64,000 bases of DNA from Arcobacter venerupis. GTDB lineage: Bacteria > Campylobacterota > Campylobacteria > Campylobacterales > Arcobacteraceae. Under the pieces are notes generated by a model. The model saw only the letters and a list, made by a program, of their open reading frames with translations. It had not been told where the DNA came from and made no database searches. A program made the translations under genes and the position numbers. The stretch spans positions 2,356,001 through 2,420,000 of the forward strand of contig NZ_CP053840.1 of NCBI RefSeq assembly GCF_013201665.1, given 5' to 3'. Position 1 is the stretch's first letter. Each line of letters starts with the position of its first letter. Shown here one piece after another: positions 1 to 64,000 of this stretch.

Positions 1-550
1 CACTTTGAATTATTGAAGATAAACAAGTCAATAAAAAATCTCGCTCCAAAACTCTATTTTTATTTTCTATTAGATATTTCATAATTTCAAATTCTGTTTT
101 TGTAAGTTTCAAAAGTTTATCGTTAAATGTAATTGAATCATCTTCTAATACAAATATATTTTTATTTACTTTTTCTGTAAATACTGAAATATTTTTTAAT
201 TGAACCCAAATTCTAGCTTCTAATTCTTCTGGATCTATTGGTTTTACCATATAATCATTTGCTCCAAATTTAAAAGCTTGAAGTTTTGTATTTTTATCAG
301 AATAAGCACTTATTACAATTGCTGGAATATTTATTTTGTTTATGTTTAAAAACTTTAAAACTTCAAAACCATTAAAATCAGGAAGATTAATATCTAGAAG
401 AATCAAAGAATAACTTTCAAATTTAATATTTGAAATTGCAGTTGTAACGGTGTTAGCAATATCAACTTTAAAATCATATTCTGCCAAAAAATCTTTAATT
501 AATATTGCACTACTTTCATCATCTTCAATTAATAAAATATGATATTTCAT
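1..550 (-). CDS. OmpR-type response regulator, C-terminus cut by window edge
   Basis: DNA-binding response regulator, partial: about 183 codons are visible and the gene runs off the left edge. The receiver domain (about residues 1-120) has the acidic pair after the first strand (LLIEDDES), the phospho-acceptor Asp in LILLDINLPDFNG and the conserved Lys in YMVKPID. The start of an OmpR/PhoB winged-helix domain follows (LTKTEFEIMKYLIENKNRVL). The start is the ATG at 548-550. It is divergent from the sensor kinase at 714 with 163 bp between them, so they are probably a two-component pair. That pairing is inferred from position. Confidence 0.9.
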   Translation of the reverse strand, partial: MKYHILLIEDDESSAILIKDFLAEYDFKVDIANTVTTAISNIKFESYSLILLDINLPDFNGFEVLKFLNINKINIPAIVISAYSDKNTKLQAFKFGANDYMVKPIDPEELEARIWVQLKNISVFTEKVNKNIFVLEDDSITFNDKLLKLTKTEFEIMKYLIENKNRVLERDFLLTCLSSIIQS

Positions 551-713
551 TCAATTTTTCCCTTACATTCTACTCATATTACTCAGATTTTAACATTTAT
601 TCACTTAGATTTATGCTGTATGATTATAACTAACTTTAATATTTAAAGTATCTGTATAAAAGGTTATTATATTATAATACATATACTTTTTAAACCTATT
701 CCCAAGGAGAATA

Positions 714-3569
714 ATGAAATATTTATTATTCATTTTTATTATTACAAATTTCTTATATTCAGATAACTTAAACCAAATTTCAATTCAATTAAAGTGGAAA
801 AATCAATTTCAATTTGCTGGTTTTTATATGGCTAAAGAGTTAGGTTATTATAAAGAGGTTGGATTAGATTTACAAATTAAAGAATTTGAAAAAAATATTA
901 ATATACAAAATGAAATACTTACAAATAAAAGTAATTTTGGGATAGATGATTCCTCTTTAATTTATCACAAATTAAATGGAGCTGATGTTATTGCCCTTTT
1001 CCCAGTTTTTCAATCTTCACCTATAACATTAATTACTCAAAAAGAGTTTACAACTTTAGACTCTTTAGAAAATAGATATATTGAATTTTCAATAAATGAG
1101 TTAGAAAACATATCAATAAAAGCTATTTTAGCATCCCATGAAATTAAAGTTCATCAAACATCTCACTCTTTTGATGTTGATAAATTTATTTCAAAAAAAT
1201 CAGATGGAATGGTTGGTTACATTTCAAATCAACAATTTTATTTAGACGAAAAAAATATTAAATACAATGTTTTTAATCCAAGAGAATTTGGTTTTGATTT
1301 TTATGGAGATATGGTTTTTACCTCAAATGAGTTTGCAAAAAACAACCCTAAAATCGTAAGTGATTTCATGAATGCTTCTAAAAAAGGTTGGGAATATGCC
1401 TTTTCACATATACCAGAGACTATAGATTTAATTATTCAAAAATATAACACTCAAAATAAATCAAAAGAGTCTTTACTTTATGAAGCAAATAGTTTAAAAG
1501 AGTTAAGTGGATATGGTAAAAATTTTGGAGAATTTAAAGAAGAGAGAATGACGGAAATAAAAAATTTAATTGCCTTATTATTTCCTCAAAAATATAAAGA
1601 TCTAAGTTTAGATAATTTTATATGGGATGAAAAAAAAGAGCTTAAAAATTATTATTTAGCAAACTATTTAAAAAACAATAATACTGTTAATGTTTGTTTA
1701 CTTGATAATCTCTTTCCGATTGATGGAGTTGATAATGGTAAACTCACTGGTATTTCAGGGGATATTTTAAATAAAATTGCAATTGAATATAATCTAATAC
1801 TCAAGCCCGTTCAATCAAAAAATATAGAAAATCATTTTGAAAATGTATTAAATGGCAAATGTGACATTGTAACAATCGTAGTAGAAAATTCAAACAAACA
1901 ATATAAAGTAATTAATCGAAGTAATTATTATTTAGAATCAAACTTAGTTATTGTTACAAAAATAGATAAACCTTTTATGGAAGATAATCATTTTTTAGAA
2001 GATAAAAAATTACTTACAAAATATACTGTATTTGAAAAATATTTATTGGATTTATATCCAAATATTGATGTAACAGTTGATAATAGTGTTGAAAGTGCTA
2101 TGAAAAAACTCAATAATGGTGAAATAGATGGATATATAGTAGATAACATTACAATTGATAGAATTATCCAAAAATATGGTTATGGTAAATTTAAAATATC
2201 AGGAGTTTTAGGAAGAGAAAAACCAATAAGAGGATCGTTTGGTGTAATAAATACAAAACCAGAACTTCTTAATATTATTAACTTAGGGATTAATAATATT
2301 GATAAAAATGAGATAGAACAAATTAAAGAAAAATGGAAAGTTACTAAATACAATACTATTGTAGATAATAGTTTAATTTGGAGAGTTGTTACTATTTTTA
2401 TCATCATTTTAATTTTTATTTTAGCTTTTGTAATAATTCTTAAAAGACATAATCAAGACTTAAATGAGTGGCTAAATTCAACCATCGAAGGTATTGGAAT
2501 TTTTAAAGATGGGAAATTAATAAAAGCAAATAAACAGTTTCTAAGTATTTTTGAATATGAGAATTTTGATGAAATTTATGAAAAAACTCATTTTAGTTTT
2601 GTACAAGAAAATCATCATTCTAAATTAAAAGAAAAATTAGTAACTACTCAAGAACCTTATGAAATAACTTTGGTAAAAAAAGATGGAACAACTTTTGACG
2701 CTTTAGTTAAAGGGCATCAAATTGAAGGAACAAATTTAAGAATTAGTACAATAATAGATATTAGTGAATTAAAAAATACCCAAAGAAAATTAAAAAAATT
2801 AAATATCACTCTTGAACAAAAAGTTCAAGAAGAGATAGAAAAAAATGAAAAACATCAAACGATAATGTTCCAACAATCAAAATTAGCAGAGATGGGATTA
2901 ATTCTTAATATGATTGCACATCAGTGGAGACAACCTTTAAATAATGTCTCTTTAGTCGTAAATACAATGATAATCAAATATAAAAAAGGCCATTTAACAA
3001 ATGAAATTTTTGATAAGTTAAAAACTGATTTTCAAAAACAAATAACTTATCTTTCAAATACAATAGATGATTTTCAAGATTTCTTCAAACCAAAAAAAGA
3101 AAAAGAATCTTTCAAAATTAGAGATTTAATAAACACTACTTACTCTTTAATAAAACCTATATTTGATAAATACAAAATTGAATTTGATATTAATATAGAT
3201 TCAGAAATGTCATATTTTGGATATAAAAATGAATTAGCTCAAGTAATATTAAATATTTTAACCAATTCAAAAGATGCTTTCATTGAAAAAGATATTAAAA
3301 ATAAGTTTATAAAAATTTCTTCATCATTAAATGATGAATATTTAATAATAATTATAGAGGATAATGCAAAAGGAGTTAATGAGTTATTCTTAGAAAAAAT
3401 ATTTGAACCTTATTTTTCTACAAAGAGTAGCAAAGTTGGGACTGGTATAGGTTTATATATGAGTAAAATTATTATCACTGAACATTTCAAAGGAGAAATA
3501 ACTGCAAATAATAAAAATGATGGATTACAAATAATAATAAAACTTCCAATAAATATCAATAATTTATAA
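714..3569 (+). CDS. Sensor histidine kinase with two periplasmic binding-protein domains and PAS
   Basis: Membrane histidine kinase of 951 residues. Order: signal peptide or TM (1-17); an NMT1/THI5-like solute-binding domain (about 20-310, with QLKWKNQFQFAGFYMAKELG typical of that family); a second binding-protein domain of the SBP_bac_3 type (about 325-545); a transmembrane helix (about 556-577); a PAS domain (about 585-690); a DHp helix with phospho-accepting His736 in MIAHQWRQPL; and an HATPase domain ending with GTGIGLYMSK (about 908-917). The ATG has a strong AAGGAG ribosome site and a TATAAT at 673-678. It likely signals to the divergent regulator at 1-550. The NMT1 domain suggests a small-molecule ligand such as a pyrimidine or sulfonate, but the ligand cannot be read from sequence. 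Confidence 0.9.
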   Translation: MKYLLFIFIITNFLYSDNLNQISIQLKWKNQFQFAGFYMAKELGYYKEVGLDLQIKEFEKNINIQNEILTNKSNFGIDDSSLIYHKLNGADVIALFPVFQSSPITLITQKEFTTLDSLENRYIEFSINELENISIKAILASHEIKVHQTSHSFDVDKFISKKSDGMVGYISNQQFYLDEKNIKYNVFNPREFGFDFYGDMVFTSNEFAKNNPKIVSDFMNASKKGWEYAFSHIPETIDLIIQKYNTQNKSKESLLYEANSLKELSGYGKNFGEFKEERMTEIKNLIALLFPQKYKDLSLDNFIWDEKKELKNYYLANYLKNNNTVNVCLLDNLFPIDGVDNGKLTGISGDILNKIAIEYNLILKPVQSKNIENHFENVLNGKCDIVTIVVENSNKQYKVINRSNYYLESNLVIVTKIDKPFMEDNHFLEDKKLLTKYTVFEKYLLDLYPNIDVTVDNSVESAMKKLNNGEIDGYIVDNITIDRIIQKYGYGKFKISGVLGREKPIRGSFGVINTKPELLNIINLGINNIDKNEIEQIKEKWKVTKYNTIVDNSLIWRVVTIFIIILIFILAFVIILKRHNQDLNEWLNSTIEGIGIFKDGKLIKANKQFLSIFEYENFDEIYEKTHFSFVQENHHSKLKEKLVTTQEPYEITLVKKDGTTFDALVKGHQIEGTNLRISTIIDISELKNTQRKLKKLNITLEQKVQEEIEKNEKHQTIMFQQSKLAEMGLILNMIAHQWRQPLNNVSLVVNTMIIKYKKGHLTNEIFDKLKTDFQKQITYLSNTIDDFQDFFKPKKEKESFKIRDLINTTYSLIKPIFDKYKIEFDINIDSEMSYFGYKNELAQVILNILTNSKDAFIEKDIKNKFIKISSSLNDEYLIIIIEDNAKGVNELFLEKIFEPYFSTKSSKVGTGIGLYMSKIIITEHFKGEITANNKNDGLQIIIKLPININNL

Positions 3570-3657
3570 TTAATAAATAATAAATTCCTTTTCAAAGGAG
3601 AGCTTCTTGCATATAATTTACAATAATGTAAAAGATTTATGTTAGAAGGATAATTAA

Positions 3658-5061
3658 ATGAAAATCTTGGAGAAAATAAAAACTAAAAATAAATTATTAA
3701 TTCTTATTTTAATATCTCAATTTGGCTTTATCTGTATTGGAATTGCAGGAGTAACTACACAAAATACAATGTTAATTATTATATTAAATATTATTTTTGG
3801 TTTTCTTTTGGCGATTCTAGGCTTTTTATTTAGCCAATCAATAGTAAATGGATTGATAAATTTTTCGCACTCTTTTGATGAATTCTTAAAATTTCTTTCA
3901 TTAAAAAACAATAAATATATTCCTGTATTTATAGAGGGAAATGATGAAATTTCTTTACTTCATAAAAAATTAAATAGTGTTTCTCTTGATTTTGATAACA
4001 CTTTAAAAGATGATATGAAAGTCTTAGGTGAAATTGTAATTACAATGGATAGAGTTGAACAAGGAATTTATAGTTCAAGAGTAAAATCTCAAACAAAAAA
4101 TCCAATGATTATGACACTTCGAAATACAATAAATAAAATGTTAGATGAAGTAAATGAAGATATTTTAAATCTATCAAAATTATTAGAATCTTATTCTAAA
4201 GATGATTTTAGAAATCAAATAACTATTAAAAAAAATATAAAAGGTGAAATGTTAAAAGTATTAACAAGTGTTAACTTTTTAGGAAAAACTCTGTCTTTAA
4301 ATGCTCATATAGATTTAGAGAATGGACAAACTTTATCAAATAGCTCAATTACAATGGCTCAATCTGTAAATTCATTAGCAATAAAAGCAAATGAACAAGC
4401 AGCCTCTTTAGAACAAACAGCAGCAGCGATAGAGCAAATTACAAGTATTACAAAAGATACAGCGCAAAATGCACAAAAAATGTCTCAACTTGGGAATATT
4501 GTAAAAGATGCTGTAAATGATGGCCAAAATTTAGCAAGTCAAACTGCAACTTCTATGGATGAAATAAATCAAGAAGTAACTTCTATAAATGAAGCAATAA
4601 TAATTATTGATCAAATTGCCTTTCAGACAAATATTTTATCATTAAATGCTGCCGTTGAAGCTGCAACTGCTGGAGAAGCTGGCCGTGGTTTTGCAGTAGT
4701 TGCAGCAGAAGTGAGAAACCTTGCAAATAGAAGTGCAGATGCAGCAAAAGAGATTAAAAATATTGTTCAAAAAGCCACACAAAAAGCTAATAGTGGTAAA
4801 AATATAAGTGATTTGATGATTAGGGGTTATGAAGAACTTAATAAAAACATTTCGCAAACAATTCAAATTATAGAACATGTTAGTAAATCGAGTACTGAAC
4901 AAATGCAAGGAATTCAACAAATAAATTCTATGGTTAACCTTCTTGACCAAGTAACACAAGAGAATGCAAATCAAGCAAATAATGTGGCAAATATCTCTTC
5001 TCAAACGCAAGAAATGGCTGAACAATTAGTAAATAGAGCAAAAAGTAAAAATTTTAATTAG
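3658..5061 (+). CDS. Methyl-accepting chemotaxis protein without periplasmic sensor, CetA-like
   Basis: Chemoreceptor of 467 residues. Two hydrophobic helices (about 14-32 and 37-60) form a tight hairpin, leaving no extracytoplasmic ligand domain. A HAMP-like/coiled-coil linker and the methyl-accepting signalling region follow, with the conserved hairpin tip [20 protein letters not shown] near residue 316. The receptor therefore probably gets its input from inside the cell. The PAS protein at 5074 starts 12 bp downstream, the same arrangement as Campylobacter CetA/CetB, where a PAS protein supplies redox/energy sensing to a membrane receptor. The ATG is preceded by AGAAGGA. The CetA assignment is by architecture and neighbourhood, not by alignment. 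Confidence 0.88.
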
Positions 5062-5073
5062 AAAGGAAAAACA

Positions 5074-5472
5074 ATGAAAAATGAAACAATTTTAGATGAA
5101 TACGCTTTTTTAGTAAGTGAGACTGATGAAAAAGGAATCATAAGATTTGCAAATAATGATTTCTGTCAAATAGCACAATTTAATATTGAAGAATTAATGG
5201 GAAAACCTCATAATATGGTTAGACATGAAGATATGCCAAAAGCTGCATTTAATGACTTATGGGAAACAGTAAAAAAAGGAAATATTTGGACAGGTTACGT
5301 AAAAAATTCTACTAAAGATGGTGGTTACTATTGGGTTTATGCAACAGTTTATCCTTTTGAAAGTTATGATGGAACAAAAGGATATTTAAGTTGCAGAAAA
5401 AAAGCTTCAAAAGAAGAGATAGAAATTCATGAGAAACTCTACAAAAAATTAAAGCAACAAGAAGCAAGTTAA
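5074..5472 (+). CDS. Single PAS-domain protein, Aer/CetB-like energy sensor
   Basis: Small soluble protein (132 residues), almost entirely one PAS domain of the Aer/CetB subtype: ETDEKGIIRFANNDF, the GKPHNMVRHEDMP segment and WTGYVKN are typical of FAD-binding PAS domains in aerotaxis receptors. There is no output domain. Strong ribosome site GAAAGGA. It is co-transcribed with the sensorless receptor just upstream, so it most likely docks on that receptor to form a two-protein energy-taxis sensor, as known for Campylobacter jejuni CetB with CetA. FAD binding is inferred from subtype only. Confidence 0.85.
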   Translation: MKNETILDEYAFLVSETDEKGIIRFANNDFCQIAQFNIEELMGKPHNMVRHEDMPKAAFNDLWETVKKGNIWTGYVKNSTKDGGYYWVYATVYPFESYDGTKGYLSCRKKASKEEIEIHEKLYKKLKQQEAS

Positions 5473-5749
5473 TTCAAAATTATTAGTGAGGAATAAAAGT
5501 AAAATTTATTTTCCTCACATTACTCATATTTAAGCCTTAAAACACTCACATTCCTATAGTATAATTTTTTAATCAGATATAAAATTAATGATTTATTATT
5601 AAATTAATCTCTTTATTTGATTGTAGAATAAAAAAGTACTAAGGATAAATTATTACATGTTCTAAATTTCTTAAAAGAATATGTAGTTTATGCAAAAAAA
5701 GAGTGTAAAATTACTTATAGATTAAACATATAAATTAAAGAGGAAAAAG
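5473..5749. other. Intergenic region with candidate promoter
   Basis: 277 bp without a supported gene. A TATAAT at 5560-5565 (in CTATAGTATAAT) is a plausible -10 element for the CheA-like gene and would give a leader of about 180 nt. No tRNA, clear hairpin terminator or small ORF with a ribosome site was seen. Confidence 0.35.
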
Positions 5750-6841
5750 ATGAATACTTCAAATGTAACTGTAGATTTACAAAAACTAGAAAAGCTTTTA
5801 AATAAAGTTGGGGATTTAGTAATTACAAACTCTATGATGTCACAAAGTGTCGAAAATTTACCAAACAGCGAAGAGAAAAAAAATTTACTTGAAAAAATCA
5901 CTCTTTTTCAAAGACATATAGTTGAACTTCAAGATTATGCAACAGATATTAGAATGATTAAATTTGAAGATATGTATTCAACATATAATGAACTAATTAA
6001 AAATATTCTACCAGAAAATAAATCTATCAAATTACAAATAATTGGTGGAGAAACAAAAGTAGATAAATCAATAATTGAACATTTGGAATCATCTATTAAA
6101 ATATTAATTACTAATAGTGTTTTATATGGAATAGAAACTACAGATGAAAGAACTAATAAAGGCAAAACTGCTGATGCAATTATAAAAATAGTAGCTCAAC
6201 AATTAAATGGACAATTTTTTATTAGTATTGAAGATGATGGGATTGGGTTTGATAAAGATGAACTAGATTTAGATGATGAGATTTCTAAGACGAATGAAGA
6301 TAATCAATTAAAAAATATTACAACAATAAAAGAACATGTAAAGAAATTAAATGGAAATATAGAGATTAAAACTGATTTAGAAGAAGGTTTTATTTTTTCA
6401 ATAAGAGTTCCTTTAACACACTCAATTTTGGATGGCTTAAATATAAAAATTGGTGATAATATTTTTATCTTACCAACCTCATCAATCGTTGAATCAATAC
6501 AACCAAGTAAAGATATGATAAAACTTGTAGGTGATGGAAGTTCTGCTTTACTTATGTTAAGAAATGAATTTATTCCAATAATTAGGTTACATGAGTATTT
6601 AAATATTATTCCTAAAACAAAAGAGTTAAGCCAAGGTATTTTAATAATTGTAAAATCAGGAACACAAAAAGCAGCCTTTTTTATAGATGAATTTTTACAA
6701 CAACAACAAGTAGTTTTAAAAACAATCGAAACAAACTTTAAAAAAGTTGATAGTGTTGCAGGTGCAACAGTAAGAGGTGACGGAAGTATTGGAATTATCA
6801 TTGATGTTAAGAGTATTATAGAAAACTCTTCGCATCTTTAA
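5750..6841 (+). CDS. CheA-like protein lacking the phosphotransfer domain (P3-P4-P5 only)
   Basis: 363-residue homologue of the chemotaxis kinase CheA starting directly at the dimerisation domain (LEKLLNKVGDLVITNSMM, about 10-75). An ATPase-like domain (about 80-220) and a CheW-like coupling domain (about 225-358, with THSILDGLNIKIGDNIFILP and GDGSIGIIIDV) follow. The P1 His-phosphotransfer, P2 and receiver domains are absent. The N-box Asn survives (LITNSVLYGIE) and the G1 box is intact (DDGIGFD), but the lid and G2 segment (GRGVGMD in CheA) is replaced by a short unrelated stretch. It probably cannot autophosphorylate and may be a structural or competing array component. Ribosome site AGAGGAAAAAG. 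It follows the CetA/CetB-like pair. Confidence 0.85.
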   Translation: MNTSNVTVDLQKLEKLLNKVGDLVITNSMMSQSVENLPNSEEKKNLLEKITLFQRHIVELQDYATDIRMIKFEDMYSTYNELIKNILPENKSIKLQIIGGETKVDKSIIEHLESSIKILITNSVLYGIETTDERTNKGKTADAIIKIVAQQLNGQFFISIEDDGIGFDKDELDLDDEISKTNEDNQLKNITTIKEHVKKLNGNIEIKTDLEEGFIFSIRVPLTHSILDGLNIKIGDNIFILPTSSIVESIQPSKDMIKLVGDGSSALLMLRNEFIPIIRLHEYLNIIPKTKELSQGILIIVKSGTQKAAFFIDEFLQQQQVVLKTIETNFKKVDSVAGATVRGDGSIGIIIDVKSIIENSSHL

Positions 6842-6989
6842 TATATCAAACAAAAAATTAACAATTTATAACTAAGATTTCATAAATGGTCATAAAAAAT
6901 TAAACAAAATATTATAATTTTTATTTACAAACAGTCTTCTCCTACTAATTTTCTGAATGTAATTCATATGTTTAATAGGATTTGACCAT

Positions 6990-7859
6990 TTATTTATATA
7001 GACTCTTATTTACAAAATAGCAGTTATCCAAAAATGAACTATCTAAAATATAAAAAATCAAAACTATCATCAATACTAAAATAGTAATTCCTAAAATATA
7101 GGCATTTTGAGAGAAACTTCTAAAAATATTTCTGTTTTTAAACTTTTTTGTAATCAAAGATGTTTTATTAAATTTTTCCATTACACTTTCACAAGCTACT
7201 TCACAAAGTCCACATTGAACACATCTTATATCAAAACCCTCTTTTATATCAAGGTCATCAATAGGACAATTTTTTACACATTTTTCACAACTGATACAAC
7301 TATCTTTGTCAAAAAATTCAAAGGTTTGTTTTTCTTCTTGGGGTAAAATTGCACTTACAAAAAAGTATGGACATAAAATTGAACAATACCAAGCACGAAA
7401 AACTAAAAAAATACTTGTAAATGCTGTAGTTAAAATACCCACAAAAATTGAACTCATATCAAATTTTGTAAAATTTAAAAGTAAATCAAAAGCCGATGTA
7501 AAATATGAAATGGTTGAAAATGCCAAAACAAAAGCAAAACATAAAATTGTAAAAAAATGTATAAATGGATTTTTAATTTTTAAAGCAATAGCAGAAGCTA
7601 TTGATGAGGGGCAAAAGTATCCGCAAAAAAATCTTGAAATTGTTAAGTTTAATCCTAATAATAATCCAACAAATAATGCAACAATTATATAAATAAGTTG
7701 ATGAGTAGAAGCCTCAAAAGCCATAAAGAAAAATTCAAATCTATGAAATTCAAAGTTAAACATCAATAAATGTACATTATTAAAACTCAACCATGGAAAT
7801 AGAATATACAAACAAGATGTAACTAACAAAGTAGGAGCTAAAATCTGTTTTTTTGCCAT
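6990..7859 (-). CDS. NapH/CcoG-like membrane polyferredoxin
   Basis: Integral membrane 4Fe-4S protein of 289 residues with about five helices. CGYFCP and CSILCP cysteine pairs lie on membrane loops, as in the NapH/NosR/CcoG families. A soluble two-cluster ferredoxin segment follows (CISCEKCVKNCP and CVQCGLCEVACES), then a last helix. It is clearly shorter than typical CcoG (about 450-480). It is the last gene of a four-gene operon and overlaps the thioredoxin gene by 22 bp. The likely role is electron transfer or cofactor/copper reduction for the upstream oxidase-like subunits. Whether it takes quinol electrons (NapH-like) or works in assembly (CcoG-like) cannot be decided here. Confidence 0.75.
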   Translation of the reverse strand: MAKKQILAPTLLVTSCLYILFPWLSFNNVHLLMFNFEFHRFEFFFMAFEASTHQLIYIIVALFVGLLLGLNLTISRFFCGYFCPSSIASAIALKIKNPFIHFFTILCFAFVLAFSTISYFTSAFDLLLNFTKFDMSSIFVGILTTAFTSIFLVFRAWYCSILCPYFFVSAILPQEEKQTFEFFDKDSCISCEKCVKNCPIDDLDIKEGFDIRCVQCGLCEVACESVMEKFNKTSLITKKFKNRNIFRSFSQNAYILGITILVLMIVLIFYILDSSFLDNCYFVNKSLYK

Positions 7860-8311
7860 AAATCTATCCTTTGTTCTGGTGCTAAAGTACCATTTTCATA
7901 TAAGTCATTTTTTAGATTATTAATCAATTTACTAATCAGATTTTCGTTAAAAGTATGATATTTTTTTACAAGTTCACTTTTTTTATCAAAAATCAAAATA
8001 TAAGGAACACTTTGAGTCACTCCAAACTTTTTTGAATCATTAAAAGAAATTGAACTAAGTTTTAAATTAGCAGTTTGAGTTATTGAACTTGGAATATCTT
8101 CATCCACAAAAAGTAGGAAAACAGAAATTCCACTATTATTTTGAGATAAAGAGATTAAATAATCATTTGTATTAATACAAATAGGACACCAAGAAGTGAC
8201 AAAGGCAACAACGTTTACTTTGCCTTTTTCAAGTGATTCTAATGAAAAAGAGGTGGCAAAAACCACCTCTTTTAATATCACTAATAGAAAAAAAATTTTA
8301 ACTATTCTCAT
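7838..8311 (-). CDS. Periplasmic thioredoxin-like protein
   Basis: 157 residues with an N-terminal signal peptide (about 1-19, ending VVFA) and a thioredoxin fold carrying a CPIC redox motif in VTSWCPICINTNDYL. The cis-Pro region QSVPYILIFDKK is recognisable. The fold, CXXC and export signal suggest a TlpA/ResA-type thiol reductant for cytochrome c or metal-site maturation. That fits the upstream genes, whose products each carry a CXXCH haem c motif. It overlaps the upstream gene by 4 bp (ATGA), indicating translational coupling. Substrate is inferred from context. Confidence 0.8.
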   Translation of the reverse strand: MRIVKIFFLLVILKEVVFATSFSLESLEKGKVNVVAFVTSWCPICINTNDYLISLSQNNSGISVFLLFVDEDIPSSITQTANLKLSSISFNDSKKFGVTQSVPYILIFDKKSELVKKYHTFNENLISKLINNLKNDLYENGTLAPEQRIDLWQKNRF

Positions 8312-9636
8312 TTATTGGCATCTTTTAAAGAAAGAATCCAATCTACAAGTATTTGAGCTTCTTCAGCTGATACATCTTGTGCAGGCATAGGAATAACATC
8401 ATATTTATTTGCACTTCCATATTGAATAGAATGAATTAAGACATCTTTGTCTCTTTCTTTATTTGATACCTCATTATATGAAGGTCCAACTAACTTCATA
8501 TCCACACTATGACAAGCTAAACACCCTTTTGATTCAGCTAAAGTTACTGGATTAGTTAAATCAAGAACTGGTTTATTAGCCATCTCTTCTTTATATTTTT
8601 TATACTCAGCAATTGAAGCATTCATAAACTCTGATGTAGCTTGGGCTTGAAGAGCAAGTGGCTCAGCAAAAGATACAACTCTTACACCCTCTCTTGTTGT
8701 TGCCATTAAAAAAATTGATAATAATACCAATGCAATAGCTCTTATTGCTGATTGAGGAGTTACAATCTCATCTTTGAATTTACTTAATACAAATAAAAAT
8801 GCAATAATTAAAAGTATTGAAGAGATAAATGGTAAATAAATAAATCCCGTATGCATTAAAGCTTCACTAATTCTTGCTGTAAATACAAATGGCAATAGAG
8901 GCATTACAACTATATTTAAAGGAGTTGCAAGTAAAAACCATTTTTTACCTTGGCTAATTGCAATTTTTCCAATTTCAACATCTCCTTTTTTTACCCATCT
9001 AGCTCCAATAAATATCATAACAACACCTGTTGCCATAAATGCTGTTAGGAAAAAATTTAAAAGTCTAAAACCAGTAACTGGCGTAAACATAATGTCCCAA
9101 ATATTATTTATAGTTGCAAATAATTCTGGTTGCATATAAAGATTTGTCATTGACATAAATACAAAAGGAAGTGTAAAAAATGCTAAAACAGCAGATATTC
9201 CTATTGTTATATGAAAACCTTTATGATTTTCTAAAGCATGCCAAGAAAATTTATACGCATATGAAAGTAAAAAGGCAATAATATTTCCATAAATAATATG
9301 TAAAATATGCGGACTAACTTTTAAAATTGCTGTATAAAAAAATCCAGTAAAAAGTACAGAAATTACAAGTAATGGAGCAACTCCCCATAAAGCACCCATA
9401 TTTTCTGAAACTGTTGTGTAGTTTGTCATTCTATAGGCAAACTTGTCATAATTTGAATCTTTTTTAAATACTCCCATAATATTATAAATAACAGAAGCAG
9501 TTGAAGCTCCAATTAACATATAAATAAAACAGATATGAACAACAAAAACTATAATTCCTAAAATACTAAAAAACTCTAAAGGTAATCCTAAAGTTGGTGT
9601 AATTAATGGAATATCAAATGGTAATTTCCAATTCAT
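8308..9636 (-). CDS. Cytochrome bd-like membrane subunit with C-terminal cytochrome c domain
   Basis: 442-residue polytopic membrane protein (about nine helices over residues 1-350) followed by a periplasmic cytochrome c domain with CLACHSVDMK and a downstream Met-rich segment (VIPMPAQDVSAEEA). The helix pattern resembles its operon partner at 9633, and both look like distant relatives of cytochrome bd subunit I. Conserved His and Glu positions in membrane helices are compatible with haem b ligation but cannot be assigned securely. The two genes overlap by 4 bp. Known members of the bd superfamily with fused cytochrome c are thought to use cytochrome c rather than quinol as donor. Assigning this protein to them is inference. 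Confidence 0.6.
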   Translation of the reverse strand: MNWKLPFDIPLITPTLGLPLEFFSILGIIVFVVHICFIYMLIGASTASVIYNIMGVFKKDSNYDKFAYRMTNYTTVSENMGALWGVAPLLVISVLFTGFFYTAILKVSPHILHIIYGNIIAFLLSYAYKFSWHALENHKGFHITIGISAVLAFFTLPFVFMSMTNLYMQPELFATINNIWDIMFTPVTGFRLLNFFLTAFMATGVVMIFIGARWVKKGDVEIGKIAISQGKKWFLLATPLNIVVMPLLPFVFTARISEALMHTGFIYLPFISSILLIIAFLFVLSKFKDEIVTPQSAIRAIALVLLSIFLMATTREGVRVVSFAEPLALQAQATSEFMNASIAEYKKYKEEMANKPVLDLTNPVTLAESKGCLACHSVDMKLVGPSYNEVSNKERDKDVLIHSIQYGSANKYDVIPMPAQDVSAEEAQILVDWILSLKDANK

Positions 9637-11027
9637 TTTATAACTCCTTTAGCGTTTATAGATTTAATATAAGCTGCAAGTGCATCTTTTTCAGCTTCAG
9701 TTCCAACAAATGGAGGCATATAAGGTGTTCCACCACCTGGAAGATTATTTAGTCTATTTCTAATAGCATCATGTGACCAACCAGCTGTTAATCCTTTTAG
9801 TCCATTAATACCATTATTAGTGTGACAGATACGACACTCTATTTGAAAAATTGATTTCCCAACTTCCAGAATATTTGATTTATCTTCTTTTACAACTTTT
9901 TTATCTTCATCTAAAAAAACTGCGTGTTTTAAAATACCAACTTTATTTAAATATGGTACATCTGTAGTTCTAATTCCATTTGAATACATATAGTTATAAA
10001 TTAAGAATGGTTTTCGTATAAACTCTCTTACTCTTTCTTCATATCCCCAAAGAATCAAAAATCCTGCAACCATTAAACTAGCTGCAATATAAGGCATTCT
10101 TTTTGGTGAAAAATATGCAATAATAGTTGTAATAACGATTGAACCACCAACTCCAATAGCCATAAGATACATTAAATCAAATCTATCTTCAAAAGCTCTT
10201 GTCATAACAGCTGTTGGAATCATAGCAAGCGCAGCTGCTGGGATTTCTGTGTAATACCAATAACCAAAAACTGCACTTAAAGGAACAGTTATCATCATAA
10301 TTCCTGCTAAAAACTTAACAAGTCTAGCTTTTGCTTCTTTATCTTCTTCATTTTTTGAAAAAGTTGCAATTATCCAAGTCCACATGATTGCAAGAGCTGC
10401 TGCAAAAGCAATAGATGTAAATGTTCTAAAAGCAAGTGATGGCCACCAAGTTGGATTAAATAAAGCATTGTTGTAGTTTACATTCCCAGGGTAAACTTCA
10501 GGGTCAACCCAAGGTTGTCCATCAAAATTTGGAGTAAGCATAAATGCTAAAATAGCCGTAATAATAGCCATTGTTAACCAAGAAGAAATGGCATAATAAA
10601 CACCGATTCTTACAGTTTTTGCTCTTCCTTCAACACTTGTTTGATTTTTCTTCCAACTCATAAATAGTAAAAGTAAAAGTACAACTTCAAAGTTAAATAC
10701 AATCCACTCTATAAACCATTTCCAGAAAAACACTCTAATTAATCCACCAATTGCATTCGGACTTAAAATATTCGCATGTATCCACATACCAACACCTGTT
10801 AATGCTCCAACTGAAGTAGAAATAATAAAGAAAACCATAACAACTTTAAATGTTAAATTATATGCTGCCATATCGTTCTTTTTATTTGCCCACCAAGCCA
10901 TTGCTGCAAGTACTACAGATCCACCAACTGCTCCTCCATGAGATACAAAAACATGTATAATCGCATTTATTGCCATTAACATTCTTTGACCTATAAAAGG
11001 CATCTCAAAAATGGGGTAATCAAACAT
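9633..11027 (-). CDS. Cytochrome bd-like membrane subunit (CydA-like) with C-terminal cytochrome c
   Basis: First gene of the oxidase-like operon. N-terminal helices read GQRMLMAINAIIHVFVSHGG, resembling the CydA helix that carries the haem b595 His, followed by a Glu-bearing helix (WKWFIEWIVFNFE) like the CydA Glu99/107 helix. The position matching CydA His186 appears to be Arg (SLAFRTFTSIAF). The C-terminal domain has CRICHTNNG and a Met in PPFVGT/GTPYMPP, typical of small cytochromes c. No long Q-loop is seen. The ATG at 11025-11027 has GGAGG at the right distance; an upstream in-frame TTG at 11033 is too close to it. Likely a terminal oxidase or related O2/NO-active complex; substrate unknown. 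Confidence 0.6.
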   Translation of the reverse strand: MFDYPIFEMPFIGQRMLMAINAIIHVFVSHGGAVGGSVVLAAMAWWANKKNDMAAYNLTFKVVMVFFIISTSVGALTGVGMWIHANILSPNAIGGLIRVFFWKWFIEWIVFNFEVVLLLLLFMSWKKNQTSVEGRAKTVRIGVYYAISSWLTMAIITAILAFMLTPNFDGQPWVDPEVYPGNVNYNNALFNPTWWPSLAFRTFTSIAFAAALAIMWTWIIATFSKNEEDKEAKARLVKFLAGIMMITVPLSAVFGYWYYTEIPAAALAMIPTAVMTRAFEDRFDLMYLMAIGVGGSIVITTIIAYFSPKRMPYIAASLMVAGFLILWGYEERVREFIRKPFLIYNYMYSNGIRTTDVPYLNKVGILKHAVFLDEDKKVVKEDKSNILEVGKSIFQIECRICHTNNGINGLKGLTAGWSHDAIRNRLNNLPGGGTPYMPPFVGTEAEKDALAAYIKSINAKGVIK

Positions 11028-11135
11028 ACCCAAATCCTCCCTATATTTTTATTTGCTTATGCAGCTGCTATTTTAATGCTACTTTGTTAATTGTTCGTTT
11101 GTGAAATTTTTATTATTTTAAGAGGATTAAGAAGT

Positions 11136-11801
11136 TTATTTGATATTTATTTTATAACCATTTACACGGCTTGAGCTTATAATATCATTACCTAAAAGTT
11201 GTCTAATTTTATGAATATGAAAACGAATTACTCCCATTTTAGAGTTGCTATTTGCAGGATATGCTCCTTTTTCTAAACTTTGCGTTGAGACATAATATCC
11301 TCTGAATTTTAATAGATAATCTAATATTAATAAAGCTTTATCTCCTAATATTATTTCATCTTTATTTTTTAATACTTTTTTACTAAAAATTTCATATTTA
11401 GTATTTTCTTTTAAAACTATAGAATCTGTATATACTTTATATTGTCTTCTAATAAGAGCTTTTATTCTTAAAAGTATTTCATCTTCATCTATATTTCTAA
11501 TTACGCACTCATCACAGCCAGATAAAAAAGAGGGTTTTATTATATTTGGAATTGAAGCAATTACCATTTTCATTGTAATATCTTTATAATCATTTAAAAG
11601 CTTAATTAGTTGAAATCTTGGAAGTGATTTTTCATTAATATTTATTAAATATAAATCATATAAATTATTATAGATACACTCCAAAAACTCATTGTTATTA
11701 CAGCAAATATCCACATAAAAATCATTACTTTCTAAAATTTCAATAATTTGAGAGATTGAACTATCATTACTTTCTAAGACTAAAATTTTTACAGCTTTCA
11801 A
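11136..11801 (-). CDS. Orphan OmpR-family regulator with degenerate receiver
   Basis: About 221 residues: a receiver-like domain (1-120) and an OmpR/PhoB winged helix (about 130-220; VIRFHIHKIRQLLG and SRVNGYKINIK are typical). The segment that normally carries the phospho-acceptor Asp reads DLYLININEKS, so Asp is replaced by Asn, and the Lys-Pro pair is missing. Phosphorylation control is therefore unlikely, as in the epsilonproteobacterial HP1043/CosR-type atypical regulators. No kinase gene is adjacent. A GGAG sits 6 nt before a TTG at 11801, preferred here over an upstream TTG at 11813 that overlaps that site. It lies upstream of the bd-like operon on the same strand. Confidence 0.8.
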   Translation of the reverse strand: MKAVKILVLESNDSSISQIIEILESNDFYVDICCNNNEFLECIYNNLYDLYLININEKSLPRFQLIKLLNDYKDITMKMVIASIPNIIKPSFLSGCDECVIRNIDEDEILLRIKALIRRQYKVYTDSIVLKENTKYEIFSKKVLKNKDEIILGDKALLILDYLLKFRGYYVSTQSLEKGAYPANSNSKMGVIRFHIHKIRQLLGNDIISSSRVNGYKINIK

Positions 11802-11902
11802 TATTTTCTCCAATTTTACAATGGGAACATTTTAGAGAATATCTATTAATTATCTGTTAGTTTAATAGGATATAATTCATAAATTTATTTAAAAGAAACC
11901 AA

Positions 11903-12457
11903 ATGATAAAACAAGCACACAAAAATAATATCTCAAATATTTCAACTCTGATTTTAGATGCAATTCATAATATTGCAAATACACTAACAGGTGAAGATGA
12001 AAAATCAAAAATATTAGAAACTTTAGACTCATATATAATGATGGATATAAATAGATTAAGTTATAAAAATATTTGGCTTTACGAAATAGAAAATCAAACA
12101 GTAGGATTAATCCTAGCTTACAATTCAAATGATGTAAAAAAGTTGGATGAGCCAATTTTAGAACATCTAAAATCTAAAAATATTTTCCTAGACTCTTTTG
12201 ATAAAGAGTGTTTTGAAAATGAGTTTTATATTGATACAGTTAGTGTTAATGAAAATTTTCAAGGAAAAGGAATAGCAAAAGAGTTATTTGTTTTTATTGA
12301 AAAAAAAGCTAAAGAGTTAGGATTTGAAAAAGTCTCACTTTTAGTGGATTTAGAAAATCCAAAAGCTCTAGCTTTATATGAAAAAATAGGATTTAAAAAG
12401 AATACTATTTTAGAAGTATCAAAACATCAATATCATCACATGATAAAGATGCTTTGA
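11903..12457 (+). CDS. GNAT family N-acetyltransferase
   Basis: 184 residues with a GNAT fold. The acetyl-CoA loop is seen in VSVNENFQGKGIAKELFVFIE (Q-x-x-G-x-G/A). The C-terminal signature ENPKALALYEKIGFKK is typical of the RimI-like group. The acceptor substrate is unknown. A candidate -10 (ATATAAT, ending at 11877) lies about 25 nt upstream of the ATG; the ribosome site is weak (AAAAGAAACC). The gene converges on the NicO-type permease with only 7 bp between stop codons. Confidence 0.85.
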   Translation: MIKQAHKNNISNISTLILDAIHNIANTLTGEDEKSKILETLDSYIMMDINRLSYKNIWLYEIENQTVGLILAYNSNDVKKLDEPILEHLKSKNIFLDSFDKECFENEFYIDTVSVNENFQGKGIAKELFVFIEKKAKELGFEKVSLLVDLENPKALALYEKIGFKKNTILEVSKHQYHHMIKML

Positions 12458-12464
12458 TAAAAAA

Positions 12465-13934
12465 TTAGAATTTATTAGCATTTAAAAATAACAATAATCC
12501 CAAAACAAACATAAAAATTGGTGAACCTATTTCTAATATATTTACCAATTTTGTTGATTTACGAGATGCCTTATTTAAAGAAACTCCTAAAAATGAAGAT
12601 AAAAAAATCACAAATGCCATTCCAAAACTAATACTAATACTTGCAAGTATAACTGCAAAATATGTTTTTAATAAAAAGGCATAAACAAAAAGTAAAACAG
12701 TACCTGGACAAGGAATTATTCCAGCTGTTAGAACAAAAATTAAATCTTGTCTCTTAGTTCTAATAGGTTTAATTACAGGTATATTTGAAGCTGCTTTTAC
12801 AAAGTTCATATTTGAAGAAACTGCTGTGAAATTTGTAGTTTTTAAATCCACACTACAACAACAACCACATGATTTTTTGCTCAACTTTCTATATAAAATA
12901 TAAATTGCAAGTAGCATAATAATCAAGGCTGAAAAACTTGTAATATAAGAAACTGAATCTTGCATAAATCTATTTAAAACACTTTGTAAAACAAAAACTG
13001 AAAATAAAACTATTCCTAAAGCCCCAAGAATATGAACAAATGCCGTAGCAAGAGAAATTATTAAAGCTTGAAAAACAGAGCTTTTTTGAGAACTAAAATA
13101 TGAAAATGCCAAAGCTTTTCCATGACCAGGTCCAAAAGCATGAATAACTCCATATAAAAAAGAGGCCATTAATAAAAAGAATAAGGCAGATTTATCTTCA
13201 CCTTTTTGAATTGCTATTAAATATTTTTTTATATTTTGTGTAAATTTTTCTAAAATATTTTGAGTTTGGATTTGAGTATTTACAGGAGTTTGTGACTCTT
13301 TATTTTCTACTTTTTCTTCAACTTTTTTTATTTCAGGTGTTACAATTTCTGCTTTTGGTGCGTCTTCTTGTTCTGGCAATTGTGGAGCATCTATTTGAAA
13401 ACTCACATCATTTATATTTGAAGTTTCTATAATTTTATAAGGTATACTCATTAACTGTTTATTAGGATTAAAAACTATATCAAAATAATTTTGATCATCT
13501 ACAATTTTTATTTGTAAAATATTTTTATCATAAATCTTATAGTTTAAATCAATATTATAAGTAAAACTCAAAGTTGAGTTTTTATAATTCATTTTAAAAT
13601 CTTTAACTTCATAATCATTTGATTTTGAGTCTATTTGTTTACCATAAGAAATAGCTGTAATAAAATGTTTTTGTTCTAAATAATCAACCAAAGATGCTTG
13701 AATTAAAACTAGCTCTTTTTCATTAAAACTTCCATCTAAATTTGTATCATAAATTTGCATTAACTGTTTTGTAAAATCATCTGCAAAAGTCCAGTTTATT
13801 CTCAAAGTTTTGATATATTCTTTATCTGCTTTGATTTGTGTGTCAACGTGTGTTTTTGGAGTTATCATAGAACATAAAGAACATCCAAAAAGAATAGTTG
13901 TAAAAAGTAATAAACTTAAAATAAATTTTATCAT
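12465..13934 (-). CDS. DUF1007-NicO fusion, putative metal permease
   Basis: 489 residues. The N-terminal half (about 1-170) is a secreted DUF1007-type domain beginning with a Cys-rich signal region (FGCSLCSM). A Lys/Glu-rich linker (about 190-230) follows, then a NicO/RcnA-type six-helix permease (about 245-485) with HAFGPGHGKALAFSY, the hallmark of the Ni/Co transporter family. A loop carries SCGCCCSVD, a likely metal-binding cysteine cluster. DUF1007 and NicO are often adjacent separate genes; here they are fused. The ATG overlaps the upstream metal-binding protein gene by 4 bp. Zinc is suggested by the neighbours; direction and metal are inferred. Confidence 0.8.
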   Translation of the reverse strand: MIKFILSLLLFTTILFGCSLCSMITPKTHVDTQIKADKEYIKTLRINWTFADDFTKQLMQIYDTNLDGSFNEKELVLIQASLVDYLEQKHFITAISYGKQIDSKSNDYEVKDFKMNYKNSTLSFTYNIDLNYKIYDKNILQIKIVDDQNYFDIVFNPNKQLMSIPYKIIETSNINDVSFQIDAPQLPEQEDAPKAEIVTPEIKKVEEKVENKESQTPVNTQIQTQNILEKFTQNIKKYLIAIQKGEDKSALFFLLMASFLYGVIHAFGPGHGKALAFSYFSSQKSSVFQALIISLATAFVHILGALGIVLFSVFVLQSVLNRFMQDSVSYITSFSALIIMLLAIYILYRKLSKKSCGCCCSVDLKTTNFTAVSSNMNFVKAASNIPVIKPIRTKRQDLIFVLTAGIIPCPGTVLLFVYAFLLKTYFAVILASISISFGMAFVIFLSSFLGVSLNKASRKSTKLVNILEIGSPIFMFVLGLLLFLNANKF

Positions 13935-14785
13935 TTATAACTATTTACTATTTGATTTGCTGTATCTAACATACTTTGTTCCCAATCTTGAGATAGAGGA
14001 TCTATTTCAAAAATATTTGCTTTAATATTTTTTGAAATTGCTTTTGCACTTTTTTGTGAAAATTGTGGTGAAACAAAGATAATTTTTATATTATGTTCTT
14101 TTGCTTTTTGAATTAGTTGAACCAATTCACTAGGTTTTGGCTCTTTGCCCTCAATTTCAATAGAAATTTCTTCTAAATTATATCTTTTAGCAAAATATCC
14201 CCAAGATGGATGAAATACCATAAATGGTTTTTCTTTGTACGGATTTAAAATTATTTTAATATTCTCATTTAAAACATCAAGCTCTTTTAAAAATTCTTCA
14301 TAATTTTTTTTATAAAAATCTGCATTAGAAGAATCAATTTTAATCATTGTTTCATAGATATTTTTTGCCTGAGTTTTTACTAAAATAGGATCTAACCAAA
14401 CATGTGGATCCAAACCTGAATGATCATGCCCTTCTTCTTCATGATGATGTTCATCTTCTACCATTTGCATTTTATCAATTCCATTTGTAGCATCTACAAA
14501 AAGAGTATTTTGAGCGTTTTGTTTAAATTTATCCAACCAAGCTTGCTCAAAAGAGACTCCCGTATAAAAATAAACTTTTGAAGCAACTAATGATTTCATT
14601 TGTGAAGATTTTGGTTCATAAGTATGTGGAGAAGCACCTGGTTTTACCATAACATTTATTTCATATTTATCTTTAACTATTTTTTCAACAAAATATTTCT
14701 GAGGTAAAATACTTACAGATAATTCTGGTTTTGAAGCGTATAAAAATGAAATTAAAAATATAAAGATTAATACAATTTTTTTCAA
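13931..14785 (-). CDS. Zinc/manganese-type ABC substrate-binding protein, ZnuA-like
   Basis: About 284-residue periplasmic cluster A-I metal-binding protein: signal peptide (MKKIVLIFIFLISFLYA), VKPGASPHTYEPKSSQ with the first His ligand, an acidic His-rich loop (EDEHHHEEEGHDHSG) typical of ZnuA, LDPHVWLDP with the second ligand, and FHPSWGYFAKRY with the third. The start is the TTG at 14785, preceded by AGGA at a spacing of 7, which yields a proper signal peptide. Two palindromes sit upstream (14807-14867). No ZnuB/ZnuC genes are adjacent; instead it is coupled by a 4-bp overlap to the NicO-type permease. Confidence 0.88.
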   Translation of the reverse strand: MKKIVLIFIFLISFLYASKPELSVSILPQKYFVEKIVKDKYEINVMVKPGASPHTYEPKSSQMKSLVASKVYFYTGVSFEQAWLDKFKQNAQNTLFVDATNGIDKMQMVEDEHHHEEEGHDHSGLDPHVWLDPILVKTQAKNIYETMIKIDSSNADFYKKNYEEFLKELDVLNENIKIILNPYKEKPFMVFHPSWGYFAKRYNLEEISIEIEGKEPKPSELVQLIQKAKEHNIKIIFVSPQFSQKSAKAISKNIKANIFEIDPLSQDWEQSMLDTANQIVNSYK

Positions 14786-14806
14786 TATAAATTCCTGATT
14801 TTTTTT

Positions 14807-14821
14807 TGCAACCTTGTTGCA
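14807..14821. promoter_or_regulatory. Palindrome TGCAAC-N3-GTTGCA, candidate metal-repressor operator
   Basis: A perfect 6-3-6 inverted repeat lies just upstream of the ZnuA-like gene (TTG at 14785) and in the divergent promoter region shared with the Fur-family gene at 14905. A second, near-identical site is at 14853-14867. The likely binder is the adjacent Fur/Zur-type repressor. The assignment comes from symmetry and position. Confidence 0.55.
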
Positions 14822-14852
14822 GTTTGGCAATTCTAATTAATTTTCTCTTTAT

Positions 14853-14867
14853 CGCAACTTAGTTGTA
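14853..14867. promoter_or_regulatory. Second operator-like palindrome GCAAC-N3-GTTGT
   Basis: CGCAACTTAGTTGTA repeats the design of the palindrome at 14807-14821. It lies about 25 bp upstream of the TATAAT (14892-14897) that serves the Fur-family gene. Two copies in one divergent promoter suggest joint repression of both sides. Confidence 0.5.
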
Positions 14868-14891
14868 AAAGTAAATTTAAAAATAAATTGC

Positions 14892-14904
14892 TATAATAAA
14901 TACT
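14892..14904 (+). promoter_or_regulatory. Extended -10 giving a probably leaderless fur-family mRNA
   Basis: TTGCTATAAT ends at 14897, only 7 nt before the ATG at 14905. With normal -10 to start-site spacing, transcription would begin at the start codon. No ribosome site precedes this ATG. Confidence 0.45.
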
Positions 14905-15285
14905 ATGGATAAAATAACAAACTTAACAAACATTACAAATATCAAGCTAACAAGTGCTAGAAAATCAATTTTAGAACTGTTGATTAGTTCTAATAAACCT
15001 TTATCGTATGAAGATATGAAAGATAGTATTTCAATGGATAAGGCAACTTTTTATAGAAATATAACTATTTTTGAAGAAGAAAATCTAATTAGTTCTTTTG
15101 AATCAAATGACAAAAAAAGATATTTTGAAATCAAAAAAACTCAACATTCACATTTTATTTGTTCTTCATGTTCAAAAATTGAGTGTATTCATGAAAAATT
15201 GGACTTTTTTCTACCTGAATATAAAATTGAGAATATCATCATAAAAGGTATTTGTAAAAATTGTTTACTCAAGGAAAACATATGA
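14905..15285 (+). CDS. Fur-family transcriptional regulator, probably Zur-like
   Basis: 126-residue Fur-type repressor: winged helix with SARKSILELLISSNKPLSYEDM and DKATFYRNITIFEEENLI, then a metal-sensing dimerisation domain with HSHFICSSCSKIECI and a C-terminal CKNCLL pair, forming a four-Cys structural zinc site. Divergence from a ZnuA-like protein and palindromes between the two suggest a Zur role rather than Fur. The gene overlaps nhaA by 4 bp. Metal identity is inferred from the neighbours. Confidence 0.85.
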   Translation: MDKITNLTNITNIKLTSARKSILELLISSNKPLSYEDMKDSISMDKATFYRNITIFEEENLISSFESNDKKRYFEIKKTQHSHFICSSCSKIECIHEKLDFFLPEYKIENIIIKGICKNCLLKENI

Positions 15286-16562
15286 TTAAGAAATTTTTAT
15301 TATTAGAAGATTTCATTTCAAAAGAAGCATTAAGTGGTATTTTACTCTTTCTTGCAACTGTTGCTGCTGTTATAGTTGCAAATTCAAGTTTAGGTCAAGC
15401 CTATTATGATTTATGGCATATGCAACTTGGAATGACCTTAGGAGAAAAATCAATCTCTATGAGTTTAACTTATTGGATTGATGATGGCCTTATGGCACTA
15501 TTCTTTTTAATGGTTGGGCTTGAGATAAAAAGAGAAATGGTAATAGGTGAACTTTCATCTGTTTCAAAAGCTGCTTTTCCAATTATTGCAGCTATTGGAG
15601 GGATGGTAGTTCCAGCACTAATTTATGTTGCTTTAAATACAGATAATCCATTAGGATTTGGTATTCCAATGGCTACAGATATTGCTTTTGCTCTTGGAAT
15701 TTTAATGTTATTAGGAACAAGAGTAAACCCAGCACTTAAACTTTTTTTAGTTGCACTTGCAGTTGTTGATGATTTAGGAGCTGTTTTAGTTGTTGCCACT
15801 GTTTATACAAGTGAAATAAAAGTTGAATATTTTTTACATGCTGGTGTTACTTATGCTCTAATTTGGCTTTTAAATTATTTAGGTGTAAAAAAGCTTTTAC
15901 CTTATTTAATTTTAGGTATTTTCTTATGGATTTTTATCCATGAAATTGGAATTCATGCAACAATTGCTGGAGTTTTATTAGCTTTTGCAATTCCTATTAG
16001 CTCAAAAATGAATGAAGATAGATTTATTGAAAAAACGAGAAATTCGCTGGATAAATTTGAAAGAAACATAGATGATGTTCCTATTTTGAATCATCATCAA
16101 ATTAATGCTCTTGAAAAAATTGCACACAGTTATGATAAGGTTCAAAATCCACTTGTAAAATTAGAACATAATCTTCATGGTTTATCTGCCTTTTTTATTA
16201 TGCCTTTATTTGCATTTTCAAATGCAGGTGTATTAATAGATTTTTCAACAATATCAGCAAATATGATGATAGTTTTAGGAGTAGTTTTGGGATTAATTCT
16301 TGGAAAACCAATCGGTATTTTTGGATTTACTTTCTTAGCTACAAAAATTGGAATCATTAAAAAACCAGATGATATTTCATGGTATGATGTAGTTGCAGTT
16401 GGTTTTTTAGGTGGTATTGGTTTTACAATGTCAATTTTTATCACTCATCTTGCATTTACAGATGAAACAGTTATTGCAGCAGTTAAATTAGGAGTTTTTG
16501 CAGCTTCTTTTATTGCAGCTATTATTGGAGTAATTCTTATTATGTTAAAGAAAAAAGCTTAA
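15282..16562 (+). CDS. nhaA: Na+/H+ antiporter NhaA
   Basis: About 426-residue inner-membrane antiporter that exchanges Na+ (or Li+) out for H+ in. The unwound helix motif MATDIAFALG and the ion-site aspartates in LAVVDDLGAVLVV match the NhaA catalytic Asp133/163/164 of E. coli. A charged cytoplasmic insertion (about residues 240-290, KMNEDRFIEKTRN onward) makes it longer than E. coli NhaA, as is common in Campylobacterota. The ATG at 15282 has AAGGA 6 nt upstream; it overlaps the preceding repressor gene by 4 bp (ATGA), suggesting co-transcription. An in-frame upstream codon at 15261 lacks a ribosome site. Confidence 0.95.
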   Translation: MIKKFLLLEDFISKEALSGILLFLATVAAVIVANSSLGQAYYDLWHMQLGMTLGEKSISMSLTYWIDDGLMALFFLMVGLEIKREMVIGELSSVSKAAFPIIAAIGGMVVPALIYVALNTDNPLGFGIPMATDIAFALGILMLLGTRVNPALKLFLVALAVVDDLGAVLVVATVYTSEIKVEYFLHAGVTYALIWLLNYLGVKKLLPYLILGIFLWIFIHEIGIHATIAGVLLAFAIPISSKMNEDRFIEKTRNSLDKFERNIDDVPILNHHQINALEKIAHSYDKVQNPLVKLEHNLHGLSAFFIMPLFAFSNAGVLIDFSTISANMMIVLGVVLGLILGKPIGIFGFTFLATKIGIIKKPDDISWYDVVAVGFLGGIGFTMSIFITHLAFTDETVIAAVKLGVFAASFIAAIIGVILIMLKKKA

Positions 16563-16623
16563 ATGCTTTTTTCTTTTTACTAAAATAATACACTTATTAT
16601 ATTTTTTTAAACTATTACTTTGA

Positions 16624-16635
16624 TATAATCTTTTA
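16624..16635 (+). promoter_or_regulatory. Extended -10 TTTGATATAAT directly before the start codon
   Basis: TATAAT (16624-16629), preceded by TTTGA, ends 6 nt before the ATG at 16636, and no ribosome site is present. This predicts a leaderless mRNA. The paralogous gene at 23153 has the same arrangement. Confidence 0.45.
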
Positions 16636-17427
16636 ATGACTAAATTATTAAAAAATACGCTTTTTGAAAATGTAAAACATCTAAATGAAAACTTCTCAAA
16701 ACACTACCATGATACCTATACTATTGGAATCACATATAATGGAGTTATAAAAACATATAACTCAAATAGAAGTTTAGATTTTTACAAATATTCAATTAGA
16801 GTAAATAATCCAAATGAAGTTCATAGTGGAGTTTCACAAGATTGGTCTCATTCAAATTTTTATCCAACTATTGAGCTTTTAAGCGATTTATATGAACAAA
16901 TATTTTTTGAAAAAAAAGTTCCATATTTTGAAAACTATATTATAAATGACAAATTTTTATTTCTTAAATTTCATAACTTCTTTGACTCTTTTTTCAAAAA
17001 AGAAAATGATATGATTATTGAGTCAAATCTTATTGATGCTTTATCTTATTTAATCATAAATTTCACTTCTTATACAAAAGTTTATGACAAAATGTTTGAG
17101 AATAAAATTGTTTTGAAAAAATCATTAGAGCTAATAAATGACTGTATAGATGAAAATATTAGTCTTGATAAATTAGCAGATAACTGTAATCTTAGCAAAT
17201 ACCATTTTTTACGTGTTTTCAAAAAAGAGATGGGTTTAACACCTCACTCATTTATAATAAATGAACGATTAAATAGAGCAAATCATTTAATACAAAAGGG
17301 TAAAACAATTAGTGAAGCTTGTATGTTAGTTGGTTTTAATGACCAATCTCATTTTACAAGAAATTTCAAAAAATATTTTGGTTACACTCCTAGTTTATTT
17401 CAAAAAAATAGCAATATTATTCTATAA
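16636..17427 (+). CDS. AraC-family transcriptional regulator, copy 1
   Basis: 263 residues. The N-terminal cupin-like sensing domain (about 1-150) has HYHDTYTIGITYNG and VNNPNEVHSG. The C-terminal AraC double helix-turn-helix (about 165-258) has ISLDKLADNCNLSKYHFLRV and GFNDQSHFTRNFKKYFGYTP. The DMT exporter 52 bp downstream on the same strand is the likely target. A second copy of this regulator-exporter pair occurs at 23153-24882, with closely similar proteins. This subfamily often controls a neighbouring EamA/RhtB-type exporter and senses its substrate, so an amino-acid-like effector is plausible. Confidence 0.9.
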   Translation: MTKLLKNTLFENVKHLNENFSKHYHDTYTIGITYNGVIKTYNSNRSLDFYKYSIRVNNPNEVHSGVSQDWSHSNFYPTIELLSDLYEQIFFEKKVPYFENYIINDKFLFLKFHNFFDSFFKKENDMIIESNLIDALSYLIINFTSYTKVYDKMFENKIVLKKSLELINDCIDENISLDKLADNCNLSKYHFLRVFKKEMGLTPHSFIINERLNRANHLIQKGKTISEACMLVGFNDQSHFTRNFKKYFGYTPSLFQKNSNIIL

Positions 17428-17479
17428 ATAATTACGTATTTTTAATACTATTCCACCATATTATTACAAAAGATTTTAA

Positions 17480-18391
17480 ATGACACAAACAAACAAAAAT
17501 ATATTTTATTTTATGATGGTTTTAGCAATGGCTGGCTGGGGAGCATCTTGGGTAAATGCTAAAGTGCTAAGCTCATATGTAAATGAATATGAGATGATGT
17601 TTTTACGAAATATTTTTACGATGATTACCCTTGCTCCTTTTTTAATCTTTACAAAAAAGTATTTTCACACAAATAAAAAAAGCCTTTTTCTAGCTTTTAT
17701 TGCAGCTCTTGTAATGATTGTTTATTTAAAATTTTACTTTTTAGGAGTGAAATTTGGAACTGCAAGTCTTGGTGGAGCATTAGTTACAACATTAATTCCT
17801 ATAAATACTTTTATTTTTATGGCCTTGTTTTTTGGTAGAAAAATGACAAAAAAAGATGTTTTTGCACTGATAATTGGTGTTATTGGGGTTTTAACTATTT
17901 TAAATATTTGGTCTTTTTCAGTTGAACAAATATTTACAATTCATAATATGTATTTTTTAATTGCCTCTGTTTTATGGCCAATATTTACAATTATTAGTTC
18001 AAAATCGACAAAAACTTCACCTTTAGTTTTCTCTTTTTATATGTATGCATTTATGACTATTTTACTTTTAATATTTTTTGTAGAACCTACAAAAATGCCT
18101 TATGCAAGTTTTGATTGGATTTTTTGGGCAAATATTTTATGTGTAGCAGTTATTTCAACAACCTTTGCCACTTCAATATATTTTGTTGGGATTGAAAAAC
18201 TAGGTACAAATGAAGTAAGTTCATTTCTATTTTTAGTACCATTTTTTGCCATTAGTTTAAGTGTTATTTTCTTAAAGGAACAAGTAAATATTTCAATAAT
18301 TATAGGTACAATTTTGACTTTAATTGCTGTAAAAATATTAAATAATATTAAAATATTCAGAAAGAAAACTACACTTGATTCAAACAAATAA
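17480..18391 (+). CDS. EamA/DMT-family exporter, copy 1
   Basis: 303-residue inner-membrane protein with ten predicted helices in two EamA repeats. Hallmarks are WGASWVNAKVLSSYVNEYE at the first helix and FGTASLGGALVTTLIPINTF in the first repeat; LGTNEVSSFLFLVPFFAI closes the second. Members export amino acids, metabolites or drugs; the substrate here is unknown. It follows its AraC regulator and overlaps the next permease gene by 17 bp, suggesting one transcript. The paralogue is at 23995. Confidence 0.9.
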   Translation: MTQTNKNIFYFMMVLAMAGWGASWVNAKVLSSYVNEYEMMFLRNIFTMITLAPFLIFTKKYFHTNKKSLFLAFIAALVMIVYLKFYFLGVKFGTASLGGALVTTLIPINTFIFMALFFGRKMTKKDVFALIIGVIGVLTILNIWSFSVEQIFTIHNMYFLIASVLWPIFTIISSKSTKTSPLVFSFYMYAFMTILLLIFFVEPTKMPYASFDWIFWANILCVAVISTTFATSIYFVGIEKLGTNEVSSFLFLVPFFAISLSVIFLKEQVNISIIIGTILTLIAVKILNNIKIFRKKTTLDSNK

Positions 18392-19577
18392 AAAATTAAA
18401 TACCTTTACTCTTTCAGGGCTTATAATTGGACCAATTTTAGGCTCAGGAGTGATACTTCTTCCTCCCTTGCTTTACAATATGATAGGAACTTACTCTTTA
18501 ATTATTTGGGCCGTGATATTAAGTTTAGGTTTTATTTTTGCCCTTGTTTTTGGAAAACTAGCAATCATTTATCCAGGAGATGGTGGAGTTTCCCTTGCAA
18601 CAAAAGAGGCTTTAGGTAAAAAATATCAACTTTTAACCTCTTTTTATTTAATATGTGCAGTTTTTTTTGGACCAGTTGCGGTATTGTTAATTGCAGCACA
18701 ATTTATCAAACCTTTTTTTCCAAATGAATCAATAGTAAATTTGGGATTTTATGTTTATATAATTACTTATATTTTACTTTTATTAAAAATTGATTTCATT
18801 GGAAAATTGATGTTATTTGTTAGTTCTGCAATTACATTAATATTTTTTATTTCAAGTATAAATATTTTATTAAATACTACAAATTTTACTTTTGTTATTC
18901 CCTCTTTAGAGTTATCGCAAATTGGCTATTCATTTATTTTAGCCTTTTGGGCTATTGTTGGATGGGAAGTAATTGGAAACTATTCAAATGAAGTTAAAGA
19001 GACAAAAACCCTCACAAATGCTGTAATATTTTCAGCAATAATTGTATCAACAGTTTATATTTTAATGTGCCTATCAATATCTTTTGGAGATTTTCCAAAT
19101 AAAACAAGTGAAAAATTTAAATTGCTTTGGTTAATTGAACCTCTATTTAAATCTTACTCAAATGTAATAATTTCAAGTATATCTTTAGTTTTATGTGTTG
19201 GAACTTTGATTTTATTTGTTGGTGGAGTTGCACGACTTATATCATCACTAAAATTAACTACTTATACCTCAAAACATCTAGCAAATAATACGCCAATTGG
19301 TGCTTTAAATCTATTATCTATGATTTATATTATGACTCTTGTTTTTGTATATTTTAATATTTTAACTTTAGATAATCTTGTAGCTTTTGCAGATGGATTT
19401 TTTATTGCAAATGCAATTATTGGACTTATAACTGCAATTGTACTTTTTGAAAAAGGATTTTTAAAATATTGCTCAGTTCTTTTAGCTTTAATATTTTTTA
19501 TAATACTTCTCTTTTCAAATATTTTTATACTTTTGACTATTATTGCTTTATTTATATTTACCTATTTAAAAAAATAG
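18375..19577 (+). CDS. APC-family amino acid permease
   Basis: 400 residues, about 12 helices. The first helix carries the APC substrate motif GPILGSGVILLPP, followed by PGDGGVSLATKEALG and FILAFWAIVGWEVIGNYSNE typical of YjeH/YhfM-like permeases. The best start is a TTG at 18375 within the end of the upstream exporter gene; the ribosome site is weak (AGAAAG about 12 nt upstream), so the exact start is uncertain. With the exporter and AraC regulator it suggests an amino-acid transport unit. It converges on the symporter gene with 9 bp between stops, where a short palindrome (19575-19589) covers both ends. Confidence 0.85.
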   Translation: MIQTNKKLNTFTLSGLIIGPILGSGVILLPPLLYNMIGTYSLIIWAVILSLGFIFALVFGKLAIIYPGDGGVSLATKEALGKKYQLLTSFYLICAVFFGPVAVLLIAAQFIKPFFPNESIVNLGFYVYIITYILLLLKIDFIGKLMLFVSSAITLIFFISSINILLNTTNFTFVIPSLELSQIGYSFILAFWAIVGWEVIGNYSNEVKETKTLTNAVIFSAIIVSTVYILMCLSISFGDFPNKTSEKFKLLWLIEPLFKSYSNVIISSISLVLCVGTLILFVGGVARLISSLKLTTYTSKHLANNTPIGALNLLSMIYIMTLVFVYFNILTLDNLVAFADGFFIANAIIGLITAIVLFEKGFLKYCSVLLALIFFIILLFSNIFILLTIIALFIFTYLKK

Positions 19578-19586
19578 TATTAAATA

Positions 19587-20888
19587 CTACTTTTGCGCTT
19601 GAACCAAATTATTTGCACTTTTTTCACTTGTATTTGAAAAACCTGTTAGCTTTTTCATAACCAAAGTTGCAGTTAAATCTCCTGTAACATTTATTGTGGT
19701 TCTGCACATATCAAGAATTCTATCAACTCCTAAAATAAGTGCAATTCCCTCAACTGGAACTCCAATTCCCTGTAAAATCGTAGCAAGGATAACAATACCA
19801 ACTCCTGGAGTACTTGGAGCTCCAATAGAAGCTCCAACTGTTGTTAAAGCTAAAATTACTACTTCAACTAAAGATAAATCAAGTCCATAAAGTTGAGTTA
19901 AAAAAATAGCTGCACATACTTGATAAATTGCTGTGCCATCCATGTTTACAGTTGCTCCCAAAGGTATTACAAATTTTGAAATAGTTGTTGGAACATTTAG
20001 TTTCTCTTCTGCTGTTTTCATTGATAATGGCATTACAGCTGCTGAGCTTGAAGTTGAAAAAGCCATTAATTGAACTTCTCTGATTTTACTCAAGAAATCA
20101 AAGGGTTTTATGTTTGCAACAAAATATACAATTGTCAAATAAAAACATAAAAGCAATAACAATCCTGAAATTACCGTTAAAACATACATAGACATAGAAG
20201 ATATGGCATCAAAACCAATCTTGATAGTAATATTACATAAAAGTCCAAATACAGCATAAGGTGCTAGTTTCATAGCCCAATCTACTACTTTCATAGAAAA
20301 AGCCTGCATTGATTTTGCTAAATCTTTCATTGGTCTTGCATCTTCATCATCAATATTCATCAAAGCAACGCCTATGAATATTGCCAAGATTACAAAGGCT
20401 AAAATATTTCCATCAAGTTCAGCTTTTGCTGTACTTATTGGAATTAGTCCAACTATCATATCAGGTATAGAAAGATTTAAAACAGTTTTTTCAACTGGAA
20501 CTGATGTTGTTGCAATTTGATTTATTATCTCACTTGAAACATAAGTTCCTGGATGAATTAGATAAGTTATGAAAATACCTAAAGTAACTGCAACCATAGT
20601 TGTAAGAACAAAATATGGAGCAATTTTAAGGCCTAAACTTCTTAAAATATCCACATTTCCAGCACTTGTAATCCCTAATATTATTGAACTCATTACAAGA
20701 GGAACAACAATCATTTTTATAAGTGCTAAGAAAATATTTCCACATAAAGCAACCCAAGGAGCTATAGCAAAAGCAATTTTTTCATCAACTAAAGCAAAAG
20801 CACTTGGAGATAATAAAAGACCTAAAACAATTCCTCCAATCATTCCTAACATTACTTGAAACCACAGTTGTTTTAATAAATCTTTCAT
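19587..20888 (-). CDS. Dicarboxylate/amino acid:cation symporter (GltT/DctA family)
   Basis: 433-residue DAACS transporter. Signature motifs are intact: the serine-rich hairpin FSTSSSAAVMPLS, the helix 7 motif NMDGTAIYQ, hairpin 2 GAPSTPGVGIVIL and helix 8 DRILDMCRTTINVTGD, whose Asp and Arg contact the substrate. An Arg in the MCRTT region is usual for acidic amino-acid transporters, so glutamate/aspartate uptake is likely, driven by Na+ or H+. The ATG has AAGG 7 nt upstream. Confidence 0.92.
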   Translation of the reverse strand: MKDLLKQLWFQVMLGMIGGIVLGLLLSPSAFALVDEKIAFAIAPWVALCGNIFLALIKMIVVPLVMSSIILGITSAGNVDILRSLGLKIAPYFVLTTMVAVTLGIFITYLIHPGTYVSSEIINQIATTSVPVEKTVLNLSIPDMIVGLIPISTAKAELDGNILAFVILAIFIGVALMNIDDEDARPMKDLAKSMQAFSMKVVDWAMKLAPYAVFGLLCNITIKIGFDAISSMSMYVLTVISGLLLLLCFYLTIVYFVANIKPFDFLSKIREVQLMAFSTSSSAAVMPLSMKTAEEKLNVPTTISKFVIPLGATVNMDGTAIYQVCAAIFLTQLYGLDLSLVEVVILALTTVGASIGAPSTPGVGIVILATILQGIGVPVEGIALILGVDRILDMCRTTINVTGDLTATLVMKKLTGFSNTSEKSANNLVQAQK

Positions 20889-20989
20889 TTTAAACCTTTT
20901 TTATTCTAAAAAATAGTGTATATAAACAGGAACAAAACCAAGAAAAATATTATTGATATGATTAAAAAAAGAAGTAATTGATATAGCCA

Positions 20990-21007
20990 TGGGTTCCAAC
21001 ACCCATT
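20990..21007. repeat. Short GC-rich stem-loop ATGGGT-N6-ACCCAT
   Basis: A six-base-pair inverted repeat lies in the 161-bp gap between a chemoreceptor stop and the symporter start. There is no T-run, so it is not a canonical terminator. It could be an mRNA end-stabilising hairpin or an operator for the symporter. Confidence 0.35.
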
Positions 21008-21049
21008 ACTATACCATAAAGTAAAAAATCTAGTAGAATTTAGCTTTTA

Positions 21050-22960
21050 TTATATTTGTATATTTCCTTGTTTATCTATAACTTTTACTTTTACACTATC
21101 TTTTCCAATAAATTCTTTATCATTTGCATTTTTCACAACTCTATTTGCTATAAAAAGTGTAGTTTGAGCAACTTCTTTTGTTTGTAAAGCAACATTTGCA
21201 TTTTGTTGAGTTTGTTGGTCAAGTTCTGATACAGCTGAATTTATTTGCTCTATTCCTGAAAGTTGTTCTTTTGATGAGTGTTCAACATCTTTTATTAAAT
21301 CAATAGTTTTTAGAATTGATTGATTTAGCTCTTTATAACCAACTATCATATTATTTGCTATTTGTTTTCCACCATTTGCTTTAGACGTTGCTATTTCAAC
21401 AATATTTTTTATTTCACGGGCTGCTTCTGCTGAGCGAGATGCTAAGTTTCGCACTTCTGCTGCAACTACAGCAAATCCTTTCCCTGCTTCACCAGCAGTT
21501 GCAGCTTCAACAGCTGCATTTAAAGAAAGGATATTTGTTTGAAAAGCAATTTGATCAATTACTGTTATTGCAGCATTTATTGCATTTACTTGAGTATTAA
21601 TCTCTTCCATTGCTGTTGTAGTTTCATTAGCAAGTTTTTCACCTTGAGAAGCTGAATTTATAACTTCATTTGCATAACTTGACATTTGAATTACATTATT
21701 ATTATTACTTGCAATATTTGAAGTTATCTCTTCTAATGCTGCTGCTGTTTCTTCAAGTGAAGCTGCTGCTTGTGTAGATGATGAACTTAATGTTTCAACA
21801 TTTGACATTAAAATATTTGAACTACTTTGAAGAGTTAGTCCATTTGATTTATTTTCCACAAGCATATCATTTATAATATCAGCTAGTTTATTTAAACCAA
21901 CGGTAACTTCACTACTACAACCTTTAATTCTATGTGTAAAATCAAGTTTTGAGTATTTCTCTAAAGCGAATGAAATATCATTTATATTTGTACAAACTTT
22001 TAATTGTAAATTAAATAACATTTCATTTATGTGTTCTCTTAATTTTTCCATACTTTCAGATTGAACTTTATTTTCAAGTTTTTTATTTAAATGCCCATTT
22101 TTAACTTCGTTAACTACCTCAGTAATTTCTGATAAAAATTTAGTATCTGAATCAATAATCTCTTTTGTTTTTGTAATATTTTCATTTATTACTGTTGACA
22201 TTTTCCCAAATTCATCTTGAACCCTATCATCTAATAATTGAACCACTTTTGATTCCTTATTTAAATAGGCAAAAAAAGACAACAATCCACCTTGGAAAAT
22301 TTCAAGAGAAGAAGATATTCTTCTTATTAAAATAACAAAAACTATTAAGTTTAAAATAATTATAAATAATCCTAAAATAACTAAGTTATTTTGAGTAAAG
22401 TTTATAGTATTTTCTATTTCTACAGATTTTTCACTATTTTCTTTAAGATGAACACTTATCCATTTATCTAATTTATCTGTTAGTTTTTCAGCAAAAGGAT
22501 CAAGTTCTTCCATGATTTTATTTCCTTCTTCAGGACCAAATTTCACATAAGTATTAGCCATTTTTAGCCCTACTTCATAAAATTTATTAAAATTATTTTT
22601 AAACTCTTCTAACTCTTTTACATCAGCACTTTCATTTTTGTTTTTATGTTCAAGAATCATTTTATCAAGTAAAGTATTTGCTTTTATAAAATACTCTTTT
22701 GAAATATCAAAACCATCTGAAAAACCATCTGCAGCTCTTGTTGCGGAAACATCTGTTAGCCATTGTTGTACTTGAATTACATCTTTTTCTAACTCTAAAA
22801 AGTTAAACACTGAAGGTAAAATATCATGTTCTTTTTCTTTAACTTTATTTTCAACCGATGAGAGTTGAAAAATATTAACGACTAAATTAATAGAAGCTAC
22901 AAAAAATATTAAAATACCTGACAAAACTAAAATTTTCTTAATTGAAAAATTCTTAAACAT
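21050..22960 (-). CDS. Methyl-accepting chemotaxis protein with periplasmic helical sensor
   Basis: 636 residues: TM1 (about 9-30), an all-helical periplasmic domain (about 31-190) compatible with a four-helix-bundle sensor, TM2 (about 192-213), a HAMP-like/coiled-coil linker with [18 protein letters not shown], and the signalling region with tip [20 protein letters not shown]. The ligand is unknown. The C-terminus (KQGNIQI) lacks a CheR-docking pentapeptide. AAGG lies 7 nt before the ATG. It is a single-gene unit, since the genes on both sides are separated by more than 150 bp. Confidence 0.92.
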
Positions 22961-23141
22961 TAAAACCCTTGAAATAAAATAAAGCCCGCATCTTATAATA
23001 ATTTTTCTTAATATTTTATCTTTTTAAACACTCAAATAAAAGGAAAGATGGGCATTCTTCTACTTCAAATAAAATAAAAAAATATTAAAATTTCTTTTGA
23101 AAATAGCAACTTTCTACTATATTTTATTTTTCATATCTTGA

Positions 23142-23152
23142 TATAATATATT
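23142..23152 (+). promoter_or_regulatory. Extended -10 CTTGATATAAT directly before the start codon
   Basis: TATAAT at 23142-23147 ends 5 nt before the ATG at 23153, matching the arrangement at the paralogue at 16636. No ribosome site is seen, so a leaderless transcript is predicted. Confidence 0.45.
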
Positions 23153-23950
23153 ATGAAACTAAAATCTTTAAGTAATACTTTTTTTGAAAATGTTACAAAT
23201 TCACATAGTGAATTTAAAAAACATTTCCATGATACTTATACTATTGGATTAACCCATGAAGGCTTATTTAAATCTATTCATGAAAATAATATTAATCTAT
23301 CATACAAAAATTCAACCAAAGTAATAAATCCAGGAGAAATGCACGGAGGAAACTCAAACTCATGGAAATATACAAACTTTTATCCATCAATTGAATTAGT
23401 AAGCGCGATTTACGAACAAATATTTTTTGAAAAAAAAATTCCTATTTTTACAGAACATATTATTGAAGATTTGAATTTATACAAACTTTTATATAGTTTT
23501 TTTTTAAGTGCTTTAAAAAATGAAGATGAAATGATAGTTGAGACATATTTAATATCCAGCTTATCTTATTTGATAAAAAACTATACTTTTACAACTTTAA
23601 AAGAGCCTAAATTTAACAATAATATAATTCTTGAAAATTCTATAACTTATATAAAAGATTGTTTAGAAACAAATATTTCATTGGATGAATTAGCACTTAA
23701 TTCAAGTCTTAGTAAATACCATTTTTTAAGAATTTTTAAAAATTCAACTGGAATTACTCCTCATCAATATATTTTAAATCAAAAAATTGAAAGAAGTAAA
23801 GAACTTATATTAAAAGGTATGAACCTTTCAGAAGTTGCTTTTAATTTGGGATTTAATGATCAATCTCATTTTATTAAAACCTTCAAAAAAACCTATGGTT
23901 ATGTACCAAGTCAACTAAAACAAAAAAGCAATTTTTTACTATACAAATAA
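23153..23950 (+). CDS. AraC-family transcriptional regulator, copy 2
   Basis: 265-residue paralogue of the regulator at 16636, sharing the sensing-domain signature (HFHDTYTIGLTHEG, VINPGEMHGG) and the double helix-turn-helix (LSKYHFLRIFKNSTGITPHQ; GFNDQSHFIKTFKKTYGYVP). It precedes a paralogous DMT exporter by 44 bp. The putative leaderless promoter is also shared with copy 1. The duplication covers regulator plus exporter; the APC permease beside copy 1 has no counterpart here. The two copies probably sense different but related compounds. Confidence 0.9.
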   Translation: MKLKSLSNTFFENVTNSHSEFKKHFHDTYTIGLTHEGLFKSIHENNINLSYKNSTKVINPGEMHGGNSNSWKYTNFYPSIELVSAIYEQIFFEKKIPIFTEHIIEDLNLYKLLYSFFLSALKNEDEMIVETYLISSLSYLIKNYTFTTLKEPKFNNNIILENSITYIKDCLETNISLDELALNSSLSKYHFLRIFKNSTGITPHQYILNQKIERSKELILKGMNLSEVAFNLGFNDQSHFIKTFKKTYGYVPSQLKQKSNFLLYK

Positions 23951-23994
23951 CTTCTCTAGTTGATACAATCCTTCATCAAATTAGAAAGATTAAA

Positions 23995-24882
23995 ATGAGC
24001 GAAAAAAACAAAAATATTTTTTATGCCTTTATGTTTCTTGCAATGGCAGGATGGGGATTATCTTGGGTTAGTGCAAAAGTTTTAAGTGCTTATATAAATG
24101 AGTATGAAATGATATTTTTTAGAAATATATTTACAGTGATTACTCTTCTTCCTGTTTTATTATTTACCAAAAAGAGTTTTTATATAAACCTAAAAAGTTT
24201 TATTTTAGTTCTTGTGGCATCAGTTGTAATGATAGCTTATATGAAATGCTTTTTTTTAGGAACAAAATTTGGAACAGCAAGTCTTGGTGGTGCATTGGTT
24301 ACAACTATGATTCCTATAAATACCTTTATAATTATGGCTTTATTTTTTGGAAAAAAAATAGAAAAGAAAGATATTTTTGCTTTGATTCTTGGAGCTCTTG
24401 GAGTTTTTACAATGTTAAATATTTGGTCTTTTTCCCATGAGGAAATATTTTCACAAAAAAATATTTATTTTGTATTAGCTTCTATTCTTTGGCCAATTCT
24501 TACAATTGTAAGTTCAAAAGCTACAAAAATTTCACCTATGGTTTTTACCTTTTATATGTATGTAATTACAACTATAATGGTTATGGTATTTTTTGTTGAT
24601 GTGCCAAATATAAATTATAAAGAGTTTGATTGGATTTTTTGGTTAAATGTTCTTTCAATATCAATTATTTCAACAACATTTGCAACAACTCTATATTTTG
24701 TAGGAATTGAAAAACTAGGAACAAATGAAGTGAGTTCCTTTATTTTCTTAGTTCCTTTATTTGCCATTATTTTAAGTGTAATTTTCTTGAAAGAGAATAT
24801 AAGTTTATCTATAATTGGGGGAACTATATTAACTCTAATTGCCGTAAAAATTCTAAATAATATAAAAATTTTCAAGAAATAA
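23995..24882 (+). CDS. EamA/DMT-family exporter, copy 2
   Basis: 295-residue, ten-helix transporter closely resembling that at 17480: WGLSWVSAKVLSAYINEYE, FGTASLGGALVTTMIPINTF and LGTNEVSSFIFLVPLFAI match almost residue for residue. It presumably exports a metabolite under control of the adjacent AraC copy 2. A strong hairpin terminator follows immediately after the stop codon. Substrate is unknown. Confidence 0.9.
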   Translation: MSEKNKNIFYAFMFLAMAGWGLSWVSAKVLSAYINEYEMIFFRNIFTVITLLPVLLFTKKSFYINLKSFILVLVASVVMIAYMKCFFLGTKFGTASLGGALVTTMIPINTFIIMALFFGKKIEKKDIFALILGALGVFTMLNIWSFSHEEIFSQKNIYFVLASILWPILTIVSSKATKISPMVFTFYMYVITTIMVMVFFVDVPNINYKEFDWIFWLNVLSISIISTTFATTLYFVGIEKLGTNEVSSFIFLVPLFAIILSVIFLKENISLSIIGGTILTLIAVKILNNIKIFKK

Positions 24883-24917
24883 AAATAGCAAAAAACTATA
24901 GTTTTTTGCTATTTTTT
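24881..24917. terminator. Bidirectional intrinsic terminator
   Basis: A perfect stem of about 16 bp (core ATAGCAAAAAAC pairing with GTTTTTTGCTAT), loop TATA, with an A-run on the left and T-run on the right. It sits between the convergent exporter and SDR genes and can end transcription from both sides. Confidence 0.85.
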
Positions 24918-24921
24918 AATC

Positions 24922-25626
24922 TTATCTAGGATATGAACAATTATTTATATCTAAACAAATTCCATTTATATACTCTGGACAATCTGTTGCTAACCAAACA
25001 ATAGCTTTTGCAACTTCTTCCGGTGTTGCGAATCTTCCAGTTGCTACTGTTTTTTTGAATTCTGCTTTTCTTTCTTCTGAATTATCTTTTTGCATATCAG
25101 TTTCAGTTGGACTTGGAGCAACACAATTTACAGTTATACCGTGACTTCCTAACATTTTTCCATAGATTTTTGTAGCATTTATAAGTCCTGCTTTTGCAAT
25201 TCCATACCAAACATCTGGATGACCGATTTGTCCAGCAATTGAGGCTGTATTTACAATTCTTCCATATTTTTGTTTTTTCATATGTTCACAAAAAATATTC
25301 ATTAATTCAACTGGAGTATATAAATCCACATTCATAATGTGTTCTTTCGCTTCCTTTGGATAGTTATTATAAGTATATTTTGGTTGCATATAACCAGCAT
25401 TATTAATTAAAATATCAATATTTCCAACCTCTTTTGCAAGGGCTGGTAAACCATCTACATCCGATAAATCATATTCAATAGCCGTTACATTTTTAACTCC
25501 AACTATTGGACAAGTATCAAAATCACGTGCTACGATAATTACTTCATAACCAAACTCTAACATAGCTCTTGAAACAGCTAAACCTATACCTTTATTTCCA
25601 CCTGTTATTAAAACTTTTTTTGACAT
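24922..25626 (-). CDS. Short-chain dehydrogenase/reductase
   Basis: 234-residue classical SDR: the NAD(P)-binding TGGNKGIG motif (about 8-15), NNAG (about 80-83), catalytic Ser in NTASIAGQIG, and YGIAK (Tyr-x3-Lys). VAPSPTETDM follows the usual PG-motif position. It resembles FabG-type 3-oxoacyl reductases and sugar/alcohol dehydrogenases, but the substrate cannot be read from sequence. The ATG has GGAGA upstream. It is a single gene, divergent from the histidine kinase at 25732. Confidence 0.88.
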   Translation of the reverse strand: MSKKVLITGGNKGIGLAVSRAMLEFGYEVIIVARDFDTCPIVGVKNVTAIEYDLSDVDGLPALAKEVGNIDILINNAGYMQPKYTYNNYPKEAKEHIMNVDLYTPVELMNIFCEHMKKQKYGRIVNTASIAGQIGHPDVWYGIAKAGLINATKIYGKMLGSHGITVNCVAPSPTETDMQKDNSEERKAEFKKTVATGRFATPEEVAKAIVWLATDCPEYINGICLDINNCSYPR

Positions 25627-25663
25627 TTTATTCTCCTATTAATAATTATATTTTATAAAACCA

Positions 25664-25705
25664 TTGATTACAATCATTCTATTAAAATTTAAATTGTGTT
25701 AAAAT
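25664..25705 (+). promoter_or_regulatory. FNR/Crp-type box with class II spacing to a -10 element
   Basis: TTGAT-TACA-ATCAT (25664-25677) matches the FNR consensus TTGAT-N4-ATCAA with one mismatch. A TAAAAT at 25700-25705 starts 30 nt after the box centre, which puts the centre at about -41.5 from the expected start site, the classical activating position. The likely target is the histidine kinase at 25732. Confidence 0.45.
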
Positions 25706-25731
25706 TAATTTAACTATAAAATAGGAAATAA

Positions 25732-27615
25732 ATGACATATAAAAATGAAAAATCACTTGTAAACATCATTAAATATACCCCTTTAATATTTATAATCTCC
25801 CTTTCTTTAATTATTAGCCTATTTTTATATTTTGAAAAACAAAATGAGTTAGAAAAACAAAAAGAATTTATAAAAAATGAATTTATAAAAAGAAACCAAG
25901 AATTTGTAAAAAATGAAGTAGAAAATTTATATGATTTAATTCTTAGAACTCAAGCAAAAACTGAAGAAAAATTAAAACAAAGTATAAAAGAAAGAGTAAA
26001 TGAAGCAAATAATATTGCTATGAGAATCTACAATGAAAATAAAAATACAAAATCAAAAAAAGAAATTATTAAAATGATTAAAGATGCTATTGTTGAGATA
26101 AAATTCAACGATGGGCGAGGTTATATTTTTATTTATGATTTTGATTATAAATGTATTTTATTACCAATAAATAGAACAATTGAAGGAAGTAGTGTTTATA
26201 ATTTTCAAGACTCAAATGGCATGTATTTAGGTAGAGAAATTGTAAATAGTTTAAAAGGAAAAGACGAAGCTTTTTTAGATTGGTACTTTCCAAAACCTAA
26301 TGATTTAAATTCTTCTTTTAAAAAAATTGGTTTTAATGTTCACTTTAAACCTTATGATTGGTTTATAGGAAGTGGAGAATATGTTGTGGATTTTGAAGAG
26401 AGCATGAAAAAAGAAGTTTTAGAATATATCTCAAGATTAAAAACAAATGAAAATAATTACTTTTTTATTCTAGATTATAATAATAAAACTATTTTTCAAA
26501 AAGTTGACAATGTAGTTGATAAATCTTTTCAAAAGTTTACATCTAATGAAGATATTGAATTATTTGAAAGAATCTTAAGTTTAGCAAAAAAAGGAGGAGG
26601 ATTTGCCACTTATGATTACAAAATTCTAGATAATGAAATACCTCTTACAAAAACCAGTTATGTAAAATCTTTGGATAATTGGGGTTGGATTTTAGGAAAA
26701 GGTTTCTACCATAACTATTTAAATCATCTAATTGAAGAAAAAACTTTACAACTAAATAAAGAATTCAATAACAATATAAAAAATATTTTATTAATTACTT
26801 CTGTATTAACTCTAATCTTATTAATTCTTTCTTTTTATATTTCTAAAATATTAGAAAAAAAATTTCAAAATTATAAACAAGAGATAAAAAAACAACAACA
26901 CATTTTATCTCAACAATCAAAAATGGCTGCAATGGGTGAGATGTTAGGAAATATTGCCCATCAATGGAGACAACCACTTTCTGTTATTACAACCGTTGCT
27001 TCTGGTATGAAATTACAAAAAGAGTACAACACTCTTGACGATGAAACTTTTGATAAATCAATTGAAAATATAAATAATTCAGCTTTATATTTATCAGATA
27101 CAATAGATGATTTTAGAAACTTCTTTAGCACAGACAAAACTAAAAATAAATTTAGTATAAAAAAAGTTTTTGAAAAAGTTTTTAAATTAACCGGTGCTCA
27201 ATTTAGAAATCATGAGATTATTTTTATTAAAAATATAAATGATTTTGAACTATATGATTTTGAAAATGAATTTATTCAAGCACTAATTAACATTTTAAAT
27301 AATGCAAAAGATGCTCTAGAAAATAAAGATAATCCTAAAGTGATTTTTATCTCTACATATAAAAAAGACAATACAGCTTTTATAACAATTACAGATAATG
27401 CAGGAGGAATAGATGAAGATATTATTGATAAAATTTGTGAACCCTATTTTACAACAAAACATCAATCAAAAGGTACAGGAATCGGCCTTTATATGACAGA
27501 AGAAATTATTACAAAACATATGAATGGAACTCTTTTAATCAAAAATTGTGAAGTAGTTTATGAGGATATAAAATACAAAGGTATAGAAGTTACTATTGAA
27601 CTTACTATAAATTAA
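25732..27615 (+). CDS. Cache-domain sensor histidine kinase
   Basis: 627 residues: TM1 (about 15-32), a large periplasmic region (about 33-345) with two Cache-like repeats (GRGYIFIYDFDYKCILLP and PYDWFIGSGEYVVDFEE; then YFFILDYNNKTIF and NWGWILGKGFYHNYL), TM2 (about 350-370), a DHp helix with His410 in IAHQWRQPLS, and an HATPase domain with the N box (NILNNAKDAL) and GTGIGLYM. No HAMP or receiver. Cache sensors of this kind usually bind carboxylates or amino acids. No regulator is adjacent, so it is an orphan kinase here. AGGAA precedes the ATG, and an FNR-type box lies in the promoter. Confidence 0.9.
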   Translation: MTYKNEKSLVNIIKYTPLIFIISLSLIISLFLYFEKQNELEKQKEFIKNEFIKRNQEFVKNEVENLYDLILRTQAKTEEKLKQSIKERVNEANNIAMRIYNENKNTKSKKEIIKMIKDAIVEIKFNDGRGYIFIYDFDYKCILLPINRTIEGSSVYNFQDSNGMYLGREIVNSLKGKDEAFLDWYFPKPNDLNSSFKKIGFNVHFKPYDWFIGSGEYVVDFEESMKKEVLEYISRLKTNENNYFFILDYNNKTIFQKVDNVVDKSFQKFTSNEDIELFERILSLAKKGGGFATYDYKILDNEIPLTKTSYVKSLDNWGWILGKGFYHNYLNHLIEEKTLQLNKEFNNNIKNILLITSVLTLILLILSFYISKILEKKFQNYKQEIKKQQHILSQQSKMAAMGEMLGNIAHQWRQPLSVITTVASGMKLQKEYNTLDDETFDKSIENINNSALYLSDTIDDFRNFFSTDKTKNKFSIKKVFEKVFKLTGAQFRNHEIIFIKNINDFELYDFENEFIQALINILNNAKDALENKDNPKVIFISTYKKDNTAFITITDNAGGIDEDIIDKICEPYFTTKHQSKGTGIGLYMTEEIITKHMNGTLLIKNCEVVYEDIKYKGIEVTIELTIN

Positions 27616-27650
27616 ATTTTGATAGGATTTTTCCTATCAAAATTATTTTA
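27615..27650 (+). terminator. Intrinsic terminator after the histidine kinase
   Basis: A stem of about 12 bp (core TTTTGATAGGA pairing with TCCTATCAAAA), loop TTTT, then TTATTTTA. It begins at the kinase stop codon and separates it from the convergent chemoreceptor gene. Confidence 0.8.
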
Positions 27651-27684
27651 ACTTCTAATGCCCAAGATTACAAATTGGGAAGTG

Positions 27685-29985
27685 TTAGAAATTTTCCCAG
27701 TCCTCTTCATCTAATTTACTTGAAATACTCTTTTTTCTATTTGAGTTATTTTTATGTGTAAGTTGAGTGGTTTTTGTATTATTTTTAGTATTCATATCTT
27801 TTGCTTTTACTTCTTTCTTCCCTGCAAACTCTTTTTCATCTGCATTTGTAACAATCAATTTTGCTATTTCATCCGTAATTTCAGCTATATCTTGAGTTTG
27901 AGTTGCCACTGCTGCATTTTGTTGTGTTTGTTGATCTAATTGATTTACTGCATCATTTATTTGTTCAATTCCCGTTAATTGCTCTTTACTTGACATCTCT
28001 ATATCTTGAATTAAATTTATTGTTTGTGATATATTTTGATTTAATTGTTTATATCCAATTATCATATTACTAGCAATATCTTTTCCTTGATTTGCTTTTA
28101 TTGTTGCTGTCTCTACTATACTTTTTATCTCACGTGCTGCTTCTGCTGAACGAGATGCTAGGTTTCTCACTTCTGCTGCAACTACTGCAAATCCTTTTCC
28201 TGCTTCTCCTGCTGTTGCTGCTTCTACGGCTGCATTTAAAGAAAGAATATTTGTTTGGAAAGCTATTTGGTCAATTACTGTTATTGCTTCATTGATAAGG
28301 TTTACTTGATTGTTTATCTCATCCATTGAAACTGTTGTTTGATTAGCAAGTCTTTCACCCTCAGAAGCAGAAGCTGTTACATCATTTGATAGTTTAGCCA
28401 TTTGTGCAATATTTTCTGTGGTACTTCTAATATTACTTGTAATCTCTTCTAGTGCTGCTGCTGTCTCTTCTAAAGATGCTGCTGCTTCATTTGAACTTTG
28501 GTTTAATTTATCTACATTTGATAAAAGTATATTAGAACTATTTTCTAATGTTAAACCATTTGATTTATTTTCAACTAACATTCCAGTGATTGAATCACCT
28601 AATGTATTTACACCATTTGCTAATTTTAAAAGTTGTTGTTTCAGATTTTTTTTATCAATTTTATTTAAATAATTATAATTACTATATTGCTCTAAAATTT
28701 TTAACACATTTTCAATATTATTTTCAAGATTATTTGCCATTTTATTTAAAACTGTTTTTAGTTCCATAAGTGCTGGATTATCTACACTTATATTTAATCT
28801 TTGACATAAATCACCTTGTTCAAATTCTCCTAAAACAGCGATTGCTTCATCTATTAATTTTCTATCTTCATCTATACTTTTTTGTGTTTTTTCTATATTC
28901 TCATTTACTATTTTTGCCATTATTCCAAATTCATCTGTTGAATTTATATTTATTAATTGAACAGTTGGAGATTCTCTATTTAAGTATGCAAAAAAGCTAA
29001 ATAATCCATCTTTAAAAAGATTTAAAAGATTTGCTATATTCCGAGGAAGTGCAATGGCTATAAAAATTCCAAATACTAATATAACAATAGAAACGATAGT
29101 TATTAAAAATTTTGTTTCATCATTTAATTTTGCAACTTCTGGTCCAATTTCATCTTGTCTTTTTTTTAGTGATAATTTTATATCTTCTGCAGTTTCAGCG
29201 ATTGCAGGTCCAATAATATAAATTTTTTCATCCAAAATTTTATTTCTTTGATTTATAGTTTCATATATCTCATTAACACCATTACTATATATTTTTGTTA
29301 ATTCAATAATCTCTTTTATTTCTACGCTATCAAAATTATTTCTAAATTGCTTTACTTTATCTTCAAAATTCACAAACTCACTAAGTATTCGTTCATAATC
29401 ATTTTTACTATTTGATTCTAAAAATTTCATAGTATATAATCTACATAAAAGAAAATCTTTTAAAATTTTCGAATACTCAAAAGATAAATCTATTCTATTT
29501 TTTTCTTGATTTTTTAATATTATAGAAGTTAAGGCATTTTCGACTTTTTTACCATTAACATTCAAATTATTAGTAAGAATATTATCTCTTTTTTTCATCA
29601 GTTCAACAACTTGTAAAAAACTCTCTTTATACGTATCAAGTGAACTATCCATATTTTTTAATAAAAGGTTATTATTTGTATCTTTTATATCAGATTTTGC
29701 TTCATTTATAAAGCTTTTTGAGTTATCAAGATAATCACTAAATTTTTCTAAATCTGCACTAGATTGATTATTTATATAATTCAAAACAGATAATCTCATC
29801 ATAAGCATATTTGCTTGAACTCTACTTGCTAGAACGCTACTTTTTGCAATTCCTCGATATTCTGTAAAACCATCAGATGATTTATTTGTTGCATAAATAC
29901 TATACACTGCCAATAATACTATCAGACCAATAATCACAGAAAAAGATAGTATTAACTTTATCCTGATTGTTAAATTATTAAACAT
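27685..29985 (-). CDS. HBM-type methyl-accepting chemotaxis protein with CheR-docking tail
   Basis: 766 residues: TM1 (about 9-29), a long helical periplasmic region (about 30-285) with the length and pattern of a helical bimodular (HBM) sensor, TM2 (about 290-312), HAMP/linker, signalling tip [20 protein letters not shown], and a flexible Lys/Thr/Asn-rich tail ending DWENF. That last pentapeptide fits the x-W-x-x-F pattern of the E. coli NWETF sequence that tethers CheR and CheB; the other four receptors in the window lack one. HBM domains of known receptors bind organic acids, but the ligand here is unknown. AAGGA precedes the ATG. Confidence 0.9.
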
Positions 29986-30153
29986 GTTTTTCCTTCTTAA
30001 TTAATATCTATATTTCAAAATATTTTCCTTTACTTTAAACTATAAGCCTTTTTACAAAAGATAATTCATCTTCTCTTAATTGGAATTATTTCATATTTAA
30101 TTCCTCCCTATTTTATTAGTATTTTATTACTATTTTATATATGTAAAAAGTTA

Positions 30154-30173
30154 TTATCTTATCTTATCTTATC
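30154..30173. repeat. Tandem pentamer repeat (TTATC)x4
   Basis: Four uninterrupted copies of TTATC lie about 40-60 bp upstream of the likely transcription start of the gene at 30225. Such a short repeat can change copy number by slippage and alter promoter strength. Whether it varies is unknown. Confidence 0.6.
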
Positions 30174-30175
30174 TT

Positions 30176-30187
30176 CCAATTAATTGG
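30176..30187. promoter_or_regulatory. Perfect palindrome CCAATTAATTGG upstream of the RpoN-box/GIY-YIG gene
   Basis: A 12-bp perfect palindrome, followed by another CCAATT, lies about 27 bp upstream of the -10-like TAAAAT (30214-30219). That is around the -35 region, so it is a candidate operator for the downstream gene, perhaps bound by its own product. Confidence 0.4.
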
Positions 30188-30224
30188 CCAATTTATTTTT
30201 TAGCTTATTTTGATAAAATGCCGA

Positions 30225-31346
30225 ATGAAAAAAATCTCTTTTTATTTACTCATTAACAAGCTCTATTTGATGAGTTTTAGGACTTATTTAAATTATTTAA
30301 AAACAGATATTTTGAGTTCTAGCTGGTTTAAAAAAGCATGTAAAGAGAAAAAAATTAAGATTAAATTTTTATCGAAGAGCTACTTTTGTGATGAAACAAA
30401 AGATTATTATTTTAAGTATGAAAAGAAAAATCTTTATTTTTTTAAACTATTTTTAATAAAATTTGAATACCAACAAGAGTTAGAGAATAATAATCATTTA
30501 AAACTATTAAATATCAATATCAAAAATGAAACTATTTTTAAAGTTGTTACTTTTTTATTTTCAATTCAAAAGTTATTTTTAAAAACAAACTATTATTTAG
30601 ATATGAATATAATTGATAGAAAAATATTTATAAGTGAATATATTAAAAAATATGACTCTTACTTAGATACCTCAATACTATCAAAAATAATAAATAACAC
30701 TTCTTATATGAATGAAAACAAAATTTATAAACTGACTAATTTATTTCCTAAAAAAACATTTATCTATTCTTTATATATAAAAGAATTGATTCATTCTGAA
30801 TCTATAAAAAATGATGATAATTTAGTAGAATTATTATTTATTAAATATCATATTAAAATATCTAGAAGAACTGTTTGTAATATTAGAAATACATATCTGA
30901 TACCAAGAACTAAAAAAGAGAATTTAATTGATTTAACTTTACATACAAAAGATTTTTATGTTGAAAGAAAGAAATTAACTAAAAAAAATATTTTTATTTT
31001 AGAAAATGATTTATCAGGTGTTTATGAACTATCATCTGAAAAAACAATTAGTTATCCTTTTTTAAAAAATAAAGTTATATATATAGGGTCATCAAATAAT
31101 ATAAAAAAAAGATTAAAAACATATACATTTAAATATGCTCACACAAAAAATATCAAAGAGTTTATAAAAGAGAATAAAAATATCTACTTTAGAATAATCA
31201 GAACTCTAAATCATAAAGAATTTGAAAGAAAACTTATCAATTCTTTTATAAATATTCATGGAGATTTGCCAAAATTAAATACTCAAAGAGTTTTAAATGT
31301 CCCAAATGAAAATAATTATTTTAATAAATCAGGTTTTCCAGTATAA
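30225..31346 (+). CDS. Sigma-54 DNA-binding-like domain fused to a GIY-YIG nuclease-like domain
   Basis: 373 residues from the ATG at 30225 (an upstream TTG at 30210 is less likely). The middle (about 95-230) resembles the sigma-54 core/DNA-binding region: a segment like the IVxxQxxFF stretch (VVTFLFSIQKLFLKTNYYLD), then FIYSLYIKELIHSES and IKISRRTVCNIRN (residues 210-222), close to the RpoN box ARRTVAKYRE, followed by the usual Ile-Pro. The C-terminus has a GIY-YIG pattern: GVY (265-267), YIG (286-288), NNIKKRLKTY and a possible catalytic Glu in KEFERKLINSF. The sigma-54 activator-interacting region is missing. A -10-like TAAAAT ends 5 nt before the ATG. The last 31 bp overlap the convergent EAL gene. 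Confidence 0.7.
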   Translation: MKKISFYLLINKLYLMSFRTYLNYLKTDILSSSWFKKACKEKKIKIKFLSKSYFCDETKDYYFKYEKKNLYFFKLFLIKFEYQQELENNNHLKLLNINIKNETIFKVVTFLFSIQKLFLKTNYYLDMNIIDRKIFISEYIKKYDSYLDTSILSKIINNTSYMNENKIYKLTNLFPKKTFIYSLYIKELIHSESIKNDDNLVELLFIKYHIKISRRTVCNIRNTYLIPRTKKENLIDLTLHTKDFYVERKKLTKKNIFILENDLSGVYELSSEKTISYPFLKNKVIYIGSSNNIKKRLKTYTFKYAHTKNIKEFIKENKNIYFRIIRTLNHKEFERKLINSFINIHGDLPKLNTQRVLNVPNENNYFNKSGFPV

Positions 31347-32941
31347 AAACCTTGTGAGAAATCTACTCCAATCTCTTTTATGATTGAGAAAATTGTTTCA
31401 TCAATTACATATTCAGCAATTGTTTTAGAGTTGGTTTTTCTTGCAAAATCAACAATTATTTCCACGATTATTCTATGTCTTTTATTTGTGTGAATACTTT
31501 TAATTAAAGAACCATCAATTTTTATAAAATCAACATTTAGTTTTAAGATATGCTCAAAGTTAGAATAACCTGTTCCAAAATCATCAATTGCAATTTTTGC
31601 GCCAAGTGCTTTTACTTGTGTTATAAAATTTGCAACTTCATCATAGTTTTCAATTCCCTCAGATTCTAATATTTCAAAAACTATTCGTGAAGCTGTATTT
31701 GTATTTATAATTGTATGAATAATTTCTTGTACTGTAGTTGCATCTTGAATATCATCTATTGATAAATTTACAGAAAAACTCTCTTTTCTATTTTTAAAGG
31801 TATTACAAGATTGATGAATAACCTCTTTTGTAATGTGAGAATAGAGTTTTGTTTTTTTAGCAATTTTTAGAAAATCTAAAGGGGGAATTATTTGATTATC
31901 TTTATCAACCATTCTAACTAATGTTTCGTATTTATTAATTTCACCTGTTTGAACATCCATAATTGGTTGATAATGACAAATAATTCTATCATCTAAAAGT
32001 GCTTCTCTTATTGAAGTTGCAATTGCAAGATTTTGTTTATATTTTTGTTCAATATTTGCATTTTCTTCATAAATTGAAACTTTTATTTTTTGCTCTCTTG
32101 CATAATTAATAGCAATATCAGCTTTTGTAAGTAGTTTATCTTTTACTTTTGCAATTCCTGCAGAAAATTGAATATGAATAGTTTCATCTTCAATATGAAA
32201 TAGTTCTTCTTCAAATAAAGCTAAAAGATGCTCAATATTATGTTTTATATTTTCAACTGAAATATTTTCATAATATAAAATTGCGAATTCATCTCCATCA
32301 ATTCTATATGGTTTTAAATCCAAACTTAAAAACCATTTTGAAATATCTTGTAAAATTTTATCTCCACTTTCCACACCAAAAAAATCATTTATTACTTTAA
32401 ATTCATCAATATTAAAAATTACACATGCTGTTGGTGCTTTTTCATTAATATCCAAAATTATCTTTTGTCTATTTGGTAAATTTGTTAATTGATCATAATA
32501 GGCTAATTCTTCATTTTTCTTTTCTAATAAAACTTGTGCTGTAATATCTCTTCCACTTCCAATAGTTCCAATTAATTTCCCATTTTCATCATGTAAAGGA
32601 GCTTTATGAACTTCAAGATATACGAGTTTTCCTTTGATATTTCCATACTCTTCAAAAATCATAGGTTTCATTTGCTCAATTACCACATAATCAGAATTAA
32701 AACATAACTCTCCAAAAGTATGCCATTGTTTATTTTGTGGGTGTTTTTCTCTTTCTCTTTGGGCAAAAAAAACATCTTTTTGTCCAACTACTTCTTCTGG
32801 ATTTGCCATTAATAATTTATTACAAATTGCATCATTTGCATACAAATATCTACCTTCTAAATCTTTTGCCCACAACATATCTGGTAAATGTTTTGATATA
32901 AGTTTCAAAAAGTTTGCAGCTTGGGGAAGAGTTAAATCCAT
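31316..32941 (-). CDS. PAS-GGDEF-EAL protein, probable c-di-GMP phosphodiesterase
   Basis: 541 residues: PAS (about 8-130, LPDMLWAKDLEGRYLYAND), GGDEF (about 145-290) with the catalytic motif changed to DGDEF in YRIDGDEFAIL, and EAL (about 305-535) with ETLVRM, NLSIDDI, FEILESEGIE, IDDFGTGYSNFEHI, KIDGSLIK and SQGFYTGKP. Metal and substrate residues of the EAL domain appear present, so c-di-GMP hydrolysis is likely. The GGDEF half may be a regulatory GTP-binding domain or retain weak cyclase activity. AAGGA precedes the ATG. The 3' end overlaps the convergent gene by 31 bp. Confidence 0.9.
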   Translation of the reverse strand: MDLTLPQAANFLKLISKHLPDMLWAKDLEGRYLYANDAICNKLLMANPEEVVGQKDVFFAQREREKHPQNKQWHTFGELCFNSDYVVIEQMKPMIFEEYGNIKGKLVYLEVHKAPLHDENGKLIGTIGSGRDITAQVLLEKKNEELAYYDQLTNLPNRQKIILDINEKAPTACVIFNIDEFKVINDFFGVESGDKILQDISKWFLSLDLKPYRIDGDEFAILYYENISVENIKHNIEHLLALFEEELFHIEDETIHIQFSAGIAKVKDKLLTKADIAINYAREQKIKVSIYEENANIEQKYKQNLAIATSIREALLDDRIICHYQPIMDVQTGEINKYETLVRMVDKDNQIIPPLDFLKIAKKTKLYSHITKEVIHQSCNTFKNRKESFSVNLSIDDIQDATTVQEIIHTIINTNTASRIVFEILESEGIENYDEVANFITQVKALGAKIAIDDFGTGYSNFEHILKLNVDFIKIDGSLIKSIHTNKRHRIIVEIIVDFARKTNSKTIAEYVIDETIFSIIKEIGVDFSQGFYTGKPDLLK

Positions 32942-33119
32942 AGAATTTCCTTGAAAAAGTTATAAAATATTCATATATAAGTATTCTATCAAATTATTTT
33001 ATTTTTTATCTTAATATTAATATAATTATTATTTAATTAAGATATTAAATAAAATCCCTTAAATTGGCAACTTCTTCAATTATTATAATTAGCGATTTCT
33101 TATTTTCTTACATTATATT

Positions 33120-34916
33120 CTATTGTTTTGTATTTTTCATATTGTTTAATTCTACAAATAACTCGTCTAATATATTTTCTATTTCAACGGATGTAGTTAA
33201 TATATTTTTTTCATCTCTTTGTTTTATTGCTAAACCATAATATGAAAGTTTTGTATCTAGTTGAACTGTTTTTTCTTTTATTTTATCTAAAGATAAAGTG
33301 TTAACTTTTCCTTTTGATTCATATTTTTTTATAAATATATCTATATTTTTTCTATTTTCAACATCTATATTTATATCTTTACTATTATTATTTACTTGAT
33401 TTAAAATAGCTTGTTTATATTTTGCATAATCTATTTTTACATTGTTTATCTCTTGAACTAAATCAAAATCTGAAATTCTATTTTCCACACTTTTATCATA
33501 TTTATTTAATGCGGCAGCTTTTATCATACTTTTTGCCACGTCATTAGTTTGAGTTGCAAGTTCTTTTGTTTTTGTTGCCATATTTGCATTTTCTTGAGTT
33601 ATATGATCAAGTCTATTCATCGTTTCACTTATTTGTGAAATATTTTGCATTTGAATTTCATTTGATTTTGCAACATCATCAATGATTACTGTATTTTCTT
33701 GAATCATTGAAGCTAGTTTTTCAAAACTATTTTTCATCTCTTGTGAATAATTTTTACCATCTATTGATTTTAAATTTGCAACTTCAACAAGATGTTTTAT
33801 CTGTTTTGCAGCATCGGCACTTCTGTTTGCAAGATTTCGCACTTCTGCTGCAACTACTGCAAATCCCTTTCCAGCTTCACCAGCAGTTGCTGCTTCAACG
33901 GCTGCATTTAAAGATAAGATATTTGTTTGAAATGCAATTTGGTCAATAATTGTAATTGCTTCTTGAATAGCACTTGTTGAATCATTTATCTCAAGCATTG
34001 ATTTTTCAGTATTTTCAACTAACTTAATTCCCTCATTTGCATAGTTTTTTGTTTTTGTGGCAATTTCTAACATGTTTTTAGCTTTTACTGAAGTATCTGC
34101 AATATTTGATGTAATCTCAGCAACTGCTGCGCTTGTCTCTTCAAGTGATGCTGCTTGATTAATAGTAGCATTATGTAAACTACTAACTAAGGCTAAAAGT
34201 TGATTTGATTTTTCATCTAAAACATATCCATTTTTATTTATCATTGCTAAAAACTCAGATACATTTGTTCCAATCATATTTAAACATCTTAAAAGTGTAT
34301 TTACAATTGCTCCAATATCACTTTTATCAGCTTTTATCTCAAAATTTCCATTTGCATAACTAAGTGATGTAATAAATGAATTAACAATATTTTCCCTTAA
34401 AGAGTCAATCATATGGTTAAAATTATCTTTTAATTCATTTATGTAAACATTATTTGCATTCCCATTTATTCGATAAACTAAAAAACCTTTCCCTATCATT
34501 TTTGATACAAATTTTGCTTCACTTATAACTTCATTATCAATTGCAAGCCCATCTTTTATTTTTTGAATATTTTGATTTAATTCTTGTGCCATTTCACCTA
34601 AATGGTCATTTGAATTTAAATCAATCATATCAAGATTTTTTTCCGTTGAAGTAAGATAGTTAAAAAATCGGCTAAGTCCTGATTTTATTGTCAATATAGA
34701 GTTATTAATATTGTTTGAAATTGATACAAACAAAAAAAGTGTAATTAAAATTACAAGTAGTACAAATATTACTATAAAAATTGATTTATTATCAAAATCA
34801 CCTAATAACATCTGATTTATATAAAGTACTGAAATTAATAAAAATCCCAGAAAAGGGAATGTTATTAAAAATATTAATTTCGTTTTTAAACTAAGTTTGT
34901 CCAACAAACTTTTCAT
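33120..34916 (-). CDS. Methyl-accepting chemotaxis protein with C-terminal CZB-like extension
   Basis: 598 residues: two close helices (about 12-32 and 41-62) with almost no periplasmic loop, a long linker, signalling tip [20 protein letters not shown], and an extra C-terminal region of about 120 residues. The extension has the helical pattern of a CZB zinc-binding domain ([39 protein letters not shown]), but the usual His and Cys ligands are absent (KIDY where KIDH is common). Sensing is probably cytoplasmic or via partners. It starts 2 bp after the stop of the EAL gene at 34919, so they form an operon linking c-di-GMP and chemotaxis. Confidence 0.88.
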
Positions 34917-34918
34917 GA

Positions 34919-36115
34919 TTAATTCCTTTTAATTATTATGTCTAAACATATTATGTAAGATTCATTTTCTAATTCAAATTTTTTAGCAAATGTTTTACAT
35001 ATATTTCCACTGGCATATGAGATATATTTTTCACTTAAAAATATCCCTTGTTTTGACTCCAAAGTTATGTAGTAATACTCTTTTAGATAATGTTCATCGC
35101 CATTTTTAGATGGTTTGAAACGGTCATTAATACTTTTTATACTTGTATCATGTACTTGTTTTGATGTTTTTACATCTATTAAATATATGGCTTCTAAAGT
35201 AGAATAATTATCTAACTCTTTTCCAATAATATTTTTTGCATTTTCAATATAATTAAATTGTTCAATGATTTTATCTGAGACTAAATTATAATTATTTACC
35301 AAATCTCTTTTTTTATTTATTGAATCAATTGTTCTTTGCTTAAATATATTCCCTATTTCAGCAATTTTTGACAAAATTTTATTTTCTTCATTACTATCTA
35401 ATTCATTAATTGCTTTAGAAAAATAGTAACCTTGAAAAAGATTTACATTTGATTTCATTGAAAGACAAATTGGATCTTCATCTTCTACGCCTTCTGCTAA
35501 AACTGTAATTCCTGAATTGTGACTCATTTTAATTATTGCTTTTACTATCTCTTTATTTATTTGATTATTTCGTATATTTCTAAATAGTGATTTATCAATT
35601 TTTATTAAATCAGGTTTTATTAAATTAATCCTATCAAAAGTAGAGTTCCCCGTTCCAAAATCATCTAAAGCTATTGCAAATCCCAACTCTTTATAATAAA
35701 GACAAAAGTCTTCTAAAGCTTGAGTATTTGCTATTTCATCCTCTTTTATTTCAATTACAAAATTTTTGTAAGGAATTACAATATCATCAATTGTTTCAAC
35801 AAAACAATAGTTTCTCAGATTTTTATCAAAAGTATTTATTAGTGAAGATTCAAAATTTAGAAATAGTAATAAGTCATTATTTTTCAAATAATATTGTTTA
35901 AATTTTTCTATAGCTTTATTTCTTGTTAATATATCTAATTCTAAACTCAAATTTGATTCCAATGCTAAAGCAAAAAGTTCATAAGGAGGTATAGTTTTCC
36001 CTTGATATGTACATCTAGTTAGTGCTTCAAAGGCATATATTTTTTTAGTTCGTATTGATACAATTGGTTGAAAATAGATTTCAACTAATTCTTTTTCTAT
36101 TATTTCTCTTATCAT
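34919..36115 (-). CDS. EAL-domain c-di-GMP phosphodiesterase with C-terminal sensory-like domain
   Basis: 398 residues. An N-terminal EAL domain (about 1-235) has a complete set of motifs: [42 protein letters not shown] and FQGYYFSK. The C-terminal domain (about 240-398; [16 protein letters not shown] and [14 protein letters not shown]) looks like a PAS/Cache-type fold, as in YkuI-like proteins, and may sense a ligand. There is no signal peptide or TM. The chemoreceptor at 33120 begins 2 bp downstream. The start at 36115 has only a weak ribosome site (AAAG). Confidence 0.9.
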
Positions 36116-36302
36116 TATCTTTACAACTTATTATGTTTATTTATACTTTATTATAGATAATTATTTATCTTTTAGCCATTATTTAATGGAAATTTTTTAT
36201 ACAACTGATAGTTTTAAATCGTTTTTAATAGATACTAAACATATTATTTTTTTAATACTTATTTTAAATAATAACATATAGACAAACTTATACATCTAAC
36301 TA

Positions 36303-36325
36303 AATTGTATATTATACATACAATT
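36303..36325. promoter_or_regulatory. Inverted repeat AATTGTATAT-N7-ACAATT, copy 1
   Basis: The arms extend to TAAATTGTAT / ATACAATTTA with a 7-bp spacer (36301-36327). It sits midway between the divergent EAL gene and narK. A second 23-bp element with the same ends and spacing is at 41608-41630, in front of the nitrate reductase gene. Candidate operator shared by the nitrate genes. Confidence 0.5.
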
Positions 36326-36425
36326 TAAACTTAATTTTACATTAATATTATAACTATTAAATATATTTATAGATTAACATTATAAAATATCCTACTAAAA
36401 ACTTAGTAAAACATAAAAATTAATA

Positions 36426-36444
36426 ATTGAATACTTTATATACA
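36426..36444 (+). promoter_or_regulatory. Shared nitrate-gene element ATTGAATACTTTATATACA
   Basis: This 19-bp sequence recurs upstream of nirB (52638-52656) with one difference, and at a similar distance from the start codon (66 nt here, 63 nt at nirB). Flanking bases (AAAAATTAA upstream) are also alike. It is likely a common promoter or activator site. Confidence 0.5.
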
Positions 36445-36510
36445 TTAAAATGTAAATTTAATATTTTTTACAGCTTATAATTACCCTATAAATTAAATGA
36501 GGAGATGGTT

Positions 36511-37791
36511 ATGTCTTTAAAAGAATTAAAAGGTCAAGGTCACTGGCCAACACTGTTAGCTGCTTTTTTGTATTTTGACTTTAGTTTTATGGTTTGGACA
36601 ATGATGGGTCCGTTAGCGACTGAAATTGCTGAATCATTAAAAGCTACTCAAAATTTTATTATGAGTGCAGATCAAAGTGCAACATTAGTTGCAGTTCCAG
36701 TTCTTGCTGGTGCAATTTTAAGAGTTGTATTAGGATTTTTTGTTGATAAAGTAGGAGCTAAAAAAACTGCATTAACATCACAATTTATTGTTGTTGTGGG
36801 TTTATTTTATGCTTATTATAAAGGTGCAACAATTACTTATGATGAGTTGTTAGCTGTTGCATTTATATTAGGTTTTGCAGGTGGTTCATTTGCAGTTGCA
36901 CTTCCACAAGCTGGTCAATGGTATCCTCCAAAACTTCAAGGTGTTGTTTTAGGACTTGCGGGTGCTGGAAATATTGGAGTTGTAATTGACTTTATTTTTG
37001 CACCAAAAATTGCTGAAATTTGGGGATGGCAATCAGTATTTTTAGTGGGAGCTGTATTATCTTTATTCATTTTTGTTGTTTATATTTTCATGGCAAAAGA
37101 TGCACCAGCTGATGTTTATAAATCAAATCCAAAAAAACTAAAAGATTATGGAAAACTATTAAAAGACAAAGATACTTGGTGGTTTAATCTGTTTTATTCT
37201 ATTAGTTTTGGTGGATTTGTAGGATTTGCTGTGTATATGAAAGTTTTCTTAATGGGTACATATAAACCTGAAATGGCTGCATTTGGTCTTGATATTTTAA
37301 CTGAACCAAATGTAATGGTAACAGCTGGATATTTTGGAGCTTTATGTATTTTTGCTGGTGCTGTTTTAAGACCAGTTGGTGGAGCAATTGCTGATAAATT
37401 AGGGGGAATTAAATCTTTATATTTCTTCTATGGTGTTGTTTGTTTATTATCAATTATTAGTGCTACATTTACTTTACCATTTGGTATAGCTATTGTGGTA
37501 TTATTCTTAATTATGGCAAATCTTGGTATGGCGAATGGTGCAGTTTTCCAACTTGTTCCTCAAAGATTTGGAAAAGATATTGGAATTATGACAGGAATCA
37601 TTGGATGTGCAGGCGGTCTTGGTGGAACTGCGATTATCAAAACTTTTGGTTGGTCAAAAGGTGTATTTGATGGATATGCAGCTGGATTTATAATTTTTGC
37701 TATTGTTGTATTTATTGCCATTTTAGGAATTTCACTTGTAAAAACAAGATGGAGAACTACTTGGGGAGTTCAAGCTGGCGGAAGAATCTAA
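36511..37791 (+). CDS. narK: Nitrate/nitrite MFS transporter, NarK/NasA family
   Basis: About 426-residue, 12-helix MFS transporter of the NNP family. It begins GHWPTLLAAFLYFDFSFMVW, with an Arg-bearing segment AGAILRVVLGFFVDKVG, the nitrate signature GFAGGSFAVALPQAGQWYPP and a second one near ANLGMANGAVFQLVPQRFG. The ATG at 36511 is 6 nt after GGAG; an ATG at 36505 directly abuts that site and is rejected. A kinase/phosphatase gene lies 26 bp downstream, as in the Pseudomonas nas locus, supporting assimilatory nitrate uptake rather than respiratory exchange. Confidence 0.92.
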   Translation: MSLKELKGQGHWPTLLAAFLYFDFSFMVWTMMGPLATEIAESLKATQNFIMSADQSATLVAVPVLAGAILRVVLGFFVDKVGAKKTALTSQFIVVVGLFYAYYKGATITYDELLAVAFILGFAGGSFAVALPQAGQWYPPKLQGVVLGLAGAGNIGVVIDFIFAPKIAEIWGWQSVFLVGAVLSLFIFVVYIFMAKDAPADVYKSNPKKLKDYGKLLKDKDTWWFNLFYSISFGGFVGFAVYMKVFLMGTYKPEMAAFGLDILTEPNVMVTAGYFGALCIFAGAVLRPVGGAIADKLGGIKSLYFFYGVVCLLSIISATFTLPFGIAIVVLFLIMANLGMANGAVFQLVPQRFGKDIGIMTGIIGCAGGLGGTAIIKTFGWSKGVFDGYAAGFIIFAIVVFIAILGISLVKTRWRTTWGVQAGGRI

Positions 37792-37817
37792 TTTTAATAT
37801 ATCAAAGGGGTGTTTAA

Positions 37818-39446
37818 ATGAGTAAAAACAACATAAAAACTTCAGGCTTTTCTCTTGCTAAAAGAAAAGAGCTAACTGGTGATGATTTTTATGAAATTAA
37901 ACAACTTGATGATATGACAATTGCAGTTGTTTGTGATGGAGTTGGAAGTGCGCAAGAAGGCGCACTTGCAGCCAAAAAAGTTACGCTTCATCTAATAAAC
38001 AACTTTAAAAATCTTCCAAAAGCTTGGAGTATTGAAAAAGCTATAAAAGAGTTTATTACTTCAATCAATTCTATACTTTATGCCCAATCTATTCAAGAAT
38101 ATGAAAGACCTGAATATGCCACAACCGTAACAGTTTGTGTTATAAAAGGAAATCGTTTATATGGAGCAAATGCAGGTGATAGCAGAATTTATCTTTTAAG
38201 AGATAATAAATTAAATCAGCTTTCTTTTGACCATAATGAAGAGGGAATGGCAGATGTTTTATCAAATGCTGTTGGAATTAGTGAAAATATTGAGATATTT
38301 TATTTTGAAAATAATATTCAAAAAGATGACAAAATACTTCTATGTAGTGATGGTTTGTACTCTTTGATGAGTAATGACACCCTAAGTAAAAATATTCCAA
38401 ATGGTGCGTACCAAATGGTAAAAAAAGCTAGTTCCTTAGTAAATGATAATCTTCCCGATGATACAACAGCCGTAGTTTTAGAAATTTTAGAAACAGATTA
38501 TATTGAATCAATGAAAAATCTAAATCTTGAAATTCCTGAAAAACTAAAAAAAGGTGACATAATTGATGGTTATGAACTAACTCACTCTTTAATTCAAAAC
38601 GATAGAACTTGGCTTTGCAAAAAAAACAACCAAGAATATGTAATAAAATTTGCACCCTACGAAGCAATAGAAAATGAAGAGATTTTAGATTTATATATAA
38701 AAGAAGCATGGAATGCAAAAAGATTAAAAGCTGGATTTTTCCCAAAATCTTTTATTCCAAAACATAGAAGTGCTAGATATTATTTAATGACAAAATTAGA
38801 TGGGATTACCCTAAAACAATACTTAAAAAAAAGAAATTTATCTATTGATGAAGCAATAAATTTAGCAAAAACACTTGTTTCAATGAGTGAATATCTTTTA
38901 AAATTCAATCTTGTTCATGGTGATATAAAACCTGAAAATATAATAGTGATGGAAAGAGATGGAAAAAAAATCTTTAAAATAATAGATTTTGGTTCAATCA
39001 CAGAAATCTTTTCAATCACAAATAAAGCAGGAACTCCCTCATATTTAGCTCCTGAGCGATTTACGGGAAGTGCAATAAATGAAAAAACAGAGATTTTTTC
39101 TATTGGAGTTACTTTATATGAAGCCTTAACTGGAAAATTTCCCTATGGAGAGATAGAGCCTTTTCAAAACCCTACTTTTGGAATTGCAAAAAAACCTCAA
39201 AAATTAAATAATAATATTCCCACTTGGTTTGAAAGTGTTATATTAAGAGCCATAAGTACAGATGAAAGTTTGAGGTATTCAAACTATTCTTATATGAGAT
39301 TTGAACTTGAATATCCCCAAAAAGTAAAACCATTTTTTGAGAAAAAAACACCTTTACTAAAAAAAGATCCTTTGTTATTTTATAAAGTTGGATTTTATTT
39401 TTTATTAATTTTAAACTTCATTCTATTTTTAAAACTATCTTCTTAA
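37818..39446 (+). CDS. PP2C phosphatase-Ser/Thr kinase fusion protein
   Basis: 542 residues in one chain: a PP2C phosphatase domain (about 1-235; VCDGVGSAQEGALAAKK, GDSRIYLL, CSDGLYSLMS, DDTTAVVLEI), a Hanks-type kinase domain (about 250-515) with Lys274 in YVIKFAP, HGDIKPENIIV near 366, DFGSITE near 389 and GTPSYLAPERF, and a C-terminal membrane anchor (about 522-541). All key catalytic residues are present. Such fusions occur next to assimilatory nitrate transporters in proteobacteria and may adjust uptake or reductase activity to nitrogen status. It is co-transcribed with narK. Its substrates are unknown. Confidence 0.9.
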   Translation: MSKNNIKTSGFSLAKRKELTGDDFYEIKQLDDMTIAVVCDGVGSAQEGALAAKKVTLHLINNFKNLPKAWSIEKAIKEFITSINSILYAQSIQEYERPEYATTVTVCVIKGNRLYGANAGDSRIYLLRDNKLNQLSFDHNEEGMADVLSNAVGISENIEIFYFENNIQKDDKILLCSDGLYSLMSNDTLSKNIPNGAYQMVKKASSLVNDNLPDDTTAVVLEILETDYIESMKNLNLEIPEKLKKGDIIDGYELTHSLIQNDRTWLCKKNNQEYVIKFAPYEAIENEEILDLYIKEAWNAKRLKAGFFPKSFIPKHRSARYYLMTKLDGITLKQYLKKRNLSIDEAINLAKTLVSMSEYLLKFNLVHGDIKPENIIVMERDGKKIFKIIDFGSITEIFSITNKAGTPSYLAPERFTGSAINEKTEIFSIGVTLYEALTGKFPYGEIEPFQNPTFGIAKKPQKLNNNIPTWFESVILRAISTDESLRYSNYSYMRFELEYPQKVKPFFEKKTPLLKKDPLLFYKVGFYFLLILNFILFLKLSS

Positions 39447-39480
39447 AAAATAGTTTTAAATAGATATTTTTTTTGGCTTT
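39428..39480 (+). terminator. Probable terminator between convergent genes
   Basis: An 11-bp stem (TTTAAAACTAT pairing with ATAGTTTTAAA, 39428-39438 and 39450-39460) with an 11-nt loop is followed by TAGATATTTTTTTT. It overlaps the end of the kinase/phosphatase gene and faces the convergent EAL gene. Confidence 0.45.
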
Positions 39481-41453
39481 CCAAAATAATAACCTTGAGA
39501 GTAATCAACTCCCATTTCATTTAAAATATTAAAAATTTCTTCATTTTCAACATATTCAGCAATTGTTATAATATTTTGTTTTTTCGCAAAAGAAACTATT
39601 GTTTCAACAATATTTCTACTATAAGCATCTTTAACAATATTTCGAACTAAACTTCCATCTATTTTCAAAATATCTGGTTCAAAGTCTAATAATCTCTCAA
39701 AATTTGAATATCCTGCACCAAAATCATCTATCGCAATTTTAACACCAAATTTTTTTACTTGTTTAATAAATTTTTTTATAACCGTAAAATCTCGAACAAC
39801 TTCATCTTCTAGTAATTCAAAAACTACTCTTGAAGAATGCTCTTTGTACTCTTCTAAAAGTGAAAAAAGTTTTGTTCTTGTTTCTTCTTTTTCTATATCT
39901 AAAGATGAAAGATTTATTGAAATTTTTGTGCTTATATGTTCTAAAATTTTAAATGAATTCTCTAAAACACGCTCTGTTATTTTATTGTAATAACTTCCTT
40001 TTTTAGAAATATCTAAAAAAGCATAAGGAGATAAAACATTTCCCTCTTCGTCCACTAGACGAACTAAAGATTCGTATTTTTCTATTACTCTTGTTTTATT
40101 ATTAATTATTGGTTGAAAATATGAAACTATTTTATAATTATCAAGGGCAATTTTCACCATTTTAATAATTTCCATATTTTTTTTAGCTTCTAAATGTTCT
40201 TTAATAGATGAATCATTTGCATACTTAATCAACATCTTTTTATCAATTGCTTCATCTAAACCACATTTAGCATCTTCATATAAATGCTCTTTTCCAAAAG
40301 AATAACTAACTATTATATTTAAGTCATACTCTATTTCATCAACTACTAAAATTGATTTTTTTATATTCTTTACAAAAATTTCCAGATATTCATTTATATT
40401 TGTTTTTGAAGATGTAAAATCAAAAAAATCAGATAAAAGGGCATATCTTCCATTTCCAATATTATAAATATCTTCAAAAATATAAGAGTTTGGTAAATAA
40501 GCCAACATATTAAATGCAAACATTTTTTCAATTTTATCTACTGTTAAAATATTATAAAATTTATCGAGAATATCAAAATTTTCAATTTGAATTAGAATTA
40601 ATAAAAGTAAATTATTTGACTCAATTTTATCAATTAAATATTTTTTATCACTCATAATTGCACTTACATTACTTCTAATACTTACATATTCAAGAATATT
40701 ATCTTCAGAGTCTAAAATTGGTTTGATTGTAGTTTTTATATAATAAGTTTTGCCAGTTTTTGATAAGTTTTTAATAACACCTGACCATTCAGATTTTTTG
40801 TCTTTAATTGTATCCCATAATTCTTTGTAAATTTCCTTTGAGTTATCAGGATGTCTTAAAATACTATGAGGTTTTCCTAGTAATTCTTCTTTTGTGTATT
40901 CAGAAATTTTACAAAAATTATCATTTACAAAAGTTATTACACCTCTTTTATCAGTTTTTGAAATAATAGAACTTTTATCTACTAAGTCTGTATATTGTTT
41001 TTGAATTCTTAGATTTTCTTTTTTTTTATTTTTTATCTCTTTTTTGTCTTTTAAATTTACTATTGACCTGTATAAAATTTCTAAGAAACTATTTTCATTA
41101 AAAGGAGGGATTAAATAACCATCTATTTTTAGTTCAATTGTCTTGAAAAAACTCTCTTTATTATCATTACTAGAATAGATAATTGTTAAAATATTTTTAT
41201 TTATGTTTTTTATTTTTTCAATTAAATCAAAACCATTTAATCCTTTTATCTCAATATCTGTAATAATTATTGAAAATTTATTTTTATTAAATTCATTTAA
41301 TGCCTCAAGACCATCATCAACTAATAAAACTTCATTAAAAAGATTTTTAAAATATTCTAAATTATTATTTTTTTCATTTTTATCTTTTACAACATAAAGT
41401 AGATTATGTTTTTTGCAAAAATAAGTAGACTCTTCTAACTTAATAGCATCCAT
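39456..41453 (-). CDS. Receiver-PAS-(degenerate GGDEF)-EAL protein
   Basis: 665 residues. A receiver domain (about 18-130) has phospho-acceptor Asp in IITDIEIKGLNGFDL, though its Lys-Pro motif is changed to PPF. PAS (about 150-265) has SKTDKRGVITFVND and GKPHSILRHP, the Aer-like PAS pattern. The GGDEF fold (about 270-420) reads GNGRYALLS, so no cyclase activity is expected. EAL (about 430-660) has YESLVRL, NLSSLDI, FELLEDEVV, IDDFGAGYSNFERL, KIDGSLVRN and SQGYYFGKP, so phosphodiesterase activity is likely. AAGGA precedes the ATG. It is divergent from the nitrate reductase gene and may share a regulator. Confidence 0.9.
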   Translation of the reverse strand: MDAIKLEESTYFCKKHNLLYVVKDKNEKNNNLEYFKNLFNEVLLVDDGLEALNEFNKNKFSIIITDIEIKGLNGFDLIEKIKNINKNILTIIYSSNDNKESFFKTIELKIDGYLIPPFNENSFLEILYRSIVNLKDKKEIKNKKKENLRIQKQYTDLVDKSSIISKTDKRGVITFVNDNFCKISEYTKEELLGKPHSILRHPDNSKEIYKELWDTIKDKKSEWSGVIKNLSKTGKTYYIKTTIKPILDSEDNILEYVSIRSNVSAIMSDKKYLIDKIESNNLLLLILIQIENFDILDKFYNILTVDKIEKMFAFNMLAYLPNSYIFEDIYNIGNGRYALLSDFFDFTSSKTNINEYLEIFVKNIKKSILVVDEIEYDLNIIVSYSFGKEHLYEDAKCGLDEAIDKKMLIKYANDSSIKEHLEAKKNMEIIKMVKIALDNYKIVSYFQPIINNKTRVIEKYESLVRLVDEEGNVLSPYAFLDISKKGSYYNKITERVLENSFKILEHISTKISINLSSLDIEKEETRTKLFSLLEEYKEHSSRVVFELLEDEVVRDFTVIKKFIKQVKKFGVKIAIDDFGAGYSNFERLLDFEPDILKIDGSLVRNIVKDAYSRNIVETIVSFAKKQNIITIAEYVENEEIFNILNEMGVDYSQGYYFGKPKKISI

Positions 41454-41607
41454 TCTAGTCCTTGATTATTAAAGTTATAGTTATATCATAATTGAATATA
41501 TAATTAACTTACTTTTAAATGATTAAATTATTTTTATCAAAATAACAAATTTATACTTTACATATCAAAATTAATAAAATTCATATTAATGCTAAAAAGT
41601 TCCAAAT

Positions 41608-41630
41608 AATTGTATATATTTAAGACAATT
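41608..41630. promoter_or_regulatory. Inverted repeat AATTGTATAT-N7-ACAATT, copy 2
   Basis: Same 23-bp design as at 36303-36325, here 73 nt upstream of the nitrate reductase start and 154 nt from the divergent EAL gene. Conservation of both half-sites and spacing in two divergent EAL/nitrate gene regions supports a common regulator. Confidence 0.5.
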
Positions 41631-41703
41631 CTTCTTAAATTTACATTAAATATTGCAGTATACTTATACATAAATTATACGATATGTTATGACAGGATTA
41701 AAA

Positions 41704-43692
41704 ATGATTAAATCAGTTTGCGGTTATTGTGGTGTTGGATGCGGATTAGAATTTGAAGAAAATAAATTAATAGGTGACGTTGTATATCCCACAAATGAAG
41801 GAAAACTTTGCTCAAAAGGAGTTTCTGAATTAATAAGTATTCAAACGCCCTCAAGATTATTAAGACCAAAATCAAGAGATGATTTAACCCAAGAATTTAA
41901 AGAAACAACATGGAGTAATGCAATAAGTAAAATCGCAACTCAAATTGCAATTTCTCCAAAAGAAAAAGTAGGATTTTATCTATCAGGTCAGCTTTTAACG
42001 GAAGATTATTATATTGCCAATAAACTAATGAAAGGTTTTATTGGAACTAATAATGTAGATACAAACAGCCGAACTTGTATGTCAAGTGCCGTTGTTGCCT
42101 ATAAAAAGTCTTTAGGAGCTGATTATGTTCCAGTTCGTATGAATGATGTCCATGATGCAAACTTACTTATTTTAGTTGGTGCAAATACAGCTGAAGCTCA
42201 TGTTGTTTTTCATAATAGAATCAAAACTGCAAAAAAACAAGGTCTAAAAATCATTGTAATTGACCCACGATTTACAGATACAGCAAAAATAGCTGACTTA
42301 TTTCTTCCAATAAAACCAGGAAGTGATATTGACTTTTGGAATTTAGTATCAAAAAGAATCATAGATGAGGGTTTAGTTGATGAAAAATTTGTAGAAGAAC
42401 ACGTAAATAACTATGACTTACTAAAAAACAAATTCAAAAGAGTTCCCGTTACAAAAATGCTAAAAAGAACAGGTTTAAGCACTGAGCAATTCGAAGAATT
42501 TTGGCAGCTCTACAAAGAGAATGAAAACATCATAACAGCATGGACCATGGGAATAAATCAATCATCTCAAGGTGTTGATAAAAATCTTGCTATTATAAAT
42601 ACTCACCTTTTAACTGGAAAAATATTCACAAAAGGAAATGGACCATTTTCACTAACTGGTCAACCAAATGCAATGGGAGGACGGGAAGTTGGCGGACTTT
42701 CAACAATACTTGCGGTTCATTTAGGATTTGAAAAAGAGTCCGTTGATAAAGTAAAAGAGTTTTGGAAAACAACAAAAGTTTCAAATATTCCAGGACTTAC
42801 TGCCACTCAAATGCTTGAAGCAAATCTTGATGTTTTAATTATCTGTCACACAGACCCAATTTATCATCTTCCAAATAGAAATAAAATGGAAGAGTTAATG
42901 AAAAAAATCCCAATGGTTGTGGAAATAAATGCCTATGAAAATAGCGAGAGTGCAAAATTTGCCCACATCAGACTTCCAGCTGCTCCGTGGGGAGAAAAAG
43001 AGGGAACTCAAACAAATCTTGACCGAACAATTACAAAACAAGAAAAACTAACAAGAACTTCAATAGATTGTCTTCCTGATTGGGAAATTTTCCAACTAAT
43101 AGCTCAAAGATTAGGATATAAAGAAGCCTTTAATTTTACGTCAACAAAAGAGATTTTTGAAGAGTATCAAGAGATGACAAAACTAAATCCACACCTAAAT
43201 ATTTATGAAGCTTCTTATGATAATCTATCAAAGGAACCATTTATTTGGGGAGAAAAAATCAGAGAAAATAGAGAGTTTCTAACAAAAGATAAAAGAGCAA
43301 ATCTATTTTTTGTGGAAAATAAACTATTAAGCGAAAAAACAAACCTAAAATATCCCTTGACACTACTAACAGGAAGAACAAGAGACCAATGGCATACAGG
43401 AACAAAAACAAATCTTCCAAGAACTCTACTAAAATATAAAGAGCTAAATTTTTGCGAAATTCACCCAACAAACGCAAAACAGTTTGGAATCCAAGATGGA
43501 GATACAATAAAAATCTCATCAATTAGAGGAGAAATAGAATCAAAAGCAATTTTAACGCAAGATATAAGAATCGACACAATTTTTATGCCAATAAGTAATA
43601 GAGATATAAACTACCTAACACACGATTTATACGATAAAGACTCACTGCAACCTGATTATAATCATAGTGCTGTTAAGATTGAGAGGGTTTAA
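41704..43692 (+). CDS. Molybdopterin nitrate reductase, assimilatory (NasA/NarB type)
   Basis: 662-residue molybdenum bis-MGD oxidoreductase. The N-terminal 4Fe-4S site reads CGYCGVGCGLEF followed by KLCSKG; the predicted Mo ligand is the Cys in SRTCMSSAVVAYKKSLG. The C-terminal cofactor domain has TGRTRDQWHTGTKT. No Tat signal peptide is present, so the enzyme is cytoplasmic, as expected for assimilatory nitrate reductase. It lacks the extra C-terminal 2Fe-2S domain of some NasA proteins. The ATG at 41704 has AGGA 6 nt upstream, preferred over 41689. NarK, NirB and NirD elsewhere in the window complete nitrate to ammonium. Confidence 0.88.
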   Translation: MIKSVCGYCGVGCGLEFEENKLIGDVVYPTNEGKLCSKGVSELISIQTPSRLLRPKSRDDLTQEFKETTWSNAISKIATQIAISPKEKVGFYLSGQLLTEDYYIANKLMKGFIGTNNVDTNSRTCMSSAVVAYKKSLGADYVPVRMNDVHDANLLILVGANTAEAHVVFHNRIKTAKKQGLKIIVIDPRFTDTAKIADLFLPIKPGSDIDFWNLVSKRIIDEGLVDEKFVEEHVNNYDLLKNKFKRVPVTKMLKRTGLSTEQFEEFWQLYKENENIITAWTMGINQSSQGVDKNLAIINTHLLTGKIFTKGNGPFSLTGQPNAMGGREVGGLSTILAVHLGFEKESVDKVKEFWKTTKVSNIPGLTATQMLEANLDVLIICHTDPIYHLPNRNKMEELMKKIPMVVEINAYENSESAKFAHIRLPAAPWGEKEGTQTNLDRTITKQEKLTRTSIDCLPDWEIFQLIAQRLGYKEAFNFTSTKEIFEEYQEMTKLNPHLNIYEASYDNLSKEPFIWGEKIRENREFLTKDKRANLFFVENKLLSEKTNLKYPLTLLTGRTRDQWHTGTKTNLPRTLLKYKELNFCEIHPTNAKQFGIQDGDTIKISSIRGEIESKAILTQDIRIDTIFMPISNRDINYLTHDLYDKDSLQPDYNHSAVKIERV

Positions 43693-43790
43693 AGAAAATT
43701 AAATTTAGTATAAAATTTGTCTTTATTTACCTAGTATGCATTTAAAGAAATAAGTAATAACATATTTTTATTATTAATAACATATAGATT

Positions 43791-43811
43791 TTACATTATA
43801 TGTAATATAAT
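43791..43811 (+). promoter_or_regulatory. Palindrome TTACAT-TAT-ATGTAA abutting a TATAAT -10
   Basis: A perfect 6-3-6 inverted repeat (43791-43805) is immediately followed by TATAAT (43806-43811), 46 nt before the ATG of the uncharacterised gene at 43857. A factor bound there would cover the promoter. Confidence 0.4.
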
Positions 43812-43856
43812 TATTAAAAATTGGAAAATAACTTATCACTACATAAAAGGAAATAA

Positions 43857-45029
43857 ATGTCAAAGTTTGATGAAGAACAAATTAAAGGTAAACTAAAAGA
43901 ATTAGAAAAATTTTATAATCAAATTAGAGATTATTATTCAATAAAAGAAGAATTAATAAAATCTGATGAAGAAGAATCTTTAAGAAATGTTTTCGAGAAT
44001 GAGATAGCTTTAATAAAAAATAATGCAACTAAATCTTTAAGTATCTTAGAAAAGGCACAAGAAATTGATTCTTTTTTAAATGAAAACAACCGCTTCCAAA
44101 ATGCAAAGAATTTACTTTCAGATGAAACTATAAATCAACTAGAAGATAATAAAGTAGCTATACAAGAAGCTTATACAAATATATTTGAGACTCAAAGCGG
44201 TAATCTAAGTGATGTATACAATGAAATGTATGAAAAAACGAAAAATGCTTATAATGATTTATTTGTTAATAAAACAGGTGAAAAAGTAAAAATTGAAATA
44301 TTAAATGCACATATTGATAAATTTGAAGAGAAATATGCATCTATAATTTCTAATGAAAAATCAATAAGTAATGAAGTTGAAAATTTACATAAAGATTTTA
44401 AAACCAAGCAAACAGAATTAGATAAATTTTATAAAAAAATATTTGGAGATGAAGAAAAAGAAATTAACTCATTAAAAGACGAATTAGAGTTAAGATTATC
44501 TCAATTAAAAGAAACAGAAATAGAAGCAAGAAAAGTAATAAATTTATCAAGTGATGCGGGATTAGGTGGAGGATTTTTTCAAAAGGCTAAAGAAGCAAAA
44601 ATAAATAAATATATAAGTTTAGGAGTTTTTGTATTTGTTTTGATTGTAATGGGATGTTTTAATTTTAATACAATTGATTTTAAAAACTTAAAAGAAATTG
44701 ATTTAATTTCTATTACTGTAAGATTTATGATAAATGCTCCTTTTATTTGGATAGCAACCGTTGCAAATCTAAATTTAAATAAGTATGCTAGACTAGAGCA
44801 AGAGTATTCTCACAAAGAGTCATTAGCAAAATCTTTTGAAAGATACAAAACAGAAATAGAAAAACTTAACGATACAGAAACGGTAAAATCTAAAGAGTTA
44901 TTAGTAGAGTTGATGACATTAAATTTAGAAGCTTTCAAACTCAACCCATCTTTAACTATGGATGGAGCAAAGAGTGATATGGATTTATTGGAAAAAATAA
45001 AAAGTATGAATTTAATATCTAAACCTTAA
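43857..45029 (+). CDS. Uncharacterised coiled-coil membrane protein
   Basis: 390 residues, not recognised. The first about 240 residues are charged and helical with strong coiled-coil character and no signal peptide. Two hydrophobic helices follow (about 260-277 and 285-310; YISLGVFVFVLIVMGCF and FMINAPFIWIATVANLN), then another charged helical stretch (about 312-390). The probable topology has both long helical parts in the cytoplasm. AAGGA lies before the ATG, and a palindrome abuts the -10. It follows the nitrate reductase gene with a 164-bp gap and its own promoter, so it is probably independent. Function unknown; a scaffold or phage-defence-type membrane protein is possible but unsupported. 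Confidence 0.75.
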   Translation: MSKFDEEQIKGKLKELEKFYNQIRDYYSIKEELIKSDEEESLRNVFENEIALIKNNATKSLSILEKAQEIDSFLNENNRFQNAKNLLSDETINQLEDNKVAIQEAYTNIFETQSGNLSDVYNEMYEKTKNAYNDLFVNKTGEKVKIEILNAHIDKFEEKYASIISNEKSISNEVENLHKDFKTKQTELDKFYKKIFGDEEKEINSLKDELELRLSQLKETEIEARKVINLSSDAGLGGGFFQKAKEAKINKYISLGVFVFVLIVMGCFNFNTIDFKNLKEIDLISITVRFMINAPFIWIATVANLNLNKYARLEQEYSHKESLAKSFERYKTEIEKLNDTETVKSKELLVELMTLNLEAFKLNPSLTMDGAKSDMDLLEKIKSMNLISKP

Positions 45030-45165
45030 TCTTCATAGATTAAAAGTTCATAGGATGGTATACTAATTTCTTTAAAATAAGTATACTGTTCCAAATCTTT
45101 ATCCATAAATTTATTTTAATTTATAATAGCTAAGTCACTCTTAATTTGTTTTTTTTAGCCTTCAA

Positions 45166-46344
45166 TTAAAGCCACCTTTTAGGCTCAGCCAAATAAAACC
45201 CTTGCAAAAAGTCAATATCTAAGGTTTTTAAAATATCAAAAACTTCTTTTGAATGTACATATTCAGCAACAGTTGTTGCATTTAACTCTTTTGCCATATT
45301 AACAATATTTTTTACTATAGTTTTTGATTCTAATAAGGTATCAATATTTTTTATTAAAGAACCATCAATTTTAATAATTTCTGGTTTCAGTTTCAAAATA
45401 TTTTCCATACTTGAATATCCACTTCCAAAATCATCAATGGCTATTTTACAACCAAATTTTCTAACATATGTAGCAAAATCTTTTACAATATTAAAATCCT
45501 CAATAAAATCAGATTCAAGTATTTCAAATATAATATTTTCTGCTTTATGGAATGTTCTAACTTTTTTATAAATATATTCTCTAAAAGATTTATTTGCTAT
45601 ATCTTCATAACAAAGATTTATACTAAATTCTATATCTAAAGAACTAAATTGTTTAAAACTCTTTTTTATCATAATTCGCATCATTTTTTCATACAGCATT
45701 ATTCTTTTAGCTGTTTGTAAAAATGCAAAAACAGAAAATACCTCTTTAGTTTTGGGATTGATTAATCTCATTAAAGATTCATATTTTTTTATCTCTAAAG
45801 TTTTTGTATCAAAAATTGCTTGAAAATATGGTTCAATAGATGAACTTTCAACTACATCTTTTAAAAATACAATATCACTTAAGAGTTTACTTTGTTCTTC
45901 ATCTTTATATGCTATTGTTAAAATATCTAAATTAATATCTATTATTTTATCCACAGATTTTAATACTTCATATCTTTTTTCTTTAATTAAAATCTCTTTT
46001 AAAAATCCTCTTACATAACTAAATGCTGCATTAACATAATGAGCTGGTAAACCTATACGAACATGAATTTCACTAATCGTATGTAATTTCTTGAAATAGT
46101 TTTCATCATATAATCCACAAAAGAGATTTAGATACCAAAGTTCAATTCCTCTTTCATGTCTTGATAGAATTTCTTTATTATGTAAAAACATACGTGCATG
46201 GTCAAATTCAAATATAAACTCATAAAATCCACTTAATAATTCTTTGGTATAAATACGAGCAATACTTTCTAATTCTTTTAAAGATGAGGCATCTTCTTCA
46301 TTAAATTTATAGTTTTTTAATAACTTTTTATAACTTAAATCCAT
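45166..46344 (-). CDS. Globin-coupled sensor EAL phosphodiesterase
   Basis: 392 residues. The N-terminal domain (about 5-155) is a sensor globin; the proximal haem ligand is probably His94 in TISEIHVRIGLPAHYVNAAF, a pattern diagnostic for globin-coupled sensors. The C-terminal EAL domain (about 165-390) has ESLMRL, NLCYEDI, FEILESDFI, IDDFGSGYSSMENI, IIKIDGSLIKN and LQGFYLAEP. It most likely hydrolyses c-di-GMP in response to O2 or another gas. It is preceded by a chemoreceptor gene with a 13-bp gap, and the operon promoter has a perfect FNR-type box. No transmembrane segment. Confidence 0.88.
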   Translation of the reverse strand: MDLSYKKLLKNYKFNEEDASSLKELESIARIYTKELLSGFYEFIFEFDHARMFLHNKEILSRHERGIELWYLNLFCGLYDENYFKKLHTISEIHVRIGLPAHYVNAAFSYVRGFLKEILIKEKRYEVLKSVDKIIDINLDILTIAYKDEEQSKLLSDIVFLKDVVESSSIEPYFQAIFDTKTLEIKKYESLMRLINPKTKEVFSVFAFLQTAKRIMLYEKMMRIMIKKSFKQFSSLDIEFSINLCYEDIANKSFREYIYKKVRTFHKAENIIFEILESDFIEDFNIVKDFATYVRKFGCKIAIDDFGSGYSSMENILKLKPEIIKIDGSLIKNIDTLLESKTIVKNIVNMAKELNATTVAEYVHSKEVFDILKTLDIDFLQGFYLAEPKRWL

Positions 46345-46357
46345 AGTTTATTTCCCA

Positions 46358-47767
46358 TTAACTGCATCGTTTACAAGCAATACTATCTTTCCCTAAAAAC
46401 TCTTTTTGATTTGCATTATCCACAATTTTATTGGCAATATCTGATGTTCTAACTGCAATATTATTTGCTTGAGATGATACCTCAGCATTTGCTCGAACTT
46501 GTTTTTCAAGTATATTTATTGCATCATTTATTTGAACTATTCCTGTTTGTTGTACTTTTGATGTATTTGCTACATCACCTATTAATTCAATAGTTTTATC
46601 AATATTTGTATTTAAAATAGTATAACCATCAATCATATCATTTGCTATTTTTTTTCCATTATTTGCTTTTATATTTGCAGATTCAACAAGATCTTTTATC
46701 TCTTTTGCAGCTTCTGTACTTCTATTTGCTAAATTTCTTACTTCTTGTGCAACAACAGCAAATCCCTTTCCTGCTTCACCAGCAGTTGCTGCTTCTACAG
46801 CTGCATTTAAAGAAAGAATATTTGTTTGAAAAGCTATTTGGTCAATTATTGTAATTGATTCATTTATGGCGCTTACTTTTTCATTTATTTCATCCATTGC
46901 TGTGGTCGTTTTATAAGCTAAAGATAAACCCTCATTTGCATAACCTACAACTGCATTTGCAAGGGTTGACATTTGAATAGTTTGAGTTGAAGTTTTATCA
47001 ACATTTTGAGTTATTTCACTCAATACAAGTGCTGTATTTTTCAAACTTATTGCTGCTTCATTTGAAGATAAATTTAATTTATCCACATTATCCAAAAGGC
47101 TTTCAGATGAATTTTGTAAAGATACACCATCTGTTTTATTTGCCAATAACATTTGAGTTATTGCCTCTTTTAATTTATTAACAGCCTCTACTAAATGTTG
47201 AAACTCTCCCTCTGAAGAAATAGTTTTAAATTCTAAAGTATCTCTATAATCATAATTTGTATATTTTTCTAAAATGCTATTAACATTTAAAAAATTTTGT
47301 CTTGTTTCAATAATCATTTCATTAACACCTTTTTTAAACTCTTCTAATGATTTGTTTGATGTTGTTGATGTTATGATTTGTGAATATAAACCTTGTTTTA
47401 CCTTATCCATTACAGATTTTGCTTCTTCAATTAAAAATGATTCTTCTTTTTCTTTTTTAATAAGTTCTTTTTCTCTGTTATCTATAACTTCTTTTATTTC
47501 AGTATATTCACTGGCCATTGTAGTATTTATTTCAAAACTAACATTTTTATTATCCATATTTTTAAGAAAGCTAACTAACTCTTTTGATAATAATTTTCCA
47601 TTTTTTCTTTCATCTAACTCATGAATAACAAGTGCTAATGCAATAATGATTTGAACAATTTGTGAAATAGTTGTTGTAGTAAATAAAAATGCATTCAAAG
47701 GAAGTATTATAATTCCCAAATAATGTACTATTGTCATTCTAAAATATAATGATTTTAAATTAAACAT
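46358..47767 (-). CDS. Methyl-accepting chemotaxis protein with short membrane hairpin
   Basis: 469 residues. Two hydrophobic helices near the N-terminus (about 12-28 and 33-50) enclose no real periplasmic domain. A coiled-coil linker (about 90-200) and the signalling region follow, with tip [20 protein letters not shown] and the variant [17 protein letters not shown]. The C-terminus reads CKRCS, with two cysteines, and lacks a CheR-docking motif. It is the first gene of an operon with the globin-coupled EAL sensor, so input from that partner or from cytoplasmic signals is likely. AGGAGA lies before the ATG. Confidence 0.9.
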
Positions 47768-47795
47768 AAGATCTCCTATAATATTTATATCGCGA

Positions 47796-47837
47796 AGTAT
47801 AATAGAATAGGAAATTTTTTATCTTGATTAGAATCAA
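47796..47837 (-). promoter_or_regulatory. Perfect FNR-type box with class II spacing
   Basis: TTGAT-TCTA-ATCAA on the minus strand (47824-47837) is an exact FNR consensus. TATACT (47796-47801) begins 30 nt from its centre, placing the box at about -41.5 from the expected start. It would activate the chemoreceptor/globin-EAL operon, consistent with oxygen control. Confidence 0.6.
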
Positions 47838-47873
47838 TAGAAAATTAATATGATATATCTTATGTAAAAGGGG

Positions 47874-48896
47874 CTAAATACCTGCCCCATCTTGGAATGT
47901 TCTTAGTTCTCTTGGAATTATTCCAATAATATCACCTTTATTAAGGTTTTTATTTTTAAATTCATGGTGAGAGATTTCAACTAAAATGGTTTTTGTAGTA
48001 TCTTCCACATCTTCTAAATCAATTTTAACCTGTGAACCTGCTAGTTGAATATATTTAATCTTAGCTTTTGAAATAATATCTTTATCTTCACTTGAAACTA
48101 TTTCTAACTCATGTGGTCTGATATGATATTTTTGCTCCGTATCATTTTTTCTTTCATGAAACAGATTTACATTTCCCAAAAAGTTTATAACAAACTCATT
48201 TGCAGGATTATGAAATACCTCTTCAGGCGTTCCTACTTGCTCGATTTTTCCTTTACTTATTACTACAATTCTATCTGCAACTTCAAGTGCTTCTTCTTGG
48301 TCATGGGTTACTAAAATCGTTGTAATTTTCAACTCTTCTTGAAGCTGTTTTAACCATCTTCTCAAATCTGAACGCACTTTTGCATCTAAAGCTCCAAAAG
48401 GCTCATCAAGAAGTAAAACTTTTGGCTCAACAGCTAGAGCCCTCGCAAGTGCAACTCTTTGTCGCTGACCACCTGAAAGTTGCCAAGGAAATCTGTTTGC
48501 AAATCCATCAAGTTGGATAAGATTTAAAAGTTTTGTAACTTTTTTATTTATCTCATCATTTGATAATCTTTGTTTTTTAGGTTTTACTCTTAATCCAAAA
48601 GCAATATTTTCAAAAACTGTCATATGTCTAAATAGTGCATAATGTTGGAATACAAATCCAATATCTCTTTGAGCTATATCTTTTTTTGCTACGTTTATTT
48701 GATTAAATAAAATCTCACCACTATCAATATCTTCAACTGTTTCAAGTCCTGCTATCATTCTTAAAAGTGTAGTTTTCCCACTTCCCGATGGCCCAAGAAG
48801 TGCCAGTAATTCACCTGGGATTATCTCTAAATTTATATTTTTAAGAGCAACAAAGTTTCCAAAATATTTTGTTAAATTTTTTACTTCAATTTTCAT
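47874..48896 (-). CDS. cysA: Sulfate/thiosulfate ABC transporter ATPase CysA
   Basis: About 340-residue ABC ATPase that powers sulfate import: Walker [11 protein letters not shown]-loop [10 protein letters not shown], signature [15 protein letters not shown], Walker [12 protein letters not shown], switch His in VTHDQEEA, and a C-terminal TOBE-like regulatory domain (about 240-340). [20 protein letters not shown] matches CysA. Two adjacent ATGs exist (48899 and 48896); the second has better spacing from AGGA. It is the last gene of sbp-cysT-cysW-cysA. Confidence 0.93.
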
Positions 48897-48915
48897 CATT
48901 TTTTCCTAAAGTTTA

Positions 48916-49773
48916 TTATTGCTTATCTAATTTGTCTAATTGTCTTTGAACTTTCCACTCTAAAATATATTTTAGAACCAAAGTTAAAAGAGCAAGAATT
49001 GCCAAAAGTGTTGAAACAGCAAAAGCTGCTACAAAATTATATTCGTTATATAAAATCTCAACTTGCAAAGGCATTGTATTTGTAACACCTTGGATATGTC
49101 CAGAAACAACTGAAACTGCTCCAAACTCTCCCATCGCTCTTGCGTTACATAAAATTACTCCATAAATTAAACCCCATTTTATATTAGGAAGTGTAACGTA
49201 CCAAAATGTTTGAAAACCGCTTGCTCCCAATAAAAGTGCAGCTTGTTCTTCATCATTTCCTTGTTCTTGCATAAGTGGAATTAACTCCCTTGCAACAAAG
49301 GGAAAAGTTACAAATATAGTAGCTAGTACAATTCCTGGAACTGCAAAAATAATCTGAACATCATTTGCAATTAACCAATGTCCAAACCAACCTTGCGCTC
49401 CAAATAGTAAAACATAAACAAATCCTGAAATTACTGGCGAAACTGCAAAAGGCAAATCAATCAAAGTTATCAAAAAACTTTTTCCAAAAAATGAATATTT
49501 AGCTATTGACCAAGAAGCTGCCACTCCAAAAATTAAATTTAAAGGCACTGCAATAGCAGCTGTTATAAAGGTAAGTTTTATTGCTTGTAAAACATATTCA
49601 TTTGTAAATGATTCAAAATATGCTTCATAACCTTTTCTAAAAGCTTCTGCAAAAATTGTTATCAAAGGAGCAACTAACATAATCAATAAAAAAGTAACCG
49701 CAGTTACTATTAATAAATATTGAACTAATTTCGACTCTTTTTGTGATGATTTTGAATTACTAATAGTTTTCAT
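48916..49773 (-). CDS. cysW: Sulfate ABC transporter permease CysW
   Basis: About 285-residue inner-membrane permease with six helices and the coupling motif [21 protein letters not shown] (EAA loop) that contacts Cys[22 protein letters not shown]-type sequence is typical of CysW. The ATG at 49773 is just after GGAGG and overlaps the cysT stop by 4 bp (ATGA); the longer in-frame extension to 49806 lies inside cysT and lacks a ribosome site. It forms the channel with CysT. Confidence 0.92.
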
Positions 49774-50624
49774 ATAGCCTCCATTCCTTTTCTTCTTGAG
49801 CTCCATCTTTGAAGCATATTAATTAATAACAACATTACAAATGAAATCAAAAGCATCACAACAGCAATTGCAGTTGCTCCTGCATAATCATATTGTTCAA
49901 GTTTTGTAATAATCAAAAGTGTACTTATTTCTGTTTTCATTGGCATATTTCCAGCAATAAAAACAACCGAACCATATTCACCAAGAGCTCTTGCAAATGA
50001 CAAAGCAAAACCTGTCAAAACAGATGGGAAAATAGTAGGAAGAATTACTTTATAAAATATTTGCCATCTCGTAGCTCCCAAACTTGAACCTGCTTCTTCT
50101 TGCTCAATTTGAATCTCTTCAAGGGCTGGTTGAATTGTTCGAACTACAAAAGGAAGTCCTATAAAAATTAAAGCAATAGTAATTCCAATTGGAGTAAAAA
50201 CTACTTTTATTCCTAGTGGTTCTAAATATTGTCCAAACCAACCTTGAGTCGAATACAAAGTCGTAAGTGCAATTCCTGAAACTGCTGTTGGAAGTGCAAA
50301 AGGTAAATCAACAATTGCATCAAAAACTCTTTTTCCCCAAAATGTATATCTTACTAAACACCAAGCGACAATCAAACCAAAAACAGTATTTACAAGAGCT
50401 GCAATTAATGAAGTAAAAAAAGTAAGCTTATAACTTGCAATTACCCTATCACTTGTTGTTGCATTTATAAATGCTTGCCATCCCATACTAAAAGCTTCAG
50501 AAAATAGCGCAATTAGAGGAATCATAACTATGATACTTAGATAAAAAACTGTATATCCCATAGTTAATCCAAAGCCTGGAATGGGTGATTTTTGCCTTTT
50601 TAGTATTCCAAAATTTAATCTCAT
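49770..50624 (-). CDS. cysT: Sulfate ABC transporter permease CysT (CysU)
   Basis: 284-residue, six-helix permease. It begins [20 protein letters not shown], close to other CysT proteins, with [20 protein letters not shown] and the EAA loop [15 protein letters not shown]. It pairs with CysW for sulfate/thiosulfate import. AAAGGAAA precedes the ATG. A stem-loop at 50660-50688 separates it from the sbp gene upstream. Confidence 0.93.
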
Positions 50625-50659
50625 TAATTTCCTTTGTAAAGTTTTAAACTATATTTTTC

Positions 50660-50688
50660 AAGTATCTACCAAAATTTGGTAGATACTT
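50660..50688. terminator. Stem-loop between sbp and cysT
   Basis: An 11-bp perfect stem (AAGTATCTACC pairing with GGTAGATACTT) with a 7-nt loop. Read on the minus strand, no strong U-run follows, so it is more likely an intercistronic hairpin that stabilises sbp mRNA or reduces read-through into cysTWA than a full terminator. Confidence 0.55.
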
Positions 50689-50693
50689 TTATT

Positions 50694-51782
50694 TTAATTT
50701 TTATAAATAGAATCAAAAGTTCCACCATCATCAAAATGTATTTTTTGTGCAACTGCCCAACCATCAAATACATTATTGATTTTTACAAGTTCAAGTTTTG
50801 GGAATCTTGCTATATCTTCTTTGTCTGCAAGTTCTGGTTTATATGGTCTATAGTAATTTTTTGCTGCTAATTTTTGACCTGCTGGTGAATATAAATATTC
50901 TAAATATGCTTTTGATACTTCATAAGTTCCATGTTTTTTTGCATTTTCATCAACAACAGCAACAGGAGGTTCAGCAACTATAGATATACTTGGAACAACT
51001 ATTTCAAATTCATCTTTTCCCAACTCATTAATAGCTAAGAATGCTTCATTTTCCCAAGCAAGCAACACATCTCCAATTTTTCTTTGAACAAATGTATTTG
51101 TAGAACCTCTTGCACCAGAATCAAGAACTGGAACATTTTTAAATAACTTAGAGATATATTCAAGTGCTTTTTTATCAGCATCTTTATACTTTTGTGAATT
51201 TTTATCAACTTTACTTAAATCACCCAACTCTTTTTTTAAAGCATAGGCATAAGCTGCTAAATAGTTCCATCTTGCACCTCCTGAAGTTTTTGGATTTGGA
51301 GTAATCACAGAAACTCCATCTTTTATTAAATCATCCCAATCTTTTATGCCTTTTGGATTTCCTTTTCTAACTAAAAATACAATAGTTGAAGTATATGGCG
51401 ATGAATTATTTTCTAATTTTGCTTGCCAATCTTTTGGAAATAAAGCAGCTTTTTGACTTATTACATCTACATCATAACCTAAAGCCAAAGTAACAACATC
51501 AGCACCTAAACCATCAATTACAGCCCTTGCTTGTTTTCCAGACCCACCATGTGATTGTTTGATTGTTAAATCTTGACCTGTTTTTTCTTTCCAATAAGAT
51601 GCAAAATCTTTATTATATGAAGCATATAACTCCCTTGTTGGATCATAAGAAACATTTAAAATCTCTAATGACTTTTTTGCTGCCTCTGCTTTTGAATCAT
51701 AACTCTCACTTGAAATCCCTAATACTGGTATTAATAATGCACTTAATGCAATATTTCTTAAATTTTTTACTATTTTTTTCAT
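50694..51782 (-). CDS. sbp: Periplasmic sulfate-binding protein
   Basis: About 362 residues. Signal peptide (about 1-22), then the sulfate-binding protein signature: [73 protein letters not shown] and WENEAFLAI. These match Sbp/CysP and include the sulfate-contacting segments. The ATG at 51782 begins the signal peptide; an in-frame TTG at 51800 is less likely. It is the first gene of the sulfate operon, and operator-like repeats shared with the Rrf2 gene lie upstream. Confidence 0.93.
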
Positions 51783-51800
51783 TTTTATTTTCTCTTTCAA

Positions 51801-51832
51801 ATATAATGTACACTAAATGTGTGATAATTAAA
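51801..51832. promoter_or_regulatory. Rrf2-type operator candidate, site 1 (sbp promoter)
   Basis: ACTAAAT-GTG-TGATAATTA core within a 32-bp element that also contains the palindrome ACAC-TAAAT-GTGT. It is 18 bp upstream of the sbp start. Sites at 51910-51941 and near 52428-52451 share the pattern ACTARAT-N3-TGATAATTA. Confidence 0.5.
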
Positions 51833-51909
51833 GATTTAAAAAAATCTCACCTCTTACTTTTTCTTATAACAATTTTTTACACATGTCGCACATCATTTTA
51901 ATCCTTTTA

Positions 51910-51941
51910 ATATAATATACACTAGATTGATGAATATTAAA
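51910..51941. promoter_or_regulatory. Rrf2-type operator candidate, site 2
   Basis: Aligns without gaps to the 32-bp element at 51801-51832, with 25 identical positions by eye (shared ATATAAT-R-TACACTA-R-AT core). It lies between the sbp promoter and the end of the Rrf2 gene. Confidence 0.5.
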
Positions 51942-51961
51942 AATTAAAAAAAATTGACGGT

Positions 51962-52423
51962 TTAGATTCCTAAACCACCAATAAATTCTTCTTTATAAAT
52001 ATCTTCTTTTTGTATTGGTTTTTGACCCAAGCATGAAGCTATAGTCATCTTATCCAAAATTTGAGCTGTTAAATTTCGTATATTTAAAAAAACTCTTCTA
52101 AAATAACATTTACTCTCTTGAGAACATGGTTCATAATTTGAAACACTAACACAAGAAATCATAGCAATCATTCCCTCGAAGTGTCTTATAACCTCACCTA
52201 ATGTTATCTCATTTGCATCTTTTGCAAGTGCATAACCACCATATCTTCCTGGAATACTTTTCACCCAACCTGCATTATTCATTTCAAGCATTATATTTTC
52301 TAAAAATCTTCTTGGAACATCAATGTTTTCAGATAGAATTTTTGTTGAGATTGACTCCCCTTTTAACTCTGCTATTGCGAATAAAGCTCTAAGAGCATAA
52401 TCTGTTTTTTTTGATACTTTCAT
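51962..52423 (-). CDS. Rrf2-family regulator with Fe-S-type cysteines
   Basis: 153-residue Rrf2 protein: winged helix (TDYALRALFAIAELKGESIS; IDVPRRFLENIMLEMNNAGW; SIPGRYGGYALAKDANEIT) and a three-Cys region (CVSVSNYEPCSQESKCYF) similar in position to the Fe-S ligands of IscR. Directly upstream of the sulfate uptake operon on the same strand, it probably controls sulfur assimilation, like CymR-type Rrf2 proteins. It has a matching operator-like site over its own transcription start. Ribosome site AGG 8 nt before the ATG. Confidence 0.88.
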   Translation of the reverse strand: MKVSKKTDYALRALFAIAELKGESISTKILSENIDVPRRFLENIMLEMNNAGWVKSIPGRYGGYALAKDANEITLGEVIRHFEGMIAMISCVSVSNYEPCSQESKCYFRRVFLNIRNLTAQILDKMTIASCLGQKPIQKEDIYKEEFIGGLGI

Positions 52424-52427
52424 TTAA

Positions 52428-52451
52428 CACCTACTAAATTGGTGATAATTA
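52428..52451. promoter_or_regulatory. Rrf2-type operator candidate, site 3 (autoregulatory)
   Basis: CACC-TACTAAATT-GGTG followed by ATAATTA, just upstream of the Rrf2 start codon and directly downstream of a TATAAT-like -10 on the minus strand. It shares ACTAAAT-N3-TGATAATTA with site 1. Bound protein would block initiation. Confidence 0.5.
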
Positions 52452-52637
52452 TAATCTATAATTTTTTATTTGTCAACTTATTTAACAATAATTTTAAGAA
52501 TTAATTTGCAAATCAGAATTCAGTAAAAATATTCAAAATCAATATTTTAATGTAAAAATAAGTTTAAATATATTTATATTAGTTATAAATCTCAATAAAA
52601 ACCATATATTAAATAAATTTAATTAAAAATTAAGAAT

Positions 52638-52656
52638 ATTGAATATTTTATATACA
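52638..52656 (+). promoter_or_regulatory. Shared nitrate-gene element ATTGAATATTTTATATACA (nirB promoter)
   Basis: Differs by one base from the element at 36426-36444 upstream of narK and sits 63 nt before the GTG start of nirB. The remainder of the 296-bp gap 52424-52719 is AT-rich and otherwise featureless apart from the Rrf2 site. Confidence 0.5.
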
Positions 52657-52719
52657 AAATTTCAAATCACAAAAGAATTCTTTATGCAATAATTATTTAA
52701 CGTAATAAAAGGATTCAAA

Positions 52720-55185
52720 GTGAAAGAAAAACTAGTAGTAATCGGAAATGGGATGAGTGGACTTCGAACCATCGAAGACCTTTTAGAAATAAATAAAGAT
52801 AAATATGACATCACTATTTATGGTGAAGAACCTCATGTAAACTATAATAGAATCATGCTCTCATATATTCTTTCACAAGAAAAAACTTTTGAAGATACAA
52901 TCATCAATCATTTATCTTGGTATGAACAAAACAATATCACTTTACACAAAGGCGATAAGATTGTATCAATAGATAAAAATAGTAAAACAATCAAAAGTGA
53001 TAGTGGAAAAACTGAATCTTACGACAAACTTCTAATAGCAACTGGCTCAAGAGCTTTTGTTCCTAAAACAAAAGGAAGTGACCTTGAAAATGTAATTGCT
53101 TTTAGAACAAAAGCCGATGTTGATGCAATTATTAGCACAATTAGAAAAGATAAAACTGCCGTTGTTGTGGGTGGTGGACTTCTTGGACTTGAAGCTGCTT
53201 ATGGAATTGCAAAACATGGAATTAAAACTATTTTAGTTCATAGAAGTGGAAGTATCCTTTCTCAACAACTTGACTCAACTGGTGGAAAATTACTTCAAAA
53301 AAATCTTGAATCTTATGGAATAGAGTTTAAATTAAACACAACTATCCAAGAGATAAGTGGTGATGGAATTGTTGAAAAAGTGAGTTTCACAGATGGTGTT
53401 AGTGTTGAGTCAAACTTAGTTGTATTTGCAACTGGAATTATTCCAAACACAGCACTAGCTCTTGAAGCAGAACTTGAAACAAAAAAAGGAATCATTGTAA
53501 ATGATTTTTTGAAAACTTCAGATGATTCTATTTTTGCCATTGGAGAGTGTGTTGAACACAATGGAAATACTTATGGTTTAGTTGCCCCACTTTATGAACA
53601 AGCAAAAGTTTTAGCAAAAGTTCTAGCAGATAAAAAAACTGAAGGTTATGAGGGTTCAACTTTATCAACTAGACTTAAAATCTCAGGTGTTGATTTGTTT
53701 AGTGCAGGAGATTATTTAGGTGATGTTACAACTGAGGATTTAATTTTACTTGATGAAAAAGTTGGAATCTATAAAAAACTTGTAATCTATGAAAACAAAA
53801 TCATTGGAGTTGTACTTTATGGAGATACAAGTGATGCTTCTTGGTATTTAAAACTTCTAAAAGAACATACTGATATTTCAGATTTACGAACAAAAATCCT
53901 ATTTGGAAAATCAGCAATATCTGGAGATAGCGGTCATGGTGGAAATGACATAAATGCCATGAGTGATGATGAAGAAGTTTGTGGATGTAATGGAGTTTGT
54001 AAAGGTGACATTGTATCTGCCATCAAAGATAAAGATTTAAAATCACTAAGCGATGTAAAATCTTGCACAAAAGCTGGAGCTTCTTGTGGTTCATGTTTAG
54101 GTTTAGTTGAGCAAATTTTAGTAAATACTTTGGGTGATGAATACAACGCTGTTGAAGAGGGAATTTGTTCATGTACAACACTTGGACACAAAGATATTAA
54201 AAAAGCAGTTGATGAGGGTGAATTTGAAACTGTTTATGACGTTTTTAAATCATTAGAGTGGAAAACGCAGGAAGGTTGTTCAAAATGCCGACCAGCAGTA
54301 AACTACTACTTACTTGTAAAATATAATGATGATAAATATAAAAATGATAAAAGAAGTGCACTTGTAAACGATAGAATGTTTGCAAATATCCAAAAAGATG
54401 GAACTTATTCTGTGGTTCCTAGAATTTGGGGAGGACTTACAAGTCCACAAGAGTTAAAAGATATTGCAGATATTGCAGTTAAATACGATGTTCCAACTGT
54501 TAAATTCACAGGTGGTCAAAGACTTGATATGTTGGGAGTAAAAAAAGAGCAACTTGAACCTATGTGGAAAGATTTAAATGATGCTGGTTTTGTATCAGGT
54601 CAAGCTTATGCAAAGGGTCTGAGAACTGTAAAAACTTGTGTTGGAAATACTTGGTGTAGATTTGGAACTCAAGATTCTATGAATATGGGTGTGATTATTG
54701 AAAAACTAACATGGGGATCTTGGACTCCTCACAAATTTAAAATTGCAGTTTCAGGCTGTCCTAGAAATTGTGCGGAAGCAACTATCAAAGATTTAGGAAT
54801 TATTGGAGTTGATTCTGGTTGGGAAATCTCAATCGCTGGAAACGGTGGTATAAAAGTGAGAGTTACAGATTTCCTTTGTAAAGTGGAAACCGATGAAGAG
54901 TTATTAACTTATGTAAAAGCCTTTATGCAATTTTATAGAGAAGATGCTTATTATCTAGAAAGAACAGCTCATTGGGTTGAAAGAACTGGATTACAATATG
55001 TAAAAGATGTGCTGTTAAACAAAGAAAAAGTGGCATATTATGCCCAAAGATTTGAAATATCACAAAAATCAGCACAAGTTGATCCTTGGGCAAAAGCAAT
55101 TGAAGATGGATTTACAAAAGAGTTTAATTCAATTGTTATAAACCCAGAAGAATCTTTTAGTTTTGAAGCAAAGGAGCAAATTTAA
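52720..55185 (+). CDS. nirB: NADH-dependent nitrite reductase large subunit NirB
   Basis: 821-residue cytoplasmic assimilatory nitrite reductase (nitrite to ammonium). Order: FAD/NAD(P) oxidoreductase module (about 1-400; VIGNGMSGLRTIEDL, VVVGGGLLGLEAAYG), two BFD-like Cys-rich modules (CGCNGVC near 420 with SCGSC; CSCTT near 483 with GCSKC), then the sirohaem/4Fe-4S domain with TCVGNTWC (near 640) and SGCPRNC (near 678). All four cluster cysteines are visible. The start is GTG, 6 nt after AAAGGA. It is followed by nirD. Confidence 0.95.
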   Translation: MKEKLVVIGNGMSGLRTIEDLLEINKDKYDITIYGEEPHVNYNRIMLSYILSQEKTFEDTIINHLSWYEQNNITLHKGDKIVSIDKNSKTIKSDSGKTESYDKLLIATGSRAFVPKTKGSDLENVIAFRTKADVDAIISTIRKDKTAVVVGGGLLGLEAAYGIAKHGIKTILVHRSGSILSQQLDSTGGKLLQKNLESYGIEFKLNTTIQEISGDGIVEKVSFTDGVSVESNLVVFATGIIPNTALALEAELETKKGIIVNDFLKTSDDSIFAIGECVEHNGNTYGLVAPLYEQAKVLAKVLADKKTEGYEGSTLSTRLKISGVDLFSAGDYLGDVTTEDLILLDEKVGIYKKLVIYENKIIGVVLYGDTSDASWYLKLLKEHTDISDLRTKILFGKSAISGDSGHGGNDINAMSDDEEVCGCNGVCKGDIVSAIKDKDLKSLSDVKSCTKAGASCGSCLGLVEQILVNTLGDEYNAVEEGICSCTTLGHKDIKKAVDEGEFETVYDVFKSLEWKTQEGCSKCRPAVNYYLLVKYNDDKYKNDKRSALVNDRMFANIQKDGTYSVVPRIWGGLTSPQELKDIADIAVKYDVPTVKFTGGQRLDMLGVKKEQLEPMWKDLNDAGFVSGQAYAKGLRTVKTCVGNTWCRFGTQDSMNMGVIIEKLTWGSWTPHKFKIAVSGCPRNCAEATIKDLGIIGVDSGWEISIAGNGGIKVRVTDFLCKVETDEELLTYVKAFMQFYREDAYYLERTAHWVERTGLQYVKDVLLNKEKVAYYAQRFEISQKSAQVDPWAKAIEDGFTKEFNSIVINPEESFSFEAKEQI

Positions 55186-55186
55186 T

Positions 55187-55495
55187 ATGTCAAAATGGTA
55201 CAAAATCACAGAAGTTGAAAATATCCCTGAAATGGGTTCAAGAAAAGTAGAAATTGGCGAAACTGAAATCGCAATTTTTAAAACAAGAGATGGTGCAATC
55301 TTTGCTGTAAACAATGTATGTCCCCATAAAAAAGGAAAACTAAGTGAAGGTTTAGTTCATGACAAAATAGTAACTTGCCCTTTACACAACTGGGAAATAG
55401 ATTTAAAAACAGGACAAGCTTTGGGAAATGATAGTGGTTGCACGGGGGTTTATGAAACGAGAGTTGAGGATAATTATTTATATATTAGTATTTAA
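55187..55495 (+). CDS. nirD: Nitrite reductase small subunit NirD, Rieske-type
   Basis: 102-residue partner of NirB. It has a complete Rieske 2Fe-2S site: C-x-H in CPHKKGKL and C-x2-H in CPLHNWEIDL, unlike the enterobacterial NirD that lacks the ligands. The ATG at 55187, just after the nirB stop (55185) with AAGGAG upstream, is preferred over an in-frame codon at 55163 inside nirB. Transfers electrons or stabilises the NirB complex. Confidence 0.92.
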   Translation: MSKWYKITEVENIPEMGSRKVEIGETEIAIFKTRDGAIFAVNNVCPHKKGKLSEGLVHDKIVTCPLHNWEIDLKTGQALGNDSGCTGVYETRVEDNYLYISI

Positions 55496-55591
55496 TATAT
55501 TTAGCAAATTATGATTAGATATAAATGTGCTATAATGAATTTTAAGCAGAAATAACACTCTTTTTAATTAAATATCAAAAAGGTAACTACT

Positions 55592-56686
55592 ATGAAAAAA
55601 GATTATTTCTTACGCTGGATTGGATTTGGAGTTTTTGCGCTTATAATTTGGTTATTTTTCCCTTTTTTAAAAAGTTTTTTTGTGGCATCACTAATGGTAA
55701 TAGCTACCTTTCCCCTATTCCAACTTATTGAAACAAAAATTAAACAATATGAAAAGTTAAAAACTTTTGCGCCTGTAATTTCTGCTGGCACTATTACCTT
55801 GATAGTTTCATTAATTGTTTTTATGCCCATATCAATATTTTTATTTAATCTTTTTAGTCATCCAACAGATAGCATAACAATAATTCTATCTTTCGTAGAT
55901 AAAATTGATAATTTGAGTCAGCATATTCCATCTTATTTAGAGTGGATTAGAACTCCCCTTGATACTATAATTCCAATGATAGTAACTAGAAAAGAAGAAA
56001 TTACTGCCTTTCTTGCAGGGTGGCTTGGAAATGGATTAAAAGACTTTATGCTAATGTTAGGAGATATGATGATGATTGTTATATTTTTCTTCTTTTTAAC
56101 TTTATACAGCAGAAAACTTATTCTGTTTTTTATGCCTATTATTCCCCTATCACGTCCACTCAAACGAGATTTTTTTAATGAGATGACAATTATGGTATCG
56201 GTTGTTTTCTATACATTAGTAGGTGTGATGATTGCACAAGGATTAGCATTTGGAATTTTTATTGCTTTTTTTGATGGATATAATGCTTTATTACTTGGCT
56301 TTATAGTAGGTATTATGTCAATTATTCCAGTTTTAGGAACGGGGATAGTTTGGATTCCAATTGCTATAAACGAGTATCTTCAAGGGAATATTTTTAATGC
56401 ACTTATTATCTCTATTTATTCATATGCCATGATGTCATTTTTCATTGACAATGTTGTCAAGCTTCTCATTTTAAATTTTATAAATAAAAAACTAAGCAAA
56501 AACAAACATCGTATCAATGAGTTTATTATATTTTTTGCCATAGTAGGTGGATTGGCAACTTTTGGGTTTTGGGGATTTATCTTAGGACCTGCAATTATTG
56601 CACTAGCAATTACAACTCTTATGACTTTCCGCAAAACCAATCAATTAAGCCTTAGGCATGAGAAAACCCACTTAGATAAAAATTAA
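55592..56686 (+). CDS. AI-2E family transporter (PerM/YdiK-like)
   Basis: 364-residue integral membrane protein with about eight helices. The family hallmarks are the extended soluble region after helix 3 (about 110-150), the duplicated Gly-rich helices near GVMIAQGLAFGIFIAF and GIMSIIPVLGTGIVWIP, and the closing FWGFILGPAIIALAI. Members export small molecules or act as ion/H+ antiporters; substrate unknown. A TATAAT lies at 55531-55536. Its stop overlaps that of the convergent gene by 4 bp. Confidence 0.88.
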   Translation: MKKDYFLRWIGFGVFALIIWLFFPFLKSFFVASLMVIATFPLFQLIETKIKQYEKLKTFAPVISAGTITLIVSLIVFMPISIFLFNLFSHPTDSITIILSFVDKIDNLSQHIPSYLEWIRTPLDTIIPMIVTRKEEITAFLAGWLGNGLKDFMLMLGDMMMIVIFFFFLTLYSRKLILFFMPIIPLSRPLKRDFFNEMTIMVSVVFYTLVGVMIAQGLAFGIFIAFFDGYNALLLGFIVGIMSIIPVLGTGIVWIPIAINEYLQGNIFNALIISIYSYAMMSFFIDNVVKLLILNFINKKLSKNKHRINEFIIFFAIVGGLATFGFWGFILGPAIIALAITTLMTFRKTNQLSLRHEKTHLDKN

Positions 56687-57321
56687 CTTTTTATACTAAG
56701 TGATTCTATCTCTTTTTGTAATTTATCAAGTTTTTTAACCATTAACTTAATTTCATTCTCTTTAATTCCATCTACAATTCCACCATGTAAAAATTCTTGT
56801 GCAGTAGATTGAAATACTTTCATTAATTCTTCAAGTTTCTCTTTTGCTTTATTAACAACTTCTCCATAATCATCTACCAAAGTCTCTTCAAGAGCATTGA
56901 TTTTTTTTGAAATTTCATCTTTATTTTTGAAAACATAATAGGCACTAATACCGGTGATTGCGGCACCAACTGTGAAACTTAGTAGATTACTTTTGTTCAT
57001 ATTGTCCTCTTTTCTTTCTGGATTTTTTTTAAAAAACTGAGAAAATGCCTTAAGTGCAAGAGAGGCATTTGTAAATTTAACGACCCCATTAGTTAATAAT
57101 TGACTTTCATTTCCTATTTTTTCGATTAAATCACTACTCTCATTAATGATTAAAGAAATATTACTAGAAAGAATAGAAAGTTTATCTTCTCCACTATGAA
57201 CAAAGTTATTTACTTTATTCATAGTTTTTGCATATTGAATAGCACAGAAGATAATTATTCCAGTGATGATTATCATGCATGTAGCAATAATTCCTAAAAA
57301 TAGAAGCTGTTGATCAATCAT
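56683..57321 (-). CDS. DUF948-like/YtxH-like fusion, envelope-associated protein
   Basis: 212 residues, not assigned a function. The first half has an N-terminal membrane helix (about 8-28) and an amphipathic stretch resembling DUF948 proteins. The second half begins with MNKSNLLSFTVGAAITGISA (residue 108), resembling a separate YtxH-type small membrane protein with an Ala/Lys/Glu-rich helix. An internal GAGGA precedes that Met (ATG at 56998-57000) at 4 nt, so a 105-residue shorter product may also be made. In many bacteria these are two adjacent genes. AAGGG precedes the outer ATG. Confidence 0.7.
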   Translation of the reverse strand: MIDQQLLFLGIIATCMIIITGIIIFCAIQYAKTMNKVNNFVHSGEDKLSILSSNISLIINESSDLIEKIGNESQLLTNGVVKFTNASLALKAFSQFFKKNPERKEDNMNKSNLLSFTVGAAITGISAYYVFKNKDEISKKINALEETLVDDYGEVVNKAKEKLEELMKVFQSTAQEFLHGGIVDGIKENEIKLMVKKLDKLQKEIESLSIKS

Positions 57322-57487
57322 TTTATACCCTTTTTCATCACCATGATTATTTCAGTGTACTCTTATTATTCATTTCACAGCTTAACATTTTTTATATATC
57401 TAAAAATCAAAAAATTATAATGTGTAATTTAACATGTAAGTAGAATTTATTCAGTAGATAATGAAAAATAAGTGCTATAAAAGTTTC

Positions 57488-57512
57488 AGGGTAATATGAG
57501 GTATATTACCCT
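57488..57512 (-). terminator. Hairpin downstream of the small secreted-protein gene
   Basis: A 10-bp perfect stem (AGGGTAATAT pairing with ATATTACCCT), loop of 5 nt, about 30 nt after the stop of the gene at 57543. On the minus strand it is followed by GAAACTTTTATAG, a weak U-run. The rest of the 57322-57542 gap has nothing recognisable. Confidence 0.5.
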
Positions 57513-57542
57513 AATTCGAGATATTTTTTGAGTTTTAAATAA

Positions 57543-57815
57543 TTAGTAATTTTTCCCGCTAACTATATCCATAATTCTTTTTCTCTCATCTGATTTACAA
57601 TTTAAAATATCTCTTTTACTCTTTGAATCTATAAAACAATTTAACGTAACATCCAACAATCTAACTCTATCTTCTAGATTATCTTGTCTTGCTATATCAA
57701 TTCTTTCATAGTATTTATTTATTAGTCCATTTTTTTCTTTTTCTAAATCAAGTAATGTGTTTTCATTAGCAAACAAAGAAGAAGTAATAAAAAATAATAT
57801 TATTTTATATGTCAT
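57543..57815 (-). CDS. Small secreted protein of unknown function
   Basis: 90 residues with a clear signal peptide (MTYKIILFFITSSLFA) and a short charged helical mature part containing two cysteines (TLNCFID and DILNCKS) that could form a disulphide. AAGG precedes the ATG at a spacing of about 7. It lies 69 bp downstream of the CCP-like gene and may be the tail of the iron operon or a separate unit. No family recognised. Confidence 0.65.
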   Translation of the reverse strand: MTYKIILFFITSSLFANENTLLDLEKEKNGLINKYYERIDIARQDNLEDRVRLLDVTLNCFIDSKSKRDILNCKSDERKRIMDIVSGKNY

Positions 57816-57884
57816 TGCAAGCCTTTTTTAGGTATTCTATCATCTTTTAGATAATAGAATATTAAAAAATAACTTTTATATGAC

Positions 57885-59012
57885 CTATTTTTCTAATAAA
57901 TGTTCATACCTCTTATCTGTTAAAAGTTTTAAAAATGCAACTAAAGCATCAACTTTTCTGTCTGTTAACTCTTTTGCTTTTAACTCTTTTAGTGAAATAG
58001 TCTCTTTTACTTCTGGTTCATCCCAAACTTTTCCAGTCTCTTGATTTATAGTTCTATTTTTATTGTTATATTTATCATAAAACTCAATTACAGTTCTTAA
58101 ATCAGTAAATACACCATTATGCATATATGGAGCTGTTACTGCCACATTTCTTAAAGTTGGAACTTTATATTTTCCCCTTTGAGCTTCATCTGTAACAGCT
58201 GGATTATTTAAAAGACCTTTATCTAAATCTTTTGCACCATTTTTTGCTCTTAGTGTTTGATTTGCTGGAACTCCAATATTATGAAACTCATAGTTTGTAA
58301 ATGTTTCACCCTCTTTATCTTCACCTTTTAATACGTGACAAGTTGAACAAGAGTTATTATTATTTGAAAAGAATAATGATTTTCCTAAATCTTCTGTAGG
58401 AGTTAAATCATATTCACCTTTTAAATATCTATCATATTTTGAATCAAAAGGAGAGAACTCATCTGTTCTTTCAAATGCACCTATTACTTGAGTTAATGCA
58501 GTATAAGCTTTTTCTTCATTTTCTAAAATATCATTTCCAAAAAGATTTTTAAAAGCATTTACATATAATTCATTTTCTTTTATTCTATTTACAACTTCTT
58601 TTTTACTTATCATTCCCATTTCATCTGGATTTAAAGGTGGACCTCCAGCTTGGTCTTCAAGAGTTGATGCTCTTCCATCCCAAAACTGTCCACCAATATA
58701 TTTTTGTTTTTTCTCATCAAAATGAAATGCTGGTGAAAATTTTGCATAAGATGCAGTTGGAGCTTCCCTATCTCCAATTGACTTATTATTATCACCCATT
58801 GATGCCATTTTTTTTACACCATTATCTCTGTTATCCACAAAACCACTTTCTGGGTTGTGACATGTTGCACAAGCTTGTGTTCTATTATTTGATAAATTTT
58901 TATCAAAAAATAAAATTTGACCTAGCTCCTCTTTTGATAAGGCATCACTTGCACTTAAACTAATACTTGAAAAAGCTATTAACATAGCAACTAATAATTT
59001 CGAACTTTTCAT
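57885..59012 (-). CDS. Di-haem cytochrome c peroxidase family protein (MauG/CcpA-like)
   Basis: 375 residues, signal peptide (about 1-21), two haem c sites: CATCH (48-52) and CSTCH further on, in the usual two-domain arrangement; TAPYMHNGVFTDLRTVIEFY carries the conserved C-terminal Met/His region. Family members reduce H2O2 or oxidise protein residues; here it is the last gene of the imelysin/di-haem operon, so a role in iron handling is possible. Its ATG overlaps the desaturase-family stop by one base (TAATG). Confidence 0.88.
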   Translation of the reverse strand: MKSSKLLVAMLIAFSSISLSASDALSKEELGQILFFDKNLSNNRTQACATCHNPESGFVDNRDNGVKKMASMGDNNKSIGDREAPTASYAKFSPAFHFDEKKQKYIGGQFWDGRASTLEDQAGGPPLNPDEMGMISKKEVVNRIKENELYVNAFKNLFGNDILENEEKAYTALTQVIGAFERTDEFSPFDSKYDRYLKGEYDLTPTEDLGKSLFFSNNNNSCSTCHVLKGEDKEGETFTNYEFHNIGVPANQTLRAKNGAKDLDKGLLNNPAVTDEAQRGKYKVPTLRNVAVTAPYMHNGVFTDLRTVIEFYDKYNNKNRTINQETGKVWDEPEVKETISLKELKAKELTDRKVDALVAFLKLLTDKRYEHLLEK

Positions 59013-59917
59013 TAAATCCCCCTATTTTTTAATAAATTTCTAATTGGTCTAAATATTAAATCTTTTAATGAAAGATAATCTTTCATTTGTTCAGTCCTTA
59101 GTCCAAATTTCATAACTTTTACACTATTTGATAAACATAAAGTTCCAAAAACTCTATCCCAAATAGCAATATATCCACCATAGTTTTTGTTAAAATGCTT
59201 TTTACTATGATGTATTTGGTGCTGTTTTGGAGACATAAACCATTTTTCTATTAAACTTCCATATGAAAATGGCACATGAGAATGTCTCAAATTTGAGCCA
59301 AATATAGAAAATATAAAAAGAAAAACATTAACTCCCAAAACCATATAAATATCTATCATTGCACCAAAAAAATAGATAAAAATTCCCGTAACAAATCCAA
59401 TACTTAAAGAGTATCTCAATCCAAAAAGAAAATTTTCAACTGGATGAACTCGATAAAATGTAATTGGTGTTAAAACTTTTGCGCTATGATGAACTTTATG
59501 GAATTCCCATAAAAATGGAATTGTATGCAAAAATCTATGAAGCCAATATCTCGAAAAGTCACTAACTAAAAAAATACTAACTGTATACATAAAAATAATC
59601 ATTTCATATGAGAAATAGCTATTTTCAAAATAATCAAACTGCTCGTATAAAAATTTATTTACACTAAAAGCGATAGTTTTTGCACTTAATATAAAAGGTA
59701 TCAACAGAAAAATATTTATAAAATATGATAAAAAGAAATAGTAATAATCTAACTTTGCACTTGGATGTAACCAAAGTTTTGAAGAAAAAATCACCCTTGT
59801 ATTTTTTTTACTAACATAAAAATACACCATTGCCAATAATATTGAAGATACTATATAAATCCAAAAGAGTCTTTTATTTGGATTTATTAAATATTCTAGT
59901 GCAAAAAAATCGTTCAA
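59012..59917 (-). CDS. Sterol desaturase/fatty acid hydroxylase family membrane protein
   Basis: 301 residues, about five helices, with the di-iron His motifs of the FA_hydroxylase family: HRFLH, HKVHHS and HQIHHSKKHFN plus a distal HPVEN. It probably oxidises a lipid; substrate unknown. The start is TTG at 59917 preceded by GGAGA, 3 nt after the preceding gene's stop. Its presence inside a Fur-controlled imelysin operon is unusual; a di-iron enzyme there could be regulated by iron supply. Confidence 0.85.
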   Translation of the reverse strand: MNDFFALEYLINPNKRLFWIYIVSSILLAMVYFYVSKKNTRVIFSSKLWLHPSAKLDYYYFFLSYFINIFLLIPFILSAKTIAFSVNKFLYEQFDYFENSYFSYEMIIFMYTVSIFLVSDFSRYWLHRFLHTIPFLWEFHKVHHSAKVLTPITFYRVHPVENFLFGLRYSLSIGFVTGIFIYFFGAMIDIYMVLGVNVFLFIFSIFGSNLRHSHVPFSYGSLIEKWFMSPKQHQIHHSKKHFNKNYGGYIAIWDRVFGTLCLSNSVKVMKFGLRTEQMKDYLSLKDLIFRPIRNLLKNRGI

Positions 59918-59920
59918 TTT

Positions 59921-60865
59921 TTAATCTCCATCAGCATCTAAAATTTTTCCTGTTACACTTAATTGACCAATTAATGATGAATAATAAGCATTATGTAAAT
60001 CTTTTGCGCTATTAAAAAGTGCTTTTGCATTTGTGAAATCATCTTTTTTAAGTTTTTTTAATTCATCTTGAGTTTGTGCAATGTCATCAATTACCGTTAA
60101 AAGTTGAATTGCTGCACCTTTATTCATTGCATATGCAGCAAAGTCATAATATTGATGTTTTTCAACTATTTGTTTATGAGCTTCTAAAATTGCTTCAATT
60201 GCATTAAATGAGTTTTGACTTAAAAAATATTCAGCTCTTTCATTTTTTGGATCATTTTTAAATTTACCAGCAAATCCACTTGGATTACCAATTCTCCACT
60301 CTTTTAATCTATATGAACTAGCAATCAATGTATTAATTACTAAAGAGTTTTCCCATTTTTCATCTTTTGCAGGAGCTGTTAAATATGTTTTATAAACTCC
60401 TTTTATTCCCTCTAAATAAGAAATCATTGAATCTAAAATAACAACACTTAAATCTTTTTCTCTTTGTGAAATATCATTATCATTAAATAAAACATATTCT
60501 AAAGCATTTATAGTTTTAAATGAATTTTTAAATAAAGCAATCTTTGCCTCATCTTTTGATTCAATAACCCTTTGCATTTGAACACTTAAATCCTCTTTTA
60601 GATTATTAAAAATATCCATATATCTTGGTGTATCAGCATAATTCTCATCTAAATCACCAGCAATATAAAAAGCCTCAACCTTTTTCCAATCCGTTAAAAA
60701 ATTTGTAAAATTTTGTGCATTTACATCTTTTTGTAAAATTTTTGCGTCTTTTATTGCTGTCTCAACATTTGGAATTGATACATTTTTTATTATATTAACA
60801 AGTACTCTTTCATTGGCAAAAACAACACTTGAAAATAACAACACTAAAAACAACACTCTTTTCAT
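59921..60865 (-). CDS. Imelysin-like periplasmic protein, second copy
   Basis: 314 residues with a signal peptide (about 1-17) and an all-helical imelysin fold. The GxHxxE motif of the first imelysin is degenerate here (NALEYVLF), as is common in the second imelysin of such operons. It overlaps the DUF1111 stop by one base (TAATG) and has GGAG 7 nt before the ATG. Probably part of a periplasmic iron-binding or uptake system. Confidence 0.82.
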   Translation of the reverse strand: MKRVLFLVLLFSSVVFANERVLVNIIKNVSIPNVETAIKDAKILQKDVNAQNFTNFLTDWKKVEAFYIAGDLDENYADTPRYMDIFNNLKEDLSVQMQRVIESKDEAKIALFKNSFKTINALEYVLFNDNDISQREKDLSVVILDSMISYLEGIKGVYKTYLTAPAKDEKWENSLVINTLIASSYRLKEWRIGNPSGFAGKFKNDPKNERAEYFLSQNSFNAIEAILEAHKQIVEKHQYYDFAAYAMNKGAAIQLLTVIDDIAQTQDELKKLKKDDFTNAKALFNSAKDLHNAYYSSLIGQLSVTGKILDADGD

Positions 60866-62259
60866 TATAACTCCTGTAAAAATTTAAGTAATTTATCTCT
60901 TTGTTCTTTTGGCAGATTCATAAAATTTTCTTTACTTTGAATTGCTTCTCCACCATGCCATAAAATCGCTTCTTGAAAACTTCTAGCTCTTCCATCATGT
61001 AAAAGTCTAGGTTTTTGTTTATTTATTTTTTCATGTAATGCTAATCCCCATAAAGGAGCAGTTCTCCACTCATTTTTGTCTGCTTTAAATTCAACTCTTC
61101 CATCACTTAAATCTTCACCCATATCGTGAAGTAAAAAATCAGAATAAGGGAAAACTTTAAAACCTTCTTTTGTTTCAAAACTACTAATATGACACTTTGC
61201 ACATGAGATTTGTTCAAAAATTTCTAAGCCTTCTTTATACTCTTTTGTAATTTTTGGAGCATAAGCTTTTATATGTTTTAAATAGTATGTAATTGCATCA
61301 AGTCTTTCATCAGGTATATCAATTGCATCTTTGGCTTTTGGTGCTTCATTACAAGCTTTTTGAGTTGGAGTACAATTATCATCTGGGAATATTGATGTAG
61401 TTAATCCCATATCATTATTTGCAGCACCTGCAACTTGCTCTTTTAAAGAATAAACACTTGCTTTCCAAGTATATTTTCCTAATTCATCTTTTTTTGTAAT
61501 ATTAGAATATACCCAATTTGCTTTGCCTGATATTCCATCACCATTGGCATCATTTATATCTTCATTTTTTAAAATATCTTCATTTGAAATTAAGTTAATT
61601 AAACCCATACCATTTAACGTTGGAGCTAATCTATATGAAACATTTCCATTATCTAAAGTTCCATAATTTAAATTTGCCAAAGAGTATTTTGGTTTTAATA
61701 AAATTTGTTTTTCTCCATCTGGAAATAAAACTTCTTTTTCTTCAAAATCTATTTTAATATTACCTTCAAAATCTACTCCATAAATTCCATTTATTGATAA
61801 TTGATTTCCATAAATGCTATGTGGAACAAAACCTTTATATTTCAATAATTCTTGATCTTGGTTGGAATTTGTTGCTTCTACAGATAATCTAGCAACTAAC
61901 GATCTTGAAACAAAACCATCTTTATTAAATAGTGTACCTTTCCCATTTCCTGGATGGCAACTAATACAGGTATTTGCATTAAAAAGTGGGCCCAAACCAT
62001 CTCTTGCAGTTGTAATAGCTGGTGCTTCAACCCAAGGAATTGAAAAAAAACTTCTTCCTAACATAAATTTGTCATATTCATCATTATTTAAATTATCAAT
62101 AGGTTTTAGAAGTATTGAATTACTTTTATCATTTGATAAAAATTTACTACTACTATCAACGGCAAAAAGCCCTGTAGCAAATATTGCTACAAGGCTTTTT
62201 AATAAAATAACTTTTTTTAACAAATTATAGTTTTGTTTCTTCTGGATCTGTAACATCAT
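60865..62259 (-). CDS. Di-haem oxidoreductase-like protein (DUF1111)
   Basis: 464 residues. A signal peptide follows a short N-terminal extension; two haem c sites are visible (CISCHPGNGKG and CAKCHISSFE), with LWGLALHEKINKQKPRLLHDGRARSFQEAILWHGG at the C-terminus in the DUF1111/CCP-like family pattern. It lies between two imelysin genes, an arrangement known from proteobacterial iron operons. The 62259 ATG lies inside the previous gene; a TTG at 62223, directly after that gene's stop, would start exactly at the signal peptide, so the start is uncertain. Confidence 0.85.
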   Translation of the reverse strand: MMLQIQKKQNYNLLKKVILLKSLVAIFATGLFAVDSSSKFLSNDKSNSILLKPIDNLNNDEYDKFMLGRSFFSIPWVEAPAITTARDGLGPLFNANTCISCHPGNGKGTLFNKDGFVSRSLVARLSVEATNSNQDQELLKYKGFVPHSIYGNQLSINGIYGVDFEGNIKIDFEEKEVLFPDGEKQILLKPKYSLANLNYGTLDNGNVSYRLAPTLNGMGLINLISNEDILKNEDINDANGDGISGKANWVYSNITKKDELGKYTWKASVYSLKEQVAGAANNDMGLTTSIFPDDNCTPTQKACNEAPKAKDAIDIPDERLDAITYYLKHIKAYAPKITKEYKEGLEIFEQISCAKCHISSFETKEGFKVFPYSDFLLHDMGEDLSDGRVEFKADKNEWRTAPLWGLALHEKINKQKPRLLHDGRARSFQEAILWHGGEAIQSKENFMNLPKEQRDKLLKFLQEL

Positions 62260-63577
62260 CTGTACTTAAACTAATTTTATTAGCAGCTGCAACATTTACC
62301 ATTTCATCACCTAGTTTTCTCAACTCATTTTTAAGTTTTACAATAACTTTAGATTGAGAACTTTCTGGTCTGATTTGATAATCGAAGTGCTCTTTAGTTT
62401 TTGCAACTTCATCAATACTATTAATTTTTTCTTCAATAGATTTCATTAAATTTGTAATTCTAGTTTTTGTTTTAGCATCAACAGCATCTAATAAAGAAGG
62501 ACCATATTTTTTACCTTTATATGTTGCTGTTAATATATTTTTAAATCCTATATAATTATTTAAGATATCTCTATGTGTATTATCAGAAAAACAAGAGTGT
62601 TCATCTTCTTCACTTGGAGTTAAAACAGCAACTGCAATTCTTTCATTTGCTAATTCAGATTTAACAAAAACACCCATTCCTGCAATGATTTGTTTTAAAG
62701 CTTGTGCTGATTCGATATTTTTAGAAGCATTATCTCCTTTTAATTTACCTTTTAATGCAGCTTGATATAAACCTTTTGTTCCATCTATATTTTTTTCCCA
62801 AGCTGATTTTATAGTTTCTAAATCACTAACTAATTTTTCAGCTGATGCTTGTAAATATGCTAATCTTCTATCTGCATTTTTTTCAGTTGTAAAATCTTTT
62901 AAAGTTCTAAGTCCAGCTGTCATTGCACCAGGAGTTACACTATCTTTTAGGAAATTAGAGTAATCTTGATCTTGTCCCCATAATAAGAATTCAATAGCAT
63001 GATAACCAGTTGCAACATTTGCCTCTCCACCATTTTCATTTAACTCTGTGATTGCATCAACAGTAATTTTACTTACATCAACTTCTTTTGATTCTTCTCC
63101 ACCTGGATTAAATTTTCCAACTGTGTCAATAATATTTCCAGAAGTTAATTTTCCATCTGCGTCAATTGTATAGTCAATCATATTTTCATCAAGTGGCCAA
63201 GCATTGATTTGTCCTTCAGGTGCACCATAAGCTTCAGCTATCCAACCATCTTCAGAATCAATTGGACCATTAGAAAGTCTAAAAGCTTCTGTTTGCCCAT
63301 AAGATTCTCTTGAATTTAACCAAGCTTTTTTTGCTTTATCTATATTTTCTTGAGTTGGATTTTTTGCAAATGCATCTATTGCAGTTTTTAAAGCAATTGC
63401 GTCATTTACAGCATCAGTATAATTTGCTAACGCAATATCTGAATACGCATCTAAAAACGAACTATTTTTTGTCATTTCTTTCTTTTGAACTCCATTTTCA
63501 GAAGCAGCACAACTTGTTAATGCAACAGCAGTAACAACAGATAGAGAAACTAGTACTTTTTTACTAAAATCTAACAT
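62225..63577 (-). CDS. Imelysin family lipoprotein, IrpA-like
   Basis: 450-residue exported lipoprotein (lipobox LTSC near residue 23) of the imelysin/IrpA type, with the hallmark GYHAIEFLLWGQDQDYSNF (GxHxxE). It is longer than single-imelysin proteins because of a second helical half (about 270-450). Imelysins bind iron or haem at the cell envelope and are often Fur-controlled; a perfect 7-1-7 Fur box is at 63656-63670. It is the first gene of the five-gene operon down to 57885. Confidence 0.9.
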   Translation of the reverse strand: MLDFSKKVLVSLSVVTAVALTSCAASENGVQKKEMTKNSSFLDAYSDIALANYTDAVNDAIALKTAIDAFAKNPTQENIDKAKKAWLNSRESYGQTEAFRLSNGPIDSEDGWIAEAYGAPEGQINAWPLDENMIDYTIDADGKLTSGNIIDTVGKFNPGGEESKEVDVSKITVDAITELNENGGEANVATGYHAIEFLLWGQDQDYSNFLKDSVTPGAMTAGLRTLKDFTTEKNADRRLAYLQASAEKLVSDLETIKSAWEKNIDGTKGLYQAALKGKLKGDNASKNIESAQALKQIIAGMGVFVKSELANERIAVAVLTPSEEDEHSCFSDNTHRDILNNYIGFKNILTATYKGKKYGPSLLDAVDAKTKTRITNLMKSIEEKINSIDEVAKTKEHFDYQIRPESSQSKVIVKLKNELRKLGDEMVNVAAANKISLSTDDVTDPEETKL

Positions 63578-63610
63578 TTAATTCCTTTTTTTTAATCTTA
63601 ATATTAATTA

Positions 63611-63620
63611 TCATTAATGA
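63611..63620. promoter_or_regulatory. Palindrome TCATTAATGA near the imelysin promoter
   Basis: A perfect 10-bp palindrome in an AT-rich region containing ATTATCATT, which resembles part of a second Fur site, about 35 bp upstream of the imelysin start codon. Confidence 0.35.
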
Positions 63621-63655
63621 ATTAAAGCTAAATAAAACTTTTATTTATCTTAAAT

Positions 63656-63670
63656 TGATAATAATTATCA
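63656..63670. promoter_or_regulatory. Fur box, perfect 7-1-7 palindrome
   Basis: TGATAAT-A-ATTATCA is an exact match to the classical 7-1-7 Fur recognition motif. It lies about 80 bp upstream of the imelysin start and should repress the operon when iron is plentiful. Confidence 0.8.
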
Positions 63671-63776
63671 TAACAATTTAGCAATTAATATTATTTTCAG
63701 TATATTAAATTTAAATGAGTATAAAGTTAAAGGATATTAGGGATAAAAATTATGTATTTTTAAGTTTGCTAGTAAT

Positions 63777-63807
63777 AATAAAATAGAGTTTAATACTCTA
63801 TTTTATT
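63777..63807. terminator. Intrinsic terminator at the end of the partial gene
   Basis: A 13-bp perfect stem (core ATAGAGT pairing with ACTCTAT) with a 5-nt loop, T-rich on both sides. The stop codon of the partial CDS (63798-63800) lies in the stem, so it likely ends that transcript. Confidence 0.7.
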
Positions 63808-64000
63808 AAAAATTTTAAATTTTCAATAAGTTTTTTGGCTTTGTCATCTTCACTGTTTCCACCTAAAACCTTGTTTAACTTCTCTTCAATTTTATCTTTC
63901 TTTTTTTCAAGTTGTTTATTTATCTCTTCTTTTATTAAATCTTTTGTATTAAAAGAGATTTTAGGATGTGAAGTTTCTCCATTTACACCAACAACAAAAG
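63798..64000 (-). CDS. C-terminus of an envelope-protein gene, cut by window edge
   Basis: The last 66 residues of a reading frame entering from the right, ending TAG at 63798-63800. The visible part starts VVGVNGETSHPKISFNT, similar to the beta-repeat end of AsmA/DUF748-type envelope proteins, followed by a Lys/Glu-rich helix (KEEINKQLEKKKDKIEEKL). Too little is visible for a firm name. Confidence 0.6.
   Translation of the reverse strand, partial: FVVGVNGETSHPKISFNTKDLIKEEINKQLEKKKDKIEEKLNKVLGGNSEDDKAKKLIENLKFLIK

Follow-up and report, generated by a model that had tools for sequence, protein, structure and literature searches.

Which signal governs the transcription of a chemoreceptor/globin operon in Arcobacter venerupis that is preceded by an exact palindrome of the Crp/Fnr type? 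A first-pass annotation of the window (the whole stretch of 64 kb that was analysed) had proposed oxygen, sensed once by FNR at the promoter and again by the globin.

Promoter geometry and encoded proteins

The following features of the window are concerned.

45166..46344, minus strand: predicted globin-coupled c-di-GMP phosphodiesterase, 392 aa, from its domain matches (Protoglobin + EAL, PF11563 + PF00563)
46358..47767, minus strand: methyl-accepting chemotaxis protein (MCP, PF00015), 469 aa, first gene of the operon
47796..47801, minus strand: -10 hexamer TATACT, 22 nt 3' of the box TTGATTCTAATCAA
47824..47837, minus strand: predicted activator box of Crp/Fnr type (Nss/Dnr-like), TTGATTCTAATCAA, centre at 47830.5, predicted at -41.5

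As annotated earlier, TTGAT-N4-ATCAA and TATACT are found at class II spacing, with 22 nt between box and hexamer. On the minus strand, the hexamer TATACT begins, with its first T, 29.5 nt from the box centre. When this hexamer is taken as positions -12 to -7, the +1 is predicted at 47789, a start site deduced from the position of TATACT, and the box centre falls at -41.5. TTGAT-N4-ATCAA thus occupies, relative to a predicted -10 hexamer, the place expected in an FNR regulon, and both the palindrome and the class II spacing are those of E. coli FNR. The same geometry is encountered at Nss-type sites. In Nitrosophilus, part of PMC11539149 describes a TTGA-N6-TCAA site, exact copies of which begin 49 nt upstream of the predicted start of napA and 48 nt upstream of those of norE and nosB. 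A site start 48 nt before +1 equals a box centre at -41.5, and by sequence and -10 spacing the window's box is a TTGA-N6-TCAA site lying about 48-49 nt before a start that is itself predicted.

The annotated content of the operon, an MCP and a globin-coupled c-di-GMP phosphodiesterase, was borne out by the domains PF00015, PF11563 and PF00563. The N-terminus of the MCP is hydrophobic (judged by eye), and no Pfam sensor domain was found in this protein. In the globin-EAL protein, His94 and Tyr41 are invariant in 14/14 sequences, as are the EAL motif residues E189, N243, E274, D304-D305, K325, E361 and Q381; these counts cover 14 of the 15 globin-EAL sequences, the G086 protein (L087, with masked letters) being left out. 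His94 is presumably the proximal position, going by the IHVRIGL motif, and the EAL residues are taken by us to form the catalytic motif. Since all these residues are invariant, the protein probably binds heme and hydrolyses c-di-GMP. A protoglobin whose His is conserved, joined to an output domain, is the architecture of a globin-coupled sensor. GCS-HD-GYP of Vibrio fluvialis, as presented in part of PMC10882959, likewise couples a protoglobin sensor to a c-di-GMP enzyme, whereas in the present protein an EAL domain serves as output, and the gene shares its operon with an MCP devoid of a Pfam sensor domain.

Conservation of the box and genes that share it

The exact box occurs once in the window, which is not beyond chance expectation, and sites with at most one mismatch are not enriched (17 versus 13.1 expected). 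Over the 3.21-Mb genome, 27 exact copies of TTGATNNNNATCAA were counted versus 7 of the reversed pattern. Because 22 of these 27 sites lie inside ORFs, the raw excess is weak evidence, and raw counting in window or genome was rejected as undecisive proof. The 5 intergenic sites precede hcp, a gene for a NIT-domain MCP-like protein, a Crp/Fnr gene, a gene for a hemerythrin-domain protein, whose box is identical to that of the window's operon, and the MCP/globin-EAL operon itself; the site at the Crp/Fnr gene was counted as intergenic, an overlapping ORF of 90 aa flagged by the script being judged spurious. The motif was also searched for with the -10 element included. Allowing one mismatch made the search too noisy (63 and 59 matches versus 44 and 34 in the control), and this version was abandoned; the window's own site did not appear among the matches listed for it, although the exact search does recover that site and a regex agrees. 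With the exact box, N22 and TANNNT, 205 matches were obtained over the 15 genomes carrying the operon versus 20 for the reversed-pattern control, which represents an approximately tenfold excess, and the count was above control in each genome.

Conservation was assessed at the operon itself. An exact TTGAY-N4-RTCAA followed after 22 nt by TANNNT was found in 15 of 16 promoters from the 15 related genomes, 64-70 nt before the start codon, several of the genomes being closely related so that the cases are not independent. Of 8000 shuffled versions of these 16 promoters with dinucleotide content preserved, 10 contained the box. All MCP promoters located contain the box (14/14, a count without G078, whose MCP could not be located). 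In G085 the MCP and EAL genes are separate, each with its own box; in G017 a lone EAL gene is without box and an MCP 70% identical to that of the window, encoded elsewhere, has one. Among EAL-only promoters within the family, 1 of 3 is without box. The genes upstream of the operon vary between relatives (a GNAT acetyltransferase, a divergent NirB-like gene, ABC-transport genes and others). Because the box is conserved in spite of these differing upstream genes, it is credible as a promoter element and, going by sequence and spacing, the promoter of the MCP/globin-EAL operon is a conserved one of class II Crp/Fnr type.

The surroundings of the operon were also inspected. In the window, the region is flanked by a molybdopterin oxidoreductase, nitrate-reductase-like by eye (41689-43692), as well as by a NirB-like gene (52720-55185) and a Rieske/NirD-like gene (55163-55495), an ABC-transport operon separating the MCP from the NirB-like gene. 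A 390-aa protein without Pfam match (43857-45029) adjoins the operon here and in Arcobacter caeni (L039). In the relatives L037, L038 and L079, the operon lies directly between genes like those that flank the region in the window, as judged by eye.

Among the matches listed, at least 15 of 104 family genomes, the window's included, encode a relative of the globin-EAL protein over nearly its full length (61-100% identity), and the other family matches listed cover mainly the EAL half. The named operon relatives are recorded as Arcobacter or Aliarcobacter. In other families of the order, 17 of 398 genomes have a match to the globin-EAL protein. In stretches of 5.2-5.4 kb from 9 of these 17 genomes (42-57% identity), none of the nine relatives has an exact box nearby, and hence this wiring of globin-EAL seems specific to the Arcobacter-like family. 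In one outside genome (G315), a Cache-domain MCP directly precedes the globin-EAL gene without a box (L267, 1986-4866), so that the pairing with a chemoreceptor appears to recur independently of the promoter. A short protein with a cNMP-binding domain precedes the outside-family globin-EAL gene in L265 (2843-3295, PF00027) and in L269 (2803-3255, by eye).

The genes placed under the same arrangement were then considered. In the genome of the window (G000), 13 exact matches to box, N22 and TANNNT were obtained, of which 12 were inspected, the one at 2851857 being left out. Seven of the 12 are promoters in the right orientation and the remaining 5 do not lie at promoters. The correctly placed ones precede the following genes.

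hcp (PF03063)
HPP-family membrane protein (PF04982)
napA
NIT-MCP
small cytochrome c
hemerythrin
MCP/globin-EAL operon

The name napA was given by eye, from a TAT signal and a molybdopterin oxidoreductase domain, and a NapB gene lies nearby. In four relatives (G004, G011, G017 and G019), all 21 sites are intergenic in 20 regions, a selected sample picked by eye, among the matches listed, because the -10 hexamers were good or the sites composite. Their downstream genes, some named by eye, encode cytochromes, an MCP (PF00015), hemerythrins, a napA-like protein, FeoA, an ABC permease, hcp and others. As judged from sequence, nap, hcp and other nitrogen-oxide genes thus stand under one box, as in an Nss/Dnr regulon, and the genes sharing the arrangement appear to point to nitrate, nitrite and NO.

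Candidate regulators and the controlling signal

A genome without any Crp/Fnr-family regulator had been named in the first-pass annotation as incompatible with its proposal; such proteins are present. Two proteins are above the HTH_Crp_2 cut-off, in addition to 2 short and 2 long cNMP proteins. The candidate binders are listed below.

C1:3115083-3115724: Reg1, 215 aa, best candidate binder, with a box in its own promoter and adjoining a ygbA_NO gene
C1:520063-520722: Reg2, Dnr-like, alternative binder, near nap genes and next to a PilJ-type sensor

Reg1 contains one cysteine. Among 32 Reg1 orthologues examined, out of at least 55 matches at 51% identity or more, 31 have the box in their own promoter and 31 have a ygbA_NO-type neighbour, recognised by PF11756 in the genome of the window and by a cysteine motif in the relatives. 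No TANNNT lies 22 nt from the box at these genes, in either direction. Hence, this site would not be of class II, and it may serve autorepression of reg1 rather than activation. Besides, 97 of 104 family genomes have a Reg1-like match at E<=1e-10, in contrast with a passage of the review PMC6682613 according to which A. butzleri is without a homologue of the FNR/CRP family.

A third paralogue, Reg3, occurs in relatives and is missing from the genome of the window and from G011. By identity, Reg1 is found in 8, Reg2 in 13 and Reg3 in 13 of the 15 operon genomes, G086 and G087 having only Reg3; G076, without Reg1, is only 74% complete. Naming a single regulator through its co-occurrence with the operon failed, no paralogue being present in all 15 genomes. 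Reg1, Reg2 and Reg3 share the recognition helix P-E-T-x-S-R (in nearly all sequences), so that the binder is not nameable from sequence. This helix presumably fits TTGAY half-sites, by correspondence to FNR; that of E. coli FNR reads E..SR, as in the candidates here. Part of the specificity discussion in PMC1274295 is in line with such a fit. As for the sensing part, the FNR-type cysteine cluster (C-x2-4-C-x4-8-C) was found in none of the 83 Crp/Fnr sequences examined, of which 82 are distinct and 3 are fragments below 200 aa, and in neither of the two short cNMP proteins of the window's genome, the two long ones being left out. In this the candidates examined differ from E. coli FNR and agree with an Nss/Dnr regulon, whose Crp/Fnr regulator is devoid of Fe-S cysteines.

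Crp/Fnr regulators, a TTGA-N6-TCAA site and a nap target are likewise features of the Nss regulons of Wolinella (NssA, NssB and NssC) and Nitrosophilus, as described in parts of PMC11539149 and PMC6682613, and the latter reports that the three Wolinella proteins respond to nitrate, NO and N2O. Campylobacter NssR differs by its site, given as TTAAC-N4-GTTAA in part of PMC1274295. In the portion concerned of that same study, HcpR, DNR and NnrR are without the FNR cysteine motif, hcp, hemerythrin-like and cytochrome c-like genes are frequent in predicted HcpR regulons, and several regulons of the HcpR/DNR type have FNR-like sites, as is the case for the box here. Predicted hcp, hemerythrin and cytochrome c targets, together with regulators lacking the FNR motif, are therefore common to these regulons and to the present one. 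Among solved structures, the best relative of Reg2 is the DNR protein 3dkw and that of Reg1 is Lmo0753, followed by several entries called FNR type regulator, a ranking from which no branch is assigned. The likeness to Nss concerns site, gene set and cysteine-less regulators. The predicted regulon thus resembles an Nss/Dnr-type nitrogen-oxide regulon, to which it would add chemoreceptors and the globin-EAL enzyme.

From these comparisons, the box is quite probably an operator bound by a cysteine-less activator of the Nss/Dnr type, with nitrate or nitrogen oxides as the signal and the operon switched together with the regulon. The activator, Reg1 as the best candidate or Reg2 as the alternative, would bind TTGAY-N4-RTCAA at -41.5 and recruit RNA polymerase to TATACT in class II fashion. 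In the presence of nitrate or nitrogen oxides, the operon would be turned on along with hcp, napA, hemerythrin and the NIT-domain chemoreceptor. Depending on which gas is bound, O2 or NO, the chemoreceptor and the heme-globin EAL protein would then modulate swimming and bring c-di-GMP down.

Rival readings and a second palindrome

The oxygen reading supposes a true O2-responsive FNR, with a 4Fe-4S cluster, controlling the operon, so that oxygen would act on transcription and again on the globin. The fit of the box to the FNR consensus and to class II spacing, the FNR type regulator entries following Lmo0753 among the solved relatives of Reg1, and a globin with conserved His94 and Tyr41 are all compatible with it. 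However, the cysteine cluster of FNR is missing from the 83 regulators and from the two shorter cNMP proteins, the review PMC6682613 reports in its relevant passage that FNR orthologues are absent from Campylobacterota, and the genes under the box centre on nitrogen oxides, which makes an FNR of this kind improbable. What stands of the earlier proposal is a Crp/Fnr-type class II promoter in front of the operon; its O2-sensing FNR is not supported, nor are the "two layers of O2 control", because FNR-type cysteines are absent from the sequences examined, no FNR orthologue is known in Campylobacterota according to that review, and the gene set concerns nitrate and NO. Crp/Fnr proteins without such cysteines could sense redox or O2 through a different mechanism. 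Most likely, an Nss/Dnr-type regulator conveys nitrate or nitrogen oxides as the signal, rather than FNR conveying O2, and the better guess is that nitrogen oxides control transcription, with a heme globin to which either O2 or NO may bind. It is also conceivable that the box arose by chance or is a relic, the operon being transcribed by read-through from the upstream ABC-transport genes, since a single exact box in 64 kb is close to what chance would give, the gene upstream of the MCP is co-directional with the operon and a scan for terminators separating the MCP from the ABC-transport genes found none. Such an accident is very hard to reconcile with a box kept at a fixed distance in relatives whose upstream genes differ and are in some cases divergent.

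A composite promoter deserves more weight, owing to one further element.

47808..47826, strand not assigned: degenerate copy, with one mismatch in its best 15-mer (47810-47824), of a second conserved palindrome whose consensus is RGAYA-N5-TRTCY

In the window this copy overlaps the edge of the box and the -35 region. The Crp/Fnr box would here activate, and a second regulator, for which an Fe-S protein of the Rrf2 type is a candidate, would repress or co-activate from RGAYA-N5-TRTCY over the -35 region; two signals would be read, and the second site would be partly decayed in this genome. The palindrome is perfect in 13 of 14 MCP promoters, the window's having its one mismatch, versus 0.11% of mononucleotide shuffles (a partly circular comparison, these promoters being the source of the consensus), 0/3 EAL-only promoters and 4/26 other box promoters. 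Of the 13 MCP promoters from relatives, 11 have it across the -35 region; it directly follows the box in 12 of all 14, the window included, but lies upstream of it in the other two. In the window's genome, similar palindromes are found near sufB, mrp, nifH, napA and a cytochrome c peroxidase gene; at one mismatch or fewer, they also occur by the reg1/ygbA promoter at 17 of 32 loci. Yet across the genome they exceed the control only modestly (12 and 15 versus 4 and 9), and many copies lie inside ORFs. Three Rrf2 proteins are encoded in the genome. We regard the composite promoter as plausible, though somewhat less likely than not. One Rrf2-family regulator of the window (51962-52423), located upstream of the ABC-transport operon, has three clustered cysteines and matches the CymR, Suf-regulator, NsrR and IscR models, all below cut-off. 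Box and second palindrome also occur together at a predicted exported protein of about 75 aa without Pfam match in three relatives (L246, L255 and L257).

Returning to the nitrogen-oxide activator as the preferred reading, a broader proposal can be formulated, which we hold as somewhat doubtful. In Arcobacter relatives, a nitrogen-oxide Crp/Fnr regulon may have absorbed a gas-sensing module, made of the sensor-less MCP and the soluble globin-EAL protein as a possible pair, so that a single gas circuit would set chemotaxis and c-di-GMP. The RGAYA-N5-TRTCY operator, unmatched to a described one and present as well at promoters of Fe-S assembly, nap and ygbA genes, would make this a two-signal gate, of which the window's genome would be losing the second site.

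Regulons of the Nss, HcpR and DNR types are known already; the chemoreceptor/globin-EAL operon is added here as a predicted target, and no description of its regulation was recognised in the literature among the matches listed. An extension of the nitrogen-oxide regulon to chemotaxis and c-di-GMP, with a composite promoter, is possible. The arrangement of box, 22 nt and -10 hexamer, with its excess over control, also provides a testable regulon prediction. This locus further illustrates that a right motif call can lead to a wrong signal if the regulator itself is left unexamined. If true, control by nitrate or nitrosative stress would be linked to motility and c-di-GMP signalling in the Arcobacter-like family, in which respiratory regulation is little described and which includes A. 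butzleri, referred to as a food-borne pathogen in part of PMC11334517.
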